Positions 1 to 64,000 of a stretch of 64,000 nt of DNA are shown here, in pieces. Below the pieces are notes generated by a model, which was not told the origin of the DNA, made no database searches, and worked only from the letters and a program-made list of their open reading frames with translations. Positions within the stretch are counted from its first letter, which is position 1, and each line of letters opens with the position of its first letter. This stretch comes from Virgibacillus sp. SK37. Its GTDB lineage: Bacteria; Bacillota; Bacilli; Bacillales; Amphibacillaceae. Position numbers and translations under genes: made by a program. Where the stretch lies: the NCBI RefSeq assembly GCF_000725285.1, contig NZ_CP007161.1, forward strand, positions 2,022,213-2,086,212. The letters run 5' to 3'.

Positions 1-1460
1 AGCATTAATATAATTCCAATGAATAGGATACTACCTCCGATTGCTTGTGCAAGTTGATAGCCAATCCAATTGGATGCTTGTTCTGTTCCGCCATATTCAG
101 AAAATGCTGAACGTCTAGGCCCTCCTAAAAGTCCTTGGATATGCATCGCACCTGACATGATAGTCATTCCTACTGTCCAGATAATAGTTTGAATAATTCC
201 TAATCTATTCAGTTGAGGTGTCAGCTTTCTACCAGTTAAATGTGGTATCAACCAATAGGAAATACCAAAAAAGGTGAGGATAACCGTTGTAGCAACCGTT
301 AAGTGAAAGTGACCTGTAACCCAAATCGTATTGTGAACAACTGCGTTCATTTGATGAGAAGCATTAATGATACCACCAGCACCTCCAGGAATAAATGCAA
401 GCATTCCTATAAATGGAGCAAGAAACCTAACATCCTTCCATGGTAAATGCTTCAGCCAGCCAAATAAACCACCAAACCCTTTACGATGACCTGTGATTTC
501 AAATGTAGCAAACATGGAAAATGCAGTCATAAGACTTGGTATTATTACCATAAACGTTAATACTACTTGAATAAACTTCCAAACTGGATCTATCCCAGGT
601 TCTGTTAATTGATGGTGGAACCCAACTGGAATGGAGAAGAACAAAAATAGGATGAACGATAATCTCGCAAGTGAATCACTAAAAATTTTCCCGCCAATGA
701 TTCTTGGTATGATTGCATACCAAGCCATATAAGCCGGCAATAACCAGAAGTAGACCAACGGATGGCCAAAATACCAAAATAATGTTCTGCTTACGAGTAC
801 ATTAATTGTTTCTGCATAACCCAGAGACCAAGGAATAAATTGTACGAGTACTGCTACAGCGACTCCAAGCGATGCAATAAACCACATTGCCATATTAATT
901 GCAACCATAAAAGCAAGTAGGGGAGACTTTTCTCCAGGATGTTTTTTCTTCCATACAAATAGCTGGCGCCAATTAACAAATCCTGCAATCCAGCTGCCTA
1001 CAATTACGAGTGCTAACCCCATATAAAAGACAGGGTGTGCTTTTAATGGTGCGTAGAAGGTATAAAGCACACTTGCTTTACCCATTAAAATAGTTATTGC
1101 AGCCAACACCGTGCCTACAACCATCACCCAGAAACTAAGCCAGGCGACTTTTCTCTGTTTTAATGAGATGCCAACTGTCTTCCCCATTAATGAAAACTGG
1201 AACCCGATAATAAAATAAGTAGTTAGAACAAGTGCAAGTACTACTCCATGTAGGGTTAATATTTGGTAATACCCAATTCCCCACGGCAATGTTATTGTAT
1301 TGGATCGGACAAGAGTTTGTAGTAATCCCATCAATCCACCAATTAATAAAGAGATAATAGCAACATACATAAACGACATATACAATCTTGAATCCTGTTT
1401 AGAAATAGTTAAGGGCAACTTTTCATTATTAGATGTGTTCTTTACCTTTTCAATTCCCAT
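1..1460 (-). CDS. cbaA: Cytochrome c oxidase subunit I, ba3 type (3' end outside window)
   Basis: Membrane subunit that holds low-spin heme and the heme-CuB centre where oxygen is reduced. The gene runs off the left edge, so about 486 N-terminal codons are present. The translation shows a chain of membrane helices with the heme-copper signatures: a conserved HP in FGHPLVYFWLLPAYMAW, the paired histidines in GFHHQLTEPG, and histidines in VTGHFHLTVATTV. The absence of the longer aa3-type sequence around these motifs and the short partner subunit II point to the ba3 (type B) class. The ATG overlaps the TGA of subunit II by one base and follows GGAGGTG, so the two are translationally coupled. It is the last visible gene of a minus-strand operon with subunits IIa and II. 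Confidence 0.93.
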   Translation of the reverse strand, partial: MGIEKVKNTSNNEKLPLTISKQDSRLYMSFMYVAIISLLIGGLMGLLQTLVRSNTITLPWGIGYYQILTLHGVVLALVLTTYFIIGFQFSLMGKTVGISLKQRKVAWLSFWVMVVGTVLAAITILMGKASVLYTFYAPLKAHPVFYMGLALVIVGSWIAGFVNWRQLFVWKKKHPGEKSPLLAFMVAINMAMWFIASLGVAVAVLVQFIPWSLGYAETINVLVSRTLFWYFGHPLVYFWLLPAYMAWYAIIPRIIGGKIFSDSLARLSFILFLFFSIPVGFHHQLTEPGIDPVWKFIQVVLTFMVIIPSLMTAFSMFATFEITGHRKGFGGLFGWLKHLPWKDVRFLAPFIGMLAFIPGGAGGIINASHQMNAVVHNTIWVTGHFHLTVATTVILTFFGISYWLIPHLTGRKLTPQLNRLGIIQTIIWTVGMTIMSGAMHIQGLLGGPRRSAFSEYGGTEQASNWIGYQLAQAIGGSILFIGIILM

Positions 1461-1966
1461 CAATCATACACCTCCACAGTTGCAAACATTAAATGATGAC
1501 CAACTCCGCAATACTCGTTACAAACAACAGTATATTCGCCAGTGCGATCCATGACAGTTTCTATACTACTTACATAGCCAGGCTCTACCATCATGTTTAC
1601 ATTTGTCCCGGCAATATTGAATCCATGCACAACATCCTTTGTAGTGATTTGAAAAAGAACAGTTGATCCTTTAGGGATTCGAATATGCTTTAACGGAGCA
1701 CCATCTTCATCAGTACCAAAGTCATAGTTAAAAGCTGAAGCTACTATATTAACGATATATTTATTATCATCTACTTCAGTAATCCCTAAATTTTCGGGTT
1801 GAAAAGCTTCGTTAGCTTCAACATTTTCCGGATCGATGGTCACACCATGACTTTGAGGATGTGTACCTTGCCAAAACGCTCCGAAACCTAAAATAATTAA
1901 AAAGACAACTAATGAACTAATTCCAAAGATTAACCACTTTTTCTCATACTTGTGTAAATGCATCAT
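1460..1966 (-). CDS. cbaB: Cytochrome c oxidase subunit II, ba3 type (CuA subunit)
   Basis: 168 residues, much shorter than aa3-type subunit II. One N-terminal membrane anchor (about residues 12-33) is followed by a cupredoxin domain on the outer face. The CuA site is complete near the C-terminus in VVCNEYCGVGHHLMF: two cysteines three residues apart, then His and Met; a further ligand His lies in KDVVHGFNI. It receives electrons from cytochrome c and passes them to subunit I. It follows the short subunit IIa gene by 17 bases and overlaps subunit I by one base. The type B class is inferred from the short length and the missing second transmembrane hairpin. Confidence 0.93.
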   Translation of the reverse strand: MMHLHKYEKKWLIFGISSLVVFLIILGFGAFWQGTHPQSHGVTIDPENVEANEAFQPENLGITEVDDNKYIVNIVASAFNYDFGTDEDGAPLKHIRIPKGSTVLFQITTKDVVHGFNIAGTNVNMMVEPGYVSSIETVMDRTGEYTVVCNEYCGVGHHLMFATVEVYD

Positions 1967-1983
1967 TTAACCTCCTTTTTTCA

Positions 1984-2127
1984 CTAACGTAGTATAAACA
2001 ACAAATAAACTGCGACCCAACTAAGAATGATAAATACTCCAACAAATAGGACTGAAATAAAGGTTCCTTTTAAAATAGGCTCTTCCTTCTTCGGTGTATC
2101 TGATTGCTTACCATGAACTTCATTCAT
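1984..2127 (-). CDS. Cytochrome c oxidase subunit IIa-like small membrane protein
   Basis: 47 residues: a short charged N-terminus (MNEVHGKQSDTPKKEEPILK) and one membrane helix (about residues 22-46, ending in LLFILR). Position directly ahead of ba3 subunit II and the single-helix form fit the CoxIIa family, which supplies the helix missing from the short subunit II. A longer reading frame starts at 2178, but the ATG at 2127 is preferred because AAGGGGTGAAGG sits just upstream of it. Twenty-five bases of its 3' half (2004-2028) match the left end of the intergenic repeat near 3.9 kb at 24 positions. Confidence 0.75.
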   Translation of the reverse strand: MNEVHGKQSDTPKKEEPILKGTFISVLFVGVFIILSWVAVYLLFILR

Positions 2128-2201
2128 TTCCTTCACCCCTTGAAATAAAGTTTTTCTTCTTGTTTTCATCATACACAATTTACAAATAGAAATAGTAAGA
2201 A

Positions 2202-2217
2202 TGTGGTACAGTTCACA
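2202..2217 (-). promoter_or_regulatory. FNR/CRP-like box upstream of the ba3 oxidase operon
   Basis: Read on the minus strand, TGTGA, six bases, CCACA: one mismatch from TGTGA-N6-TCACA, the site that is perfect ahead of the nar operon in this window. A possible -10 (TATGAT) lies at 2168-2173, which would place the box near -48. The spacing is not ideal and no good -35 is seen, so it could be an activator site, a repressor site or chance. Confidence 0.35.
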
Positions 2218-2373
2218 TTTTGTTCAATTACCGTGAAAAGGGGCTTTATCAGGGTTTTACTAACACTTAGGTTAGGAAAGTTTGTGTATTTTCTGTGTAT
2301 TTTTTGTTAATAATTCTTGAAAAACGGTGCAAACTATTTGGTAGATTGATAAAAATTTATGGGAGTGGGGTTT

Positions 2374-2895
2374 ATGCAGATAGCGGGGATTTTTATATTT
2401 TTCACAATAGTGATTTGGCTTCGAATGGTTGAGTTGAGAGTTTCAAAAAGGAATGAACGCTGGTTAAGAGAAAGAGGGGGAGAGGAAAAAGACAATTTTA
2501 GAAATAAAGCATTTTTCTTTTTGTATCATCTATCCATTTTTTCTATTATTTTAGAGCTTTTACTCATTAAAAAATCTGAATTTCTATTCAGTTTTCTTCC
2601 AGTTATTTTATTTTGCTGTTTAGTTGTACTAAAATTATGGTGTTATATGTCGATGGGAATGTTTTGGAACACAAAAAATATTCAATTGCCACATGTTATC
2701 GTAATAAAAAAGGGACCGTATAAGTTGGTCAGACAACCATATTTATTCCTTTTAACTGCAGAATTGTTCCTCTTGCCATTTTTGTTTAAAGCATACATGA
2801 CTGCTTTTTTATTTTTACTCGCACATTTATTAATTTTAAAAGTAGACATTCCTGCAACAGTAAAAAGTAAACTGTGGAAAAAAAATCCAATTTAA
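2374..2895 (+). CDS. Isoprenylcysteine carboxyl methyltransferase-like membrane protein (YpbQ-like)
   Basis: 173 residues with three or four membrane segments (about 1-15, 45-65, 70-90, 125-150). The N-terminal motif RMVELRVSKRNERWLRERGG is typical of the YpbQ/BpsB group, which methylates alkylpyrones or related lipids with S-adenosylmethionine. The region that usually reads GPYRxxRHPNY is GPYKLVRQPYL here, and the usual C-terminal acidic RIxxEE motif is absent, so catalytic activity is doubtful. The ATG at 2374 is chosen because GGAG lies 8 bases upstream; the ATG at 2359 has no ribosome binding site. No type III polyketide synthase partner is next to it. It could be a divergent or degenerate relative. 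Confidence 0.6.
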   Translation: MQIAGIFIFFTIVIWLRMVELRVSKRNERWLRERGGEEKDNFRNKAFFFLYHLSIFSIILELLLIKKSEFLFSFLPVILFCCLVVLKLWCYMSMGMFWNTKNIQLPHVIVIKKGPYKLVRQPYLFLLTAELFLLPFLFKAYMTAFLFLLAHLLILKVDIPATVKSKLWKKNPI

Positions 2896-2916
2896 AAAGG
2901 ATAGATGAGAGATCAT

Positions 2917-3594
2917 CTATCCTTGTTTATTCATATTTTTGGCTATATACATAAAAGGTGTATCCATTATCGCAACAAGAAACTTGATTATATAGGTGGT
3001 AATAAATATTTCTATCCAAATATTTAATGGGAAGCTTCCATAAAAAGCAATTGTGCAAAATACTGCAGTATCTAATAATTGACTTATTCCTGTGCTTCCA
3101 TTATTTCTTACCCATAAATATTTATCTGAGGGAAGAAGTTTTCTTACCTTATCATAAATCCAGACATCAAAGTATTGACTTACAATATAGGCTGCCAAGC
3201 TACCTAAGGCTACCCGTGGAATAAGCCCAAATATTGTTTCCAGGGAGCTATGTGCAATATCTTCTGTACCTGGTTGAAAGGTCAAGGCGATTTGCATAAT
3301 AACAGTCATAGTAATTAGGGTAGAGAATCCAAGCCAGACAGCTTTTTTAGCATCTTGCTTACCATACTTTTCATTTAGTATATCTGTTGCTAAGTATGCT
3401 GAACCATACATAATATTCCCCAAGGTGGCTGTCATACCTAAAAGCTCGACTGTTTTTAAAACCTGAATATTAGCAAGTATAGTAGCCATACCTATCCAAA
3501 CAAATAGTCCCATCTTTCCAAATAACTTGTAAAATAGCAGTAGTAAAGAAAAATTAACTAATGCAAATAATAACCAAATAACTTCATTTGCCAT
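2917..3594 (-). CDS. Queuosine precursor transporter (YhhQ/Vut_1 family)
   Basis: 225 residues, six predicted membrane segments. Family signatures are TLGNIMYGSAYLATDILNE early on and SQLLDTAVFCTIAFYG near the end. Members import queuosine precursors (preQ0/preQ1) for modification of tRNA position 34. The function is supported independently by a preQ1-I riboswitch directly upstream (3605-3643). The start at 3594 follows AAGGAGG; an in-frame start at 3651 would put the first 19 codons inside the riboswitch and is very unlikely. It is monocistronic, with stop codon 21 bases from that of the convergent YpbQ-like gene. Confidence 0.9.
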   Translation of the reverse strand: MANEVIWLLFALVNFSLLLLFYKLFGKMGLFVWIGMATILANIQVLKTVELLGMTATLGNIMYGSAYLATDILNEKYGKQDAKKAVWLGFSTLITMTVIMQIALTFQPGTEDIAHSSLETIFGLIPRVALGSLAAYIVSQYFDVWIYDKVRKLLPSDKYLWVRNNGSTGISQLLDTAVFCTIAFYGSFPLNIWIEIFITTYIIKFLVAIMDTPFMYIAKNMNKQG

Positions 3595-3604
3595 GAAATA
3601 TTTC

Positions 3605-3643
3605 CTCCTTAGTTTTGATAACGCGGGAGTTTGCGAACCGCGG
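3605..3643 (-). ncRNA. preQ1-I riboswitch
   Basis: On the minus strand a five-base stem CGCGG/CCGCG closes a loop TTCGCAAACT, followed by an A-rich tail TTATCAAAACTAAGGA. This is the preQ1-I arrangement: a small P1 hairpin whose loop pairs with the downstream ACTAA segment to form a pseudoknot. The Shine-Dalgarno AAGGAGG of the transporter gene begins inside the tail, so ligand binding should hide it and lower translation. A negative feedback loop on precursor import is expected. The motif was recognised by eye; a covariance-model search would confirm it. Confidence 0.88.
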
Positions 3644-3844
3644 AAAATCAACAGAATTAATTATACGGATAGGCTGTTAATAAATCAAGATAATTTTTTA
3701 ATACATGAACACATAGACGGTTTTAATTAATTTCAGATAAATATAAAGCAACACAAGTTATGCAGCAGTAAAGGCATTTGAGCTATACATGGCTAATCCA
3801 GTAATATAACTCAAGAATTAATAATTATAGCTTTCTAAGCAACA

Positions 3845-4130
3845 AAAAAGGTTCTATGGTAACAGTTGGGGTACAACCGTTATTTTATACGTTCATAGTC
3901 GGAATAAACTGCGACCTAACTAAGAATATAGAGACTGCGTAAATCACCGCTACGGGGAAATATTCCGCTTTCCACGGGCGGCCTGCGACTCCTGCCGGTG
4001 GAAAGCGTCCCCCTGCAGCGGAAATCAATGGGCCTAACCTCTTCAACTATTTCACTGCACTTTTCAGCAACGAAATTATTTTTGACACTTAAACACCAAG
4101 TTACGTCGGAGTTTATCTATTATGCGTATC
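3845..4130. repeat. Palindromic intergenic repeat, copy 1 (short form)
   Basis: Non-coding. Left part ATAAACTGCGACCTAACT (3903-3920) is an imperfect inverted copy of the right part AAGTTACGTCGGAGTTTAT (4100-4118). Between them is a GC-rich core with CCGCTTTCCACGGGCGG and its inverted counterpart CCGGTGGAAAGCG. Core pieces ending in AAAGCGTCCCCCTGCAG and GGAAATCAATGGG recur at 54.9-55.3 kb and, diverged, at 63.4-64.0 kb. The sequence left of the terminal repeat (3845-3905) also resembles copy 3. This kind of repeat is common in Bacillaceae and carries no gene. It fills the gap between the transporter and the cold-shock gene. Confidence 0.8.
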
Positions 4131-4160
4131 ATTGGGTAGCCCGGCATATTTATTAGGACC

Positions 4161-4192
4161 AAAAAAAGCGACAGTCACTCGACCGCCGCTTA
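4161..4192 (-). terminator. Rho-independent terminator of the cold-shock gene
   Basis: On the minus strand AAGCGGCGGTC pairs with GACTGTCGCTT (two G-U pairs) around a four-base loop, followed by a run of T. Confidence 0.75.
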
Positions 4193-4212
4193 TATATTAT
4201 TTATATTTTTTA

Positions 4213-4413
4213 TTAGTTTTTAATTACATTAGCTGCTTGTGGGCCACGTTCCCCTTCCACAATTTCAAAGGAAACCTGTTGACCTTCTTCTAAAGATTTA
4301 AAACCTTCTTCTTGAATTGCAGAATAATGTACAAATACATCATTTCCTTCTTCAAGCTGGATAAAACCATATCCTTTTTCTGCGTTAAACCATTTTACTA
4401 CTCCGTTTTCCAT
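4213..4413 (-). CDS. Cold-shock protein (CspA family)
   Basis: 66 residues, the usual length for a single cold-shock domain that binds single-stranded RNA and DNA and melts secondary structure. Both nucleic-acid binding motifs are intact: KGYGFI and VFVHY. The start [10 protein letters not shown] at 4413 follows AGGAGG; the longer frame starting at 4440 lacks support. It has its own sigma-A promoter (4590-4618), a leader of about 170 bases with a strong hairpin, and its own terminator. Long leaders are usual for cold-induced csp genes, so temperature control at the RNA level is likely. Which csp paralogue it is cannot be told from sequence alone. Confidence 0.95.
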
Positions 4414-4493
4414 GTTATTAATCCTCCTAAAAACTTTCACGTCATCTCATGTAACGTGGTAATACAAAGCAGATTCGTGATACATAAATAAAG

Positions 4494-4551
4494 GCAGCAT
4501 CCATAGAAGTGTAGGATCACAATTACATCCACTTCTATAGAAGCTGCCTGT
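4494..4551 (-). promoter_or_regulatory. Long hairpin in the cold-shock gene leader
   Basis: AGGCAGCATCCATAGAAGTG and CACTTCTATAGAAGCTGCCT form a 20-base stem with two mismatches around an 18-base loop. It lies between the csp promoter and the start codon. On the minus strand it is followed by TTTATTTATG, so it could act as a weak attenuator or as an RNA thermosensor-like element. Confidence 0.5.
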
Positions 4552-4589
4552 GTTATAAATGAATCCATACATCTTCTTTGCTTGAGTCT

Positions 4590-4618
4590 AATATAGCTTA
4601 TTTCTCCAGAGCAGTCAA
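4590..4618 (-). promoter_or_regulatory. Sigma-A promoter of the cold-shock gene
   Basis: TTGACT, 17 bases, TATATT on the minus strand. Transcription would start near 4583, giving a leader of about 170 bases. Confidence 0.7.
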
Positions 4619-4731
4619 GGTATTCGCTGCAATTATTATTGTGTATTTACTAGCTTTGTATAAAAATTAAAGATATAATGAAAGCGTTTAAAGAGATATT
4701 AAAAAACCTGGATTTAGAGAGGGGCATATAC

Positions 4732-6402
4732 ATGAAGTCTGATATAGAAATTGCACAGGAGGCCACACTGAAACCAATTAGTACAATCGCCACAGAACTC
4801 GGTTTAGATTTAGACGATTGGGAACCATATGGTCATACAAAAGCTAAGCTCTCTGAGCACTTATTAAATAAATTAAAAGATAGACCAGACGGAAAAGTAA
4901 TTCTAGTTACTTCGATAAACCCTACACCGGCTGGAGAAGGTAAATCTACGGTTACTGTAGGCTTAGGACAAGCATTAAACAGAATTGGGAAAAAATCAGT
5001 TATTGCTTTAAGGGAACCATCACTTGGTCCGGTAATGGGAATAAAAGGGGGAGCAGCAGGTGGGGGATTCTCGCAGATTTTGCCGATGGAGGATATCAAC
5101 TTGCATTTTACCGGTGACCTTCATGCCATCACTACAGCTAATAATGCTCTTTCCGCTATTATAGATAATCATATTCACAGAGGTAATGAATTAAATATTG
5201 ACCCGCGCAGAATGGAATGGAAACGTGTTATGGATATGAATGATCGGGCTTTAAGACAAATAGTAGTAGGTCTTGGTGGACCCTTACGCGGAGTGCCAAG
5301 GGAAGATGGCTTTAATATATCTGTAGCATCTGAAATTATGGCAGTTCTTTGTCTGTCTACTTCAATCAATGATTTGAAAGCTCGGCTTTCAAGAATGGTT
5401 ATAGGCTATACATATGACGAGCAACCAATTACGGTTAAAGATTTAAAAGTAGAAGGAGCATTGACATTACTTCTTAAAGAGGCAATTAAGCCAAATCTCG
5501 TCCAAACAATAGAGAACACTCCGGCCATTGTGCATGGAGGGCCTTTTGCCAATATTGCCCATGGTTGTAATAGTGTACTTGCAACAAAAACAGCCGCTAA
5601 GCTTGGTGAATATGTTGTCACTGAAGGAGGCTTTGGCGCTGATTTAGGTGCTGAAAAATTCTTAGATATTAAGACTCGGGCTGGAAATATTGATACTGCG
5701 GCAGTAGTTATAGTAGCAACAGTAAGAGCTTTAAAAATGCATGGTGGCATGGCAAAAGATGAGCTTGAGCAAGAAAATGTTGAAGCATTAAAAGCAGGGA
5801 TGGAAAATTTAAAAAAACATATTGAAACAATTGAAACGTTTGGCCTTCCTTTCGTAGTCGCTATTAATAAATTTCCTACAGATACTAAGGCCGAGACAGA
5901 CTTTATAAGCAATTGGTGTGAATCCAGGGGATTTGAAGTAGCTTTAACAGATGTATTTGCACATGGCGGAGAAGGTGGCATTGAACTTGCTCAAAAAGTG
6001 GTAGAAAAAGCCAACACTTCAGATAAGGATTTCAGGCGAATTTATGAACTGGATGAGTCTTTGGAAACGAAAATTAGAAATGTTGCTCAACAGGTTTATG
6101 GTGCGGAAGATATTGAATTATCTCCAAAAGCGAAACAACAAATAATCTTATATGAAGAACAAGGATGGGGAAAACTTGCCATTTGTATGGCAAAAACCCA
6201 ATATTCATTGTCTGATAACCCTAAATTATTAGGAAGGCCAAAAGGTTTTACCATAAATATTAGAGAACTTCGACCATCCATTGGCGCTGGGTTTATTGTA
6301 GTACTTACAGGTGATGTTATGACAATGCCTGGGTTACCGAAAGAGCCTGCAGCATTGAAAATGGATGTATCAGAAGACGGAAAGGCAATAGGTTTGTTTT
6401 AA
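4732..6402 (+). CDS. fhs: Formate-tetrahydrofolate ligase
   Basis: 556 residues, the family's normal length. It joins formate to tetrahydrofolate using ATP, giving 10-formyl-THF for purine and formyl-methionine synthesis. The nucleotide-binding loop is [18 protein letters not shown] near residue 62. Further signatures are [18 protein letters not shown] and the later [13 protein letters not shown]. The start [11 protein letters not shown] at 4732 is preferred because GAGAGGGG precedes it; an in-frame ATG at 4678 has no ribosome binding site. Its TAA shares an A with the ATG of the following HD-domain gene, so the two are co-translated. It fits the folate theme of thyA and dihydrofolate reductase downstream. 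Confidence 0.97.
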
Positions 6403-6989
6403 TGCTACGAGAAAAACAACTAGAACAAGTCAAAACTTATGTTCGTCATTTATTCTCAAATGATCCTACTGGCCATGATTATTTTCATATGAAGCGGGTA
6501 GCACGCCAAGCTGTAGTAATTGCAGAAAAAGAAGGAGCCAACCTATTTATCTGTGAAGCTGCTTCATGGCTTCATGATGTCTATGATGGTAAGCTGGTAG
6601 CTGATCCTGTAACTGCTAAACAAGATATGGTTGAATTCCTTGTGTCCATTCATATAACAGAAAAAGAAATAAGCTTCATCCATGAAGTCATTGATAGCGT
6701 CTCTTTTAGTAAAGGGGGCTTACCGGTTTCTCTGGAAGCTAAAGTAGTCCAGGATGCTGACCGTTTGGATGCAATCGGTGCAGTTGGTATCGCAAGAACT
6801 TTTGCATTTGGAGGTGCAGCGGGGCAATTGATTTATCATCCTGATGACAAAAACACGTCGCTCCAACATTTTTACGGTAAACTGCTAAAACTAAAATCAA
6901 TGTTAAATACAGAAGCAGCGGTTGAAATAGCGACTGAACGACATCATTTTATGGAGATGTTTTTGAAACAATTCTATAAAGAGTGGTAA
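6402..6989 (+). CDS. HD-domain phosphohydrolase (YedJ-like)
   Basis: 195 residues. The metal-binding HD pattern is present: H in TGHDYFHMKRV (about 25-35), the HD pair in ASWLHDVYDGK (about 63-64), and D in VVQDADRLDAIGAVGI (about 124). The family hydrolyses phosphate esters or nucleotides, and the substrate of this branch is unknown. The FAFGGAAGQLIY segment and length match the YedJ/YpgQ group. The ATG overlaps the fhs stop by one base, so the genes form an operon; a role in clearing a damaged nucleotide or folate-related metabolite is only a guess. Confidence 0.85.
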   Translation: MLREKQLEQVKTYVRHLFSNDPTGHDYFHMKRVARQAVVIAEKEGANLFICEAASWLHDVYDGKLVADPVTAKQDMVEFLVSIHITEKEISFIHEVIDSVSFSKGGLPVSLEAKVVQDADRLDAIGAVGIARTFAFGGAAGQLIYHPDDKNTSLQHFYGKLLKLKSMLNTEAAVEIATERHHFMEMFLKQFYKEW

Positions 6990-7025
6990 GAGGGGGGCAG
7001 GAATTGATTTGCCTGCCTCTTCACC
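6989..7025 (+). terminator. Possible terminator between convergent genes
   Basis: AAGAGG-(bulge GGGG)-CAGG pairs with CCTGCCTCTT, followed by a T/A-rich stretch. The bulge makes it weak. It lies between the stop codons of the HD gene and the NlpC/P60 gene. Confidence 0.4.
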
Positions 7026-7031
7026 TATTAT

Positions 7032-8111
7032 TTATTGCTTTGTAATTCTTTTTGTGCCAAGGTATCTTGGTTCCCAATAAGTGTTTGTGAGCTCACTTAT
7101 TTCTACCCCTCTGGATTCACTTGCATGGATAAACTTTCCATCCCCAATATAAATCCCCATATGTGAGGGACCAGGCTTATATGTTTCAAAAAACACAAGG
7201 TCTCCAACAGATTTACTGCTTACTGGTGTGGCAAAGTTCCATACATCACTTACTGTTCTGGGTATTGTCATGCCATTTTCCTGAAAAACATATTGGATGA
7301 AACCACTGCAATCAAAACCACTTGGCGAGGAGCCACCCCATTTATAGGGAGTTCCTAAAACAGCGTGGGCAGTTTTTACAGTATCTCCCTTATTTGCTCC
7401 AATTACTACTGCTTGCTTTATCTCTTTTTTGTCTGCTTTCTTTTTATCATCCGCTTTATGTGGGTTCTTTTCTTTCTGATTTTTAGTCTTTGCATGCGTT
7501 TTAGCTTTTTCATCAATTTTATTTTTTTCATCGCTTGCGTTATCTTTTTCATAGAGTTGAGTTAATGCTTTTTGGGTAACTTCTTTTGTTAGTTCCAATC
7601 CATGTTCTTCTTCTGCCAACTTTAACGCTTTGGTGGTAAGAGGTCCGTAAATTCCATCTATTTCACCAGTATAGTATCCAAAATAACGTAAAGATTCCTG
7701 CATGATTTCCACGTCTTTGCTATGTAACCCGGGGTAAATTGTCTCGGATAGATTCTCTATCTGTTTTAAATTTTTTTGCTTCTCTATTTTTATTAATGTT
7801 TGAAGAGTAATCTGATCTACTTGACCATCAACTGTTAATTTATGCTTAGCCTGAAACTTCTTTAAAGCATATTCAGTTAATATTCCGAAGTCGCCATCTA
7901 TTTTGTCATCATAGTATGACAGCTCACTCATCTTATATTGTAAAAATCTTACTATTTCTCCATGATCCCCATATTCCAGCTGTTCTGCTTCCAGCAATAG
8001 CTTATTCTGTAGTTCAGGGTATGCATCAACATAGGTTGTAAGTGGTTGGCTTAGTGCATAGCTATACACCAAGGAATGTTTAACTACATGCTCCAGCGTG
8101 CCAGTTAGCAT
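7032..8111 (-). CDS. NlpC/P60 cell-wall endopeptidase with two peptidoglycan-binding domains
   Basis: 359 residues. Two PG_binding_1 domains come first (about 48-110 and 128-188, each with an IDGxxG turn), then a very Lys-rich, low-complexity linker (about 190-233), then an NlpC/P60 domain (about 240-359). The catalytic triad is visible: Cys268 in FDCSG, His317 in PSHMGIYIG, His329 in KFIHASE. Such enzymes cut the D-Glu-diamino acid bond in the stem peptide. The ATG at 8111 follows GAGAGGAG. No clear signal peptide is seen at the N-terminus, which is unusual for a wall enzyme and may mean action inside the spore or a non-classical export route. It is a single-gene unit. Confidence 0.9.
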   Translation of the reverse strand: MLTGTLEHVVKHSLVYSYALSQPLTTYVDAYPELQNKLLLEAEQLEYGDHGEIVRFLQYKMSELSYYDDKIDGDFGILTEYALKKFQAKHKLTVDGQVDQITLQTLIKIEKQKNLKQIENLSETIYPGLHSKDVEIMQESLRYFGYYTGEIDGIYGPLTTKALKLAEEEHGLELTKEVTQKALTQLYEKDNASDEKNKIDEKAKTHAKTKNQKEKNPHKADDKKKADKKEIKQAVVIGANKGDTVKTAHAVLGTPYKWGGSSPSGFDCSGFIQYVFQENGMTIPRTVSDVWNFATPVSSKSVGDLVFFETYKPGPSHMGIYIGDGKFIHASESRGVEISELTNTYWEPRYLGTKRITKQ

Positions 8112-8174
8112 TTTATTACTCCTCTCTTGATGTCTGTCTATAAAGTATTATGTCAGAAAATATAGTTGTATGAG

Positions 8175-8203
8175 TTACGTTTATGTTACAGGAATGATAT
8201 AAT
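8175..8203 (+). promoter_or_regulatory. Sigma-A promoter of thyA
   Basis: TTACGT, 17 bases, TATAAT, with the thyA start 39 bases downstream. The -10 is perfect and the -35 is weak. Confidence 0.55.
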
Positions 8204-8242
8204 ACATCCAGTTGATATCTTAATTTAGATGGAGGTATAACC

Positions 8243-9199
8243 ATGGTGAGTGGTGAAGAGGCATACTTAAACTTGTGTAATTACATATTGAAAAATGGAA
8301 ATGAAAAAGAAGATCGTACAAATACCGGTACCATATCTGTATTTGGACATCAAATGAGGTTTGATCTGAGTAAAGGGTTTCCGTTATTAACAACAAAAAA
8401 AGTCCCTTTTCGTTTAGTTGCCAGTGAACTTCTCTGGTTTATAAAAGGTGATACGAATATTCGTTATCTACTGGAAAACAATAATAATATATGGAACGAG
8501 TGGGCATTTGAAAGATGGGTTAAAAGTTCAGAGTACACTGGTCCGGATATGAGTGATTTTGGGAATAGAGCACAGAAGGATCCTGAGTTTAAAGAACTTT
8601 ATCTAAAACAAATGGAATATTTTAAAGAAAAAATACTCACAGATGAGAACTTTGCTGAGTTGTATGGTGAACTTGGAGCAGTATATGGAAAGCAGTGGAG
8701 ACAATGGAAAACAACGAGAGGTGAAACGATTGATCAGCTAAAAGAGGTTATTACATCTATTCGTGAAAATCCAGATTCCAGACGTCACATTGTTTCAGCC
8801 TGGAATCCTGAGGATGTTCCAAGCATGGCGTTACCTCCATGTCATACACTGTTTCAGTTTTATGTAGCTGATGGCAAGTTATCATGTCAGCTTTATCAGC
8901 GAAGTGCAGATGTTTTTCTCGGTGTTCCTTTTAATATTGCAAGCTATGCACTACTAACACACTTAATTGCCCATGAATGTGGTTTGGAAGTAGGGGAATT
9001 TGTTCATACTCTAGGAGATGCCCACATTTATTCAAATCATATTGCGCAAGTAAAGACACAACTAAGCCGTGATATTAAAACGCAACCACATCTTTTCTTC
9101 AATAAAGAGAAGGAATCAATTTTTGATTTTGAGTTAGAGGATTTTGAATTAAGGAATTATAATCCTCATCCTGCAATTAAAGCACCTATAGCAGTTTAA
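8243..9199 (+). CDS. thyA: Thymidylate synthase
   Basis: 318 residues, the long form of ThyA with an insert near residues 90-145 ([16 protein letters not shown] and following), as seen in lactobacilli, staphylococci and many bacilli. It methylates dUMP to dTMP using methylene-THF and releases dihydrofolate. The active-site Cys is residue 200 in [10 protein letters not shown]; the folate and dUMP-binding [14 protein letters not shown] and [12 protein letters not shown] motifs are intact. ATG follows GGAGG by seven bases. Dihydrofolate reductase is 29 bases downstream, the classic pairing that recycles its product. A sigma-A promoter is visible upstream. Confidence 0.98.
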
Positions 9200-9228
9200 T
9201 ATACATTTATGGAAAGGTGGAGATCTTA

Positions 9229-9714
9229 ATGATTTCCTTATTAGTTGCAATGGACAAGAACCATGTGATCGGGCATAATAACGGGATGCCATGGCATTTA
9301 CCTAAGGATCTTCGCTTTTTTAAAGAGAAAACTACGGGGCAAACAATAATTATGGGAAGAAAAACGTTTGACTCTATGGGAGGCTCCTTGCCAAATCGTA
9401 AAAATGTTGTTATTTCAAGAAATAAAAAGTTAAAGAATGAGGTAGAAGTTATTCATGATTTAGAAACGGTAAAAGAGTGGAATAGGCAGCATCCAGAGCA
9501 AGAGTTTTTCGTGATTGGTGGCGGAAATATATTTAAACAGGCACTGCCGTTTGCTGATCGTATGTATATAACATGGATTGATGAAGAGTTTGAAGGAGAT
9601 ACTTATTTCCCAACCTTTTCAGATGAGGAATGGAACCTAACCTCTAAAACAAAAGGCGAAAAAAATGAGACCAATCCATACGACTACTATTTTTTACAAT
9701 ATGACCGAAAGTAG
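9229..9714 (+). CDS. folA: Dihydrofolate reductase
   Basis: 161 residues, normal length. It reduces dihydrofolate to THF with NADPH. Hallmarks: VAMDKNHVIGHNNGMPWHLPKD with the active-site acidic residue in LPKDLRFFK, IIMGRKTFDSMG for NADPH, and FVIGGGNIFKQALP. The start is the ATG at 9229, after AAAGGTGGAG; the GTG at 9217 lies inside that ribosome binding site. It follows thyA in the same transcript, and mobA begins 19 bases after its stop. Confidence 0.97.
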   Translation: MISLLVAMDKNHVIGHNNGMPWHLPKDLRFFKEKTTGQTIIMGRKTFDSMGGSLPNRKNVVISRNKKLKNEVEVIHDLETVKEWNRQHPEQEFFVIGGGNIFKQALPFADRMYITWIDEEFEGDTYFPTFSDEEWNLTSKTKGEKNETNPYDYYFLQYDRK

Positions 9715-9733
9715 ACCTATTGGGGGAGTTTTC

Positions 9734-10312
9734 ATGCTAAAACAGGGTATTATTTTGGCTGGTGGCAAGTCCTCAAGGATGGGTACAAATAAATCATTGT
9801 TACCCTTGGGGGGAAAAACCAGTATTGAGCATATCTTCAGTGAAATGAGTTCATTTACAGATGAAATTACTATTGTGGCAAATGACCCAACCCTATACCG
9901 TTTTTTGAATACAGATATTGTAGCTGACAGATATACAGGGAAAGGACCTCTTGCCGGAATTGAAAGTGCTATGTATTACAAAAAAGCAGATCTTTATTTC
10001 GTTGCTGCTTGCGATATGCCATTTGTGAATAAGAATGTATACGGTTGGTTACAGAAGCAGATTTCGCATCATAGTGCATCTGTGCCTATTTTTAATGAAA
10101 AAATACATCCATTGGCTGGTGTCTATAAACGTGAGGTATTACCGAAAATCCAGGAACAGTTGGTACAAAATAATCTTCGGGTGAAAAGCTTTTTCGAACA
10201 TATCGACATAAAGTATGTAGAAGATTATGATGATATTCCTAGAGAAGTGCTTGAAAAACATTTCTTTAATATGAATGATCCAGATCAATACAGCGAAGCA
10301 AAATCATTTTAA
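9734..10312 (+). CDS. mobA: Molybdenum cofactor guanylyltransferase
   Basis: 192 residues. It attaches GMP to molybdopterin to make the MGD form used by enzymes such as NarG. The nucleotide-binding motif ILAGGKSSRMGTNKSLLPL is at the N-terminus, GPLAGIESAM and the metal-binding AACDMPFV follow, and PLAGVYKREVLP closes the core. The chosen ATG follows GGGGGAG by five bases; an in-frame start at 9665 would overlap the reductase gene. It is transcribed after thyA-folA, and the narGHJI cluster 7 kb away is the only molybdoenzyme in the window that needs its product. Confidence 0.92.
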   Translation: MLKQGIILAGGKSSRMGTNKSLLPLGGKTSIEHIFSEMSSFTDEITIVANDPTLYRFLNTDIVADRYTGKGPLAGIESAMYYKKADLYFVAACDMPFVNKNVYGWLQKQISHHSASVPIFNEKIHPLAGVYKREVLPKIQEQLVQNNLRVKSFFEHIDIKYVEDYDDIPREVLEKHFFNMNDPDQYSEAKSF

Positions 10313-10457
10313 ACTTGTTTACTTAATTTAAATCATGTTAAACTATAAACGTTTCGAGTTTGATCTATGAACGTTTTATGTATTTTTTAAAAATAAAATA
10401 TACGTAATTGGAAATTTGCACTATAATAACGGTATCATATAAAAAGAAGGTGCTTAC

Positions 10458-10664
10458 ATGTTTTCAAGTATCGGGATCCCCGGATTGATTTTAATATTAA
10501 TAATTGCTTTAATTGTTTTTGGACCTAAAAAGCTACCTGAGATTGGGAAAGCGGCTGGTCAGACATTACGTGAGTTTAAAAAATCTACCAGTAGTTTAAC
10601 TAGTGACGTAGCAGATGAATTTCAAGACACAAAAGAAATTATCCAAGGGAATAAAGGAAAATAA
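10458..10664 (+). CDS. tatA: Twin-arginine translocase TatA (first copy)
   Basis: 68 residues: one N-terminal membrane helix (about 4-21), a hinge [12 protein letters not shown], then an amphipathic helix LREFKKST and a charged tail. TatA forms the channel-like part of the Tat pathway for folded proteins. A second tatA lies 17 bases downstream, and tatC follows, so all Tat parts needed in a minimal TatAC system are here. ATG follows GAAGGTG. A likely -10 (TATAAT at about 10425) is present upstream but no good -35. Confidence 0.93.
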
Positions 10665-10681
10665 TTTTGGAGTGATAATTT

Positions 10682-10870
10682 ATGTTTAGTAGTATTGGTA
10701 TGCCGGGATTAATACTTATCCTCGTGATTGCTCTTGTAGTGTTCGGTCCCTCAAAATTACCTGAGATTGGTAAAGCCTTTGGCAGCTCTCTGAGAGAATT
10801 TAAAAATGCTACAAAGGATATTGTTTCTGATGAAAGTACGTCAACTAAAAGTGACCATTCTAAGGAATGA
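10682..10870 (+). CDS. tatA: Twin-arginine translocase TatA (second copy)
   Basis: 62 residues, a close paralogue of the preceding gene: [20 protein letters not shown] then [12 protein letters not shown] and LREFKNAT. The tails differ, this one being Ser/Thr-rich. The tandem duplication is recent enough for the first 35 residues to be almost the same. It starts 17 bases after the first tatA and is followed by a hairpin with a T-run before tatC, which should make both tatA copies more abundant than tatC. Confidence 0.93.
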
Positions 10871-10877
10871 GCTAAGG

Positions 10878-10910
10878 AAGGTGTAAGGCATACCCTTGCA
10901 TCTTCTTTTA
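10878..10910 (+). terminator. Intra-operon terminator between tatA2 and tatC
   Basis: AAGGTGTAAGG pairs with CCTTGCATCTT (11 pairs, two G-U) around CATAC, followed by CTTTTATATT. It sits in the 72-base gap ahead of tatC and could be leaky. Confidence 0.6.
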
Positions 10911-10942
10911 TATTGGATATAGAGTAGTAGAGGGGTGGAAGA

Positions 10943-11698
10943 ATGTCTGATAACGGTGCTCAGATTGATAAAGAAATGAATCTAACAGGACACTTATCCG
11001 AATTAAGAAACAGATTAATTGTGACTGCTTTATTCTTTCTTGCTTTCTTTATTGTCGGATTTATTTTTGTTAAAGATATTTATTGGTTTTTCGTTAATGA
11101 TCTGGATTTCAAGTTGACAGTTATTAGTCCAGGGGAAATTATCTGGATTCATTTTACTATGGCAGGTCTGGTAGCAATTGCAGCTACATTGCCATTATTA
11201 GCGCTTCAAGTATGGTTATTTATCAAACCAGGGTTGACTCCCAATGAGCGAAAAGCATCTCTTGCATATATTCCTGCTGTGTTTGTATTATTCATTGTTG
11301 GTTTGGTCTTTGGCTATATTATGTTCATAAAACTAATTCTTCCTTTTTTACTTTCATTAAATAGTGGTATGTTTAATGAAATGTTTACTGTGGATAAATA
11401 CTTTAGATTTTTGCTTCGAATTACCTTGCCATTTGCACTGTTATTTGAAATACCAATTATTGCTATGTTTTTGACTGCTTTAGGTGTACTGACTCCTGAT
11501 TTCATGAGAAAAACAAGAAAATACGCGTATTTGATTCTAGTTATTATCGGCACAATTGTAACCCCCCCTGATTTTGTATTGCAGTTGGTAGTGGCAGTTC
11601 CGTTAATTATTTTATATGAAATTAGTATTTATCTTGCCGCAATTGTATACCGTAGAAAACTGAAAAAGCATGAAGAGTTTATGCGTGAGGAGAGCTAA
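10943..11698 (+). CDS. tatC: Twin-arginine translocase subunit TatC
   Basis: 251 residues with six membrane helices. TatC recognises the twin-arginine signal peptide. The N-terminal HLSELRNRLI motif, with the conserved Glu and the Arg pair, and the first external loop are intact. The later FEIPIIAMFL and TPPDFVLQLVVAVPLIILYEISI regions are typical. ATG follows GAGGGGTGG. It is the third Tat gene in the row. Candidate Tat cargo is not evident within the window. Confidence 0.96.
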   Translation: MSDNGAQIDKEMNLTGHLSELRNRLIVTALFFLAFFIVGFIFVKDIYWFFVNDLDFKLTVISPGEIIWIHFTMAGLVAIAATLPLLALQVWLFIKPGLTPNERKASLAYIPAVFVLFIVGLVFGYIMFIKLILPFLLSLNSGMFNEMFTVDKYFRFLLRITLPFALLFEIPIIAMFLTALGVLTPDFMRKTRKYAYLILVIIGTIVTPPDFVLQLVVAVPLIILYEISIYLAAIVYRRKLKKHEEFMREES

Positions 11699-11718
11699 TA
11701 TCAAAGAGGTGAAAAACG

Positions 11719-11931
11719 ATGCGATCTTTTTATCATTTTTTAATGACTTATCGAGGTAAAAAGCAACCAGACGATAAATCTTTACTCGCTGACTGGGCTT
11801 TTTCGGACCATAACTTTCCCAAACACTCTACTGACTATAATGAAATTAGTGATTATTTGGAGTGGAACAGTCCTTTTACAAACGCCTTGCGTGTTTTTGA
11901 TGAACTATGGGAAATCTATTCAAACAGATAA
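11719..11931 (+). CDS. YozE family protein (UPF0346)
   Basis: 70 residues, starting MRSFYHFLMTYRG, with the family's HNFPKHSTDYNEISDYLEWN core. The fold in this family is a small SAM-like helix bundle; the function is unknown. It starts 20 bases after tatC, with GAGGTG as ribosome binding site, and is followed by a strong terminator, so it may be the last gene of the tat transcript. Confidence 0.85.
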   Translation: MRSFYHFLMTYRGKKQPDDKSLLADWAFSDHNFPKHSTDYNEISDYLEWNSPFTNALRVFDELWEIYSNR

Positions 11932-11937
11932 CTATTG

Positions 11938-11971
11938 AAAGCACTGGCAGATTAAGTAAGCCAGTGCTTTT
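11938..11971 (+). terminator. Terminator after the yozE-like gene
   Basis: AAAGCACTGGC and GCCAGTGCTTT form an 11-base perfect stem, followed by T residues. Confidence 0.85.
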
Positions 11972-12097
11972 AAGATTACGATGTATAAAAATTATAAAAT
12001 CTCGAGCTTTACTATGACCTTATGCATAAACAGCAAAGCTCACAATGTATTATTTCTACGCTCATTCCAGCAAACAGCAAAACCTCTGTTTAAATCC

Positions 12098-12415
12098 TTA
12101 CCTTGCATCAACAATATCCATTAGACAAATGGAATACTTCTCTCCATTATGAAGTAATATTTTTTGATTTATTTCATCTATTTTTTTAATAACTCCACTA
12201 TAATTGCTAATCGTATCATTATGGTATACGCTCACCGTGATGATTTTTTGATTTTTATAGTACAAACCGATTACTTCGTTTAACCTTTCCTTTTCTTGTT
12301 CATCTAGTAGTGGTCTTGCTTCTTTTTTGTCTTCTGCCCACATGGTTTTAAGCAATTCTGCATGCTCTGGGAGCATCATGGACGACCATTTAATATTTCC
12401 TCTATCTTGAACCAT
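12098..12415 (-). CDS. YolD-like protein
   Basis: 105 residues: MVQDRGNIKWSSMMLPEHAELLK is the conserved YolD opening. YolD genes normally sit next to a Y-family DNA polymerase (UvrX/YqjW) and belong to the SOS response; no polymerase gene is adjacent here. The start at 12415 follows GAGGTGG; a longer frame to 12508 would cover the promoter. A good promoter with a LexA-like box between -35 and -10 lies directly upstream, which supports damage induction. Confidence 0.8.
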   Translation of the reverse strand: MVQDRGNIKWSSMMLPEHAELLKTMWAEDKKEARPLLDEQEKERLNEVIGLYYKNQKIITVSVYHNDTISNYSGVIKKIDEINQKILLHNGEKYSICLMDIVDAR

Positions 12416-12433
12416 AATTACCACCTCATTTTC

Positions 12434-12463
12434 ATTATAAGCAAACACACGTTCTTTTATCAA
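12434..12463 (-). promoter_or_regulatory. SOS-type promoter of yolD with LexA (DinR) box
   Basis: On the minus strand TTGATA, 18 bases, TATAAT. The spacer holds AGAACGTGTGTTTG (12442-12455), matching the Bacillus LexA consensus CGAACRNRYGTTYG-like operator at all but the outer positions. Repressor binding there would block RNA polymerase. The 5' leader is only about 12 bases. Confidence 0.7.
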
Positions 12464-12772
12464 CAAAAAAAGAATTAGTTTCATATATTTAAACAAACGT
12501 TTGATCAATTAACTGATAATATAGATTAATAAAGGAATCTTCTTATCAACCTGTGTTTAATGCAAGATCTCTACAAGATATTCTCTAATTCGCTAAAATA
12601 TTCTCGAATGGCTTACAATTTGTTGATTCATGCGGTTGCCCGGGAAATATTTTTCATTATTTCCTGTTAAGTGAGGAAACTATTCATATAGACAAATGTA
12701 AGATGCCTACACAATTAATAATCCACAGCGTACAATAACCTAGATGAACGCTTTGAATAGGGAGGATCTGTT

Positions 12773-13261
12773 ATGTTTACCCCGAATCAAAATAGAATGG
12801 GCTTACAACCCTATCGTAACTTAGAAAGACAAACTAATTTTCTTATGCCTTCACAGCCGGTGAATTACCCCGAGAGACAGAAAGGACTCCAATCAATAAT
12901 TAGCAGATTTATAAGGCCAAAGGGAAGCATTGGTGCTGTAAATCCTACAGCTGTCACCACTTCAACTCTCACAACAAGCGGAGGGATAACAAGCAAGTTA
13001 GATCATGTGCAGAATATATTAAAAATGGTACAAACAACGACCCCACTCATACAAGAATATGGTCCGATGGTAAAAAACCTGCCTGCCATGTATCGGATGA
13101 TGAAGGCATTTAAAGATATGGAAAATATAGAAGAAACAACAGACAATGAAGGGGGAGAGGAAGACGAAATATCGCTTGAGAGTATCCAAGCCGAATCAGA
13201 TGAACAAATAATTTTAAAAAAAGATACCCAGGGTATTTCTCAACCAAAATTATATATCTAA
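12773..13261 (+). CDS. YqfQ/VrrA family protein
   Basis: 162 residues. The conserved part is TPLIQEYGPMVKNLPAMYRMMKAFKDM (about 90-116), typical of the YqfQ (VrrA-like) family found in spore formers. The N-terminus is rich in Pro, Gln and Asn and the C-terminus is acidic. No signal peptide or membrane helix is seen. The family is often linked to spores, but a precise role is not known. ATG follows GGGAGGA. It stands alone, 75 bases ahead of msrAB. Confidence 0.65.
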   Translation: MFTPNQNRMGLQPYRNLERQTNFLMPSQPVNYPERQKGLQSIISRFIRPKGSIGAVNPTAVTTSTLTTSGGITSKLDHVQNILKMVQTTTPLIQEYGPMVKNLPAMYRMMKAFKDMENIEETTDNEGGEEDEISLESIQAESDEQIILKKDTQGISQPKLYI

Positions 13262-13336
13262 CAGTTGAAACTTGATTTTTCTCCTAATAAACGAAAAAAT
13301 AGAGGTAGTATAGATAAAGGAATGGAGGCAGATAAA

Positions 13337-14305
13337 ATGAAGGAAAATATAGAATTGGCTACATTTGCAGGGGGATGTTTCTGGTGTATGGTTGAACCGT
13401 TTGATAGAAGACCGGGTATCGTCAAATTAGTATCGGGATATACCGGTGGCGATATAGCTAACCCAACGTATGAGCAGGTTTGTTCAAATAAAACTGGCCA
13501 CGTGGAAGCAGTACAAATAACTTTTGACCCAGCTATTATGTCCTTTGAGCAGCTTGTTGACACATTTTGGCAGCAAATTGACCCGACAGATGCTGGCGGC
13601 CAATTCAATGACAGAGGGGATTCCTATCAAACAGTGATTTTTTATCATAATGAACAGCAGCGCCAAATAGCAGAAGCTTCCAAACAACAATTGAATAACA
13701 GTGGAAAATTTGATCAACCAATTGCTACAAAGATACTACCTGCCAAGCCTTTTTACGAAGCGGAAGAGAAGCATCAGGATTATTACAAAAAGCAGTCCTT
13801 CCATTACCGTCTATATAAGAAAGGGTCTGGAAGAGAAGATTTTATCAATTCAACCTGGAAGCCGAAATTAGAAAAAAGTGAACTAAAGAAAAAATTGACT
13901 CCTACTCAGTATCAAGTTACACAGGAGAATGGAACAGAAAGACCCTTCCAAAATGAATATTGGGATAATGAAGAAGATGGTATATACGTGGACATAGTTT
14001 CTGGTGACGTGTTATTCTCTTCTAAGGATAAATTTGATGCAGGTTGCGGGTGGCCGAGCTTTACCAAACCAGTTGATCATTACCATATTAAAGAGAACAC
14101 AGATACGACCCATGGGATGATTCGTACAGAAGTCAGGAGTAAAAATGCCGACTCTCATTTGGGTCATGTGTTCAATGATGGTCCCAAAGAAGCTGGGGGG
14201 TTACGTTATTGCATGAACTCTGCAGCCATGCGATTTATACCAAAACATAAGATGGATGAGGAAGGATACGGACAATTCCATTATTTATTTAATTCGTCTA
14301 ATTGA
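13337..14305 (+). CDS. msrAB: Fused peptide methionine sulfoxide reductase MsrA-MsrB
   Basis: 322 residues with both reductases in one chain. MsrA (about 1-160) has the catalytic Cys14 in GGCFWC and reduces the S form of methionine sulfoxide. MsrB (about 180-318) has catalytic Cys292 in [11 protein letters not shown] and reduces the R form; the zinc CxxC pairs of some MsrB proteins are missing. B. subtilis has two separate genes. The ATG at 13337 follows GGAGG; the frame opens earlier, at 13265, without a ribosome binding site. A small DUF6501 gene follows at 36 bases. Confidence 0.96.
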
Positions 14306-14341
14306 TTATAATATTATTATGTAAACACGGAGGAAATGTAA

Positions 14342-14548
14342 ATGATTCACTTAAATTGGGAAAATAAAGAAACCATCAAACAAATTGAATGTGTGCATGT
14401 AGATGCCAAGAAATTTATTGTGCATGATAAACTTACACCTGGAAAGAAGTACGATGTAAAGAATGAAACGGATGAATTTTACTTTATTATTGATAATAGC
14501 AATCGCATCGGTGGATTCTTAAAAGAGTATTTTAAAGAGATAGGTTAA
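14342..14548 (+). CDS. DUF6501-like small protein
   Basis: 68 residues, MIHLNWENKETIKQIECVHVDA..., which I recognise as a small conserved Bacillaceae family of unknown function (DUF6501). The pattern KFIVHDKLTPGKKYDVKNETDEFYFIIDNSN suggests a small beta-rich domain. GGAGG precedes the ATG. It shares the msrAB transcript and ends in a strong two-way terminator. Confidence 0.7.
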   Translation: MIHLNWENKETIKQIECVHVDAKKFIVHDKLTPGKKYDVKNETDEFYFIIDNSNRIGGFLKEYFKEIG

Positions 14549-14583
14549 CAAAAAGCAACAGGATAGTCCTGTTGCTTTTTGTT
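14547..14583. terminator. Bidirectional terminator
   Basis: AACAAAAAGCAACAGGA and TCCTGTTGCTTTTTGTT form a perfect 17-base stem with a three-base loop. It serves the DUF6501 gene (+) and the M14 peptidase gene (-), which converge here. Confidence 0.9.
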
Positions 14584-14596
14584 AGTAAACCATAAT

Positions 14597-15787
14597 TTAC
14601 AGATATAAACTTGCAAGCATAATTCCTAAGCTTCTTTGGTAAATTTCCGGGAATTGACCAATTGGCAAGGGATTGACCCCTCTTCCTAATTCTATCGTAT
14701 AGCCGGGTTGTCTAAACTCCTGAATAAACCAATCTTTGTATCCAGCGTAACTATCAATGTATCTAATTGGTACATACCCGCTCACGCGAGCATATTCCTC
14801 AACAATTTGCTCTGAAATAGGTGGCTCCATACCTTGGAATCCCCAATAAATTTCTTCCCCTTGTGTATGAAAAGCGTTTAGAATCGAAAAGTTACGATTT
14901 TTAGCGAGTTCTGCCATAGCAATGGATTCAGGTTCAGTTAATGGCTCATACCCAGGAAAATCTCGTGGTTGAGGTGTAGTAGGCTTTCTTTCTGCCTCTG
15001 TTTCCCATAGGGCAGGATATTGGTTGTTTAAATCTACACCTCTAATATTTGCTTTCCAGTTACTGAAATCTTTCTGTTGATTATTGATTACTAATACTTC
15101 CTCCTCAAATTCTCCGGCTGCGGACGAACCCTGTAACACAAGATTAACACCATCCGGGTTAACCATTGGTACGATGGATAAAGTAGTTTCCATATATAGC
15201 GGAAGTGTAAATATACCTCGAATCGGTTCATGTGTGGTTAAGGAAAGGACATATTCATTAATAAAGCGCATAATTACAGAAACAGTAATCCACTCATTTG
15301 CATGAAAAGCTCCATTCAGATGAACTTGCTTTGTTCCATTGCCTATTTGGAGTTCAATTAGATCTTTACCCATCACGGAATTTCCAATCGATTGCTTCTT
15401 AATAAATGGGTAAATATCATGGAGTTCGTTTAGGTCAGTAACCATTTTTTCGTATGTGTAGTTATTTACATCTTTAATTATTAGTTCACTTACCTTTGTG
15501 GGTAAAAATACAGTATCTCCAATCTGCAAGTTTTGAGTGTCTACATTTGGATTCAAAAGCAATAAACTATCTACAGAAACATTATTTGTAAGAGATATCG
15601 TCCAAAACGAATCATCAGCTGATATTGTATATGATGTCTTTCTATACCCTGGTATTTGTACTATTTGACCAACCGCAAGCTCTTCTGGACTAATTTCTGG
15701 GTTTGAATTTTCGATCAAGATCAATGGAATTCCAAATAACTGGCTATAATACCAGTAAGTGTCTCCATTACGTACCTTAATTTCCAT
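14597..15787 (-). CDS. M14 zinc carboxypeptidase with two LysM domains (gamma-D-Glu-diamino acid endopeptidase type)
   Basis: 396 residues. Two LysM domains (about 1-48 and 50-96) bind the glycan of the cell wall; the rest (about 105-396) is a peptidase M14 domain. Zinc-binding residues are in FHANEW and the catalytic Glu in YTIELGRG near residue 365. The architecture matches Bacillus endopeptidase I, which cuts gamma-D-Glu-(L)meso-A2pm in spore cortex peptides. Like those relatives it has no signal peptide, which fits an enzyme acting in the sporangium. ATG follows AAGGAGAG. It shares a terminator with the converging DUF6501 gene. Confidence 0.92.
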   Translation of the reverse strand: MEIKVRNGDTYWYYSQLFGIPLILIENSNPEISPEELAVGQIVQIPGYRKTSYTISADDSFWTISLTNNVSVDSLLLLNPNVDTQNLQIGDTVFLPTKVSELIIKDVNNYTYEKMVTDLNELHDIYPFIKKQSIGNSVMGKDLIELQIGNGTKQVHLNGAFHANEWITVSVIMRFINEYVLSLTTHEPIRGIFTLPLYMETTLSIVPMVNPDGVNLVLQGSSAAGEFEEEVLVINNQQKDFSNWKANIRGVDLNNQYPALWETEAERKPTTPQPRDFPGYEPLTEPESIAMAELAKNRNFSILNAFHTQGEEIYWGFQGMEPPISEQIVEEYARVSGYVPIRYIDSYAGYKDWFIQEFRQPGYTIELGRGVNPLPIGQFPEIYQRSLGIMLASLYL

Positions 15788-15979
15788 GCTAATCTCTCCT
15801 TAATCTCGAATACTAATTCATATGAAGAAAACCCCAAAACATGTATGAAATAAGGAGAGATTGTTATTTAACCTCTATATCTTTTATTTTTCAAGGTGAT
15901 TGCGTTATAATAATGGTGACATAAATAAGATCATTCATCCCACTCATTTCAGAGAAGCAGTTTAAGGAGGAAAAATAAA

Positions 15980-16219
15980 TTGGCATTTATAATTACATCA
16001 CCGTGTAAAGATGAAAAAGCAGGGGAGTGCGTAGAAGTTTGCCCTGTTGATTGTATAGAAGAAGGTAAAGATATGTTTTACATTGATCCAGATATTTGTA
16101 TTGATTGCGGAGCGTGTGAAGCTGTCTGCCCGGTCGAGGCCATCTATATGGAGGATGAAGTACCGGAAGAAGAAACTGAATATATTGCTTTGAATCGAAA
16201 GTTCTTTGAAGAGCAATAA
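15980..16219 (+). CDS. Seven-iron ferredoxin (3Fe-4S/4Fe-4S)
   Basis: 79 residues, electron carrier. The first cluster motif is C9, C17, C21, C25 in SPCKDEKAGECVEVCPVDCI, with the long 7-residue spacer that gives a 3Fe-4S centre; the second is CIDCGACEAVCP for a 4Fe-4S centre. It closely resembles Bacillus 7Fe ferredoxins in length and spacing. The start is a TTG after AAGGAGG. It stands alone, with a strong terminator shared with the converging acylphosphatase gene. Confidence 0.95.
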   Translation: MAFIITSPCKDEKAGECVEVCPVDCIEEGKDMFYIDPDICIDCGACEAVCPVEAIYMEDEVPEEETEYIALNRKFFEEQ

Positions 16220-16251
16220 AAAAATCACTGTCCTCGGACAGTGATTTTTTT
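16218..16251. terminator. Bidirectional terminator
   Basis: AAAAAATCACTGTC and GACAGTGATTTTTT form a 14-base stem with a four-base loop, between converging ferredoxin (+) and acylphosphatase (-). Confidence 0.9.
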
Positions 16252-16519
16252 ATTTTATCTTAAAGTTGTTATAGCTTCTTTCTTCATCTTGGTGAATAAT
16301 TTGTACATCATCTACGCGAATAAAGTTATTGAAACCCTCTTTCATTTTCTCCAAAAATTTATCTATAACCTGTTCTTTCCCCTGTACCTCCAATTTAACG
16401 GTGCCGTCGTCCTGATTTTGCACCCAACCTGTTATCTCATTTATATCAGCATACTGCTTAGCAGCATTACGAAATCCAACTCCCTGTACCTTTCCGCTTA
16501 CTAATAGAATTAATCTCAT
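16250..16519 (-). CDS. acyP: Acylphosphatase
   Basis: 89 residues, normal length. It hydrolyses acyl phosphates such as acetyl phosphate. Signature GKVQGVGFRNAA carries the substrate-binding Arg; the catalytic Asn is in GWVQNQDDGTV. The start MRLILLVSGK follows a GAGGTGAC ribosome binding site. It is a single-gene unit, upstream of and divergent from the nar promoter region. Confidence 0.95.
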   Translation of the reverse strand: MRLILLVSGKVQGVGFRNAAKQYADINEITGWVQNQDDGTVKLEVQGKEQVIDKFLEKMKEGFNNFIRVDDVQIIHQDEERSYNNFKIK

Positions 16520-16604
16520 AAAAAGTCACCTCAATTCATTCTTCTTATAACTAAATAACCTAAACAGGGTCTATTTAAACTACTTATCAAAAATTATAAA
16601 ATAG

Positions 16605-16643
16605 TGTGAGGATGATCACATTATTTAGAATATTTAATATAAT
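16605..16643 (+). promoter_or_regulatory. FNR-dependent promoter of the nar operon
   Basis: A perfect TGTGA-N6-TCACA palindrome at 16605-16620 is followed by a perfect -10, TATAAT, at 16638-16643. The box centre is about 25-30 bases upstream of the -10, placing it close to -41.5 as in class II activation by FNR. No fnr gene is in the window. The 5' leader to the hemerythrin gene is about 110 bases. Confidence 0.8.
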
Positions 16644-16758
16644 TGTTTGTTCTGAAATTTCATTAGTGGTATGCTGAAAATACGGGATATAAATGGAAAA
16701 TCATAGTATTTTTTTTCGAAAAACTAGAAATAATACTAAGAATTAGGGAGGGATTAAC

Positions 16759-17175
16759 ATGTCTGGACCCGCATTGCGAAAGGTAGACAGCCACTCGGCT
16801 ATACATGAAGCTGCATTAAATGAAGCGATTGAATTAACAAACCTGCTTGATCAGTTAGTAATTAAAGAAGAAAATAAAAAAGCTTTAGAAGTTGCTTATA
16901 TTCTTGTAGAACAATGGGAATCTCGGACGCTTCGACATGCAGAAGAAGAAGAAGCCGGTCTATATAAGGAAATAGTAGAGAAAAGACCTGATTTACATGA
17001 TGCAATTACTGCTTTAACAAGAGATCATAACCTGTTACGCCTTCTAATCAAGGAAATAAAAGACAAATTACAAAAGAAAACTATTTCGGATAACATTGTT
17101 CAACTTTTTCAATCTTTAATTATTATAGATGAACTACACAACCAAAAAGAAATGGAAGTACTCCCTGAACATTAA
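16759..17175 (+). CDS. Hemerythrin-like (HHE) domain protein
   Basis: 138 residues, predicted all-helical. Likely iron ligands are His12 and His16, the His in LRHAEEEE (about 59), His75, the His in TRDHNLLR (about 87), and the HNQKE motif near 127. HHE proteins bind a non-heme di-iron centre and are used to sense or store oxygen or NO, or to repair Fe-S clusters. ATG follows AGGGAGG. It is the first gene after the FNR promoter and is co-oriented with two small genes and narGHJI, so a role in protecting or assembling the Fe-S-rich nitrate reductase, or sensing NO made from nitrite, is a reasonable inference. Confidence 0.8.
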   Translation: MSGPALRKVDSHSAIHEAALNEAIELTNLLDQLVIKEENKKALEVAYILVEQWESRTLRHAEEEEAGLYKEIVEKRPDLHDAITALTRDHNLLRLLIKEIKDKLQKKTISDNIVQLFQSLIIIDELHNQKEMEVLPEH

Positions 17176-17194
17176 TAAAAGGAGGCTTATTATC

Positions 17195-17500
17195 ATGGAA
17201 AGTTCTACACAGCAGCCCTTGCGAATTCTAATGCCCGAACTCTATCAATATATTATTGAGTATCTAGAAGAGCAACACAATATCCACTCATATGATATCC
17301 AAGTATTTGGAATGAAGCAAAAGGGTGGTCTTCAGCTCTCTTTTGCTTTTGGAGAGGACTACAGTCACCAAGAAAAGAAAACCTTCTCTTTAGAGCAATT
17401 TCACAATAAAGAAAAGGATATAAAGCCATTTATTGAGGAATTTGGTGAAAAGTGCAAGGAAACAATGATAGCTGATTACTATAAAATGATGAAAATGTAA
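17195..17500 (+). CDS. Uncharacterised nar-operon protein, 101 residues
   Basis: I do not recognise this family. The protein is soluble, without membrane helix or cysteines, slightly acidic, and rich in Lys, Glu and Tyr. The start at 17195 follows AAAGGAGG; the frame opens earlier, at 17129, inside the hemerythrin gene. Segments of note are ILMPELYQYIIEYLEEQHNIHSYD and an acidic-basic C-terminal helix ending YYKMMKM. Its place between the hemerythrin-like gene and narG suggests an accessory role in nitrate respiration. Confidence 0.7.
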   Translation: MESSTQQPLRILMPELYQYIIEYLEEQHNIHSYDIQVFGMKQKGGLQLSFAFGEDYSHQEKKTFSLEQFHNKEKDIKPFIEEFGEKCKETMIADYYKMMKM

Positions 17501-17514
17501 AGGGGTGGAGATAG

Positions 17515-17799
17515 ATGTTCATGTTTGAAGATGAAGCGAATATTGTACAAGACCGGGAAGATTTAATTGCGATACTTAAAATGCGCTTTGGGGAAGTGCC
17601 ACCTCAAGTGACAGAACGTATTTATGAGATTAAGTCGTATGATAACTTAGAAAGATTAATACTAGTAGCATCTAATGTCCCTAGTTTATCTATATTCCTA
17701 GAAGAACTAGAGGAAGGTCCAGATAGTTTTAAAATACTTGGTGATCGTTTTGACCCTATAGAAGGACAGCTAGAAAGGGGTGGCAAAATTGAGAAGTAA
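17515..17799 (+). CDS. DUF4351-like small protein of the nar operon
   Basis: 94 residues. The part LKMRFGEVPPQVTERIYEIKSYDNLERLILVASNVPSL resembles the DUF4351 domain found at the end of some Rpn-family nucleases, but no nuclease domain is attached. The function is unknown. Two ATG codons (17515, 17521) are compatible with the ribosome binding site GGGGTGGAG; the first is given. Its stop overlaps the start of narG by 11 bases, so it is translationally coupled to narG. Confidence 0.65.
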   Translation: MFMFEDEANIVQDREDLIAILKMRFGEVPPQVTERIYEIKSYDNLERLILVASNVPSLSIFLEELEEGPDSFKILGDRFDPIEGQLERGGKIEK

Positions 17800-20700
17800 G
17801 AATAAACTATTTGAAGCATTAAAGCATATTAAGCCAGGTGAAAAGATTAACGATAATTGGACAGAAGAGAGCAAGAGGCCAAGAGACTCAGAAGATATTT
17901 ATCGGCGGCGTTGGCAACATGATAAAATTGTCCGCTCAACACATGGAGTAAATTGTACTGGCTCATGTAGCTGGAAAATATATGTAAAAGATGGGATTAT
18001 CACTTCTGAAACCCAGCAAACTGATTACCCTAGTACAGGGGATGACTTTCCGGAATATGAACCAAGGGGCTGTCCAAGAGGAGCAAGTTTTTCATGGTAT
18101 TCTTATAGTCCTATTCGCGTGAAGTATCCTTATATTCGAAGCGATTTATACGAGCTTTGGAAGGAAGAGCGCAGCAAGGCAAGTGATCCGGTACAAGCAT
18201 GGGAAACAATTGTCAACGATCCTCAAAAACGAGAAAAATACGTTAAAGCAAGAGGAAAAGGTGGATTCGTCCGCGCAACATGGGATGACATGTGTGAAAT
18301 CATTGCAAGCGCATCCATACATACAATTAAAAAGTATGGGCCAGATCGTATTGCCGGATTTAGCCCTATTCCTGCTATGTCAATGATTAGTTATGCTGCC
18401 GGCACACGCTTCCTATCACTCATTGGGGGGACAATACTCAGTTTCTATGACTGGTATGCAGATTTACCACCAGCTTCTCCTCAGGTATGGGGCGAGCAAA
18501 CGGATGTACCTGAGAGTGCTGATTGGTATAATTCAAAATACTTTATTATTTGGGGGACAAACCTTCCGCAAACACGTACGCCTGATGCTCATTTCATGGT
18601 AGAGGCAAGATATAATGGTACAAAAGTGGTTGGCGTCAGTCCGGACTATGCGGAATACGAAAAATTCGCAGATATTTGGCTTCCAGCTCGTGCAGGAACA
18701 GATGCTGCTTTAGCAATGGCAATGACACATGTCATATTGAAAGAATTTTATGTTGAAAAAGAAACCCCTTATTTTACTTCCTATGCGAAAAAGTTTACGG
18801 ATTTGCCGTTTTTAGTAACGATTGAAGAAAATGATGATGGTAAGATGCGTTCTGATCGTTTTCTGCGTTCCTCAGATATACAAAAAGATCTTTCGTTAGG
18901 TGAATGGAAAACGCTGGTTTGGGACGAACTTACAAATCTGCTTGAAACACCAAATGGTAGTATGGGTTTTCGTTGGGACGGAAGCAATCAATGGAACTTG
19001 GAATTAAAAAAAGAAGATGGAAGTTCAATTGATCCAAAATTAAGCTTCATTGATCAACCAGATGAAATAGCAATGGTGGAATTCCCCTATTTTGCAGAAA
19101 AAAGTGGGAATACACTGACTCGAGGAGTACCAGTTAAAAAAATTAAAGATATTGATGGAAAAACATTAAAAGTAACTACTGTTTATGATTTAATGATGGC
19201 CCATACGGGAGTCGACCGTGGGTTAGCCGGTGATTATCCAAAGGATTACAATGATCCTAAGCCATATACACCTGCATGGCAGGAGAGTATCACAGGAGTT
19301 AGCAAGAATCATGTTACCCAAGTGGCAAGAGAATTTGCTGATAATGCGGAACGCACAAAGGGAAAATCCATGATTGCAATGGGAGGCGGTACAAACCATT
19401 GGTATCATAGTGATCATATATACCGTGCAATCCTTAATCTTGTATTGTTAACTGGCTCACAAGGTGTAAATGGAGGTGGTTGGGCCCATTATGTCGGTCA
19501 GGAAAAAGTTCGTCCACAGGAAGGTTGGCAACAGGTTGCTTTTGCAAATGACTGGCAAAAACCTCCACGCCTCCAGAATGGTACATCTTACTTTTATTTT
19601 GTAACAGATCAATTTCGTTATGAGACCATACCAGAACATGAGGAAAAAACGGAATGGGCAAGCAAATATGATCAGATGCACCCGGCTGATCTTAATGCAC
19701 TTGCAGTTAGACTAGGATGGCTGCCTTCTTTCCCCCAATTCTCTCAGAACTCCATAAATTTAGTTCAAGAGAGTAGGAAAAGAGGTGCGAAAACAGAACA
19801 AGAAATCATAGATGATGTAGTTAAACAGATTAAAGATGAGCAAATTGAATGGGCAATTGAGAATCCGGATGATCCTAGAAACTTCCCGCGCGTGTTTTTT
19901 AACTGGAGATCAAATTTGTTGGGAGATAGCGGAAAAGGACACGAGTTTTTTGTTAAACATTTGGTCGGCGGAGATAATCAAGTAATGGCAGAGCCGGAAA
20001 ATTCCTGGAAGCCGGATACTGTAAAAGCGGAAGGTGATGGACCAACAGGAAAAGCAGATCTTCTCGTTAGTGTCGATTTCCGCATGACTAGCTCTGGTCT
20101 CTTTTCAGATATTGTTTTGCCTGCTGCGACGTGGTATGAGAAGTATGATATTAGCAGTACAGATATGCACCCATTTGTACATCCTTTTAACGCAGCAGTT
20201 TCACCGCCATGGGAAGCGAAAAGTGACTGGAATACGTTCAGGGAAATAAGCAGGGTATTTTCTGAGTTAGCCGAAAAGCATTTGCCTGCTACTGAAGACC
20301 TGGTTATGTCACCTCTTGCACATGATACCGAAGGAGAAATAGCTCAGTCTTTAGGCAAGATAAAGGATTGGCGTAAGGGCGAGGTTGAGCCTATACCCGG
20401 TAAAACAATGCCATCCTTCAAAGTAGTGCCTAGAGACTATCCAAACGTATATCAAAAGATGACTACGATTGGTGACTTGATTAAGAAAGGTTATGGCGGC
20501 AAGGGGGTAACTATTCCTGGTGAGCCCGTACATGAAGAATTAAGCGCGAGGTTAGGCACCTCTTCCAGGGAAGAAATTGGAAAAGGAAATCCTGATCTGT
20601 ATACAGATAAACAAGCAATTAATGCAATTCTTTTAATGTCTGGTGCAACTAACGGAAAACGAGCTGTTGCAGGCTGGAAATCACTGGAGGCAAAAACCGG

Positions 20701-21472
20701 ACAAAAATTGGAGGAAATTGCAAAAGCAAGAGAAGAAGAGGACTATACGTTAAATGACTTAACCATTCAGCCGAGAACTGCTATTTCAACTCCTGTTTGG
20801 AGCGGGTTGGAAAAAGACCATCGACGGTACTCACCATTTACAGTCAATACAGAATACAACATCCCATGGCGGACATTGACAGGACGGCAAAGTTTTTATA
20901 TGGACCATGAAATGATGCTTGACTTTGGTGAGGGGTTACCGTTATATCTTCCTCCATTAAACTATGACCCGTTTTTAAAGAAAGAGAAAGGAGTCGAGGA
21001 AAGCGGTAAGTCACTGACAGTGCGATATCTTACGCCACACCAAAAATGGGGCATTCATACGATGTTTACTGATACGACGAATATGTCGACATTATTCAGA
21101 GGGTGGCAAACGATTTGGATGAATGAAGAGGATGGTGCCTCTATTGACCTTAAAGATAATGATTTCGTAGAAGTATATAACCGTAATGGTGCAATTGCTG
21201 CTAGAGTTGTATTAACATACCGTATTCCAAAAGGGATGGTTTATATGTATCACGCTCAAGACAGGACTTTAGGCGTTCCAGCAACATCCATTAATAAGCA
21301 GCGGGGTGGTACACACAACAGTGTAACAAGGATTACCTTGAAACCGACACATATGATTGGTGGTTACTCTCAATTGAGTTATGGATTTAATTATTATGGA
21401 CCCACTGGTCATCAACGAGATACCGTTGCAGTAATAAGAGCATTAAAGGAGGTTGATTGGCTTGAGAATTAA
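17789..21472 (+). CDS. narG: Respiratory nitrate reductase alpha subunit
   Basis: 1227 residues, normal length for NarG. It reduces nitrate to nitrite at a Mo-bis-MGD centre on the cytoplasmic face. Near the N-terminus, STHGVNCTGSCSWKIY and RGCPRGASFSWY hold the FS0 4Fe-4S ligands, one of them His. QTDVPESADWYNS carries the likely Asp ligand of molybdenum, and TRTPDAHF follows. The start is TTG at 17789, after AAAGGGGTGG; a GTG at 17780 lies inside that ribosome binding site. It overlaps the preceding small gene by 11 bases and narH by 11 bases. It needs mobA (this window) and NarJ for cofactor insertion. Anaerobic control is expected from the FNR box upstream. Confidence 0.98.
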   Translation: MRSKNKLFEALKHIKPGEKINDNWTEESKRPRDSEDIYRRRWQHDKIVRSTHGVNCTGSCSWKIYVKDGIITSETQQTDYPSTGDDFPEYEPRGCPRGASFSWYSYSPIRVKYPYIRSDLYELWKEERSKASDPVQAWETIVNDPQKREKYVKARGKGGFVRATWDDMCEIIASASIHTIKKYGPDRIAGFSPIPAMSMISYAAGTRFLSLIGGTILSFYDWYADLPPASPQVWGEQTDVPESADWYNSKYFIIWGTNLPQTRTPDAHFMVEARYNGTKVVGVSPDYAEYEKFADIWLPARAGTDAALAMAMTHVILKEFYVEKETPYFTSYAKKFTDLPFLVTIEENDDGKMRSDRFLRSSDIQKDLSLGEWKTLVWDELTNLLETPNGSMGFRWDGSNQWNLELKKEDGSSIDPKLSFIDQPDEIAMVEFPYFAEKSGNTLTRGVPVKKIKDIDGKTLKVTTVYDLMMAHTGVDRGLAGDYPKDYNDPKPYTPAWQESITGVSKNHVTQVAREFADNAERTKGKSMIAMGGGTNHWYHSDHIYRAILNLVLLTGSQGVNGGGWAHYVGQEKVRPQEGWQQVAFANDWQKPPRLQNGTSYFYFVTDQFRYETIPEHEEKTEWASKYDQMHPADLNALAVRLGWLPSFPQFSQNSINLVQESRKRGAKTEQEIIDDVVKQIKDEQIEWAIENPDDPRNFPRVFFNWRSNLLGDSGKGHEFFVKHLVGGDNQVMAEPENSWKPDTVKAEGDGPTGKADLLVSVDFRMTSSGLFSDIVLPAATWYEKYDISSTDMHPFVHPFNAAVSPPWEAKSDWNTFREISRVFSELAEKHLPATEDLVMSPLAHDTEGEIAQSLGKIKDWRKGEVEPIPGKTMPSFKVVPRDYPNVYQKMTTIGDLIKKGYGGKGVTIPGEPVHEELSARLGTSSREEIGKGNPDLYTDKQAINAILLMSGATNGKRAVAGWKSLEAKTGQKLEEIAKAREEEDYTLNDLTIQPRTAISTPVWSGLEKDHRRYSPFTVNTEYNIPWRTLTGRQSFYMDHEMMLDFGEGLPLYLPPLNYDPFLKKEKGVEESGKSLTVRYLTPHQKWGIHTMFTDTTNMSTLFRGWQTIWMNEEDGASIDLKDNDFVEVYNRNGAIAARVVLTYRIPKGMVYMYHAQDRTLGVPATSINKQRGGTHNSVTRITLKPTHMIGGYSQLSYGFNYYGPTGHQRDTVAVIRALKEVDWLEN

Positions 21473-22955
21473 GGCACAGGTCGCTATGGTGATGCATTTG
21501 GACAAATGTATCGGATGTCATACTTGTTCAGTAACATGTAAAAACACGTGGACAAACCGTCCTGGAACTGAATATATGTGGTTTAATAATGTCGAAACCA
21601 GACCGGGGCCTGGTTACCCTAAAAGATGGGAGAATACAGACCACTACAAGGGAGGCTGGGTATTAAAAAATGGTAAATTACAGCTTAAAGCTGGAGGGCC
21701 CATCTCCAAACTTATGAACATTTTTTATAATCCGGACATGGCGTCAATGGATAATTATTATGAGCCTTGGACATATGATTATGATAATTTAATTCATAGT
21801 CCAAAGCGTGAAAATTTGCCTGTAGGAAGGCCTCAATCCCAGATAACCGGTAAATATATTGATAAACCGGAGTGGGGGCCTAACTGGGATGATGACCTTG
21901 CTGGTGGTAGTGAGACAACCTCCATGGATCCGACCGTTGAGAAGTTACAAGAACATATTTCTATGGAGTATGAAAAAACATTTATGATGTATTTGCCCAG
22001 AATATGTGAACATTGCCTTAATCCATCATGTGTTGCCTCCTGTCCTTCCGGCGCACTCTATAAACGGGACGAGGATGGTGTAGTTCTTGTAGATCAGGAG
22101 GCTTGTAGAGGGTGGCGTTTTTGCATGAGTGGATGTCCTTACCATAAAGTTTACTATAATTGGAATACACACAAGGCAGAAAAGTGTAACTTTTGCTATC
22201 CACGAACAGAAGCAGGTTTACCAACGATTTGCTCTGAAACATGTGTTGGCAGAATCCGCTATATTGGTGTAGTACTTTATGATGCAGATAAGGTAAAAGC
22301 AGCCGCGTCTGTAGAAGACCCAAAAGACTTGTACGAATCTCAGTTATCTGTATTTCTGGATCCTTTTGATCCGGAGGTCATAAAAGAAGCAAAAAAGGCC
22401 GGAATAAATGATGGATGGATAGAAGGGGCACAAAATTCACCTGTTTATAAAATGGCAATGAAATGGAAAATAGCATTACCACTTCATCCAGAATATCGAA
22501 CACTGCCGATGGTTTGGTATGTACCACCACTAAGTCCGATTATGAATCACATCACCAATGAAGAAGAGCTTAGTACAGATGGCTATATTCCAGCTGTCGA
22601 TCAAATGCGTATACCTATCCAGTACTTAGCCTCCATATTGTCCGCTGATGATACAGAGGTGATTCGGAATGTATTACTTAAGTTAACTGCTATGCGTGTT
22701 CATATGCGTGGAAAAACAGTTGGGGGAATTAACGAATTTAGGCAAAGTGAATTACTAAAAGAAGCAAATACGACCCCTGAGGAAATTGAGGATATGGCAA
22801 GATTGCTAGGTGTGGCAAAATATAATGAAAGGTTTGTTATTCCCACTGGCAGAAGGGAAATGGATGATGATTTATATTCTAAGCAAGGAATATGCAGTTT
22901 AGAAGATCTTGCACCACCTGAAGGGATTGTAACAAACATGCAGAGAAGGAGATGA
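21462..22955 (+). CDS. narH: Respiratory nitrate reductase beta subunit
   Basis: 497 residues. It is an electron-transfer subunit with four Fe-S clusters: CIGCHTCSVTCKN near residue 16, CEHCLNPSCVASCP near 181, CRGWRFCMSGCPYHK (3Fe-4S type, with Trp in place of Cys) and CNFCYPRTEAGLPTICSETC. It passes electrons from NarI heme to NarG. The start is TTG at 21462 after AAAGGAGG, overlapping the narG stop. The 4-base gap to narJ supports one operon. Confidence 0.98.
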   Translation: MRIKAQVAMVMHLDKCIGCHTCSVTCKNTWTNRPGTEYMWFNNVETRPGPGYPKRWENTDHYKGGWVLKNGKLQLKAGGPISKLMNIFYNPDMASMDNYYEPWTYDYDNLIHSPKRENLPVGRPQSQITGKYIDKPEWGPNWDDDLAGGSETTSMDPTVEKLQEHISMEYEKTFMMYLPRICEHCLNPSCVASCPSGALYKRDEDGVVLVDQEACRGWRFCMSGCPYHKVYYNWNTHKAEKCNFCYPRTEAGLPTICSETCVGRIRYIGVVLYDADKVKAAASVEDPKDLYESQLSVFLDPFDPEVIKEAKKAGINDGWIEGAQNSPVYKMAMKWKIALPLHPEYRTLPMVWYVPPLSPIMNHITNEEELSTDGYIPAVDQMRIPIQYLASILSADDTEVIRNVLLKLTAMRVHMRGKTVGGINEFRQSELLKEANTTPEEIEDMARLLGVAKYNERFVIPTGRREMDDDLYSKQGICSLEDLAPPEGIVTNMQRRR

Positions 22956-22959
22956 TACT

Positions 22960-23562
22960 ATGGGACCACAAGAGAGAGCTATACTAATCATAGCTTCAAG
23001 GGTATTATCTTATCCTGATGCGGATCTTTTTGAAGCTAAAGAAGATATAAATGCATGTATGTCTGAAGAAATTCCATCAGTAGCTGCACGGAATAGATTG
23101 CAAGTAGCAATACAGCCACTTTTCGCTTATAAACCAGAAGAATTACAACAACTATATGTGTCCATTTTTGATCTAAAGGCAAAATTTGGCTTGTATCTCT
23201 CTGCACATGAACTTGGGGATAGTCCGAAAAGAGGTGCAGCATTAATTAAATTACAGAAGCTTATTAATGTAGCAGGTTATGATCGGACAGATAACGAATT
23301 GGCTGATTATATACCTATGCTATTAGAGTTTTTAGCCGTTTCCCCAGAAACGCAAAATAGTGAACGACTAGTCAAGAGACTCTCGGTTGCTTTACAAAGA
23401 ATAAAAGATCATTTACCAGAAAATAATCCGTATTACGGTATTTTCAGTGTCTTAATGGATTTTGTTTTTCCAAAACCAACAAGAGAAGATATTAAAAAAT
23501 TGGAATTTGAGCGTGAAGAGGCCGACCTTGAAGAATTACCATATCCCATAATGTATAAATGA
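22960..23562 (+). CDS. narJ: Nitrate reductase assembly chaperone
   Basis: 200 residues, all-helical, acidic. NarJ binds the NarG precursor while the molybdenum cofactor and the FS0 cluster are inserted, and is not part of the final enzyme. The TorD/NarJ family pattern is visible in YVSIFDLKAKFGLYLSAHELGDSPKRG and in DYIPMLLEFLAV. AGAAGGAG precedes the ATG. It starts four bases after narH and ends 13 bases before narI. Confidence 0.94.
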   Translation: MGPQERAILIIASRVLSYPDADLFEAKEDINACMSEEIPSVAARNRLQVAIQPLFAYKPEELQQLYVSIFDLKAKFGLYLSAHELGDSPKRGAALIKLQKLINVAGYDRTDNELADYIPMLLEFLAVSPETQNSERLVKRLSVALQRIKDHLPENNPYYGIFSVLMDFVFPKPTREDIKKLEFEREEADLEELPYPIMYK

Positions 23563-23575
23563 TAGGAGGATTAAA

Positions 23576-24265
23576 ATGAGCGACATTTTCTGGTGGGTCG
23601 TTTTTCCGTATATCTGTTTGGTCGTAATGATATTCGGAACATTATATCGGTTTGCTTTTCGTCAGCTAACGTGGGCTGCTCCATCAACCGAATTTTTTGA
23701 AAAGAAATGGTTGCGTTTAGGTTCTCCCTTATTTCACTACGGAATCATCTTTGCATTCATTGGCCATATTATGGGACTTGTATTGCCTTTAAGCTTTTAC
23801 AATGCTATAGGTGTTACAAACCACCTTTACCATATTGGAGCTGTTTATGGCGGCTCATTAGCAGGAATAATGGTTGTTGTTGGGCTTATTATCCTGCTTA
23901 TTCGAAAAATTGTAATAGATCCTGTTCGTATACATGCAACCTTTGCTGACTTTTATTCAGTAATTGCTTTATTAATTATCTCAGGTATCGGGTTATATAT
24001 GACGCTATTTCAGAATGTAACACCAGAAGAATTTGATTATCGTTCAACGATTGGTCCATGGTTCCGAAGTTTATTCACCCTTAATCCTAGCTATCAGTTA
24101 ATGAGTGAGATACCGATCTTGTTTAAGGTTCACACATTGCTGGCCTTCGGATTATTTGCATCCATACCATTCACTCGATTAATCCATTTTTATACAATTC
24201 CAGTAGCATATCCTGTCCGTTCACCCCAACAATACAGGTCAAGAGCACAATATAAAAACAAATAA
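23576..24265 (+). CDS. narI: Respiratory nitrate reductase gamma subunit
   Basis: 229 residues with five membrane helices. NarI is the diheme cytochrome b that oxidises menaquinol and anchors NarGH to the membrane. Heme-ligand histidines are in FHYGIIFAFIGHIMG (helix 2) and KVHTLLAFGLFASIPFTRLIHFYTIP (helix 5). AGGAGG precedes the ATG. It closes the operon; a strong terminator follows. No nitrate transporter gene (narK) lies in the operon. Confidence 0.97.
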   Translation: MSDIFWWVVFPYICLVVMIFGTLYRFAFRQLTWAAPSTEFFEKKWLRLGSPLFHYGIIFAFIGHIMGLVLPLSFYNAIGVTNHLYHIGAVYGGSLAGIMVVVGLIILLIRKIVIDPVRIHATFADFYSVIALLIISGIGLYMTLFQNVTPEEFDYRSTIGPWFRSLFTLNPSYQLMSEIPILFKVHTLLAFGLFASIPFTRLIHFYTIPVAYPVRSPQQYRSRAQYKNK

Positions 24266-24284
24266 AATTGTTGTAGCTGTTTCT

Positions 24285-24315
24285 AGTTCGGGAGTTTCCT
24301 TCCCGAACTTTTTCT
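24285..24315 (+). terminator. Terminator of the nar operon
   Basis: AGTTCGGGA and TCCCGAACT form a nine-base perfect stem, followed by TTTTCTTT. Confidence 0.88.
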
Positions 24316-24409
24316 TTGATTATAATCATTCAAAACTAGAAGGAATACGTATATTTGTAATTTACAGGGAGAAATTAAAGGTAATAATATACGAAGGAGA
24401 TGTTACATA

Positions 24410-25942
24410 ATGGAAAATTCATCGATTCCTCAATTCCCTGAACCTTATTGGAGAGAAGATAGTAAAATTCCCTCTTTTGATAAATTAAATGAATCAGTAA
24501 AAACAGACGTCGGCATCGTGGGAGGGGGGATCACAGGAATAACTTCTGCTTACTTACTTTCTAAACAAGGATTGCAGGTCACCCTAATAGATGCTGGCGT
24601 ATTAGCAAACGGTACTACGGGCCACACCACAGCAAAAATTACAGCCCAACATGGACTAATTTACGATGAATTAATTAATCATTTTGGTGTAGAGAAAGCT
24701 AATCTATATTACCAAGCTGCTGAAGAGGCTAAGCAATTCATTGAATCTACAATTAAAGAATTAAACATCAATTGCGATTTTCAAAAAGAAGATGCCTTTA
24801 TCTACGCAAATGACGATAATTATATAAAACAGTTGGAGACAGAAAAAAAGGCGTATGATCAACTAAACATTACTGGTGACCTTACAAATAACATTCCTTT
24901 AGATCTTCCAATTAAAGCTGCTCTGATTATGAAAGATCAAGCGCAATTCCACCCTATAAAATATTTAAAAGAATTAGTAAAAGAATGCGTCAAAAATGGC
25001 GTTAAATTTTACGAAAATACAACCGCCGTGGACATTGAATATAATAAACATCCTTCTATTGTTATGCGTGATGGCAACCGGGTAACCTGCAGATATGTGA
25101 TTGCAGCTTCGCATTTCCCATTTTATGATAAGGAGAGTTTCTATTTTAGCAGAATGTATCCGGAAAGATCATATTTAATTGCTGTTAAAGCAGCCCAGGA
25201 TTATTCGGGTGGGATGTATATCAATGCAGAGTCCCCAACAAGATCGATACGTGCGACTGAATATAATGGCGAGAAATTATGGTTGATAGGTGGAGAAAAT
25301 CACAAAACAGGACAAGGTATTTCAACAATGGAGCATTACAAAGCTCTTTACAACTTTGCAGCAAGTCATTTTACAATTAAAGAGTATCTTTACAGATGGT
25401 CAGCTCAAGACTTAACCACTTTGGATAAAGTTCCATATATAGGAAAGATAACCAAAAACGAAGATTCGGTATTTATAGCAACTGGTTTTAGAAAGTGGGG
25501 AATGACTAACGGAACAATCTCCGGAAAAATTATAAGTGATGAAATATTGAACAAAGAAAGCGCCTATAGTGAACTGTTTTCACCATCAAGATTTCAAGCT
25601 GATCCATCTGTAAGAAAATTCATCAAAATGAACGCAGATGTTGCAAAACATATGGTAAAAGGCAAGCTGGAATATACAAACTCAGATGTAAGCAAATTAG
25701 AGCCGGATAATGCTATGGTAGCAAGAATAAAAGGAAATCGCACAGGTGTATATAAAGATAAGGAAAATGCGCTTCATATGGTTGATACGACTTGTACACA
25801 TTTAGGCTGTGAGGTTGAATGGAACTCAGGAGATCGTACATGGGATTGTCCTTGTCATGGTTCAAGATTTTCATATACAGGAGATGTCATTGAAGGCCCA
25901 GCAAAAAAACCATTAAAGAAAATCGATAACGTTAACGAATAA
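24410..25942 (+). CDS. FAD-dependent oxidoreductase with C-terminal Rieske domain (copy 1)
   Basis: 510 residues. The N-terminal DAO-type domain binds FAD through VGIVGGGITGITSAYLLSKQG (about 34-54). The C-terminal Rieske domain (about 425-505) has CTHLGC and CPCHGSRF, ligands of a 2Fe-2S cluster. The architecture matches B. subtilis YhfW. The substrate is unknown; an amine or amino-acid oxidase that hands electrons to the Rieske centre is the usual guess. No signal peptide, so it is cytoplasmic. ATG follows GAAGGAG. A paralogue, about half identical by eye in the N-terminal part, lies on the other strand at 27627-29135. Confidence 0.9.
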   Translation: MENSSIPQFPEPYWREDSKIPSFDKLNESVKTDVGIVGGGITGITSAYLLSKQGLQVTLIDAGVLANGTTGHTTAKITAQHGLIYDELINHFGVEKANLYYQAAEEAKQFIESTIKELNINCDFQKEDAFIYANDDNYIKQLETEKKAYDQLNITGDLTNNIPLDLPIKAALIMKDQAQFHPIKYLKELVKECVKNGVKFYENTTAVDIEYNKHPSIVMRDGNRVTCRYVIAASHFPFYDKESFYFSRMYPERSYLIAVKAAQDYSGGMYINAESPTRSIRATEYNGEKLWLIGGENHKTGQGISTMEHYKALYNFAASHFTIKEYLYRWSAQDLTTLDKVPYIGKITKNEDSVFIATGFRKWGMTNGTISGKIISDEILNKESAYSELFSPSRFQADPSVRKFIKMNADVAKHMVKGKLEYTNSDVSKLEPDNAMVARIKGNRTGVYKDKENALHMVDTTCTHLGCEVEWNSGDRTWDCPCHGSRFSYTGDVIEGPAKKPLKKIDNVNE

Positions 25943-25944
25943 GC

Positions 25945-26083
<139 letters not shown>

Positions 26084-26164
26084 GGAGAAATGTTTTAAAA
26101 AATAATAATAATTTCGTACTACCCTTTCTCTTCCATCTATAATGATAATCCCAGTGAGTAATAT

Positions 26165-26203
26165 AAAAACCAATTTCGATTTAGTTTATCAAAATTGGTT
26201 TTT
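26165..26203. terminator. Terminator, mainly for the cysteine synthase gene
   Basis: AAAAACCAATTT and AAATTGGTTTTT form a 12-base stem with a T-run on either strand. It lies just beyond the stop of the minus-strand cysK-like gene. Confidence 0.82.
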
Positions 26204-26212
26204 ATTTATTTT

Positions 26213-27139
26213 CTAATACTTTTCATTAAATAGATCCATACTTAAATATCTTTCTCCTGTATCAGGTGCTATACAAACAACGCGTTTCTCTTTTCCTAAC
26301 CTTTTTGCTATTTTAATTGCAGTAAATATAGCTGCTGCAGCAGATGGCCCCACAAAAACACCTTCTGTTCGGACTACTTTTTTAAACATACTAATTGCTT
26401 CTTCATCACTAATTTGAATAATTTCATCATATATATCCGTGTTTAAGATTTCTGGTATAAAACCTGGACTTGTGCCTACTAATTTATGGCTTCCAGCCTT
26501 ACCACCAGATAGAACGGGTGATCCTTTTGGTTCTGCTACAGCAATGTGCAAGTCAGGGATCATTTCTTTCAAAACTTCCCCTGTCCCAGTTACCGTTCCG
26601 CCTGTACCTGCTGTGCAAACAAATGCATCTAATTTGCCTTCAGTTTGTTCATATATTTCCACAGCTGTAGTAACGCGATGTACGTCTGGATTTGCTTTGT
26701 TCTCAAATTGTTGTGGAATGAAGCTACCGGGAATCTGTTCTTGCAGTTCTAAGGCTTTCTTTATCGCACCAGGCATTTTTTCTTTACTTGGTGTTAACAC
26801 AATTTTTGCTCCAAATGCACGCAAAATATTTCTTCTTTCTTCCGTACTATTGTCTGGCATTACCATAATTGCTTTGTAACCTTTTGCGGCTGCATTCATA
26901 GCAAGACCAATACCAGTATTACCGCTAGTAGGTTCAATAATTGTTGCTCCTGGCTTAAGCACTCCTTGTTTTTCAGCTACCTTTATCATGTTATAGGCAG
27001 CTCTATCCTTTACACTCTTGCTAGGGTTAAACATTTCTAATTTAACGTAAACCTCTGCTGCTTCTTCAGGAACAATCTTATTCAATTTTACGAGCGGAGT
27101 CTCGCCAATAAGTTCAGTTATATTATCTGCTACCTTCAC
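26213..27139 (-). CDS. cysK: Cysteine synthase (O-acetylserine sulfhydrylase family)
   Basis: 308 residues. A PLP enzyme that makes cysteine from O-acetylserine and sulfide. The PLP lysine is in NPSKSVKDRAA (about 43), substrate binding in EPTSGNTGIG, phosphate binding in TAGTGGTVTGTG. The usual SSG near the C-terminus reads VGPSAAAA, and GTSPGFIPEIL is present, so it may be the YtkP-like paralogue rather than the main CysK. The GTG at 27139 is chosen because AAGAAGG lies eight bases upstream; a GTG at 27148 overlaps that site. It is a single gene, between the two FAD-Rieske genes. Confidence 0.9.
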   Translation of the reverse strand: MKVADNITELIGETPLVKLNKIVPEEAAEVYVKLEMFNPSKSVKDRAAYNMIKVAEKQGVLKPGATIIEPTSGNTGIGLAMNAAAKGYKAIMVMPDNSTEERRNILRAFGAKIVLTPSKEKMPGAIKKALELQEQIPGSFIPQQFENKANPDVHRVTTAVEIYEQTEGKLDAFVCTAGTGGTVTGTGEVLKEMIPDLHIAVAEPKGSPVLSGGKAGSHKLVGTSPGFIPEILNTDIYDEIIQISDEEAISMFKKVVRTEGVFVGPSAAAAIFTAIKIAKRLGKEKRVVCIAPDTGERYLSMDLFNEKY

Positions 27140-27283
27140 GATAATCACCTTCTTTTTTCCTTATATCTTATGATAATAAATCCGAGTTATTTACTAAACT
27201 TAATTTTATCATTTTGGGACATAATGTTCAATTGTTGATACTTACGGTTTAGTAATTATACTTTACTACTAAAAAATAAAAGC

Positions 27284-27312
27284 GCATGATTTTAAATTAA
27301 TCGGTTAAAATA
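27284..27312 (+). promoter_or_regulatory. Candidate forespore (sigma-F-like) promoter for the Asn-rich gene
   Basis: GCATG at 27284-27288, 14 bases, then GGTTAAAATA at 27303-27312, which fits the pattern GGNNANANTR. The transcript would start about 57 bases before the ATG. This is a pattern match by eye only. Confidence 0.3.
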
Positions 27313-27374
27313 TATTTGTAAATGAATGCAAACTACATTTATTTATAAAAAATGTTTATAAAGGAGCGCTTACA

Positions 27375-27545
27375 ATGGAGAACAACCAACGTAACCAGAG
27401 AAGAAACAACAAAGATAATAATCAAAATGTTGACAATGTAGAGTTCGCAAATGAGTTCTTGGATGACAATAATTTTGATAACAATGACAATAATAACCGT
27501 AATAACCGTCGCAATAACAAAAATGATAACAATAACAATAAATAA
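27375..27545 (+). CDS. Asn-rich small protein, 56 residues
   Basis: A short frame with a good ribosome binding site (AAGGAG, nine bases before ATG) and its own terminator. Asn makes up close to half of the residues, with Asp, Arg and Lys providing most of the rest; there is no membrane helix or cysteine. The only non-repetitive part is NVEFANEFLDDNNF in the middle. EFAxE motifs occur in gamma-type and SspO-type small acid-soluble spore proteins, so a spore protein is possible. No homologue is claimed. Codons for Asn alternate between AAC and AAT, as expected for a selected coding repeat. Confidence 0.6.
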   Translation: MENNQRNQRRNNKDNNQNVDNVEFANEFLDDNNFDNNDNNNRNNRRNNKNDNNNNK

Positions 27546-27555
27546 TTAAATATAT

Positions 27556-27587
27556 AAAAAGGAACCTGTAGAATTAGGTTCCTTTTT
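27556..27587. terminator. Bidirectional terminator
   Basis: AAAAAGGAACCT and AGGTTCCTTTTT form a 12-base perfect stem; it lies between the Asn-rich gene (+) and FAD-Rieske copy 2 (-). Confidence 0.88.
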
Positions 27588-27626
27588 ATATAATTTTGGA
27601 TAGTACGCAATGCGTTTATCCTTCTC

Positions 27627-29135
27627 TTATTTATTAATTTTTTTCAAATCTTTTACAGCGGGGCCTTCTACAACTTCACCTGTAGCTGAAAATCTGGATC
27701 CATGACAAGGACAGTCCCATGTATGATCTCCATCATTCCAAGCAACGTCACAACCTAAGTGGGTACAAGACGTATCAAGCAAATGGAGATTTCCTTCATG
27801 GTCTCTATATGCTCCAACATCTTTTCCATCCATTTCTACAATGGAGCCTTCTCCTTTTTCAAGTTCTTTATAGGATTTTGCTTGACTAGCATCCTTATAT
27901 TGTTCAGTTGGATTTTTTTCTTCTGCTCCTTCTTCCTTAATGGCTGCCATATTCCTTTGTGGGGAGAATAACTCTTGATAAGGATTTTTCTTACCTAGAA
28001 TCAAATCAGCTATAACCTTAGCTCCCGTTACCGATGCTGCTAATCCCCATTTTGAAAATCCTGTTAGAGTGTACATATGCTTCAAATCCTGGTTTAATTT
28101 CCCTACAAACGGAATTCTATCGGAGGATATATAATCATGGGAGGACCAATGATTTACAACCTCTATGTCACCAAAATGTTTTTCTGCAAAACTTACTAAT
28201 TCATTGTAGCGTTCTTCCGAAGATTTGCCGTCTCCAGTTGGATGACTTTCTCCGCCAACAAGAATATAATTTTCTTTCTCATTATAAATCCCTCTCATTG
28301 TTCTCTTAGGTAGATCGGTGTTAATATACATTCCATCCGGAAACTCTTGATTAGACTTTATAGCTAGTGCGTAGGAGCTTTCCGCAGATAAGTTATTTGA
28401 ATAAAATTTCTCTTCTGTTTCATAAACAGGAAAATGTGTTGCTACAACAACTTCTTCAGCAGTTACAGTATAATTTGTGTCTGTTTTACAAATAACTTCT
28501 TTTCCTTCTTTTATATCCATGACTCTAGTGTTTTCAAAAACTTCCCCAGCATATTTCTTTATAAGTTCAACTATTGCCCGCAAGAATTTAACTGGATGAA
28601 ATTGAGCTTGATTTCGCATCATAATAGCAGCTTCTATGTCTAGATTTAGTGGAAGATTTTCAATAAACTCTCCCTCTATACCTAACTTTTCATAAGCCTT
28701 AGCTTCTTTTTGTATTGCCTCTCGATGCTTTGCTTTTTCTGTAAATACAAAAGCATCCTTTTCTTCCAATTCACAATTAACATTATTTTCTTCGACTAAT
28801 TCTTTTATCGTAGCAATTCCTTCCATATTTGCTTGATAATACATCTTAGCAGCTTCCTGCCCATATCGATTAATTAATTCATCATATATTAAATTATGCT
28901 GTGCTGTCAGTTTGGCAGTTGTATACCCCGTTGTTCCACTAAATAAGTCACGAGCTTCTAATAAGGCAACTTTTTTTCCTTCCTTTGCCAAATTATAAGC
29001 CGTTAGGGTACCAGCAATTCCACCACCAACGATTGCAATATCAACTTTTATATTTTCCTTTAATTGGTCATAGCTTTTAGCTTTGCCTGTTTCACGCCAG
29101 TAAGATACTACTTCTCTTTGTAATTTTGTACTCAA
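27627..29135 (-). CDS. FAD-dependent oxidoreductase with C-terminal Rieske domain (copy 2)
   Basis: 502 residues, paralogue of 24410-25942 with the same domain order. FAD site: VDIAIVGGGIAGTLTAYNLAKEG; shared features include TTGYTTAKLTAQHNLIYDELI and NQAQFHPVKFL. The Rieske centre is formed by CTHLGCDVAW and CPCHGSRFSATGEV near the C-terminus. Substrate unknown. The start is a TTG at 29135 after AGGAGG. The linker between the two domains is more acidic than in copy 1. The upstream region holds a cluster of palindromes (29270-29360) that may be operators. Confidence 0.9.
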   Translation of the reverse strand: MSTKLQREVVSYWRETGKAKSYDQLKENIKVDIAIVGGGIAGTLTAYNLAKEGKKVALLEARDLFSGTTGYTTAKLTAQHNLIYDELINRYGQEAAKMYYQANMEGIATIKELVEENNVNCELEEKDAFVFTEKAKHREAIQKEAKAYEKLGIEGEFIENLPLNLDIEAAIMMRNQAQFHPVKFLRAIVELIKKYAGEVFENTRVMDIKEGKEVICKTDTNYTVTAEEVVVATHFPVYETEEKFYSNNLSAESSYALAIKSNQEFPDGMYINTDLPKRTMRGIYNEKENYILVGGESHPTGDGKSSEERYNELVSFAEKHFGDIEVVNHWSSHDYISSDRIPFVGKLNQDLKHMYTLTGFSKWGLAASVTGAKVIADLILGKKNPYQELFSPQRNMAAIKEEGAEEKNPTEQYKDASQAKSYKELEKGEGSIVEMDGKDVGAYRDHEGNLHLLDTSCTHLGCDVAWNDGDHTWDCPCHGSRFSATGEVVEGPAVKDLKKINK

Positions 29136-29273
29136 TTTAATAGCCTCCTAAGTCTAAAAACTTCTTTTTAATTTAATAACCTAAAATCAACAGGACTAAA
29201 CGAATTTCAACAAACTTCATGTCTGCACATTGTCTTAACCAAAAAAAATTCTTTCATAACCCACTCTCAGACA

Positions 29274-29360
29274 GATACCCCTTTACCATTCCAATATACC
29301 CCAGGTATAAACATGTATACAGCTAGGGGTATATGTATATACATATACCCTTGGGTGGAT
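29274..29360. promoter_or_regulatory. Cluster of TACCCC/GGGGTA inverted repeats
   Basis: The 140-230 bases upstream of FAD-Rieske copy 2 hold GATACCCC (29274), ATATACCCC (29294), GGGGTATA (29326) and ATATACCC-TT-GGGT (29343). Bases 29327-29350 are a perfect 24-base palindrome, GGGTATATGTAT plus its complement. The half-sites resemble those reported for CsoR/CstR-type repressors. No such regulator gene is in the window. The rest of 29136-29419 shows nothing else. Confidence 0.4.
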
Positions 29361-29419
29361 TGCCTTTAATGCAAAGGTTTTTTTGCTAACTTATTACTCT
29401 TTAGAATGGGGTATATATA

Positions 29420-29453
29420 AAAACCTCCTGTGAACTAAGTTCACAGGAGGTTT
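29420..29453 (-). terminator. Terminator of the ypcP-dynA unit
   Basis: AAACCTCCTGTGAAC and GTTCACAGGAGGTTT form a 15-base stem with a three-base loop. On the minus strand it is followed by TTTAT, downstream of the ypcP stop. Confidence 0.85.
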
Positions 29454-29508
29454 ATTAGACTTCCAAATTATCTTTAATGAATTTAATGCAATGTCAGTTT
29501 AATTAATT

Positions 29509-30378
29509 TTATATTAACTTTGCCAGATTTTTAAATTCCAATTCACTAAATTTCTGTTCTATTTTATTTCTATCGTATTTCCAAAGTGCATCTTCTATTT
29601 CACAACGAATAGGTACATCACATTTGATTTCTGCCAGTTCTCTAGATAGATGGAGCATATCCAGGTTATCACTTATTTTGGCTCGTATTCCTTTTGGCAA
29701 TTGTTCTATATTAGCCAGTATAGCATCAATAGTTCCGTACTCTTTAATTAATTTTAAGGCAGTCTTTTCTCCGATCCCTTTTACCCCAGGGTAATTATCA
29801 GAGGAATCACCCATTAATCCTTTAAGATCAACGACTTGATTAGGATGTATTCCTTTTTTATCGTAAAAATTATCACTGTCAAAAGTTTCATAATTACCTT
29901 GGCCTTTCCGCATAATGGCAACTCGTATTCCCTCATCAACAAGTTGAAGAATATCTTGGTCTCCTGTAAGAATGGTTACCTGGTTTTCTTCTGAATAAGC
30001 TTTTGCCAAAGTACCGATGCAATCATCTGCTTCATAGTTAGTTATGCCGATATTAGGCATGTTAAATGCCTCTGTCACTTCTTTCACAAGATCAAACTGA
30101 GGAATTAATTCAACAGGTGGTTCTCCCCTATTTGCTTTATATTCATTGTAAAGTTCACTTCTAAAGGTTTTGCTTCCCATATCCCAACAACAAATAACGT
30201 GTGTAGGTTCAAACGTTTGTACCGCATCCAGAAAATATCTCATAAACTGATATACTCCATTTGTAGGTACACCTTTACTCGTCATCATAAAGTTTCCACG
30301 AAATGCAGTTGCAAAAAAACCACGGAACAGTAAAGCCATTCCATCAACTAATAATATGTTATTTTTGTTCATTTTCAT
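29509..30378 (-). CDS. 5'-3' exonuclease / flap endonuclease (YpcP-like)
   Basis: 289 residues, equal to the N-terminal exonuclease domain of DNA polymerase I. Metal-binding acidic residues are visible in LLVDGMALLFRGFFA, CCWDMG, YEADDCIGTLA, TGDQDILQLV and LMGDSSDNYPGVKGIGEKTA, the last being the helix-hairpin-helix. It should remove RNA primers and flaps. It overlaps the end of dynA by 20 bases; the dynA-ypcP neighbourhood is also found in B. subtilis. Two ATG codons (30378, 30372) are possible; the first is given. Confidence 0.94.
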   Translation of the reverse strand: MKMNKNNILLVDGMALLFRGFFATAFRGNFMMTSKGVPTNGVYQFMRYFLDAVQTFEPTHVICCWDMGSKTFRSELYNEYKANRGEPPVELIPQFDLVKEVTEAFNMPNIGITNYEADDCIGTLAKAYSEENQVTILTGDQDILQLVDEGIRVAIMRKGQGNYETFDSDNFYDKKGIHPNQVVDLKGLMGDSSDNYPGVKGIGEKTALKLIKEYGTIDAILANIEQLPKGIRAKISDNLDMLHLSRELAEIKCDVPIRCEIEDALWKYDRNKIEQKFSELEFKNLAKLI

Positions 30379-33300
30379 CCATCCTTACATCATGATTGGC
30401 TAAGGTTACTTTTAAAGTAGATAACTTTTGGTTGATGACTTCGATATTTACATCGGAAGACATCATTTCCAAATAACTATCTGTATGCTGATGAAGATGT
30501 TTTTTCATCTCCCGCTTTATTGTATTTACTAATTCATCCCATTGAGTTAAATAATCTTGGGTTATCAATGACTTATTCTCACTTAAATAGTTACTGATAA
30601 GGGGTTCTAATTGTTCATAGATTCTATCTTTCATCTTTTCTTTTTCATTCTGAGCAAAGAAAGTTTTCGTGTTTTTAAATTTTGATAAAATCTTATCAAA
30701 TTTCCCAAGATCAATAGACTTAAAAGCAACAGAAAATTCAGGAGTAGTCAAATCTGCAGCTTCATATTTAGGGAACGTTAATGTACCATCTATATCGTTA
30801 CTGGTTTTAATTAGATATTCATACATTTCTTCAGCCAAATTATTTCCCATTGCTTCCACACGCAAAGAAACCGCCCGCAATTCTTGAAGTAACTCATGGC
30901 CAACATAACCAATCAATTGCTCTAAACTTTTCCAAAGTTGTGGTTTGGCATCTTTACCAGATTCAGTAATTGTCGTTGGGTTAAATGATTCCTTAAATAG
31001 ATCATGAAACTGAATGGAAGTCCTTTCCAATACATAATGGAGTTGTTTATCAATTTTCTGGATAAGTTGGTCTTCTTGAATATGTGTATCTGTGTTGTCT
31101 ATTAATTGCGCAATTGTTTTCTGATTATCTTGCAGTTGTAATCTGAAATTTTCTTTTGATTGTTGATCCATATTAACAGACTCTTTGTAATGTGCCATAT
31201 TGGTATAAGCCCGCTTCATATCCCAAATAGCGGAATGAGCTGTTAATGCTGATAAATCTTGATGAATAAACTGGTTAAACTCATTCTCAAAAAATTGCAT
31301 GTCTTCGTTAAGTTGTGAGTTATTTTCTTTTTCTTTTAATGATAGTTTACTGGACACAGGATATAGTCTGGGAATCCTAATTCCAAGTTGGACTAATTGT
31401 TCTTTAACGTAGTTTGTTACCATATTGATTTCTGTTTGGTCTTCTGCAAGATCTGCTGCATTTACAATAAAGAACATCTTATCTAATTGAAAGGTGTCTT
31501 TTACCCTCCCTAGTTGTGTTAAAAAGTCTTTATCCGCTCGAGCCAATGCGTGATTATAGTATGTTACGTATAAGATTGCATCAGCATGTTTGATATAATC
31601 AAAAGCTACATTTGTATGACGAGCATTTACCGAATCTGCACCAGGAGTATCCACAAGTGTGACCCCCTGTCGTGTCAAGGAGCAATCATAATAAAGATCA
31701 ATCGATTCTATAAAACTCGCTTTTGCTTCATCGGACACATAGGCAGGAAACTCATGAATTGGAACAGTTAAATTGCCCCCAATATATTCTTTCATATCTT
31801 CATAACCTGTCAACATGGCGCGCAAATAGGATTGATACAAATTACCAAGCTGTGCATGTTGTTGTATATTTTCTTTTTTAATCCATTCCAATAATTCCTC
31901 AAGATTTCCTTCTTTAGAGGATACATTTTTGGTTATCAGTTTAACATCATTCTTTAATGTTTCCTCATCCTTAACTTTAATTACTACAGTGCCATGTGGG
32001 TAATTTTCAGAAACCGGGTTTATCCGATTTACCGTTGCTGTAGTTGGGTTAGGCGAAACTGGCAAAACCCTCTCGCCTAAGAGGGCATTAGCAAATGAAG
32101 ACTTCCCTGCACTAAATGCTCCAAATAAAGCTATCGTATAAGCCTGATTTTCCAGTTTTGCTTTCTTCCGTTTTAAATCTTCTACTATAGCTTGAAATCC
32201 TGGAGAATCATTAATTGTTTGAATTACTTTCTTCACATCATCTATAACTCTTTCTGTAGTCATCGATTTATGTTGTTTGTTTATTTGTTCGGATACAACT
32301 GCAGCCCTGTCAATCTTTCCTGCTGTATCATAGTCGTTGGATTTCTCCTCTGCCATTTTAATTGGAACTTCCAAATCTTCAGCTGCTTCATTTATATGTT
32401 CCCAGGTTGATTTTTCAACTTCATTTAACTTAAGTTGTTCTTCTAACTGGTCCACCTTTTCATACAAATTATTTCGCAAGCTCTCTACTCTTAATTGTTG
32501 TGAATGAGCTTTTTTTAGTTCAACCAGTTTTTCTTCGGTTTCCGCTATCTTTTGCTCGTTTGCAGATGCCTGTTGCTCTTTTATTTGTCCAATAAGATTG
32601 AGTGCCTCTTTTTTGTATCTGCTTTTTATTTCATTTGCTACTTCGTTGGTGTAGTTCAGCACATATTCACCATTAACTTTTGCACCAGGTTTTAGTTTTC
32701 CCAATATACTTTCGCTAGTTAAAGAGATCCCTAGTTTTTGAACTAACTGCTGTAATTTTGTGTTGGAAACCTTGTTTACCTTTAATAAATTAGTGAATTT
32801 TTCACGTAGTTTCCATTCAATCGCTGTTTCCATATTCTTCTGAAGAGCAGTAAGAAAATTTTCCATTCTATTCTCTCTAGCTTCATCTGTTTTTCGTTTA
32901 CTCGCTAGAAAACCAACTTTAAAATCTGGTTGCCGGGATTGTAAAAAAGATTCGGCAATATCTCTAAGTTCAGCTGGCATCAAATAAGCATTTTTTAATG
33001 TTTGATTCAATTCTTCGATAAATTGCTCTTCTATCTCAGCAGGCTCCCTCAAAAGGGCAGAAAGCTGATTATTGAATTCCTCTATAGTGGATGTGTCCGT
33101 TAACGAGTTAGCCTGTTCATCAGATAATTCGATTTCCATTTCTTCATATTTTGCTTCAAGAAACCGCTTATGTTCTGTCATTACCTGCCAAACAGAAGCC
33201 TCAATGGTATATAAATCGTTACGTTTTTTATTTAAAAAGGTAAACAGTTTATTCTTTATAGCCTCAAATTGATTATGAGTTGCATTTGTATCTGTTAACG

Positions 33301-34024
33301 AGGAAAAAAAGATTTGTTCTGGATAAACGTTCCATTGCTTAAATGTTTGCTCAATACTTTGTTGAAAAGCTTTAAATGTCAACTCTTGTTCATCGTGTTT
33401 GTCGATTTGGTTAACTATAACGTAATAAGGTATAGACTTATCCTGTAATCCTTTTAAGAATTCCAAGTTCACTTCTGATTGTACATGATTATAATCCATT
33501 ACATAAAAAACAATATCAACCAAATGTAAAGAGCCTTCTGTCATGATTCGATCAGCATCATCAGCGGCATCTATACCTGGCGTGTCAATGATATAGCATC
33601 CCTTGGGAATAATCTTTTGGGACGTGCTAATATCAATTTGTTTAATAGCATTCTTATCCTTGGAGTAAGCTTTAATACGATCGATATCGTAAGGCTCTGT
33701 AAACTGTATCGGTTGCTCATCACGAAAATAAACCCTTGCATAACCGCCCCCTGATGTTATCCTTACAATATTGGCACTTGTTGGTATGGGACTCTTAGGT
33801 AATATATCATTCTCGAGAAGCGCGTTAATCATAGAGGATTTCCCTGCAGAAAAATGTCCTGCAAAGCTAATTATGACCTCTTCTTTTTGTTGTTTTTTAT
33901 ATAAATCTAAGATTTTTTTAGCATTTTTCTCATCTTCATTATTTATTATTAATCGGTATAAAGCTGCCAAATGATGAAGCTTTATCTCTGTATCTATTTT
34001 TTCTTTTAAAAACACAACATTCAT
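30359..34024 (-). CDS. dynA: Bacterial dynamin-like protein with two GTPase units
   Basis: 1221 residues. Two dynamin GTPase-stalk units are joined head to tail: first P-loop GHFSAGKSSMINALL near residue 54 with DTPGIDAADD and NQIDKHD, second P-loop GAFSAGKSSFANALLG near 640 with DTPGADSVN and NAADLAED. Long coiled-coil segments follow each. DynA of B. subtilis has the same double form; it tethers and fuses membranes and helps cells survive membrane damage and phage attack. ATG at 34024 follows GAGGAAGG. It overlaps the exonuclease gene downstream. Confidence 0.96.
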   Translation of the reverse strand: MNVVFLKEKIDTEIKLHHLAALYRLIINNEDEKNAKKILDLYKKQQKEEVIISFAGHFSAGKSSMINALLENDILPKSPIPTSANIVRITSGGGYARVYFRDEQPIQFTEPYDIDRIKAYSKDKNAIKQIDISTSQKIIPKGCYIIDTPGIDAADDADRIMTEGSLHLVDIVFYVMDYNHVQSEVNLEFLKGLQDKSIPYYVIVNQIDKHDEQELTFKAFQQSIEQTFKQWNVYPEQIFFSSLTDTNATHNQFEAIKNKLFTFLNKKRNDLYTIEASVWQVMTEHKRFLEAKYEEMEIELSDEQANSLTDTSTIEEFNNQLSALLREPAEIEEQFIEELNQTLKNAYLMPAELRDIAESFLQSRQPDFKVGFLASKRKTDEARENRMENFLTALQKNMETAIEWKLREKFTNLLKVNKVSNTKLQQLVQKLGISLTSESILGKLKPGAKVNGEYVLNYTNEVANEIKSRYKKEALNLIGQIKEQQASANEQKIAETEEKLVELKKAHSQQLRVESLRNNLYEKVDQLEEQLKLNEVEKSTWEHINEAAEDLEVPIKMAEEKSNDYDTAGKIDRAAVVSEQINKQHKSMTTERVIDDVKKVIQTINDSPGFQAIVEDLKRKKAKLENQAYTIALFGAFSAGKSSFANALLGERVLPVSPNPTTATVNRINPVSENYPHGTVVIKVKDEETLKNDVKLITKNVSSKEGNLEELLEWIKKENIQQHAQLGNLYQSYLRAMLTGYEDMKEYIGGNLTVPIHEFPAYVSDEAKASFIESIDLYYDCSLTRQGVTLVDTPGADSVNARHTNVAFDYIKHADAILYVTYYNHALARADKDFLTQLGRVKDTFQLDKMFFIVNAADLAEDQTEINMVTNYVKEQLVQLGIRIPRLYPVSSKLSLKEKENNSQLNEDMQFFENEFNQFIHQDLSALTAHSAIWDMKRAYTNMAHYKESVNMDQQSKENFRLQLQDNQKTIAQLIDNTDTHIQEDQLIQKIDKQLHYVLERTSIQFHDLFKESFNPTTITESGKDAKPQLWKSLEQLIGYVGHELLQELRAVSLRVEAMGNNLAEEMYEYLIKTSNDIDGTLTFPKYEAADLTTPEFSVAFKSIDLGKFDKILSKFKNTKTFFAQNEKEKMKDRIYEQLEPLISNYLSENKSLITQDYLTQWDELVNTIKREMKKHLHQHTDSYLEMMSSDVNIEVINQKLSTLKVTLANHDVRMDENEQK

Positions 34025-34260
34025 GTCCCTTCCTCTGTATCATCTAGCGTCTATTATACGGAATAAATAACAGTTTTGCTACCTCGTTTGACGAAAAGCC
34101 AATATGTACATGTAGTGTTTAGGTCTGTTAAAGAATTAAATTTAAGTTCTTTTATCAGAGAAGCAAGTGACTTACATAGAAGATAAGTTTATATACCTGA
34201 GAAAGGGAGCTAATCGCCTCCATCGAATTTATATGCACCTGCAGGTAAATGGAGGCATTT

Positions 34261-34287
34261 AAAAAACCAGCCGCAATACAGCTGGTT
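34261..34287 (-). terminator. Terminator of the flavin reductase gene
   Basis: AACCAGC and GCTGGTT form a seven-base stem with a nine-base loop; on the minus strand it is followed by six T. A second hairpin, GCCTCCAT/ATGGAGGC (34215-34254), lies next to it without a T-run. Confidence 0.7.
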
Positions 34288-34300
34288 AAGGGGAATGAGT

Positions 34301-34768
34301 TTAAGCATCCTTATCAAGATTACGATACTGTCCTCCATAAAAGAGAATTGGATTTCCTTCTTTCTTATCTATTTCTGTAACCTCCGCAATAAAGATCATA
34401 TGATCACCTGCGAGAGCTTTTTCTTTTATCTGGCAAGACAAAGTTGCAATGGAATCTTTGATGACAGGCACACCATCTTGTTGAGAGAATTTGATTTCTC
34501 TATCTTTCTCCATCTGCTTTGCAAATATCATAGATAATTCTTTTTGTTCCTCTGATAATATACTCAAACCAAACTGTTCTGTTTCTTGTAAAATAGTATA
34601 CATACTTGCCTTTTCATCAATCGATATTGCAATTAGTTTAGGATCTAATGAGACAGACATAAAAGCATTAACAGTCATTGCCTTAACTTCATTATCAAAA
34701 TCGGTTGCCACCACTGTAATACCAGTTGCAAACTTTCCCATTACATCACGAAATGTACGACTATCCAT
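34301..34768 (-). CDS. Flavin reductase-like protein
   Basis: 155 residues, a flavin reductase-like domain over the whole length. Typical parts: FRDVMGKFATGITVVAT (opening), VNAFMSVSLDPKLIAISI (flavin binding), and the late GDHMIFIAEV. Such proteins reduce FMN or FAD with NAD(P)H and feed reduced flavin to a monooxygenase; no monooxygenase gene is adjacent. The ATG follows GTGGGG. The gene stands alone between dynA and the acyl-CoA operon. Confidence 0.9.
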   Translation of the reverse strand: MDSRTFRDVMGKFATGITVVATDFDNEVKAMTVNAFMSVSLDPKLIAISIDEKASMYTILQETEQFGLSILSEEQKELSMIFAKQMEKDREIKFSQQDGVPVIKDSIATLSCQIKEKALAGDHMIFIAEVTEIDKKEGNPILFYGGQYRNLDKDA

Positions 34769-35154
34769 AATAATTCCCCACTTTCCTATTTATTGCTTAT
34801 AATTCAGCGTATCATTATTCAAGCAAAAACTGAATAAAACTGCCTCCTAATTTACATAATATAATTATAGTAAATAAACAATTTAACGCAAACAAATGTT
34901 CTTATATAGTAAAAACCGAACATTATTCGAAATTTGTGTAGAAATATTTCGAACTAGTTCGGCTTTATGGGTTATATTATCTAATTTACTACAATTTGTG
35001 AAAAATATTTTCGTATGCGGAGGAATCACTCTTCATTTACGTTTACCTTAATAATTATTCTATGCATTACTTCTAGCTATTGATTACCTTTACAAGCAAA
35101 TCTTTTAGTTAAACTGTTTTTTGCAATTATATTATTAAAATAAAACGCTTAATC
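34769..35154. other. 386-base gap between flavin reductase and acyl-CoA operon
   Basis: A/T-rich, no open frame with a ribosome binding site. The only clear structure is the hairpin at 34911-34966, listed separately. The flavin reductase promoter must lie here but I see no strong match. Confidence 0.6.
34911..34966 (-). terminator. Hairpin terminator of the acyl-CoA operon
   Basis: On the minus strand AAAGCCGAACTAGTTCGAAAT pairs with most of ATTTCGAATAATGTTCGGTTTTT, ending in a T-run, about 190 bases after the last stop codon. It shares sequence and flank with the hairpin at 42808-42864. Confidence 0.6.
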
Positions 35155-36684
35155 TTAAACAGGATACACTCCATGCTTTCGATCCGTAAAGCTAACATTT
35201 TTTGCATCATAAATAGAATAACGCTGGATTAATTCCTCTCTTAAACGATTCGGATCAATCACTGCATCAACAACCATCTCAGATGCAAGCCGGTAAATAT
35301 CAATATTTTCTTTGTATTCATCCTGTTTCTCTTTAATAAAGGCTGGTCTTTCTTCTTCAAGAAGTTCAGCAATTTTATTAGCATATACTGCGTTGACAGC
35401 TGCCTCAGGCCCCATTACTGCAATTTGGGCTGTCGGTAAAGCAATACAACAATCGGGTTCAAACGCCGGGCCGGCCATTGCGTACAATCCAGCACCATAA
35501 GCTTTTCTGACAATTACCGATATTTTGGGCACTGTAGCTTCACTCATAGTTGCCAGCATTTTAGCTCCATGCCGGATGATCCCAGCTCTTTCCACCTTTG
35601 TACCAATCATAAATCCAGGTACATCCACGAGAAAGAGTAATGGGATATTGAAGGCATCACATAACTGTACAAATTTAGCAGATTTATCAGCTGAGTCAGG
35701 GAAAAGCACTCCACCCTTCATCCGTGGCTGGTTTGCAATAATGCCGATAGATTTACCATCTATTCTAGCTAAACCAGTAATTAATTCAGGTGCAAATTTT
35801 TTCTTAATCTCACAAAAGCTTCCCTCATCAATTATTTTTTTAATGAGATCATGCATGTTAAATGGGGCATTTTGATTCTCGGGAATGATATCTTTAATGG
35901 ACTTTTCTATAGATTCCGCTTTTTTAGGTTCGATCTGGGCTGGCTTGTGTCTGAAGTTCTTTGGAAAATAACTTAAATAGTTTTTCGCATATTCAATCGC
36001 ATCTTCTTCGGTTTTAACTAATACATCACCAACTCCAGAAACAGAGCAATGCATTTTTGCCCCGCCCATTTCTTCCAAACTAACTTTTTCACCGATAACT
36101 TTCTCGGCCATTCGCGGTGAACCTAAATACATAGATGCATTACCATCCACCATAATAACTATATCACTAAAAGCAGGGATATAAGCTCCTCCGGCAGCCG
36201 ATGGACCGAATAACAAACAAATTTGCGGAATGCGTCCAGACAATTTGATTTGGTTGTGGAAAATTTTTCCCGCCCCACGTCTGCCTGGGAACATCTCTAT
36301 TTGATCTGTGATTCTCGCACCAGCTGAGTCCACCAAGTAAAGCATTGGTATTTCCATTTTTTCGGCCGTTTCTTGAATACGAATGATTTTCTCTACTGTT
36401 CGTTTCCCCCAGGAGCCGGCTTTTATTGTAGAATCGTTTGCCATTACACAGACATCCTGCCCATGAATTTTCCCAATACCAGTTACAACTCCATCCGCTG
36501 GTAAAGAGCCGTCCATACAATTAGCAAAGAAAGCATCTTCAACATTTAAGCCTTCGTCAAATAACAACTCTAACCTTTTTCGAACAAATAATTTACCTTT
36601 TTCTTCGTTCTTCTGATGATACTTTTCATGACCACCTTTCTCTATATTTTCGATTTTATTCTGCAATACTTCTATATACGACAT
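35155..36684 (-). CDS. Acyl-CoA carboxylase, carboxyltransferase subunit (YngE-like)
   Basis: 509 residues. It moves carboxyl from biotin to an acyl-CoA. Typical segments are the N-terminal PADGVVTGIGKIHG, the crotonase-like FGPSAAGGAYIPAFSDIVIMV, and the later QPRMKGGVLFPDSADKSAKFVQLCDAFNIPLLFLVD. Family members act on 3-methylcrotonyl-, propionyl- or geranyl-CoA. Next to a biotin carrier, a biotin carboxylase, an acyl-CoA dehydrogenase and an enoyl-CoA hydratase, 3-methylcrotonyl-CoA (leucine breakdown) is the favoured substrate. It is the last gene of the operon, 15 bases after the hydratase. Confidence 0.92.
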   Translation of the reverse strand: MSYIEVLQNKIENIEKGGHEKYHQKNEEKGKLFVRKRLELLFDEGLNVEDAFFANCMDGSLPADGVVTGIGKIHGQDVCVMANDSTIKAGSWGKRTVEKIIRIQETAEKMEIPMLYLVDSAGARITDQIEMFPGRRGAGKIFHNQIKLSGRIPQICLLFGPSAAGGAYIPAFSDIVIMVDGNASMYLGSPRMAEKVIGEKVSLEEMGGAKMHCSVSGVGDVLVKTEEDAIEYAKNYLSYFPKNFRHKPAQIEPKKAESIEKSIKDIIPENQNAPFNMHDLIKKIIDEGSFCEIKKKFAPELITGLARIDGKSIGIIANQPRMKGGVLFPDSADKSAKFVQLCDAFNIPLLFLVDVPGFMIGTKVERAGIIRHGAKMLATMSEATVPKISVIVRKAYGAGLYAMAGPAFEPDCCIALPTAQIAVMGPEAAVNAVYANKIAELLEEERPAFIKEKQDEYKENIDIYRLASEMVVDAVIDPNRLREELIQRYSIYDAKNVSFTDRKHGVYPV

Positions 36685-36699
36685 ACAATACCTCCTGAA

Positions 36700-37482
36700 T
36701 TATACCCCTTTATACAATGGTTTCCTCTTTTGTTGAAAGGCTTCTAATCCTTCTAACCTATCTCTAGTCGGAATTGTTTCCTTATAAGAAAGATGCTCGA
36801 TGAGTAGCCCCGTAGTTATGTCTGTTTGCATACCGTGATCAATCGCTGTTTTAGCCTGACGTAGAGCAACAGGTCCATTTTGAGTAATTTTTTTAGCGAT
36901 CTCCAATGCATCCTCCAATAATTTTTCTTTATCTGAAAGCTGTTCTACCAACCCGATAGAAAGCGCTTCATCTGCTGCAACAGGCTTGGCAGTATAGATT
37001 AAGCGCTTTGCCTGGCCGACTCCAATTAGACGAGGTAATCGCTGGGTGCCGCCAGCTCCTGGTATGATTGCCAAAGCTGTTTCTGTAAGTCCCATCTTTG
37101 CATGAGCAGCTGATATCCGAAGGTCACATGCTAATGCAAGCTCCAGACCACCCCCAAATGCAACACCATTTATGGCTGCAATCACTGGACTTTTCATTTT
37201 TTCAACCGATTGGATCGTTGAGCCTATATAACTGACAGCTTCAATAACCTCCGAATCTGTCATTCCCTTCCGTTCCTTTAAGTCAGCACCAGCGCAAAAA
37301 GCTTTTTCACTAGCACCTGTTATAATGGTACAGTAAATATCCGGGTTGTTATTTATTTTGCCTATCACATGATTTAACTGGTCAAGTAAATCTTTCGATA
37401 ATGCGTTTGCTGCTTCCGGTCGGTTAAGGGTTAATACGGCGATATGTTGATCAACGACCTCTAATGAAATGAGTTCCTTCAT
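36700..37482 (-). CDS. Enoyl-CoA hydratase / methylglutaconyl-CoA hydratase (YngF-like)
   Basis: 260 residues, crotonase fold. The oxyanion hole is formed by CAGADLKER and FGGGLELALACDLRI; the catalytic Glu pair lies in GGGLELALA and GLTETALAIIPGAGGTQRL. In the leucine pathway it hydrates 3-methylglutaconyl-CoA to HMG-CoA. The ATG at 37482 follows AAGGAGG; the frame extends to 37512 without a start signal. The gap to the biotin carrier gene is 46 bases, and the lyase gene found at this place in B. subtilis is absent. Confidence 0.9.
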   Translation of the reverse strand: MKELISLEVVDQHIAVLTLNRPEAANALSKDLLDQLNHVIGKINNNPDIYCTIITGASEKAFCAGADLKERKGMTDSEVIEAVSYIGSTIQSVEKMKSPVIAAINGVAFGGGLELALACDLRISAAHAKMGLTETALAIIPGAGGTQRLPRLIGVGQAKRLIYTAKPVAADEALSIGLVEQLSDKEKLLEDALEIAKKITQNGPVALRQAKTAIDHGMQTDITTGLLIEHLSYKETIPTRDRLEGLEAFQQKRKPLYKGV

Positions 37483-37528
37483 AACTGCCTCCTTATCAGA
37501 ATCTATATACAAGAGAAAATCAAAGAAT

Positions 37529-37738
37529 TTATTCTATGATTGCCAGTACGTCCCCTTCGTTTACAAAGTCACCTTCCGCAACCTTCAGCTCTTTTATGGT
37601 ACCTGCCTCTTCCGCAGCAATAGGAATTTCCATCTTCATAGATTCAAGAATAACAACGTCCTGATCCTCTTCTACTTTATCCCCTTCGTTTACAACAATT
37701 TTCCATACGTTACCAGCCATATTTGCAGTTAATTCCAT
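37529..37738 (-). CDS. Biotin carboxyl carrier protein (YngHB/BccP-like)
   Basis: 69 residues, a bare biotinyl domain. The biotin lysine is residue 35 in ESMKMEIP. It carries biotin between the carboxylase (next gene upstream) and the transferase. The protein is about half the length of AccB and lacks its Pro/Ala-rich N-terminus, so it belongs to the acyl-CoA system, not fatty-acid synthesis. GGAGG precedes the ATG; 13 bases separate it from the carboxylase gene. Confidence 0.94.
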   Translation of the reverse strand: MELTANMAGNVWKIVVNEGDKVEEDQDVVILESMKMEIPIAAEEAGTIKELKVAEGDFVNEGDVLAIIE

Positions 37739-37751
37739 AATTAATTCCTCC

Positions 37752-39107
37752 TTAGTTTTTGGTCAATGATGGTAAATAGTGTTCCTCAACAAACGCTGTT
37801 GTGGTTTTGCCTTTTTTGAAAGGTTCACTATCTACGATGTTAAGTAGCATTGGTATATTTGTCTTAATTCCTTCCACCTTATACTCAAGCAAAGCTTGTT
37901 TTAATAAATTAATAGCATCATCTCTATTATTGCCTTTTACTATCAACTTTCCAATCATTGGATCATAAAATGGAGTTACGTCGTACTCACTTGTTACTGC
38001 TATTTCATTTCGCACTGACTTTCCTTTTGGCAACTCCAGTTTTGATATATGGCCAGGTGATGGAAAAAAGGAAACATGATCCTCTGCATAGATTCGTACC
38101 TCAATTGCGTGGCCATCTATTCTTAATTCATGTTGGTCTATCTTAAGTCTCTCATTATTCGCAATAGCAAATTGTGCTTCAACAATATCTGTTCCTGTAA
38201 TTTCCTCCGTTATCGGGTGCTCCACTTGGATTCTTGTATTCATCTCCAAAAAGTAAAAGTTTTCATTTTGATCTACAAGAAATTCTATTGTACCCGCATT
38301 TGTATAGCCTAATGTTTTTGCTGCTTTTACTGCAGCACTTCCCATTTCTTCCCTTGTTTTTTCAGAAATAAAAGTAGAAGGGGCTTCCTCAATAACTTTT
38401 TGGTTCCTTCGTTGAATGGAACAATCTCTCTCAAATAGGTGGACAACGTTACCATGATGGTCGGCTAAAACTTGAATTTCTATGTGCCTGGCATTCTCAA
38501 TTTTCTTTTCCATAAACATCGCTCCGTTACCAAAGAAGGTGAGTGCCCGCTTGGAATTACTTTCAAATGCTTTTGCCAACTCATTATCAGAACGCACAAC
38601 TTGCATTCCGATTCCGCCTCCTCCGGCCGTTGCCTTAAGCATAATCGGATAACCAATTTGCCCGGCAACTTCCAGAGCTTCCTCAACAGATGGCACGGCC
38701 TCGCTGGTGCCAGGAACAACCGGAACACCCGCCTTTTGCATTTCTTTACGTGCTGCAATTTTGTCTCCCATTTGTTTTATAATTTGACTAGAAGGACCAA
38801 TAAATATAATTCCTTCCTTCTTACAAGCCTCTGCAAAGTCTCCATTTTCACTAAGAAATCCATATCCAGGATGTATTGCATCCGCATTTACTTCTTTCGC
38901 AACAGATAATATTTTTTCCGTATTTAAGTAACTCTCATTTACCCTTGGTGGTCCAATTAAATAGCTTTCATCGGCCATGGAGACATATGGAGCTTTTTGA
39001 TCAGCTTCTGAATATACAGCTACTGTTAAAATATCTAATTTCTTACAAGTACGAATAATACGTGCAGCTATTTCACCACGATTTGCTATTAGAACTTTTT
39101 TAATCAT
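37752..39107 (-). CDS. Biotin carboxylase subunit (YngHA/AccC-like)
   Basis: 451 residues. It carboxylates biotin using ATP and bicarbonate. The start MIKKVLIANRGEIAARIIRT, the ATP-grasp Gly-rich loop KATAGGGGIGMQVV, and the catalytic FLEMNTRIQVEHPITEEI are all present. It is a stand-alone subunit that works with the 69-residue carrier and the YngE-like transferase. It is probably a second copy in the genome beside the fatty-acid AccC. It lies 13 bases after the AMP-ligase gene. Confidence 0.95.
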   Translation of the reverse strand: MIKKVLIANRGEIAARIIRTCKKLDILTVAVYSEADQKAPYVSMADESYLIGPPRVNESYLNTEKILSVAKEVNADAIHPGYGFLSENGDFAEACKKEGIIFIGPSSQIIKQMGDKIAARKEMQKAGVPVVPGTSEAVPSVEEALEVAGQIGYPIMLKATAGGGGIGMQVVRSDNELAKAFESNSKRALTFFGNGAMFMEKKIENARHIEIQVLADHHGNVVHLFERDCSIQRRNQKVIEEAPSTFISEKTREEMGSAAVKAAKTLGYTNAGTIEFLVDQNENFYFLEMNTRIQVEHPITEEITGTDIVEAQFAIANNERLKIDQHELRIDGHAIEVRIYAEDHVSFFPSPGHISKLELPKGKSVRNEIAVTSEYDVTPFYDPMIGKLIVKGNNRDDAINLLKQALLEYKVEGIKTNIPMLLNIVDSEPFKKGKTTTAFVEEHYLPSLTKN

Positions 39108-39120
39108 ACGCTCTCTCCTA

Positions 39121-40752
39121 TTACTGAAATTGTTTAACAGCTAGTTCCTTTAACTTAAATTTTTGGATTTTCCCACTCGCGGTCATTGGATATTCGTCCA
39201 CAAATTGTATATACTTCGGTATTTTATGATGAGAGATATTTCCTTTGCAAAATGACTTAATATCTTGAACGGTCGTAGTCGCACCTTCCTTTAAAATGAT
39301 CCAGGCGACAATTTCTTCACCATATTTTTCATCGGGAATACCTGTTACCTGAACATCAAGAATGGTTGGATGCTGATACAGAAATTCTTCTATCTCACGT
39401 GGATAAACATTTTCCCCACCTCGTATGATCATATCCTTCATGCGCCCAGTGATCTCCAAATAGCCATTATCATATAATACGGCGAGATCACCAGTATGAA
39501 GCCAGCCCTCATCATCAATTGCTTCATTGGTTGCAGAAGAATTATTATAATAACCTTTCATAACATGATAGCCTCTTGTCAATAATTCACCTGGGACTCC
39601 CTTTTCCTGCTCTTGCTTTGTTCCAGGTATTACAACTTTAACCTCAACATTAGGGTGTGGTTTACCTACTGATCCTACCTTTAGTTCAATGGGGTCATCC
39701 GTTCTTGTTTGTGTAATTACCGGTGATGACTCTGTTTGCCCATAGGCAATTGTAATTTCTTTTGCACCCATTTCATTCATGACCTTTGTCATTACTTCCA
39801 TTGGACAAGTTGAGCCAGCCATAATACCTGTACGTAAATGAGTTAGATTGTATGAGTTAAAACTTGGATGATTCAATTCTGCAATAAACATCGTTGGTAC
39901 ACCATGAAGTGCTGTACATTTTTCATTATCTACAGCTTGGAGTACCTGTGCAGCATCAAACTGCTCGAGAATTACCATGGTTGCACCCTTCGATACTGCG
40001 GCCAGAACCCCAAGCACACAACCAAAACAGTGAAAAAATGGGACGGGAATACATAATCTATCTTTATTTGTTAGCTTCATACAATCTGCAATTTGGTTGC
40101 CATTATTAACGATATTATAATGTGTCAGCATTACGCCTTTTGGAAAGCCAGTGGTACCTGATGTATACTGCATATTAATTACTTCATCCTGATGCAATGT
40201 CGCTTTTCTAAGATTGAGTTCTTCTTGGGTTATTTCGTCTGCTTTTTGCAAGACTTCATCCCAGTTATATGCGAACGAATAGGTAGTCTCACCAATGATA
40301 ATGATATTTTTTAGCCTTGGAAGCTTTCCTGAATGTAATTTTCCTTTTTCTGCTGTAGAGAATTCAGGACAAACCTTCTTTAAAATGTCAATATAAGATG
40401 TTCCCTTGTAACTCTCTGCCATAATTAAAGTGGTAGCATCAGATTGTTTTAAGAGATATTCCAGCTCTTTTGCTTGATAGTTCGTGTTAACGGTTACAAG
40501 TACAGCACCCATTTTACCTGTGGCAAATTGAGAAGTAAGCCATTCAGGTTTATTATCAGACCATATAGCTACATGCTCACCCTTCTTGATACCGAGAGCC
40601 ATTAAACCTTTTGCGGCTTTATCAACCATCTCGTTAAATTCACTATATGTTTTTCTCATATTTAGTTCTGGATAGATCACTGCTTCCTGGTCTGGATACA
40701 AATTCACTTGTTCTTCTAATAATTCACCAACGGTTATCTTTCTTAGAGACAT
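39121..40752 (-). CDS. Acyl-CoA synthetase, AMP-forming (YngI-like)
   Basis: 543 residues. It activates a carboxylic acid to its acyl-CoA through an acyl-AMP. The P-loop-like AMP motif is YTSGTTGFPKGVMLTH, with YGQTESSP and TGDLAVLYDNGYLEITGR further on and the C-terminal catalytic Lys in PMTASGKIQKFKL. Family resemblance is to medium-chain or 2-methylacyl ligases. In this operon it may activate free isovalerate or a related branched acid. It sits between the dehydrogenase and biotin carboxylase genes, with gaps of 24 and 13 bases. Confidence 0.93.
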   Translation of the reverse strand: MSLRKITVGELLEEQVNLYPDQEAVIYPELNMRKTYSEFNEMVDKAAKGLMALGIKKGEHVAIWSDNKPEWLTSQFATGKMGAVLVTVNTNYQAKELEYLLKQSDATTLIMAESYKGTSYIDILKKVCPEFSTAEKGKLHSGKLPRLKNIIIIGETTYSFAYNWDEVLQKADEITQEELNLRKATLHQDEVINMQYTSGTTGFPKGVMLTHYNIVNNGNQIADCMKLTNKDRLCIPVPFFHCFGCVLGVLAAVSKGATMVILEQFDAAQVLQAVDNEKCTALHGVPTMFIAELNHPSFNSYNLTHLRTGIMAGSTCPMEVMTKVMNEMGAKEITIAYGQTESSPVITQTRTDDPIELKVGSVGKPHPNVEVKVVIPGTKQEQEKGVPGELLTRGYHVMKGYYNNSSATNEAIDDEGWLHTGDLAVLYDNGYLEITGRMKDMIIRGGENVYPREIEEFLYQHPTILDVQVTGIPDEKYGEEIVAWIILKEGATTTVQDIKSFCKGNISHHKIPKYIQFVDEYPMTASGKIQKFKLKELAVKQFQ

Positions 40753-40776
40753 GAATTTACTCCTTCCATAGTTATT

Positions 40777-41919
40777 CTAACAACCTAGCTGTCTAGCAAT
40801 AACTAATCTTTGAACTTCTGAAGTACCTTCCCCGATTTCCAATAGTTTGGCATCCCGCAAATACCTTTCAACCTCATATTCTCTCATGTAGCCATAGCCT
40901 CCATGAATTTGTATCGCTTGATTCGCTGATCTGAAGGCTGTTTCTGTAGCATACAGTTTGGCATATGCCGCCTCTTTACTAAAAGGCTTATGATTATCCT
41001 TCAACCATGCTGCTTTATGTACCATATTCCTGGCCAGCTCGACCTCCATTGACATATCTGCAAGTTTAAATTGAATGGCTTGAAAGCTGGAAATTGGTTT
41101 TCCAAACTGCTTACGTTCCTTTGCATAGGTCAATGCCTTATCCAATGATCCTTGAGCGATACCAAGGCCTAAAGCTGCAATAGAAATACGTCCCCCATCA
41201 AGGGTATGAAGAAATTGCTTAAAACCTTTTTCAGGATCGCCTAATAAATTCTTTTTAGCCACACGTACATTTGTTAAAACGATCTCTGCTGTGTCTGAAC
41301 CTCTTACGCCCATTTTATCGTAATTACTTGTAATCTTAATGCCTTCAGAATCTGTAGGGACGATAATGGCCGAGATGATATTTTTACCCTTTTCGTTTTT
41401 TCCCGTAACAGCTGTAACAATCACAGTCTTTGCAAAGCTGGCATTAGTAATAAAACATTTTTCGCCATTGATTACATAGTCATCTCCGTCTTCCACTGCA
41501 GTAGTTCTCGTTCCTCCTGCGTCTGAACCGGCGTTAGGCTCTGTTAATCCAAAAGATCCTAGCGCTTTGCCTTCAGCTAAAGGTGTTAAAAATTCTTTTT
41601 TCTGTTCATCTGTGCCAAAATAATAAATTGGACTAGCACCAAGAGATACTGCAGCCGCATAGCTCAGGCCAGTGCTTCCGCAAACCCTTCCTATCTCTTC
41701 TACAGCAAGTGCATACGATAATGTATCTCCACCGGATCCACCATATTTCTCTGGAAAAGGTATTCCCATTAACCCGAGCTCGCCTAACTGATCAAATATA
41801 TCTTTGGGAAATTCTGCCTTTGTATCAATCTCAATTGCTCTTGGACGAATAACTTCTTCAGCAAAGTCACGAACCATTTTTTTAATCATCGCTTGTTCTT
41901 TTGTTAACTCAAAATTCAT
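40777..41919 (-). CDS. Acyl-CoA dehydrogenase (YngJ-like)
   Basis: 380 residues, normal for the family. It oxidises an acyl-CoA to the 2-enoyl-CoA with FAD. FAD-binding FGLTEPNAGSDAGG and FITNASFA are present. The C-terminal base region reads LLEIGEGTSEVQRLV, with the Glu typical of short-chain acyl-CoA dehydrogenases; isovaleryl-CoA dehydrogenases lack Glu at that spot. So butyryl-, isobutyryl- or 2-methylbutyryl-CoA are also possible substrates. AGGAGG precedes the ATG. It is the first gene of the operon; a TetR-type operator sits just upstream. Confidence 0.93.
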   Translation of the reverse strand: MNFELTKEQAMIKKMVRDFAEEVIRPRAIEIDTKAEFPKDIFDQLGELGLMGIPFPEKYGGSGGDTLSYALAVEEIGRVCGSTGLSYAAAVSLGASPIYYFGTDEQKKEFLTPLAEGKALGSFGLTEPNAGSDAGGTRTTAVEDGDDYVINGEKCFITNASFAKTVIVTAVTGKNEKGKNIISAIIVPTDSEGIKITSNYDKMGVRGSDTAEIVLTNVRVAKKNLLGDPEKGFKQFLHTLDGGRISIAALGLGIAQGSLDKALTYAKERKQFGKPISSFQAIQFKLADMSMEVELARNMVHKAAWLKDNHKPFSKEAAYAKLYATETAFRSANQAIQIHGGYGYMREYEVERYLRDAKLLEIGEGTSEVQRLVIARQLGC

Positions 41920-41944
41920 GTCAAGCCTCCTATTCCCTTTGATT

Positions 41945-41962
41945 AGACCGACTGGTTGGTCT
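41945..41962. promoter_or_regulatory. Probable TetR operator ahead of the acyl-CoA operon
   Basis: AGACCGACTGGTTGGTCT is an imperfect 18-base palindrome of the ACCGACNNGTTGGT type bound by many TetR regulators. It lies in the 78-base gap between the tetR stop and the dehydrogenase start, overlapping the likely promoter. Confidence 0.6.
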
Positions 41963-41997
41963 GTTTCGGTTATAAAAATCTAGCTTATTCATGCGGG

Positions 41998-42609
41998 TTA
42001 TTTCATTAACAATTCCTTGTATTTGTCACTTGCAATAGTCTCAGGTTCTAATACAGCATGTAATATTAAATCAACAAAGATATGGCTTATTTCATCAATT
42101 GTTCTGAACCCACCTTGCTGATACCATTTATATGTCCAATTGACCATTCCTAATATTGCCATACCAGTAATATCAACCTGCAGATCTGATCTGAATTCTC
42201 CTTGTTCTTTCCCTTCGTAAAGCGCTTTCATAATGATGTTTTTAAACTGATCTCTTTTTTTCTTAATTAATATTTCATATTTTTCATTCAGGTAAATATT
42301 TTCTTGGTAAAAAACAGATATATGTGGTTTGTAAATGTCAAAGACTTTCACAAAGTCATGGATAATGGTTTGCAACTTCTTAGTTGGTGAGTCATACATG
42401 TTGTTCGCATTTGTGGCCTTTTCTAAAGCATAAGATATGAAAGTGTCGTGGATAACATATAGTAGTTCATCTTTTGTTTTAAAATGATGATAAAATCCAC
42501 CTTTTGATGTGCCAACATCTTCCACAATTTGATTTACTGTGACGCCATGATAGCCTTGTTTTTCAAATAAAAGTAAAGCAGATTGAATAATTTTTTGACG
42601 TAATTCCGT
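41998..42609 (-). CDS. TetR family regulator with apparent ACG start codon
   Basis: 203 residues if translation begins at ACG (42609-42607), seven bases after AAAAGGAGG. The frame is closed upstream by TAA at 42631-42633 and holds no ATG, GTG or TTG before the GTG at 42525. Starting at that GTG would remove the first helices of the DNA-binding domain (ELRQKIIQSALLLFEKQGYHGVTVNQIV) and has no ribosome binding site. The intact domain ends VGTSKGGFYHHFKTKDELL, as in FadR-like repressors of acyl-CoA breakdown; the C-terminal part should bind an acyl-CoA. It lies upstream of and in line with the acyl-CoA operon and likely represses it through the operator at 41945-41962. It could also be a gene damaged by a start-codon mutation. 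Confidence 0.75.
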   Translation of the reverse strand, partial: TELRQKIIQSALLLFEKQGYHGVTVNQIVEDVGTSKGGFYHHFKTKDELLYVIHDTFISYALEKATNANNMYDSPTKKLQTIIHDFVKVFDIYKPHISVFYQENIYLNEKYEILIKKKRDQFKNIIMKALYEGKEQGEFRSDLQVDITGMAILGMVNWTYKWYQQGGFRTIDEISHIFVDLILHAVLEPETIASDKYKELLMK

Positions 42610-42807
42610 TCTAATCCCTCCTTTTAAGCGTTATAAAAAGTTTACCATATTTTTCTGAATACATAAAGTTTTTTAACAAGAAAAACTAAACTACTTTGCT
42701 AATTTAAAGCTTAGGAGTCGGTTTCTTTCGTAGACAAATCATTAGATTAGGTTCAAACCGGACATGGGTCCACTAACAAAGAACCTAACTTGATAATATA
42801 CTTTAAA

Positions 42808-42864
42808 TAAAAACCGAACTGGTTCGAAACTATTTAAACTAGAATTCGAATCAGTTCGGTTTTA
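42808..42864 (-). terminator. Terminator of the parEC operon
   Basis: AAAACCGAACTGGTTCGAA and TTCGAATCAGTTCGGTTTT form a 19-base stem with one mismatch; on the minus strand the T-run TTTTTATTT follows. It lies 24 bases after the parC stop. Confidence 0.78.
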
Positions 42865-42887
42865 TCCGTTATAGGTTACAACAATCT

Positions 42888-45338
42888 TTAATTATTCAAT
42901 CCTTCAAATGGTTTGTAATAGTTAGCTTTTTTCCATACTTCTCTTACTTCTCCATGCTGGTCAGTGTCTATAACAAACGACCCATTACTATATCGATCAC
43001 TTAAAGGTAGCTCCAAAGGAAAAACGGTATGTTTCTCTCCGCTTTCCGTTTGGAAACATAAGGAGTCATTCTCATCTACAACGAATAGGCCTACAAGTAA
43101 ATGTGGTTTGTTTTTTAATTCGCGTAACATAACAAGACCACGTTTAGCACGACTTGTTTTCTCAAAATCTTTCAAATTCATCCGCTTGCAAGCCCCACGC
43201 TGAGTAATTAACACAAGTGAAGGTTCAGATAAATCATCGAAAACCTGCCCACTTATTACACTTTCATTGTCTCTTAGTTGTATTGCTTTTACACCTGCAG
43301 CCCGCTGGCCGACTACAGATATTTCCTCCTCATGATACCAAAGCCCATAGCCCTTATCGGATGCTACAAATATATCTGCATGACCATTCGTTCTGCAAAC
43401 CTGCACTACTTCATCATTATTTCTAACGTTTAGAGCAATTAACGCTTTTGAATATCTTTGAGCATCATACAATGGTAATTCACTACGTTTTACCATTCCA
43501 TTTTTAGTAAAGAAGATCAGGTAATTATCCTTTTCAAAGTCTCTCACCGGTAGACACTGAATAATACGTTCATCTTGATCTATAGAAGCGATATTGGAAA
43601 TGTGTTGGCCTATATCTTTCCATCTAATGTCTGGAAGCTCATGAACTGGTATAGATAGATATTTACCTTTATTTGTAAAGAGCAGGATTTTGTCTGTTGT
43701 ATTCATTTCTATTAAACCTACGAGATGATCTTCATCTTTCATTGCAAAATCTTCCCCATTGGATGCAGCATAGGAACGCAGACTTGTTCTTTTAATATAG
43801 CCGTCTCTGGTAGTTGACACTAGCACGTCTTCACTTGCGACCATGACTTCAATATTTATTTTTAGTTCTTCAATCTGCTCTTCTATAACAGTACGTCTTT
43901 TATCTGAATACTGTTTCTTTAGCTGTCTTAGATCCTTCTTAATTGATTGGAATAATTTTTTCTCACTTTGTAGCATAGCTTCGTATTCTGCTATCTTTTT
44001 TCGAAGTTCATCAGCTTCCTTTTCAAGTGAGGTTATATCTGTATTCGTTAAACGATATAATTGAAGCATAACTATAGCCTCAGCCTGCGCTTCTGTAAAT
44101 TCATATTTAGCTATAATTTGTTTCTTTGCATCTTGTTTATCCTTTGAAGAGCGAATCGTAGCAATTAATTGATCTAATATAGAGATAGCTTTAATTAAAC
44201 CTTCAACAATATGGGCACGGTCTTTAGCTTTCTTCAAATCAAAGTTAATTTGCCTTGTGGCCACTTCTTTCTGATGAAGAATATATGCATCCAAAATATT
44301 AGGTAATGATAATAGCTTTGGTGTTTTGTCTTGAATGGCTACCATATTAAAATGATATGTAACCTGAAGATCTGTATTTTTAAATAGATAATTCAATATA
44401 CCTTCACTGTTAGCATCTTTTTTCAATTCAATCACGATTCGTAAACCTGTACGGTCTGTTTCATCTCGTACTTCAGCAATTCCTTCCACTTTCCGATCAA
44501 TACGCAATTCATCCATTTTCTTAACCATATTTGCTTTATTAACTTCGAATGGAATTTCATCTATAATGATTTGTTTCCGATTTCCACGAACATCCTCAAC
44601 TTTTGTTTTGCCTCGAACTATTATCTTTCCTCTACCTGTTTCATAAGCTTTTTTGATTCCTTCAACACCTTGAATAATTCCACCGGTAGGAAAGTCTGGC
44701 CCGTTAATAACCTTCATTAATTGATCTAATGTGGCTTCTGGGTTATCAATCTTCATAATGACAGCATCAATAACCTCATCAAGATTATGTGGCGGAATAT
44801 CTGTTGCATAACCTGCTGAAATCCCTGTGGAACCATTGACAAGCAAATTAGGAAATTTAGCAGGGAGAACTACTGGCTCTGCATCCGTATCATCAAAGTT
44901 TGGAATGAAATCAACAGTTTCTTTATCTATGTCCCGTAAAAGTTCTGAAGCTATACTTGAAAGTCTGGCCTCCGTATAACGCATAGCAGCAGGCGGGTCA
45001 CCGTCAATACTACCATTATTTCCGTGCATTTCGATCAACAGATTCCTCATCTTCCAATCTTGACTGAGTCGAACCATCGCCTCGTACACGGATGAGTCAC
45101 CATGTGGATGGTAATTACCTATTACTGTACCAACGGTTTTTGCGGACTTACGAAAATTTTTATCGTGTGTATTTCTTTCTTCATGCATTGCATACAAAAT
45201 ACGGCGTTGAACCGGCTTCAGTCCATCACGAGCATCTGGCAGCGCACGATCTTGAATTATATATTTACTATACCTTCCAAACCTGTCACCAATAACTTCT
45301 TCTAGTGGAAGGTCTAAAAACGTTTCTGGTTGTGACAA
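42888..45338 (-). CDS. parC: DNA topoisomerase IV subunit A
   Basis: 816 residues. It cuts and rejoins DNA to unlink daughter chromosomes. The catalytic Tyr is residue 121 in [12 protein letters not shown]. The quinolone-resistance region reads [20 protein letters not shown], with the wild-type Ser82 and Glu86, so no common resistance change is present. The C-terminal beta-propeller repeats cover about 500-816. The start is TTG at 45338 after AAGGGGGGG. It follows parE by 27 bases. Confidence 0.97.
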
Positions 45339-45365
45339 ACCAACCCCCCCTTACTATAATACGTA

Positions 45366-47324
45366 TTATATTTCTGTATGAATTTTATCGTTATCCAGGA
45401 TATTTGCGTCGTCTTCCAAACCAAACGCAACATTGCCTTCGATCCACTTTCTTCTTGGCTCTACTTTATCGCCCATCAATGTAGTTACCCTTCGTTCAGC
45501 CCTTGCAAGGTCTTCCAGTGTTACACGGATTAATGTACGTGTATCAGGGTTCATGGTTGTTTCCCATAATTGATCTGCATTCATTTCACCAAGGCCTTTG
45601 TAGCGTTGAATAACATATCCGCTCTTAAATTCTTTAAGCGCCTTTTTCATTTCTCCTTCTTCCCAAGCGTATTTAATTTGTTCTTTCTTTCCTTTTCCCT
45701 TGGAGATTTTGTAAAGCGGAGGCAGGGCAATATATATCTTACCATTTTCAACTAGAGGACGCATATATCGATAAAAAAATGTTAATAACAGTACTTGAAT
45801 GTGTGCTCCATCTGTATCTGCGTCTGTCATAATAATAATTTTATCATATTGTGCATCTTCCAAGTCAAAATCACCACCGACACCTGCGCCGATCGTGTGA
45901 ATGATAGTTGAAATTTCTTCATTTTTAAATACATCCTGCAGCTTAGCCTTTTCTGTATTGATAACTTTTCCTCGCAAAGGTAATACAGCCTGAAATTTCC
46001 GGTCTCTCCCTTGCTTTGCGGAACCACCTGCAGAATCACCCTCCACTAAATATAATTCATTTTTTTTAGGGTTTTTTGATTGCGCAGGAGTTAGTTTTCC
46101 ACTTAACATGGTATCTTTTCTACGCTTCTTCTTTCCAGTCCTTGCTTCTTCACGTGCTTTTCTTGCCGCTTCACGTGCCTCTTTCGCTTTAATGGATTTT
46201 TTAATCAAAAGTCCTGCTACCTCTGGATTTTCTTCAAGAAAATAGGATAATTTTTCGGACACTACTCCATCTACTGCTGAGCGTGCTTCGGTCGTACCAA
46301 GTTTTCCTTTTGTTTGGCCTTCAAATTGCAGGCTTTCTTCAGGAACACGGACAGAGACAATAGCAGTAAGCCCCTCCCTTATATCTGTTCCTTCCAGATT
46401 TTTTTCTTTTTCTTTTAGTAAATTTGCTCTCCTGGCATAGTCGTTAAATGTCCTTGTTATCGCTGTACGAGCTCCAGATTCATGGGTTCCGCCATCTCTT
46501 GTACGTACATGATTAACAAAAGAAAGCATACTTTCTGCATATCCGTCATTAAACTGAAATGCAAAATCAACTTCTATCCCTTGAGCTTCACCCTCAAAAG
46601 AAACAACTGGATGCAAAGCATCTTTTTCTTCATTCAAGTAATTTACAAAGGATTCTAATCCATCGGGGAATTCGTAGGTCACATGTGAATCTTGTCGTAA
46701 ATCATTTAATTCAATATGAAGTCCTTTGAGTAAAAATGCAGCTTCACGCAGTCGCTCTGACAAGGTTTCGAAGTCATACACGGTGGCAGAAAATATTGCT
46801 GGGTCTGGTTTAAAATGAATGGTAGTACCTTTCTTTCTCGTACTCCCTTTCTTTTCTAAGGAACTTACTGGCTTTCCTCCATTTTCAAAACGTTGAAAAT
46901 ATGTATGACCATCTCTATGGATAGTTACTTCTAACCATTCAGATAATGCATTTACTACAGATGCGCCAACCCCATGTAGTCCGCCACTTGTCTTGTAACC
47001 ACCTTGTCCGAACTTTCCTCCGGCATGAAGAATGGTAAATATTACTTCTGTTGTCGGTTTGCCCGTGCTATGCATACCTGTTGGGATTCCACGACCATTA
47101 TCTTCTACTGAAATACTATTGTCTTTATGTACAGTAACTTTTATAACATTGCCATATCCTGCCAATGCTTCATCGACCGCATTGTCTACGATCTCGAATA
47201 CTAAATGATGCAATCCACGCATATCTGTGCTTCCAATATACATACCAGGTCTTTTTCGGACTGCTTCCAAACCCTCAAGTACTTGGATAGATTCATCATT
47301 ATAATTAACTGGTTTCTTTGCCAA
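45366..47324 (-). CDS. parE: DNA topoisomerase IV subunit B
   Basis: 652 residues. The ATPase half: EIVDNAVDEALAGYG (ATP-binding Glu/Asn), DNGRGIPTGMH, and GGLHGVGASVVNAL. The Toprim half: VEGDSAGGSAKQGRDRKFQAVLPLRGK and MTDADTDGAHI. It works with ParC to decatenate chromosomes. The start is TTG at 47324, with AGGAG 11 bases upstream. A promoter with a LexA-like box is 70 bases upstream. The parE-parC order and the yneT gene upstream match B. subtilis. Confidence 0.97.
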   Translation of the reverse strand: MAKKPVNYNDESIQVLEGLEAVRKRPGMYIGSTDMRGLHHLVFEIVDNAVDEALAGYGNVIKVTVHKDNSISVEDNGRGIPTGMHSTGKPTTEVIFTILHAGGKFGQGGYKTSGGLHGVGASVVNALSEWLEVTIHRDGHTYFQRFENGGKPVSSLEKKGSTRKKGTTIHFKPDPAIFSATVYDFETLSERLREAAFLLKGLHIELNDLRQDSHVTYEFPDGLESFVNYLNEEKDALHPVVSFEGEAQGIEVDFAFQFNDGYAESMLSFVNHVRTRDGGTHESGARTAITRTFNDYARRANLLKEKEKNLEGTDIREGLTAIVSVRVPEESLQFEGQTKGKLGTTEARSAVDGVVSEKLSYFLEENPEVAGLLIKKSIKAKEAREAARKAREEARTGKKKRRKDTMLSGKLTPAQSKNPKKNELYLVEGDSAGGSAKQGRDRKFQAVLPLRGKVINTEKAKLQDVFKNEEISTIIHTIGAGVGGDFDLEDAQYDKIIIMTDADTDGAHIQVLLLTFFYRYMRPLVENGKIYIALPPLYKISKGKGKKEQIKYAWEEGEMKKALKEFKSGYVIQRYKGLGEMNADQLWETTMNPDTRTLIRVTLEDLARAERRVTTLMGDKVEPRRKWIEGNVAFGLEDDANILDNDKIHTEI

Positions 47325-47392
47325 GATATCATCTACTCCTTTTTTATTTAAGCAAGGATCCTTTTTTCATTTATATTTTTCTTGTTTATAAC

Positions 47393-47421
47393 ATAATAGA
47401 ACAAATGTTTGCATTTGTAAA
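47393..47421 (-). promoter_or_regulatory. parEC promoter with LexA-like box in the spacer
   Basis: On the minus strand TTTACA, 17 bases, TATTAT. The spacer and the first base of the -10 hold CAAACATTTGTTCT (47398-47411), two bases away from the consensus CGAAC-N4-GTTCG. A 7-base inverted repeat ACAAATG/CATTTGT (47401-47418) overlaps it. It has the same layout as the yolD promoter. Confidence 0.62.
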
Positions 47422-47624
47422 TATGGATGATTTATAACTAAGCTTTATTAGAGGCATGCTACTAAGTATACTATACATGAAAATAGCTTGTATAGAAGGA
47501 AAAAGCAATGAATTCTCTTATAAAATTAAAAACAGCTATTTTTGAGATTGAATAGAACGAACTAAAACTGAACAGGTTTAATCTAATAAAAATTCCCGCA
47601 ACTTTAAGAGTTAGTCGAAAGAAT

Positions 47625-47653
47625 AATAAAGGGATGACAATTAATGTCACCCC
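47625..47653 (-). terminator. Terminator of the CoA-binding protein gene
   Basis: On the minus strand GGGGTGACA and TGTCATCCC pair (one G-U) around a five-base loop, followed by TTTATTATT. The rest of 47422-47624 shows nothing. Confidence 0.75.
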
Positions 47654-47661
47654 AAGAACTT

Positions 47662-48081
47662 TTATTTCCTTACTAATACAGCATGTAAAACTTTGATACA
47701 CATATCCATAATCACTGTAAAATCTCTTTCTGTCAAATAATCATATGCTTCCTCGTTTACAATTCCCTGTTGGGCCCAAAATACGCGACAATCCGTTTTT
47801 GCTGCTTCTTTCGCAATACCTGGTAAAAATTCCGGCCTTCTAAAAACATTAATGATATCCACTTTTTCGGGAATATCTGTTATAGAAGGATATGCCTTTT
47901 CACCCAAAACTTCATCTACCGTAGGATTAACCGGGATAACACGATAACCTTCTTCCTGCATAATCTTGGAAATCTGGTAGGATGTTCTTCGCGGGTTATC
48001 TGACAACCCAACAACTGCAATTGTTTTTGCCGTCTCGAGAATTTCCTTTATCGTTTCCCTGGTGGGATTCTCCCAACTCAT
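47662..48081 (-). CDS. CoA-binding domain protein (YneT-like)
   Basis: 139 residues, a single Rossmann-type CoA_binding_2 domain: TIAVVGLSDNPRRTSYQISKIMQEEGYRVIPVNP, then VDIINVFRRPEFLPGIAKEA and VFWAQQGIVNEEAYDYL. It probably binds CoA or a similar nucleotide; the biological role is unknown. GGAGG precedes the ATG. It lies 13 bases downstream of the transporter operon and upstream of parE, as yneT does in B. subtilis. Confidence 0.9.
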   Translation of the reverse strand: MSWENPTRETIKEILETAKTIAVVGLSDNPRRTSYQISKIMQEEGYRVIPVNPTVDEVLGEKAYPSITDIPEKVDIINVFRRPEFLPGIAKEAAKTDCRVFWAQQGIVNEEAYDYLTERDFTVIMDMCIKVLHAVLVRK

Positions 48082-48094
48082 AATATACCTCCTT

Positions 48095-49621
48095 CTACTT
48101 ATCCAAAAGATTTTTATCCAATAAGAAGTCTTTAGCTACCTTACTAGGAGATTGATCTTCATAATCTACTTTGTAATTCATCTTTCTCATCTCTTCATCA
48201 CTGATCTTACCAGCAAGTTGATTTAATATTTCTTTTAGTTCAGGATATTTATCTAGCGTCTCATTTCTCATTAATGGAGCACCTTGATATGGAGGAAAGA
48301 GATTCTCAGGATCTTTTAGAGTTACTAAGTCTAATTCTATCATATAACTATCTGTCGCATAAGCATCAATGATATCTACATTACCGTTTGCAAGTGCATC
48401 TTGTCGAATACCAGGCTCCATTGTTTTTACTTTTGCAATGTCCAAGTTGTATAACTCTTGCATTCCTACATAGCCATCATATCTATCTTTAAATTCAAGC
48501 GTAAAGCCGGCTGTAATTTTGTCTTCAATTTGCTTAAGGTCTCCAATTTCTTTCAAATTGTGCTTTTCCGCTAATTCCTTGGTCGTCGCTACAGCATAGG
48601 TATTATTAAATTTCATTGGCTGCAGAAAAGCCATATCATATTGTTGGTCCATTCCTTCTTTCGCTTGTTGGTACACTTCTTTGGGATCATTACTATTCGC
48701 TTCTGATTCCAAATGTGTAACAATAGCCGTACCAGTAAATTCCGGATAAATATCTATACTGCCGTTCTTCAAAGCTGTGAAGACAAATGCGGTTTTACCA
48801 AGTCCAGGTTCAAGCTTCACAGATAAGTCGGATTCTTCCTCTATCAAATGCTTGTATATATTAATTAATATAGCAGGTTCAGATCCTAATTTACCACCAA
48901 TTACAATATCTGTTTTTTTTGCACTATCTAAAAAGAAAGGAGTGGTTACAACAATCACTGCTATTATAAGCATGGCGATAAATGCCTTAAAGCCTGCTTT
49001 TTTTGAAACCTGTTCAAACCCTCTTAAAATAAAATCGAGCGCAATTGCAAGCAATGCAGCAGGAATTGCACCTAACAATATTAAGTTAACATCTGCTCCA
49101 CGATCAATTCCCAATAAGATAAGTTCTCCCAAGCCACCTGCCCCAATTAAAGCAGCGATTGTTGTAGTTCCAACAATCAAAACCATAGACGTTCTAATAC
49201 CGGCCATGATAACAGGCATAGCTATAGGGAGCTCAACTTTGGTTAGCCGTTTGAATGAGTTCATACCCATTCCCGTGGCAGCTTCAGTCAAAGCTGCATC
49301 TACTTCATTAATACCAGTATAAGTGTTCCTGAGAATAGGCAATAGCCCATATGTTGTCAAGGCAATAATTGCAGGTGTGGTACCTATTCCGAAAAAAGGA
49401 ATTAGAAATGCCAGGACAGCAAGACTGGGTATTGTTTGCATAATAGCCGATATACCAATAATAGGCTCGGCAACTTTTCTATACCTTGTCAAAAGAATTC
49501 CAATAGGAACTGCAATGATTATGGCGATAACCAATGATAACAGAGAAATTTGCAAATGTTCCCAAATTGTTTCTATTAACATACCTTTTCTGCTTTGAAA
49601 TACGGAGATGAATTCATTCAT
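48095..49621 (-). CDS. Compatible-solute ABC transporter: fused permease and substrate-binding protein
   Basis: 508 residues. The N-terminal permease (about 1-215, five or six helices, with GMNSFKRLTKVELPIAMPVIMAG as EAA loop) is joined, through another helix (about 215-235), to a substrate-binding domain of the glycine betaine/choline class (about 238-508: DIVIGGKLGSEPAILINIYKHL). In B. subtilis OpuB/OpuC these are separate genes. It imports osmoprotectants such as glycine betaine, carnitine or choline. The ATG overlaps the ATPase gene's stop by four bases (ATGA), so both are one operon. Osmotic induction is likely, though no clear promoter is seen. Confidence 0.92.
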   Translation of the reverse strand: MNEFISVFQSRKGMLIETIWEHLQISLLSLVIAIIIAVPIGILLTRYRKVAEPIIGISAIMQTIPSLAVLAFLIPFFGIGTTPAIIALTTYGLLPILRNTYTGINEVDAALTEAATGMGMNSFKRLTKVELPIAMPVIMAGIRTSMVLIVGTTTIAALIGAGGLGELILLGIDRGADVNLILLGAIPAALLAIALDFILRGFEQVSKKAGFKAFIAMLIIAVIVVTTPFFLDSAKKTDIVIGGKLGSEPAILINIYKHLIEEESDLSVKLEPGLGKTAFVFTALKNGSIDIYPEFTGTAIVTHLESEANSNDPKEVYQQAKEGMDQQYDMAFLQPMKFNNTYAVATTKELAEKHNLKEIGDLKQIEDKITAGFTLEFKDRYDGYVGMQELYNLDIAKVKTMEPGIRQDALANGNVDIIDAYATDSYMIELDLVTLKDPENLFPPYQGAPLMRNETLDKYPELKEILNQLAGKISDEEMRKMNYKVDYEDQSPSKVAKDFLLDKNLLDK

Positions 49622-50679
49622 GAGTGAATCACTCCGTTTTCTATTTTTGTTTTACTTTTTAAATAATTGATAATCAATTTATAGCTTAATATACCAACTA
49701 ATTTATCTCCCTTAACAACTGGAAGCTTATCTGTTGATTGAAGAGATTCTGTTGCTTTGTATAAAGGGATATCATTATCCAAGGTTTCCCCTTTGATTAG
49801 CTTACCGTCCTGAAGTGTACCTATATAAGTACCGTTTTCTTCCACAACAAAATATTTTCTCTGTTTATCATATTCTCCTTTTTCATATAATTCATGAAAG
49901 AGGATAACTTCATGATCCGGAACAGCTATTACATCAACAGCTGTTTGCCAAGGGGATTTACGCTCCCCAATAAAATCTTTCACAAATTCAGTAGCAGGGT
50001 GAAGAATCAGGTTCTGAGGTGTATCTACTTGAACAATTTCTCCGCCCTTCATTAAACAAACTTTATCTCCTAAAGCCATCGCTTCATCAATATCATGAGT
50101 TACAAACAGAATTGTTTTCTTTATTTCCCTTTGTAAACTGCGAATATCATCTTGCAACTGTTCCCTGCTAATCGGGTCAAGTGCACTAAAAGGTTCGTCC
50201 ATTAAAATAATGTCTGGATCCGCTGCAAGAGCCCTAATAACTCCTATCCGCTGTTGCTGTCCTCCAGAGAGTTCCTGTGGCATTCGCTTTTTAAATGTGG
50301 TAGGATCTAAGCCAACCATTTGTAAAAGTTCCTCAGCTCTCTTATCAACATCCTTTCGCTTCCACTTTTTCATCTCGGGGACCACAGAGATATTCTCTCC
50401 AATCGTCATGTGGGGAAACAAGGCAATCTGCTGTAGAACGTAACCTATATTCCATCTTAACTCATGGATGTTATACTCTTTAATATTTTTATTATTTATG
50501 TAAATTTCTCCTAAAGTAGGTTCAATTAAACGATTGACCATTTTCATTGTAGTTGTTTTTCCACAACCACTTGGCCCTATAAGCGTAACTATTTCCCCTT
50601 CTTCAATATGTAATGAAAAATCTTTTACTGCTTCTGTTCCATCTGAATATGTTTTATTCACTTTCTTAAACTCAATCAT
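49618..50679 (-). CDS. Compatible-solute ABC transporter ATPase with CBS domains
   Basis: 353 residues. Walker A GPSGCGKTT (about 35-43), signature LSGGQQQR (about 138), Walker B ILMDEPFSALD. The C-terminal third has two CBS-like segments, as in OpuCA, which may sense ionic strength. It powers the fused permease/binding protein whose gene overlaps by four bases. AAGGGAAGA precedes the ATG. It diverges from plsY, with 169 bases between them. Confidence 0.94.
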   Translation of the reverse strand: MIEFKKVNKTYSDGTEAVKDFSLHIEEGEIVTLIGPSGCGKTTTMKMVNRLIEPTLGEIYINNKNIKEYNIHELRWNIGYVLQQIALFPHMTIGENISVVPEMKKWKRKDVDKRAEELLQMVGLDPTTFKKRMPQELSGGQQQRIGVIRALAADPDIILMDEPFSALDPISREQLQDDIRSLQREIKKTILFVTHDIDEAMALGDKVCLMKGGEIVQVDTPQNLILHPATEFVKDFIGERKSPWQTAVDVIAVPDHEVILFHELYEKGEYDKQRKYFVVEENGTYIGTLQDGKLIKGETLDNDIPLYKATESLQSTDKLPVVKGDKLVGILSYKLIINYLKSKTKIENGVIHS

Positions 50680-50848
50680 ATTTTTCTTCCCTTCTTTAGG
50701 GTTACTTTTTCTATTAATTCACATACCCTTTTTCTTTAATGTGAAACCTTTCAAATATTTTAATGGAATTTATAGTACTTTCTAACCCATCTTCATGCTA
50801 AAATATATACAATGCCCTTGGACAATACTCAAGAAAGTGGGAATTACA

Positions 50849-51430
50849 ATGGAATACATATTATTTGCTATTATTGCATACCTTTTAGGTTCTATCCCTT
50901 CCGCATTAGTAGTAGGGAAACTAGGATATAATATTGATATCCGCCAACACGGAAGTGGAAATCTTGGAGCCACGAATACATTCCGCGTGTTGGGGATGAA
51001 AGCTGGTATAATAGTTACCTTATCCGATATTTTAAAAGGGACTGCAGCCACATTGCTGCCACTGCTGGCAGATGCAGGTGTGTATCGCTTAATTATTGGC
51101 TTATTCGCAGTTTTGGGACATACCTACCCTATTTTTGCTCGGTTTAAAGGTGGAAAGGCAGTTGCTACGTCAGCAGGGATTATTTTAGGAATTAATCCTT
51201 TACTGTTTGTTATCATGATTGCCACCTTTTTGCTAACACTATATATATCCAAATATGTCTCTTTATCATCTATGATCACAGGGATTGTTACAATTATTGT
51301 TTCTGCATTATTTCAAGATATTGGTCTTATCATTGTAACATCTATCTTGACTATTTTTGTGTTTTACCGACATAAAGCAAATATTAAACGGATTAAAGAT
51401 AAAACAGAACCAAAAATTACTTGGATGTAA
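50849..51430 (+). CDS. plsY: Glycerol-3-phosphate acyltransferase PlsY
   Basis: 193 residues with five membrane helices. It makes lysophosphatidic acid from acyl-phosphate and glycerol-3-phosphate, the first step of phospholipid synthesis. The three conserved loops are [26 protein letters not shown] and [11 protein letters not shown]. The ATG at 50849 follows AAAGTGGG; the frame opens at 50795 without support. plsY next to the parE region is conserved with B. subtilis, except for the transporter genes in between. Confidence 0.96.
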
Positions 51431-51514
51431 TGAAAGCATTCAAACTAAAAAATTGAATAAAACCTATACGTACAGTATACTTTGACTATCTACACAGAGA
51501 AAGGGGACCATGTT

Positions 51515-52453
51515 ATGGGCAACACAAAGACATTCCCGTCGAGAAAATTACCAAACAAAGAAGAACGTCATAAATTATTTGGTTCTGTAACTCCTGTCTT
51601 AAAAACAAAACCAATCGAAAAAAGTGAAATGGCAGATTTACAGAACACAAAAAAAGACTTTTTATTTGACCTGGATGCTGTTGGTGTAGCCAATGTAAAG
51701 CATCCTGTTACAATATACAGTAATCTAAAGCCGCTTGTACAAACAAGTGTAGGGAAAATTCAGTTCACTTCGAGTTTAAAAAACACGAGTAAAGGAACAA
51801 ATATGAGTCGTTTCACTGAGCAGCTGGCTTATTACCATGAAAAGGGTTTTACAGCAGACTTCTCTACATTAAAGCAGTTTGTGAAGGAACTGACAGAACG
51901 CTTGGAGCAATCCGATGCCACCATAGAAATGGAATTTCCTTGGTTTTATGAACGAAAAGGTCCGCAAACTGAGCTTGCAGGAATGAACCATGCTAATGTA
52001 TCCATGCGGGTTACCTATGATCAAATCAATGGGTTTTCGTTAGGTGCATCACTATCGGTATTTGTGACTACACTCTGTCCATGTTCTAAAGAGATAAGTG
52101 AATATAGTGCACATAACCAACGTGGCGAAGTTTCCATTGAAGTTGAACTGGACGATTTGGAATTTGATAATGTCGATGATTGGAAGCAAATGTTGCTAGA
52201 GGCTGCTGAAAGTAATGCCAGTTCCAGACTACACCCTGTTCTTAAGCGACCAGATGAAAAAATGGTCACGGAACAAGCATATGAAAATCCTCGCTTTGTA
52301 GAGGATATGGTCCGTTTAGTGGCTGCTGATCTATACGAAATGGAACTGGTAACTAAATTTAAAGTGCAATGCCGTAACGAAGAATCTATTCACATGCATG
52401 ATGCCATTGCTTCAATAACTTATGATAAAAACAGCATGACTTTCCCATCGTGA
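51515..52453 (+). CDS. folE2: GTP cyclohydrolase FolE2 (type IB)
   Basis: 312 residues. It makes dihydroneopterin triphosphate from GTP, the entry step to folate. The catalytic region is FVTTLCPCSKEISEYSAHNQRGEVSI, and the metal-binding Glu in PWFYERKGPQTELAG is present. FolE2 works with several metals and often replaces the zinc enzyme FolE under zinc limitation; no Zur box is seen upstream. The ATG at 51515 follows AAAGGGG. It is followed by yidD at 13 bases. Confidence 0.95.
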   Translation: MGNTKTFPSRKLPNKEERHKLFGSVTPVLKTKPIEKSEMADLQNTKKDFLFDLDAVGVANVKHPVTIYSNLKPLVQTSVGKIQFTSSLKNTSKGTNMSRFTEQLAYYHEKGFTADFSTLKQFVKELTERLEQSDATIEMEFPWFYERKGPQTELAGMNHANVSMRVTYDQINGFSLGASLSVFVTTLCPCSKEISEYSAHNQRGEVSIEVELDDLEFDNVDDWKQMLLEAAESNASSRLHPVLKRPDEKMVTEQAYENPRFVEDMVRLVAADLYEMELVTKFKVQCRNEESIHMHDAIASITYDKNSMTFPS

Positions 52454-52465
52454 GGATAAATTAAA

Positions 52466-52693
52466 ATGAAATTTTTATTTATAGGGCTAGTAAAATTTTA
52501 TCGATCAGCCATCAGTCCTTTCACACCAGCATCATGCCGTTTTTATCCAACCTGCTCAGCATACAGTTTAGAAGCTTTTCAACGGTTTGGTGCATGGAAA
52601 GGTCTTTTCTTATCTATAAAAAGGATTAGTAAATGTCATCCATTTCATTCAGGTGGTGTAGACCTCGTACCAGAAAAAAAGAAGAATAAGTAA
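52466..52693 (+). CDS. yidD: Membrane protein insertion efficiency factor YidD
   Basis: 75 residues, normal length. The family signature is [22 protein letters not shown] and [14 protein letters not shown]. It helps YidC insert inner-membrane proteins. It has an amphipathic N-terminal helix rather than a true membrane span. It shares the folE2 transcript and ends in a long palindromic terminator. Confidence 0.95.
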
Positions 52694-52698
52694 GTGTT

Positions 52699-52750
52699 AT
52701 GTAAAAGAGCTAAACGAAAGGAATATACTCCTTGTTTAGCTCTTTTACAT
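52699..52750. terminator. Bidirectional terminator
   Basis: ATGTAAAAGAGCTAAAC and GTTTAGCTCTTTTACAT form a 17-base perfect stem with an 18-base loop, between yidD (+) and yneQ (-). Confidence 0.85.
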
Positions 52751-52763
52751 GCTAGAATACCAA

Positions 52764-53063
52764 TCAAAGGTTAAATCTATTTAACTGCTCCCATTGTCCT
52801 TCCTTCGTTAATACTTCCTTCTGTTTTTCTCCAAACAAATCAAAGTGTGGATAGTTTTTATCCATATGTAACCATTCAGGTAGCAGACCGTATTTCCTGC
52901 CCCATACAACAAGCTTTTCAACATCCTGACACCCAACCTTTGTAACGGTGTAGCAGCCTGGAAAACGATCATCCATCCAATAATGTGTTAAAATAGCTAT
53001 TTCTCCATTAGAAACCTCTTTTTTCCATGCTAATAATTCGTCTTTTTTAACACCAAAGGCCAT
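52764..53063 (-). CDS. YneQ-like protein
   Basis: 99 residues, soluble. It corresponds to B. subtilis yneQ in position, directly after the yneP thioesterase, and in size; its function is not known. Parts worth noting are the opening MAFGVKKDELLAWKKEVSNG, then ILTHYWMDDRFPGCYTVTKVGC and the Trp-rich WGRKYGLLPEWLHMDKNYPHFD. Its ATG comes two bases after the stop of the thioesterase gene, so the two are translationally coupled. Confidence 0.75.
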   Translation of the reverse strand: MAFGVKKDELLAWKKEVSNGEIAILTHYWMDDRFPGCYTVTKVGCQDVEKLVVWGRKYGLLPEWLHMDKNYPHFDLFGEKQKEVLTKEGQWEQLNRFNL

Positions 53064-53065
53064 TT

Positions 53066-53488
53066 TTATTCTTCCTTTACCTGTTTTTGATATGCTTTAT
53101 GCCAATCGGGAAAGGTTTTTTTTAGAGATAATGGACGGAAATTCTCTTTATTAACTATTACGTGCTCTGTAGTTCCTTCTACTGAAACTACTCCATCACT
53201 ATCGTAAATTTTATAACCATACACAGTTCTTATTCCTGTATATTTTTCAAGCCATGTCTCTACTATTGCTTGCTCTCCGTATCGAATGGGTTTAATGAAT
53301 TTCACTTTCGCATCAGTTACCGGGGAGACCACATTATACTTCTCCATTTCAGCATATTTAAAACCTAATTGTTCAATATATTTTGTTCTGCCTATCTCAA
53401 ACCAAACCAAATAGTTTGCATGGTAAACAACGCCCATTTGATCTGTTTCTTGGTATCTTACCTCAATAGGTGTTCTCACTTTTAACAT
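53066..53488 (-). CDS. Acyl-CoA thioesterase of the YbgC/4-HBT hot-dog family (YneP-like)
   Basis: 140 residues, one hot-dog domain. The catalytic Asp/Tyr motif is YQETDQMGVVYHANYLVWFEIGRTKYIEQLG. It hydrolyses acyl-CoA thioesters; the natural substrate is unknown. The start MLKVRTPIEVRY at 53488 follows TGAGGGGG; the frame opens earlier, at 53518. It is followed directly by yneQ, as in B. subtilis. Confidence 0.9.
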   Translation of the reverse strand: MLKVRTPIEVRYQETDQMGVVYHANYLVWFEIGRTKYIEQLGFKYAEMEKYNVVSPVTDAKVKFIKPIRYGEQAIVETWLEKYTGIRTVYGYKIYDSDGVVSVEGTTEHVIVNKENFRPLSLKKTFPDWHKAYQKQVKEE

Positions 53489-53553
53489 TTTAATCCCCCT
53501 CACTTTAATACATTGCATATCGTAACATACTTTCAGTTAAATCGCTTTTATCT

Positions 53554-53590
53554 AAAAAAAAGAAAGGAATCTCAGTATAGAGATCCCTTT
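53554..53590 (-). terminator. Terminator of tlp
   Basis: On the minus strand AAAGGGATCTC and GAGATTCCTTT pair (one G-U) around a six-base loop, followed by CTTTTTTTT. Confidence 0.85.
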
Positions 53591-53595
53591 ATAAA

Positions 53596-53823
53596 TTACT
53601 CATTATTGTAGTTGTATTCATCCTTAATCTCTGCTCTCATTCCTTCAATTGATTGTTCACGACGTTTATTTTTTTCTAGAATTTTTTGTTTCTCTTCTCC
53701 GGAACTTAACTTCATAGTCTCATGCGCTTCCTCTATATTTTCAATTGTATCTTGCACCATGCTTTGTAGTTTTTCAACATTATCACTTCGATCATCAGGT
53801 TTTGGTTTGTAGTCTTTAGTCAA
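53596..53823 (-). CDS. tlp: Small acid-soluble spore protein Tlp
   Basis: 75 residues, acidic and helical. The sequence TKDYKPKPDDRSDNVEKLQ, with NTIENIEEAxETM-like and ERREQSIEGMRAEIKDE parts, is the Tlp signature. In B. subtilis it is made in the forespore and stored in the spore core. The start is TTG at 53823 after AAAGGAG; the frame opens earlier without support. It lies between yneN and yneP, its place in B. subtilis. sspN, its usual partner, is not found. Confidence 0.92.
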   Translation of the reverse strand: MTKDYKPKPDDRSDNVEKLQSMVQDTIENIEEAHETMKLSSGEEKQKILEKNKRREQSIEGMRAEIKDEYNYNNE

Positions 53824-53885
53824 CGTATATTCTCCTTTCAATTTAATTAATGTTATTATTTGTTTGCAGGTACTGTTTATACACA

Positions 53886-53919
53886 AAAAACTCTTCCATT
53901 TTCTAACGGAAGAGTTTTC
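53886..53919 (-). terminator. Terminator of the small basic protein gene
   Basis: AAAACTCTTCC and GGAAGAGTTTT form an 11-base perfect stem with a ten-base loop; on the minus strand it ends in TTTTTTGTG. Confidence 0.85.
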
Positions 53920-53925
53920 TCTTTC

Positions 53926-54069
53926 TTACTTTTTGTATACAGTTTGATGCATTCTTTGCTCCCATTTACGCTCAAGTTGTTCCATGAGCATCTTGTCCTT
54001 TAGTATATGTTGTCGATTTTCTGCTAAAAGTTCTTCAAAGGTAACTTTTCGTTTTAAAGAAATGGCAAT
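53926..54069 (-). CDS. Small basic protein with ATT start (FbpB-like)
   Basis: 47 residues. The frame has no ATG, GTG or TTG near the ribosome binding site AAAAAGGAG; translation would begin at ATT (54069 or 54063), giving (M)AISLKRKVTFEELLAENRQHILKDKMLM, then EQLERKWEQRMH. The opening resembles FbpB-type small basic proteins of Bacillaceae, which are Fur-regulated RNA-linked factors in iron sparing, but no Fur box is seen here. A good terminator follows directly after the stop, which supports a real gene. It could also be an unrelated helical peptide. Confidence 0.5.
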   Translation of the reverse strand: MAISLKRKVTFEELLAENRQHILKDKMLMEQLERKWEQRMHQTVYKK

Positions 54070-54120
54070 TCACTCCTTTTTAAATAAAAGTATTGCCACT
54101 TCTTAGAAAATATATAACAT

Positions 54121-54678
54121 CTACTCTAATGTCTCTAACGTTTCTTGCATGTATTCATACGACATTGGCCCTACTTTTCTCTCTTTTTGAATTTTACCAT
54201 CTGTTCCAATAAAGTAAGTAGTAGGTACTGTAAAGGCTCTATATGTTTCACCTACTTGAGAATTTTTATCAAGTAAAATCGGATATGTATAATTGTATTT
54301 ACCAATAAATTTCTGCACATCAGATTCTTTTGTTTCAGACCCAGTTAAATTAACCGCAATAATGTTAATCTTATCTCCAAAGTCTTCGTGAAATTGTTGC
54401 ATTTCTGGCATCTCTTCACGGCAAGGCGGACACCAGGTTGCCCAAAAATTTAAAATGACCTTTTCACCTCGCAAGTCGGATAATTTAAGCTTCTTTCCCT
54501 TCAATGTTTCCAGCTCAAAATCGGGAGCCATCTGCCCAGGTTCTAGTCCTGCACTCTCTGGAGGTGCAATCATCCCGCCCTTGTTTTCTGTTTCTTCTGC
54601 ATTTTCCTTAACTATATTAAAAATTACAATACCAGCTAAGACTAGAAGCAAAGTTATTCCTATCCATTTTTTAACCAT
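54121..54678 (-). CDS. Membrane-anchored thiol-disulfide oxidoreductase (YneN/ResA-like)
   Basis: 185 residues. An N-terminal helix (about 3-22) anchors a thioredoxin-like domain outside the membrane. The redox site is WATWCPPCREEMPEM (about residue 93). TVPTTYFIGTDGKI holds the cis-proline. ResA-like proteins reduce apocytochrome c cysteines before heme attachment; the nearby ccdA/ccdC genes would supply electrons. GGAGCTTA precedes the ATG. It occupies the same place next to the aconitase gene as in B. subtilis. Confidence 0.92.
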   Translation of the reverse strand: MVKKWIGITLLLVLAGIVIFNIVKENAEETENKGGMIAPPESAGLEPGQMAPDFELETLKGKKLKLSDLRGEKVILNFWATWCPPCREEMPEMQQFHEDFGDKINIIAVNLTGSETKESDVQKFIGKYNYTYPILLDKNSQVGETYRAFTVPTTYFIGTDGKIQKERKVGPMSYEYMQETLETLE

Positions 54679-54887
54679 TTTTTAAGCTCCTTAAGCACTA
54701 TATATTGTAAATGGTAGACCGATTGTAGTTGTTTGTAAAGTGGAAAATGAATTGTTCGAAAAAAGTTCATTAAAAAGGTTTTGTTAACTTTTGCCTCCGC
54801 TAAAGTTTATTTTTTGGCTAAAAATAGTTTTATTTTATATTTTACATACAATAATTTACTCTTGGAGCAGCTTAAATGTTATCTATT

Positions 54888-55345
54888 ACATACATAGCAG
54901 GAGAAAACTGCGACGTAGTGAAAACTTATTTCCCAATTAATATAAAATAGCTAAATAACACCGCTACGGAAAAATACTGCGCTTTCCGGGGGCGGCTGAT
55001 GAGCCTCCTCATGCTACGCTTTCCGGGTTCTCACCGATGCCTCATCTCCCCCAGGAGTCTCCGTATTTTTCCTTCGCTACTATTTACTATTATACCTTGG
55101 AAGAAAAATTGCGTCTGCATACCCCAGAATATGCTGTGTACGAATTGATTGGAGCGGTAGGGGGCGACTCCTGCCGGAATAGCATGAGCTGAAGACCCTG
55201 CACGAAGCGTAGCGGAGGAAGCGGCTGAAGCCATGCCGGCGGAAAGCGTCCCCCTGCAGTGGAAATCAATGGGTCCATTCATCTCCTTAAAATGAGATAA
55301 ACTACTACCAAGTTACGTCGGAGTTTATCTATTTTCCGAATTAAT
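54888..55345. repeat. Palindromic intergenic repeat, copy 2 (long form)
   Basis: Bounded by GAAAACTGCGACGTAG (left) and AAGTTACGTCGGAGTTTATC (right, inverted). The interior has GCTTTCCGGGGGCGGCTGATGAG, GATTGGAGCGGTAGGGGGCG, GCATGAGCTGAAGACC, CGAAGCGTAGCGGAGGAAGCG and GGCGGAAAGCGTCCCCCTGC. It is more GC-rich than its surroundings and non-coding. The pieces GCATGAGCTGAAGAC and AGCGTAGCGGAGGAAGCGGC are shared with copy 3, and the 3' part with copy 1. It fills the gap between yneN and the aconitase terminator. Confidence 0.8.
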
Positions 55346-55377
55346 GGATAGCCTCAACATATATTTTAGAGTACAAA

Positions 55378-55419
55378 AAATAAATCCCTTCTACCCTAAA
55401 ATAGTAGAAGAGATTTATT
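55378..55419 (-). terminator. Terminator of acnA
   Basis: AATAAATC-CC-TTCTAC and GTAGAAGAGATTTATT pair around a nine-base loop, with a T-run on the minus strand. Confidence 0.8.
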
Positions 55420-55427
55420 GTTATAAC

Positions 55428-58139
55428 TTAAACTTCAAGCTTGTTACGTAATACCATTTGTAAGATTCCACCATGACGGTAATAATCAATCTCTACATCA
55501 CTATCAAAACGAGCAACAGCATCAAATGTAGTTGACTTACCCTCTTCATCCACAGCAGTGACTTTTACCAAATCATGTGGTTTTACATCTTCATTAACTT
55601 CAACAGTAAAGCTTTCTTTACCAGTTAAACCTAACTTTTCAGCACTGTCACCTTTTACAAATTGTAAAGGTAATACTCCCATCATTACAAGGTTGGAACG
55701 ATGAATTCGCTCAAAACTTTCAGCGATTACAGTTTTGATGCCTAATAGGTTAGTTCCTTTGGCTGCCCAGTCACGAGATGATCCCATGCCATAATCTTTT
55801 CCGCCAATTACGATCAAGCCTGTGCCATCCTGTTGATACTTCATAGCAGCATCATATATCGGCATAACTTCTTCTGTTGGCCAATATGTTGTATATCCAC
55901 CCTCTGTACCTGGAGCTAAAAGGTTGCGGATACGGATATTTGCGAACGTACCGCGCATCATAACTTCATGGTTACCTCGTCGAGAACCATAGGAGTTAAA
56001 GTTTCGTGGAGAAACTCCTTTATCCTGGAGATATTTGCCTGCAGGCATATCTTTGGCAATTGCTCCAGCAGGTGAAATATGGTCAGTTGTTACAGAATCA
56101 CCAAACTTACCAATAGCTCTTAAGTTATTCAATGGTTCTACCGTACCAGCATTCTTGGAAAGCCCTTCAAAGAATGGTGGATTTTGAATGTAAGTGGAAT
56201 CCTCATCCCATTCAAATAAAGGTTCATCTGTTGTATCAATCTCATTCCATTTTTCATTGGATTGGAAAACATTTTCATATTCTTTTCGGAATATTTCAGG
56301 TGTTACAACCTTTTCCACTTGATCCTTAATTTCTTCCATTGTTGGCCAGATATCATTCATATAAACTGCATTTCCATCTTTATCTTTACCAAGTGGCTCT
56401 TTAGAAAGATCTACATCAACTGTCCCAGCTAACGCGTATGCAACTACTAATGGTGGAGATGCAAGGTAATTAGCTTTTACGAGTGGGTGAATACGTCCTT
56501 CAAAGTTTCGGTTACCAGATAATACAGAAGAAACAGTTAGGTCACTTTTCATAATTGCCTGTTCAATTTCTTCACGTAAAGGTCCTGAGTTACCGATACA
56601 AGTAGTACATCCATATCCTACTAAGTTAAAGCCCAGCTGATCAAGGAAAGGCATTAATCCGGAATCCTCAAGGTAACGTGTAACAACTTTTGAACCAGGT
56701 GCTAAAGATGTTTTTACGTAGTCTGGTACCTGTAAGCCTTTTTCTACTGCTTTTTTAGCTAATAATCCAGCCCCAAGCATAACATAAGGGTTGGAAGTGT
56801 TTGTACAAGAGGTGATAGCTGCAATAGCTAGAGCTCCTGTTTTCATTAAGGAAGTACTTCCATTTGGATGTTCCACAGTTACCTCTTTATCAAATTCAGA
56901 TTTATCCATACCAAACCCTTGGTTACCTTCTGGAGCGGTTATTGCTTTGTTGAACTCTTTCTTCATATCAGATAAAGCAATTAAATCCTGTGGACGTTTT
57001 GGACCGGAAAGGTTAGGTTCCAATTCAGATAAATTAATCTCAACTAACTCCGTATATTCCGGATCTTCCTGATCTGCAGAATACCACAAGTCATTTGCCT
57101 TACAATATTGTTCTACTAAATCAATTTGCTCTTTGTCACGACCGGTTAGACGTAGATAGTTTAAAGACTCTTCATCCACCGGGAAGAAACCACAAGTAGC
57201 TCCATACTCTGGTGCCATGTTGGAAATAGTTGCACGGTCGGCAAGTGGCATATCTTTTAATCCAGGCCCAAAATATTCTACAAATTTACCAACAACATTT
57301 TTCTCACGTAGTACTTGAGTAACTTTCAATGCTAAGTCAGTTGCTGTCGTTCCATTTGGGAAGCTCCCAGTAAATTTAACTCCAATAACTTCCGGTGCTG
57401 GGAAGTATGATGGCTGGCCAAGCATTCCTGCTTCTGCTTCGATACCGCCTACACCCCAACCAAGAACACCTAGACCGTTAATCATCGTCGTATGAGAATC
57501 AGTCCCTACAAGTGTGTCAGGGAAAGCATCATATTCTCCATCTTCATTTTCCAACCCATGTACCACGTTAGCAATATACTCCAGGTTAACCTGGTGTACA
57601 ATACCTGTAGCTGGTGGAACAGCACGATAGTTTTCAAACGCCTTTTGGGCCCAGTTTAAAAATTCATAACGCTCTGCGTTTCTCTCAAATTCTAAGTCCA
57701 TGTTCGCTTGTAAAGCATTTGGTGTGCCATATTGATCAACTTGCACGGAATGGTCAATTACCAAGTCCACAGGAACTTCCGGATTAATTTTGTCGGGTTC
57801 GCCACCCATATCGACCATTGCTTTTCTTAAGGATGCCAAATCTACTACAGCAGGAACTCCCGTGAAGTCCTGTAAAATTACCCTGGAAGGTTTAAAAGGT
57901 ACATCGACACCTTTTCCTTCTTCTGTACCCCATTTAGATAGCCTTTGTACATGTTCATCTTTAATTTGATGACCATCATGCTGACGTACAAGAGACTCTA
58001 AAAGTACACGAATGGAAAAAGGCAGGCGTGAAACTTTCCCTAATCCAGCTTCTTCTAATGCTTTTAAATGATAATAGTTATACGTTTTCCCATTTAACTC
58101 AAACTGTTTTTTTGCATGAAACGTATTATTCGCTCCCAT
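55428..58139 (-). CDS. acnA: Aconitate hydratase
   Basis: 903 residues, the AcnA/IRP1 type. It converts citrate to isocitrate. The 4Fe-4S ligands are Cys in [10 protein letters not shown] and two in [11 protein letters not shown]. Other hallmarks: [26 protein letters not shown] and the C-terminal swivel domain with [18 protein letters not shown]. Members of this type also bind mRNA when the cluster is lost. The ATG follows AAAGGGG. It is monocistronic, with its own terminator. CcpC-type sites are not obvious upstream. Confidence 0.98.
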
Positions 58140-58391
58140 AATGCAAACCCCTTTCTTTCTTTTGTAGCAGGTTATTAATCATGTATCAACCTATCCACAT
58201 TTCAAACATTGAGCTTTTTCTACAAATCTTTTATTCTAGTATAGATAAAGCCTTCTTTTTCTATCTTATAGGAAACATTAAAATAAAACAATATTATAGA
58301 CACTGTCAATATATATTAAAATCTTATGTAAAGTGATAACAAATACTTATACGAAAACAATAGTTATAAAATAAATAGTTATAAATTGCAG

Positions 58392-59483
58392 TTACTTCAC
58401 CGGAAATATAATATGAAACGTGCTTCCTCTATCTTTATTTTGTGTGATATCCAAAATTGCTTTGTGCTGTTCCAAAATCTGCTTGGAGATCATCAAACCC
58501 AGACCGGTACCTGCCTGCTTCGTTGTAAAAAACGGCTCGCCTATTTTATTTATAAGATCAGATGGGATGCCTCCGCCTTCATCGATGACACGAATAATTA
58601 TGGATTCGTTATTAACTTCTAACCTGATGGTAATTTTTCCAGGTTGGTCCATCGCCTCAATTCCATTTTTTACTAAATTAAGGATAACTTGTTTAATTTG
58701 TGATCGATCACAATATACAAAAGCAGTTTCTTCACTCTCGAACTCCAATTGGATCCCTTTCAATTTAGCTTGAGGGTTCATAAGCATTACTACATCTTCA
58801 ATCATCTCATTAATAGCTTCTGTTCTTTTATTATCCGTTAAAGGCTTAGAAATAAATAATAGTTCAGTAGTTATGGCTTCCATTTTTTCAATTTCTTCCA
58901 ACATGATTTGATAATATTCTTCTTTACTTGTTAGTCCTGCTTGTAACAATTGTAAAAATCCTTTTAAGGAGGTTAATGGATTTCTAATTTCATGAGCTAT
59001 TCCTGCAGCCAATTGTCCTGCAACTGACATCTTTTCGGATCTAATCATCATTTCTTCTGATTCTTTCTTATCTGTTATATCTCTGAGCGTAGATATAAAA
59101 TAAACTTCATCTTTATCTATTAACCTTTCTATAGTACACTCAAACATAATATAAATCCCCTTATCGTTTAACACGTTAATTGAAAAACTTTGGGCAGGAG
59201 CATCATGATTAAAATTCTTTTTAATAAATGAAGCGTCTACAGTTGACATTTTCTCATACCATTTTTCCCCTACCAACTTTTCAACAGAAAAACCTAATAT
59301 TCTTTCTATTGATTCTGATAAGAAAATGAATCTGCCTTCCTTATTAAGAACCAAGATAATATCATAACTATTTTTATCCACCCAGGACAACATAGCTGGC
59401 GTTAATGATGATAATTTAAGAAAATTTTCATTATGAAGGTAACTACCCCCTTGATTCACAACCCTATCATTATCTGGTCTCAT
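58392..59483 (-). CDS. PAS-domain sensor histidine kinase (sporulation kinase-like)
   Basis: 363 residues, no membrane helix. A PAS domain (about 35-140) is followed by HisKA with His164 in AAGIAHEIRNPLTSLKGFLQLL and an ATPase domain (NLVKNGIEAM, DEGGGIP, GTGLGLMISKQIL). The sequence around the His is that of the KinA-KinE group, which start the Spo0A phosphorelay. No response regulator follows it, which fits an orphan phosphorelay kinase. GGGGG precedes the ATG. It occupies the region where B. subtilis has sspO/sspP and cotM. The divergent yneK-like gene lies 256 bases upstream. Confidence 0.9.
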   Translation of the reverse strand: MRPDNDRVVNQGGSYLHNENFLKLSSLTPAMLSWVDKNSYDIILVLNKEGRFIFLSESIERILGFSVEKLVGEKWYEKMSTVDASFIKKNFNHDAPAQSFSINVLNDKGIYIMFECTIERLIDKDEVYFISTLRDITDKKESEEMMIRSEKMSVAGQLAAGIAHEIRNPLTSLKGFLQLLQAGLTSKEEYYQIMLEEIEKMEAITTELLFISKPLTDNKRTEAINEMIEDVVMLMNPQAKLKGIQLEFESEETAFVYCDRSQIKQVILNLVKNGIEAMDQPGKITIRLEVNNESIIIRVIDEGGGIPSDLINKIGEPFFTTKQAGTGLGLMISKQILEQHKAILDITQNKDRGSTFHIIFPVK

Positions 59484-59610
59484 CTATATACCCCCTTAAT
59501 AGTGTCATTTTTTATCATTTTAACCCTATACTCTCTCAACTATATGATATCTTTCTCTTATGTATGTCTCTTGTCTGTTAAACTTTTTACTATTATAATA
59601 TAAATAGACC

Positions 59611-59643
59611 ATTACTAATTATAACTTGTCAATTATTAGTAAT
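59611..59643. other. Inverted repeat between divergent kinase and yneK genes
   Basis: ATTACTAAT and ATTAGTAAT, nine bases each, separated by 15 bases. It may be an operator or a weak hairpin; no regulator is known. Confidence 0.3.
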
Positions 59644-59739
59644 ATACTATAAGTATTAAAAAAAATAAAATTTACTTTTTGTGGTAATCAATTGAATTTT
59701 GGAAAAATAACTTATAATGAATAGAATAAGGGTGAAATC

Positions 59740-60216
59740 ATGTCGGTAATTTTTGATTACTTAATTATAGCTTGGGGATTTATAATGATTGGTTTAATGG
59801 GAATTGGTGGGTTTTTTATGTTTCGTAAGTTTCTTAAACGATTGCCTAAAGAAGATGGCAAGTCAATGATGGACTGGGAAGAATACTATATGGAACAATC
59901 CAAACATATGTGGGAAGATGATGAAAAAAAGTTGCTTGAAGAATTAGTTTCACCTGTGCCTGAATTGTTTAGAGATGTAGCCAGACATAAAATTGCCAGT
60001 AAAATTGGAGAAGTAGCTCTTAACAAAAATATGGAAAAAATTAATCAAGATGTATTAATTCAAGGATATATACTAGCAACTCCTAAGCGTGATCATAAGT
60101 TTTTACGAAATAAATTAGACCAGAAAAATATAGATGTTAGACCATATGAGCAATTCTTTGACCAATCTCAAAGTGATTATTCAGTTGAATGGGAAGAACG
60201 ATACAAAAAAAATTAA
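59740..60216 (+). CDS. YneK-like protein (DUF2621)
   Basis: 158 residues. One N-terminal membrane helix (about 5-28) followed by a soluble, charged domain with LPKEDGKSMMDWEEYYMEQS and VSPVPELFRDVARHKIASKIGEVAL. It matches the DUF2621 family, known mainly from spore formers; the role is unknown. ATG follows AGGGTG. It converges with ccdC, and their stops share a terminator. The same ccdC-yneK arrangement exists in B. subtilis. Confidence 0.85.
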   Translation: MSVIFDYLIIAWGFIMIGLMGIGGFFMFRKFLKRLPKEDGKSMMDWEEYYMEQSKHMWEDDEKKLLEELVSPVPELFRDVARHKIASKIGEVALNKNMEKINQDVLIQGYILATPKRDHKFLRNKLDQKNIDVRPYEQFFDQSQSDYSVEWEERYKKN

Positions 60217-60246
60217 AGCGTCTAACCACTGGTTAGACGCTTCTTT
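60216..60246. terminator. Bidirectional terminator of yneK and ccdC
   Basis: AAGCGTCTAACC and GGTTAGACGCTT form a 12-base perfect stem with a three-base loop, T-rich on the plus strand (CTTTTTG). It overlaps both stop codons. Confidence 0.82.
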
Positions 60247-60721
60247 TTGTTGTAGCGTTCATTTTTTTTTCTAATTTCATAAATTTAATTAACATAGCCA
60301 GCCTCCAAGTGACAATCATCCCAAATGCTAGCAGATAGAACATGCCACTCGTCTGTCCAAGAGAAATTGTACTTCCAATTGCCAGCTTAAATATAATACG
60401 AAATAGCAACAATCCAACTAATATAAACACAAATGCTTTTGAAGGTACTAAGTATATGGCGTTTTTCCGAATTTCAAAGTTAGACGTTTTAATTAAAAAT
60501 ATGGAACAGATAATACCAACAATGATTGCTTCTGCAAACTCTGAAAAAGTAACTCGAAATTGTGGAACTACAAACATCAATGCACCTGTACTCATAAAAA
60601 GTGGTGGCAATATAATTTTTTTAACACTAGCTGGTTGCTTTGCAGCTTTAAGCCTTACAAAAATCATTGTGACAGCCATAAACGCTGCTACTATTGTACT
60701 TGCCACTAACCAAAACATCAA
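60233..60721 (-). CDS. ccdC: CcdC-like membrane protein
   Basis: 162 residues with four or five membrane helices. The segments PPLFMSTGALMFVVPQFR and IRKNAIYLVPSKAFVFILVGLL match CcdC (YneJ) of B. subtilis. It belongs to the ccdA-ccdB-ccdC cluster; CcdC is not needed for cytochrome c assembly under laboratory conditions and its task is unclear. It follows the response-regulator-like yneI gene by 27 bases. Confidence 0.85.
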   Translation of the reverse strand: MMFWLVASTIVAAFMAVTMIFVRLKAAKQPASVKKIILPPLFMSTGALMFVVPQFRVTFSEFAEAIIVGIICSIFLIKTSNFEIRKNAIYLVPSKAFVFILVGLLLFRIIFKLAIGSTISLGQTSGMFYLLAFGMIVTWRLAMLIKFMKLEKKMNATTKRSV

Positions 60722-60748
60722 ATCACTCTCTCTTGAGGCTTAATTGCA

Positions 60749-61126
60749 TTAAAAACTCTTATTATTAATATGTAGAACTCTATTTAACGTCTCTTGAACA
60801 CAGTTTTCATTAAAGGGTTTAACTAAAAAATCCTTTGCACCGGATTCGATTGCTTCTACTACTACTTTTTGTTGATTCATGGCTGAACACATAATGATAT
60901 GGGCATCAGAATCAAATCTTATTATTTCTTTCAGGGCTTCTATTCCGCTCATAACCGGCATCGTGATGTCCATGATAACAAGATCGGGCCTCAACTTTTT
61001 ATATTGTTGAATTGCTTCCAAACCATTCATAGCTTCACCTACAACCTCGTGACCTGCCTTTGTTAGTATAGAAGCTAAATTCATTCTTATGAATGCAGTA
61101 TCATCTACTAATAATACTAGCCCCAT
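60749..61126 (-). CDS. CheY-like single-domain response regulator (YneI/CcdB)
   Basis: 125 residues, a receiver domain alone. The phosphorylation Asp is in LVIMDITMPVMSG (about residue 53), with acidic LVDDTAF at the start and KPF near the end. B. subtilis has the same protein (YneI, also called CcdB) between ccdA and ccdC; its partner kinase is unknown. It is 17 bases downstream of the MrpB-like gene. Confidence 0.92.
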   Translation of the reverse strand: MGLVLLVDDTAFIRMNLASILTKAGHEVVGEAMNGLEAIQQYKKLRPDLVIMDITMPVMSGIEALKEIIRFDSDAHIIMCSAMNQQKVVVEAIESGAKDFLVKPFNENCVQETLNRVLHINNKSF

Positions 61127-61143
61127 TGTTATCTAGCCCCCTT

Positions 61144-61569
61144 TTATTGATCATTGGCGATGGTTAGAATAATGGTCATCATTACTCCAACAACAGTGAA
61201 ATATACACCAATATCAAAGATCATAGCGGTTGCCAATTCAATTTCACCAAAAATAGGCAGGTGGAAGTACCCAAATGTTTGGGATAAAAATGGCACATTA
61301 AAAATAAATGAACCTATACCTGTTCCGACTGCAAAAGCTAAGCCAATAGGAATCAATAATGTGAAATTGATCGGAATGATTTTTTTCACTACTTCCATTC
61401 CATAAGCCATATACATGAGAAGGATTGCTCCTGATGTCAGCAAACCGCCAACAAACCCTCCCCCTGGAGAGTTATGTCCCGCCAGCAATAAATAAATGGC
61501 AAATCCAAGTAAGATAAATGCGATTAAAGATGTTGTTGTACGTAGAACAAGATCATTCGGTTTATACAT
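61144..61569 (-). CDS. Solitary MrpB/MnhB-like Na+/H+ antiporter subunit
   Basis: 141 residues, four membrane helices. Typical MrpB segments: FAIYLLLAGHNSPGGGFVGGLLTSGAIL and FGYFHLPIFGEIELATAMIFDIGVYFTVVGVMM. MrpB normally works in a complex encoded by a six- or seven-gene operon, and none of the other subunits is nearby. The ATG at 61569 follows AAAGGAG. It is placed between ccdA (63 bases upstream) and the yneI-like gene, where B. subtilis has no such gene. It may have been recruited from an mrp operon; its partners, if any, must be encoded elsewhere. Confidence 0.88.
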   Translation of the reverse strand: MYKPNDLVLRTTTSLIAFILLGFAIYLLLAGHNSPGGGFVGGLLTSGAILLMYMAYGMEVVKKIIPINFTLLIPIGLAFAVGTGIGSFIFNVPFLSQTFGYFHLPIFGEIELATAMIFDIGVYFTVVGVMMTIILTIANDQ

Positions 61570-61632
61570 GTAAGCGTGCTCCTTTATGCTATATCTTCTT
61601 CCTATAGTAATATAGGACAATAATAAAATCCA

Positions 61633-62337
61633 TTAAAAACCATAGAAACCAAACCATCCGGCCAAAAATGAAGTTAATTTATTCATCCAATTAAAAAATA
61701 GTGCAATTCCCATGAATATCATGACATAACCACCGATTTTCACAAGCTTCATACTATGTTTTTTAAACCAGTTTAATTTGCCGATAAAAAAGGCAAGTAG
61801 TAAAAAAGGTATAGAAAAACCGAGAATGTAACTGATCATCATAATCATACCTGTATCTGGATTTGTAGCAGCTAAAGATAGTACAATTGCTAAAATCGGG
61901 CCGGTACAAGGTGTCCAACCAAGAGAGAATGCCATACCTATTAAGAAAGACCCAACAAAACCAGCTGGCCTATTTTTGAATGTGATTTTTCTATCTTTCA
62001 TTAAAAATTCAAAATTTAAAATACCAACAATTACTAAGCCAAAAAAAATAATCAGGATAGCTCCCACTTGTCGGATGATATTCTTATAGGTAAGTAAAAA
62101 GTCAGAAACGAAAGAACTAAGAAAACCCATCATAATAAATACACTGGAAAAACCAACTAAAAAGAAAATAGTATGAAGAATGGCTTTTTTATTTAACCTT
62201 TTATTCTCTTCTTTTATTTCGCTAACACTCATTCCTGTTATGTAAGAAAGAAATGCAGGATATAAAGGCAACACGCACGGTGAAATAAAAGATAAAAAAC
62301 CTGCACCAAACGCTAAAAATATATTTATCTCTGACAT
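61633..62337 (-). CDS. ccdA: Cytochrome c biogenesis protein CcdA
   Basis: 234 residues, six membrane helices. It carries reducing power across the membrane through two cysteines, in ISPCVLPLYPAFLSYI and LGWTPCTGPIL. It serves cytochrome c maturation and, in B. subtilis, also spore formation. Partners are ResA-like proteins such as the YneN-like protein here. AGGAGG precedes the ATG. It heads the ccdA-mrpB-yneI-ccdC group. Confidence 0.95.
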   Translation of the reverse strand: MSEINIFLAFGAGFLSFISPCVLPLYPAFLSYITGMSVSEIKEENKRLNKKAILHTIFFLVGFSSVFIMMGFLSSFVSDFLLTYKNIIRQVGAILIIFFGLVIVGILNFEFLMKDRKITFKNRPAGFVGSFLIGMAFSLGWTPCTGPILAIVLSLAATNPDTGMIMMISYILGFSIPFLLLAFFIGKLNWFKKHSMKLVKIGGYVMIFMGIALFFNWMNKLTSFLAGWFGFYGF

Positions 62338-62450
62338 AGTATACCTCCTAGAAATCCTTAATTACAGTCTATCAAATAAATAAACCAAATTATAAATCGT
62401 TTTTGACAAATAACCGAAAATTCTTCGTAATATTTAATGAAATACAAACA

Positions 62451-62474
62451 CCCCTTGCTATTCATAGCAAGGGG
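62451..62474 (-). terminator. Terminator of yneF
   Basis: CCCCTTGCTA and TAGCAAGGGG form a ten-base perfect stem with a four-base loop, followed on the minus strand by TGTTTGTATTT. Confidence 0.75.
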
Positions 62475-62503
62475 CTTGGACCATGGATAAGAGAATTAGT
62501 GCT

Positions 62504-62725
62504 TTATTTTCCTGTTTGGTTATTCATAGCACGCATCATTTGATTGATTTTCTTTTGTGATGGTTTTTGCCCCATCTGCATCATTAACGTACGAAGCATT
62601 TGCTCATTAATAGGTGGATTCTTTTTTAAATAGCTCATCATATATTTTCTAGCAATGAAAAATCCAAGAGCAACACCAACAATTAATGCTGCAATAGCGA
62701 TTAATACGACCCAAATAGTGCTCAT
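62504..62725 (-). CDS. YneF family membrane protein (UPF0154)
   Basis: 73 residues: one N-terminal membrane helix (about 5-26) and a conserved basic tail with [29 protein letters not shown]. Function unknown; widely conserved in Firmicutes. GGAGGAAAG precedes the ATG. It lies between ccdA and sirA, the same order as in B. subtilis. Confidence 0.9.
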
Positions 62726-62770
62726 GTCAAGCTTTCCTCCTTCGTGTTGTCTCTTATACAGTATAGTAAA

Positions 62771-63232
62771 TCAAAGAAAGGAATACAATACTTGTTCACT
62801 CTGATTTCCATGATTACTAGTAATTATAGGAGAAATCCATCCAAAGTTATTCACATTTCTACCTGTGATAAACAAATTGCTATGAAAACTCCGTAGCATA
62901 GGAAATAATATTTCTTCTGCATCCTGCAAAGAATTACAACGAAATTTTAATTGTTTTTCATCCATATGTAAAGAAATATAGGTCTTTTTTTGATGAATGA
63001 TTAATTGTGAGCCATTAAATTGTAACATAAAAGCGTTATTATAGTAGTTTTTTATATGTGAAATTAATCGTGATTCAGGAAAAGAACGAGTAATATAATT
63101 AAATTGTTTTTTTAATATGTCGTTTGAGAGGTCATTTCTATAATCTTTAAAAAAATGATATAATAAATTACTTTTGTGGAAATAATGTGCTGCAACCTCT
63201 TCTTTTATCCAGTAGATAGAATATGCATCCAT
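62771..63232 (-). CDS. sirA: Sporulation inhibitor of replication SirA (YneE)
   Basis: 153 residues. The opening YSIYWIKEEVAAHYFHKSNLLYHFFKDY and a C-terminal region with NVNNFGWISPI match SirA, which binds DnaA domain I and stops replication when sporulation begins. The start at 63232 follows AAAAGGAGG; the frame extends to 63268 without a better signal. Its place next to yneF and ccdA agrees with B. subtilis. A -10 TATAAT (63258-63263) and a Spo0A-like TTGTCGAT (63315-63322) lie upstream. Confidence 0.85.
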   Translation of the reverse strand: MDAYSIYWIKEEVAAHYFHKSNLLYHFFKDYRNDLSNDILKKQFNYITRSFPESRLISHIKNYYNNAFMLQFNGSQLIIHQKKTYISLHMDEKQLKFRCNSLQDAEEILFPMLRSFHSNLFITGRNVNNFGWISPIITSNHGNQSEQVLYSFL

Positions 63233-63257
63233 TTTATCTCCTCCTTTTATATATTCT

Positions 63258-63322
63258 ATTATACGCATTAAATTTCAGAATAATGTCACATTATCACGCA
63301 AAATCACACTTGTTTTGTCGAT
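63258..63322 (-). promoter_or_regulatory. sirA promoter region with possible Spo0A box
   Basis: TATAAT on the minus strand at 63258-63263, no good -35. TTGTCGAT on the plus strand at 63315-63322 is one base from the 0A box TTGTCGAA, near -67. A Spo0A-activated promoter would fit the known control of sirA. Confidence 0.35.
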
Positions 63323-63409
63323 GAAAAGAATATTAGTTCGATTTTCATGTTTTCATAGATTTTTAACGGCTACATAAATATTTTTAGAGTATGAAGGTTC
63401 TATTAACCA

Positions 63410-64000
63410 TCAGAAAAAATAGGTTCTACTGCAAATGTTGGGGTACATAGGTATTTAGTTATTTCATAGTTGGGGTAAACTCCGAACTAACTTGGTAGGA
63501 CTGTACTTTCTAGATTACATCCCTAAAATTGGCTAAATAACAACGCTACGGAAAAATACTGCGCTTATCAGGGGCGGCTGATGAGCCTCCTCATGCTAAC
63601 GCATGAGGCCACTGAAAAAGTCCGGTAAATTCTTGAGAAGGCTAGTTCCAAAAAATTACATCACCACTTTTTAGTCTATGAGTGGAGTAAACTGGTATTG
63701 ACTCTCCATCTAGGCAAATTAAACAACGAAATTTTGGGATAGCGTTTTTTGAAAAACTTCTATTTTAGTAGAGAATGACTTTTTCAGTGGCTTCGAATAG
63801 CATGAGCTGAAGACACTAAACGGAGCGTAGCGGAGGAAGCGGCTGAAGCCATGCCGGGCGGCAAAGAAGACACTGTGAGGTATCGAACAGATGTCGCGCT
63901 TGTACCTGGAGGTGTGAAAGCGTTCATCTGCAATGGAAATCAATGGCGATAGATGATCTGCTAGGGGTGTTTAGTCCCATAACCCTGCTACAAGTTGATT
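63410..64000. repeat. Palindromic intergenic repeat, copy 3 (interrupted, runs off the window)
   Basis: It begins like copy 1 (AGGTTCTA, then GTTGGGGTACA, then CATAGTTGGGGTAAACTCCG), continues with ACGCTACGGAAAAATACTGCGC and GGGGCGGCTGATGAGCCTCC as in copy 2, and resumes at 63796 with AATAGCATGAGCTGAAGAC. A 184-base element splits it. The part after 63860 has diverged from copies 1 and 2. No gene is supported in it. Confidence 0.75.
63608..63791. mobile_element. MITE-like element nested in repeat copy 3
   Basis: 184 bases flanked by perfect 15-base inverted repeats, GCCACTGAAAAAGTC and GACTTTTTCAGTGGC. No transposase coding. The ends resemble those I associate with IS1182-type elements, which suggests a non-autonomous derivative. 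No target-site duplication is evident. Confidence 0.55.

Follow-up and report, generated by a model that had tools for sequence, protein, structure and literature searches.

A TetR-type regulator gene of Virgibacillus sp. SK37 with strong comparative evidence for a conserved ACG start codon

The window analysed here, a stretch of 64,000 nucleotides from Virgibacillus sp. SK37, carries on its minus strand a gene for a TetR-type regulator that raises the question of where its translation is initiated. The reading frame, which ends at 41998, is open from a TAA at 42633-42631, and the first in-frame ATG, GTG or TTG is a GTG at 42525-42523. The region comprises the following features:

41998..42609, minus strand: tetR-type regulator of 203 amino acids, read from a predicted ACG start (open frame, Pfam and family matches)
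42607..42609, minus strand: predicted ACG start codon (ACG in 77 of 81 comparable loci from two families)
42617..42621, minus strand: Shine-Dalgarno core GGAGG, spaced 7 nt from the ACG (sequence and conservation)
42631..42633, minus strand: in-frame TAA, the upstream bound of the reading frame (sequence)
42644..42649, minus strand: putative -10 hexamer TATGGT (loose pattern in relatives)

The reading frame and its leader

The initial annotation had noted that the 105 bases between the TAA and the GTG are devoid of in-frame ATG, GTG or TTG codons, and that an ACG lies at an ideal distance from a ribosome-binding sequence. Both observations were reproduced: GATTAGA separates AAAAGGAGG from the ACG at 42609-42607, which amounts to a spacing of 7 nt.

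Conceivably, translation could start at the GTG (42525), which is the first canonical codon and the start chosen for this gene by the mechanical ORF listing. This would yield a protein of 175 amino acids with an incomplete helix-turn-helix. However, the residues ahead of the GTG match the Pfam domain TetR_N from profile position 1 onwards (55.6 bits against a cut-off of 24; profile positions 1-44 of 47), and this position corresponds to residue 8 when counting from the AGA at 42612. A complete helix-turn-helix therefore requires a start that lies before the GTG, as had been claimed initially. The C-terminal domain TetR_C_24 was likewise matched (94.3 bits, cut-off 26.4), so that both the N-terminal helix-turn-helix and the C-terminal domain exceed their Pfam cut-offs and place the protein in the TetR family. 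Taken with the GGAGG positioned for the ACG, and with the equal constraint on codons at either side of the GTG that is described below, this makes a start at the GTG very improbable. The same listing gives TTG as the first start codon of both the parC-like gene (42888-45338) and the parE-like gene (45366-47324).

By itself, the combination of GGAGG and ACG is a weak signal and not a rare one. The pattern GGAGG-N6-8-ACG occurs three times in the window against 1.21 occurrences expected from shuffling, and at least three were found in 13 of 100 shuffles. A second occurrence (20940-20955) is located antisense within a large ORF (17780-21472) and leads into no notable open frame, and the third lies at 112-125. 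The significance of the ACG depends on its conservation rather than on the lone site.

In the 41 ACG-bearing loci from the family of the window's genome, which are introduced below, the G residues at positions -12, -9 and -8 are invariant. Across the 55 ACG rows of a wider sample, AGGAGG or GGAGG is found 7-9 nt 5′ of the ACG in 41, and the remaining 14 have other G-rich matches. Further upstream, a loose -10 pattern (TATGNT or, failing that, TRTGNT, no more than 70 nt away) was detected, as a raw count, in 41 of the 41 family rows, and in 31 of them a TATGNT-like hexamer is located 34-35 nt before the ACG. This hints at a promoter followed by a short leader, and the TATGGT at 42644..42649 would be the local -10 element; a scan with the sigma-70 consensus did not list this hexamer. 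Sites resembling catabolite-control elements precede tetR in nine of the 41 rows when a loose pattern is applied. The fold of the window's own leader is nothing unusual (z = 0.73), and a regulatory leader hairpin is thus unsupported in this sequence.

The aligned codon in related genomes

The one other genome of the genus encodes a protein with 94% identity, and the best named record, from Virgibacillus halodenitrificans JCM 12304, is also 94% identical. Within the family of the window's genome, 63 of 159 genomes matched the protein at E <= 1e-40, and all 63 loci were read. A locus was regarded as having no canonical start nearby if ATG, GTG and TTG were missing from the six codons around the start. 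By this definition, 41 loci carry an aligned ACG and no canonical start nearby, 19 have a canonical codon and three have neither. The canonical loci comprise 15 with ATG, three with GTG ACG and one with TTG AGA ACG; in nine of the 15 the ATG is situated exactly one codon before the aligned position (for example ATG ACG, ATG TCG or ATG TCT).

To this set we added a sample of the order, in which 142 of 397 genomes had a match; four of these belong to the window's family, and 86 loci were read from the other 138. After removal of two duplicates, the pooled set comprised 149 distinct loci. A canonical codon is absent between the in-frame stop and residue 9 in 38 of them, of which 36 show ACG at the same codon. 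By the six-codon definition, ACG without a canonical codon nearby was found in 55 of the 149 loci, distributed as 41 in the window's family, 14 of 15 in a second family (f29) and none of 71 elsewhere. We refer to f29 as the Peribacillus family, because Peribacillus records share its group in the gene tree and its start-region sequences. Matches were present in 42 of its 43 genomes, and all 42 loci were read; the 41 distinct ones include 36 with ACG, four with a canonical codon and one with neither.

When the two families are pooled, 81 of 104 distinct loci have no canonical start within the six codons, and in 77 of the 81 exactly this codon is ACG (41 of 44 in the window's family and 36 of 37 in the Peribacillus family). 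In 53 of the 77, the stretch that begins at the in-frame stop and ends at residue 9 is entirely free of canonical codons. The same codon is thus found at the same position in many species (77/81 and 36/38), as is to be expected of a conserved non-canonical start. Nevertheless, ACG is not essential to the gene, since a canonical codon is present near the start in 23 of the 104 loci, and four contain neither such a codon nor ACG. Orthologues that lack both a nearby canonical codon and the aligned ACG (L066, L072, L081, L095, L133, L224 and L291) may start at ATT, ATC, ATA or a shifted ACG, and non-canonical initiation appears to be a repeated feature of this gene. Among 80 named records, a set that overlaps the other loci read, ACG was seen by eye in 31, assigned to Virgibacillus, Lentibacillus, Oceanobacillus, Ornithinibacillus, Peribacillus and, in one instance, Roseburia. 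The latter locus (L190, recorded as Roseburia sp. 1XD42-34, Lachnospiraceae) sits in the Virgibacillus part of the gene tree, and the name or the assembly of this record is probably wrong.

The initial annotation had left open two readings: a true ACG start (or, in brackets, ATT), or a start-codon mutation that has inactivated the regulator and derepressed the operon. A sequencing error for ATG is a further possibility, as a single wrong base would suffice. The comparison of the codon with close relatives, which the annotation had asked for, shows that ACG is shared by independent assemblies of many species, including V. halodenitrificans JCM 12304, and the chance that it is an error is practically nil. 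An inactivating mutation in this strain would explain why no canonical start codon lies upstream of the helix-turn-helix. It is, however, at odds with the presence of ACG in 77 of 81 comparable loci from two families and with the intact frames, as the frame from the ACG spans at least 189 amino acids in all 77 loci. The search output showed an in-frame TAA within the matched stretch of L275, L284, L285, L071 and L083; since the frames of L275, L284 and L071, which were counted as ACG loci, still reach at least 189 amino acids, their TAA stops must be near the end.

The codons upstream of the GTG also behave as coding sequence. Between the window's genome and genome G001, six synonymous and no non-synonymous codon changes were observed from the ACG to the GTG, against 33 synonymous and 13 non-synonymous changes in the remainder of the gene. 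When the window's gene was compared with the 40 other ACG rows of its family, codons 3-29 showed 362 synonymous and 261 non-synonymous changes, and codons 30-185 showed 2282 and 1742, respectively. The codons before the GTG are therefore constrained equally with the rest of the gene. Combined with the conservation of the palindrome described in the next section, these data make an inactive gene and a derepressed operon extremely improbable. Of the two initial readings, the true ACG start is strongly supported and the inactivating mutation is rejected; the bracketed ATT found no support.

A start at another non-canonical codon (ATT, ATA or CTG), or entry into the frame from an upstream ORF, was also considered. 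ATA or CTG does directly precede the ACG in some relatives; CTG is found there in two of the 41 ACG rows of the window's family, where it could serve as the start. The four loci of the two families that have neither ACG nor a canonical codon may themselves use ATT, ATC or ATA, and the window contains a short out-of-frame ORF whose TAG ends just 5′ of the ACG. On the other hand, the codon preceding the ACG varies across the 55 ACG rows (ATA, AGA, CTT, GGA, TAA, GTA and others). The position of the proposed ATT holds ATT in seven of these rows, the others having TTT, GTT, GTC, CTT, TGC, AGT and further codons. Furthermore, three loci (L064, L068 and L069) have a TAA immediately before the ACG, and an in-frame upstream start is therefore impossible there. 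As judged by eye, the ATG of the short ORF is shared with G001 and is absent from rows such as L024. Together these observations render a start at another codon, or entry from upstream, quite improbable.

Could the ACG be conserved for another reason? As the 77 genes were selected for ACG, its constancy among them follows from the choice of the set, and 77/81 and 36/38 are the independent figures. As a reference for codon constancy, we inspected columns with an invariant residue of degenerate codon usage. None of 51 such columns holds to one codon in the 77 genes, and by family the numbers of one-codon columns are zero of 63 (window's family) and two of 76 (Peribacillus family). The conserved threonine columns of the 77 genes contain all four codons, and in the 55 ACG genes of the order sample ACG accounts for 130 of 564 other threonine codons. 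Conservation as a binding site in DNA or RNA would be in line with the fairly conserved A at -1 (1.47 bits) and G at +3 (1.3 bits) in the window's family. Yet the flanks in the Peribacillus family are different (often CTT ACG GAG), the ACG being what both families share; in addition, the leader fold is ordinary, and among the 41 ACG rows from the window's family none showed an operator-like palindrome ahead of tetR. A binding site therefore has very little chance of being the correct explanation.

Two controls gave canonical starts. The adjacent acd gene has an ATG as its start in all 49 loci that could be read (51 were given). Of 11 TetR paralogues tried from the window's genome, BLAST anchored five, each of which has an ATG, and yielded no hit for the other six. 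That the tetR-type gene starts at ACG is, on this comparative evidence, strongly supported.

The acyl-CoA operon and its palindrome

The tetR-type gene is flanked by a parC-like gene and by an operon for acyl-CoA metabolism, which we take to resemble the yng operon of B. subtilis for leucine-type acyl-CoA breakdown:

42888-45338: parC-like gene upstream of tetR, named from its sequence
41945..41962, minus strand: probable operator AGACCAACCAGTCGGTCT, preceding the acyl-CoA dehydrogenase gene (conserved 18-bp palindrome)
40777..41919, minus strand: acyl-CoA dehydrogenase-like gene (acd), ATG start, first gene of the probable target operon (NCBIfam hits, all below cut-off)
35155..40752, minus strand: remaining operon, with acyl-CoA ligase, biotin carboxylase, biotinyl carrier-like protein, enoyl-CoA hydratase and carboxyltransferase
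37529-37738, minus strand: biotinyl carrier-like protein, named by sequence only

The biotin carboxylase (NF006367) and the enoyl-CoA hydratase (NF005802) score above their NCBIfam cut-offs, and the names of the acyl-CoA ligase and the carboxyltransferase derive from hits below cut-off.

The palindrome AGACCAACCAGTCGGTCT is located in the 78-bp gap between tetR and acd, and we regard it as the likely operator of the TetR-type protein, which would act as a repressor. A scan of the genome returned the site at 41945..41962 without mismatches and no second site with fewer than three mismatches; looser matches were not above a reversed-pattern control. The pattern recurs in 36 of 49 readable tetR-acd gaps, and a close variant was recognised by eye in 12 of the 13 others. 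In L218, no variant was seen by eye within the printed part of the gap. A loose palindrome search revealed no operator-like palindrome upstream of tetR itself in any of the 41 ACG rows of the window's family. One member of this family with an ATG start (L076) does have such a palindrome upstream of tetR, and autoregulation may therefore exist in some relatives.

At the level of sequence, the comparison thus demonstrates an ACG start that is conserved, a gene that is intact, and a palindrome that is both conserved among relatives and unique in the genome.

Initiation at ACG and comparable systems

A single C-to-T transition would convert the ACG into ATG. Such exchanges are common in this gene, as 9621 of 27389 pairwise two-fold sites show a C/T difference among the ACG genes of the window's family, and the persistence of ACG in spite of this suggests selection against ATG. 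In the study by Belinky et al., switches from GUG to AUG (0.0398) exceed those from AUG to GUG (0.0059), so that AUG seems in general to be easily regained (PMC5622118).

As to its origin, a gene tree was built by a quick method from the 171 distinct proteins among 229 loci read, identical proteins being dropped. On this tree the ACG rows occupy two positions, one in the window's family and one in the Peribacillus group, and families with ATG are placed between them, although 60 of the 168 inner branches are open; the fewest changes among three start states on this tree were 15. Many ATG relatives have threonine or serine as the next residue (ATG ACG, ATG TCG or ATG AGT), and two loci of the Peribacillus family read ATG GTT ACG and ATG GCT ACG. 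We infer from these arrangements that the ACG was formerly an internal threonine codon, which would have become the start after loss of the ATG on at least two occasions.

ACG mismatches the anticodon of the initiator tRNA at its second base. A special initiator tRNA with a CGU anticodon was considered and rejected: the four candidate matches to an initiator-type anticodon stem carry CAT (two), AGC (one) and TAC (one), and none carries CGT. In the window's genome, infC (L173) itself, judged by analogy to infC genes already known, seems to start at ATT after a GGAGG. Because of this infC start and of stems with CAT but not CGT, reading of a mismatched codon by the ordinary initiator tRNA is the simplest interpretation. 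An in vitro study reports that IF3 accepts nothing but Watson-Crick pairs at the first and second base of the start codon (PMC10158994); this would predict very poor initiation at ACG and makes control by IF3 possible.

We therefore consider it very likely that translation truly begins at the ACG and that selection preserves the weakness of this start, which would keep a repressor serving a single operator at a low level. Translation from the ACG at 42609-42607 would be initiated by the ordinary initiator tRNA, aided by a near-perfect Shine-Dalgarno sequence at good spacing, and selection would retain this weak start. The regulator's sole recognisable operator in the genome would be the one adjoining the acyl-CoA operon, none being recognised upstream of the regulator's own gene, and with one operator few regulator molecules would be needed. 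The weak start would cap their supply, and modest amounts of inducer would then open the operon. Scarcity of the regulator through its ACG start is plausible, and its low level would be tuned by weak initiation. Conceivably, IF3 would set this level. The farther-reaching idea that the ACG is a specific IF3-gated start, evolved at least twice from an internal threonine codon and coupling acyl-CoA catabolism to the initiation machinery, is tentative and, in our judgement, unlikely. If true, the supply of the regulator, and hence acyl-CoA catabolism, would be linked to the state of that machinery.

Among regulators of acyl-CoA metabolism, the protein resembles FadR of Bacillus (NCBIfam NF053878) and other TetR-type acyl-CoA regulators in its family and its metabolic context. 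With 57.1 bits it remains far under the cut-off of 200 of the FadR equivalog and falls outside this group; its best match of solved structure is 3vpr, a TetR-family regulator. With respect to its start, the gene shares with the known cases a strong Shine-Dalgarno sequence at proper spacing. Like infC, which starts with AUU or AUC and, judging from the ATT noted above, seems to do so in the window's genome as well, it has a non-canonical start. In infC, IF3 exerts autocontrol through that codon (PMC5472188). However, the product of infC is IF3 itself, which closes a feedback loop, whereas the present gene encodes a local TetR-type regulator, and the anticodon mismatch is at the third base in infC but at the second in ACG. 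The second case, sigR of Streptomyces, likewise encodes a regulator, and its non-canonical start is conserved: the same paper reports GTC in 32 of 34 species and GTT in two, an extended ribosome-binding site, repression by IF3, and misannotation of the start in available genomes (PMC5472188). It differs in that sigR encodes a sigma factor, starts with GTC and is described there for Streptomyces only, whereas the tetR-type gene combines ACG with a TetR-type regulator in two bacterial families. Gene callers limited to ATG, GTG and TTG would probably miss the true N-terminus in ACG species.

Conserved non-canonical starts as such are already known from infC and sigR; among the literature matches listed, none described an ACG start that is conserved in a bacterial gene. 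The retention of ACG across two families, in spite of the easy route to ATG, provides natural evidence that weak initiation itself is selectable, and the tetR-type leader can serve as a simple reporter with which to study second-base mismatches in organisms other than E. coli.
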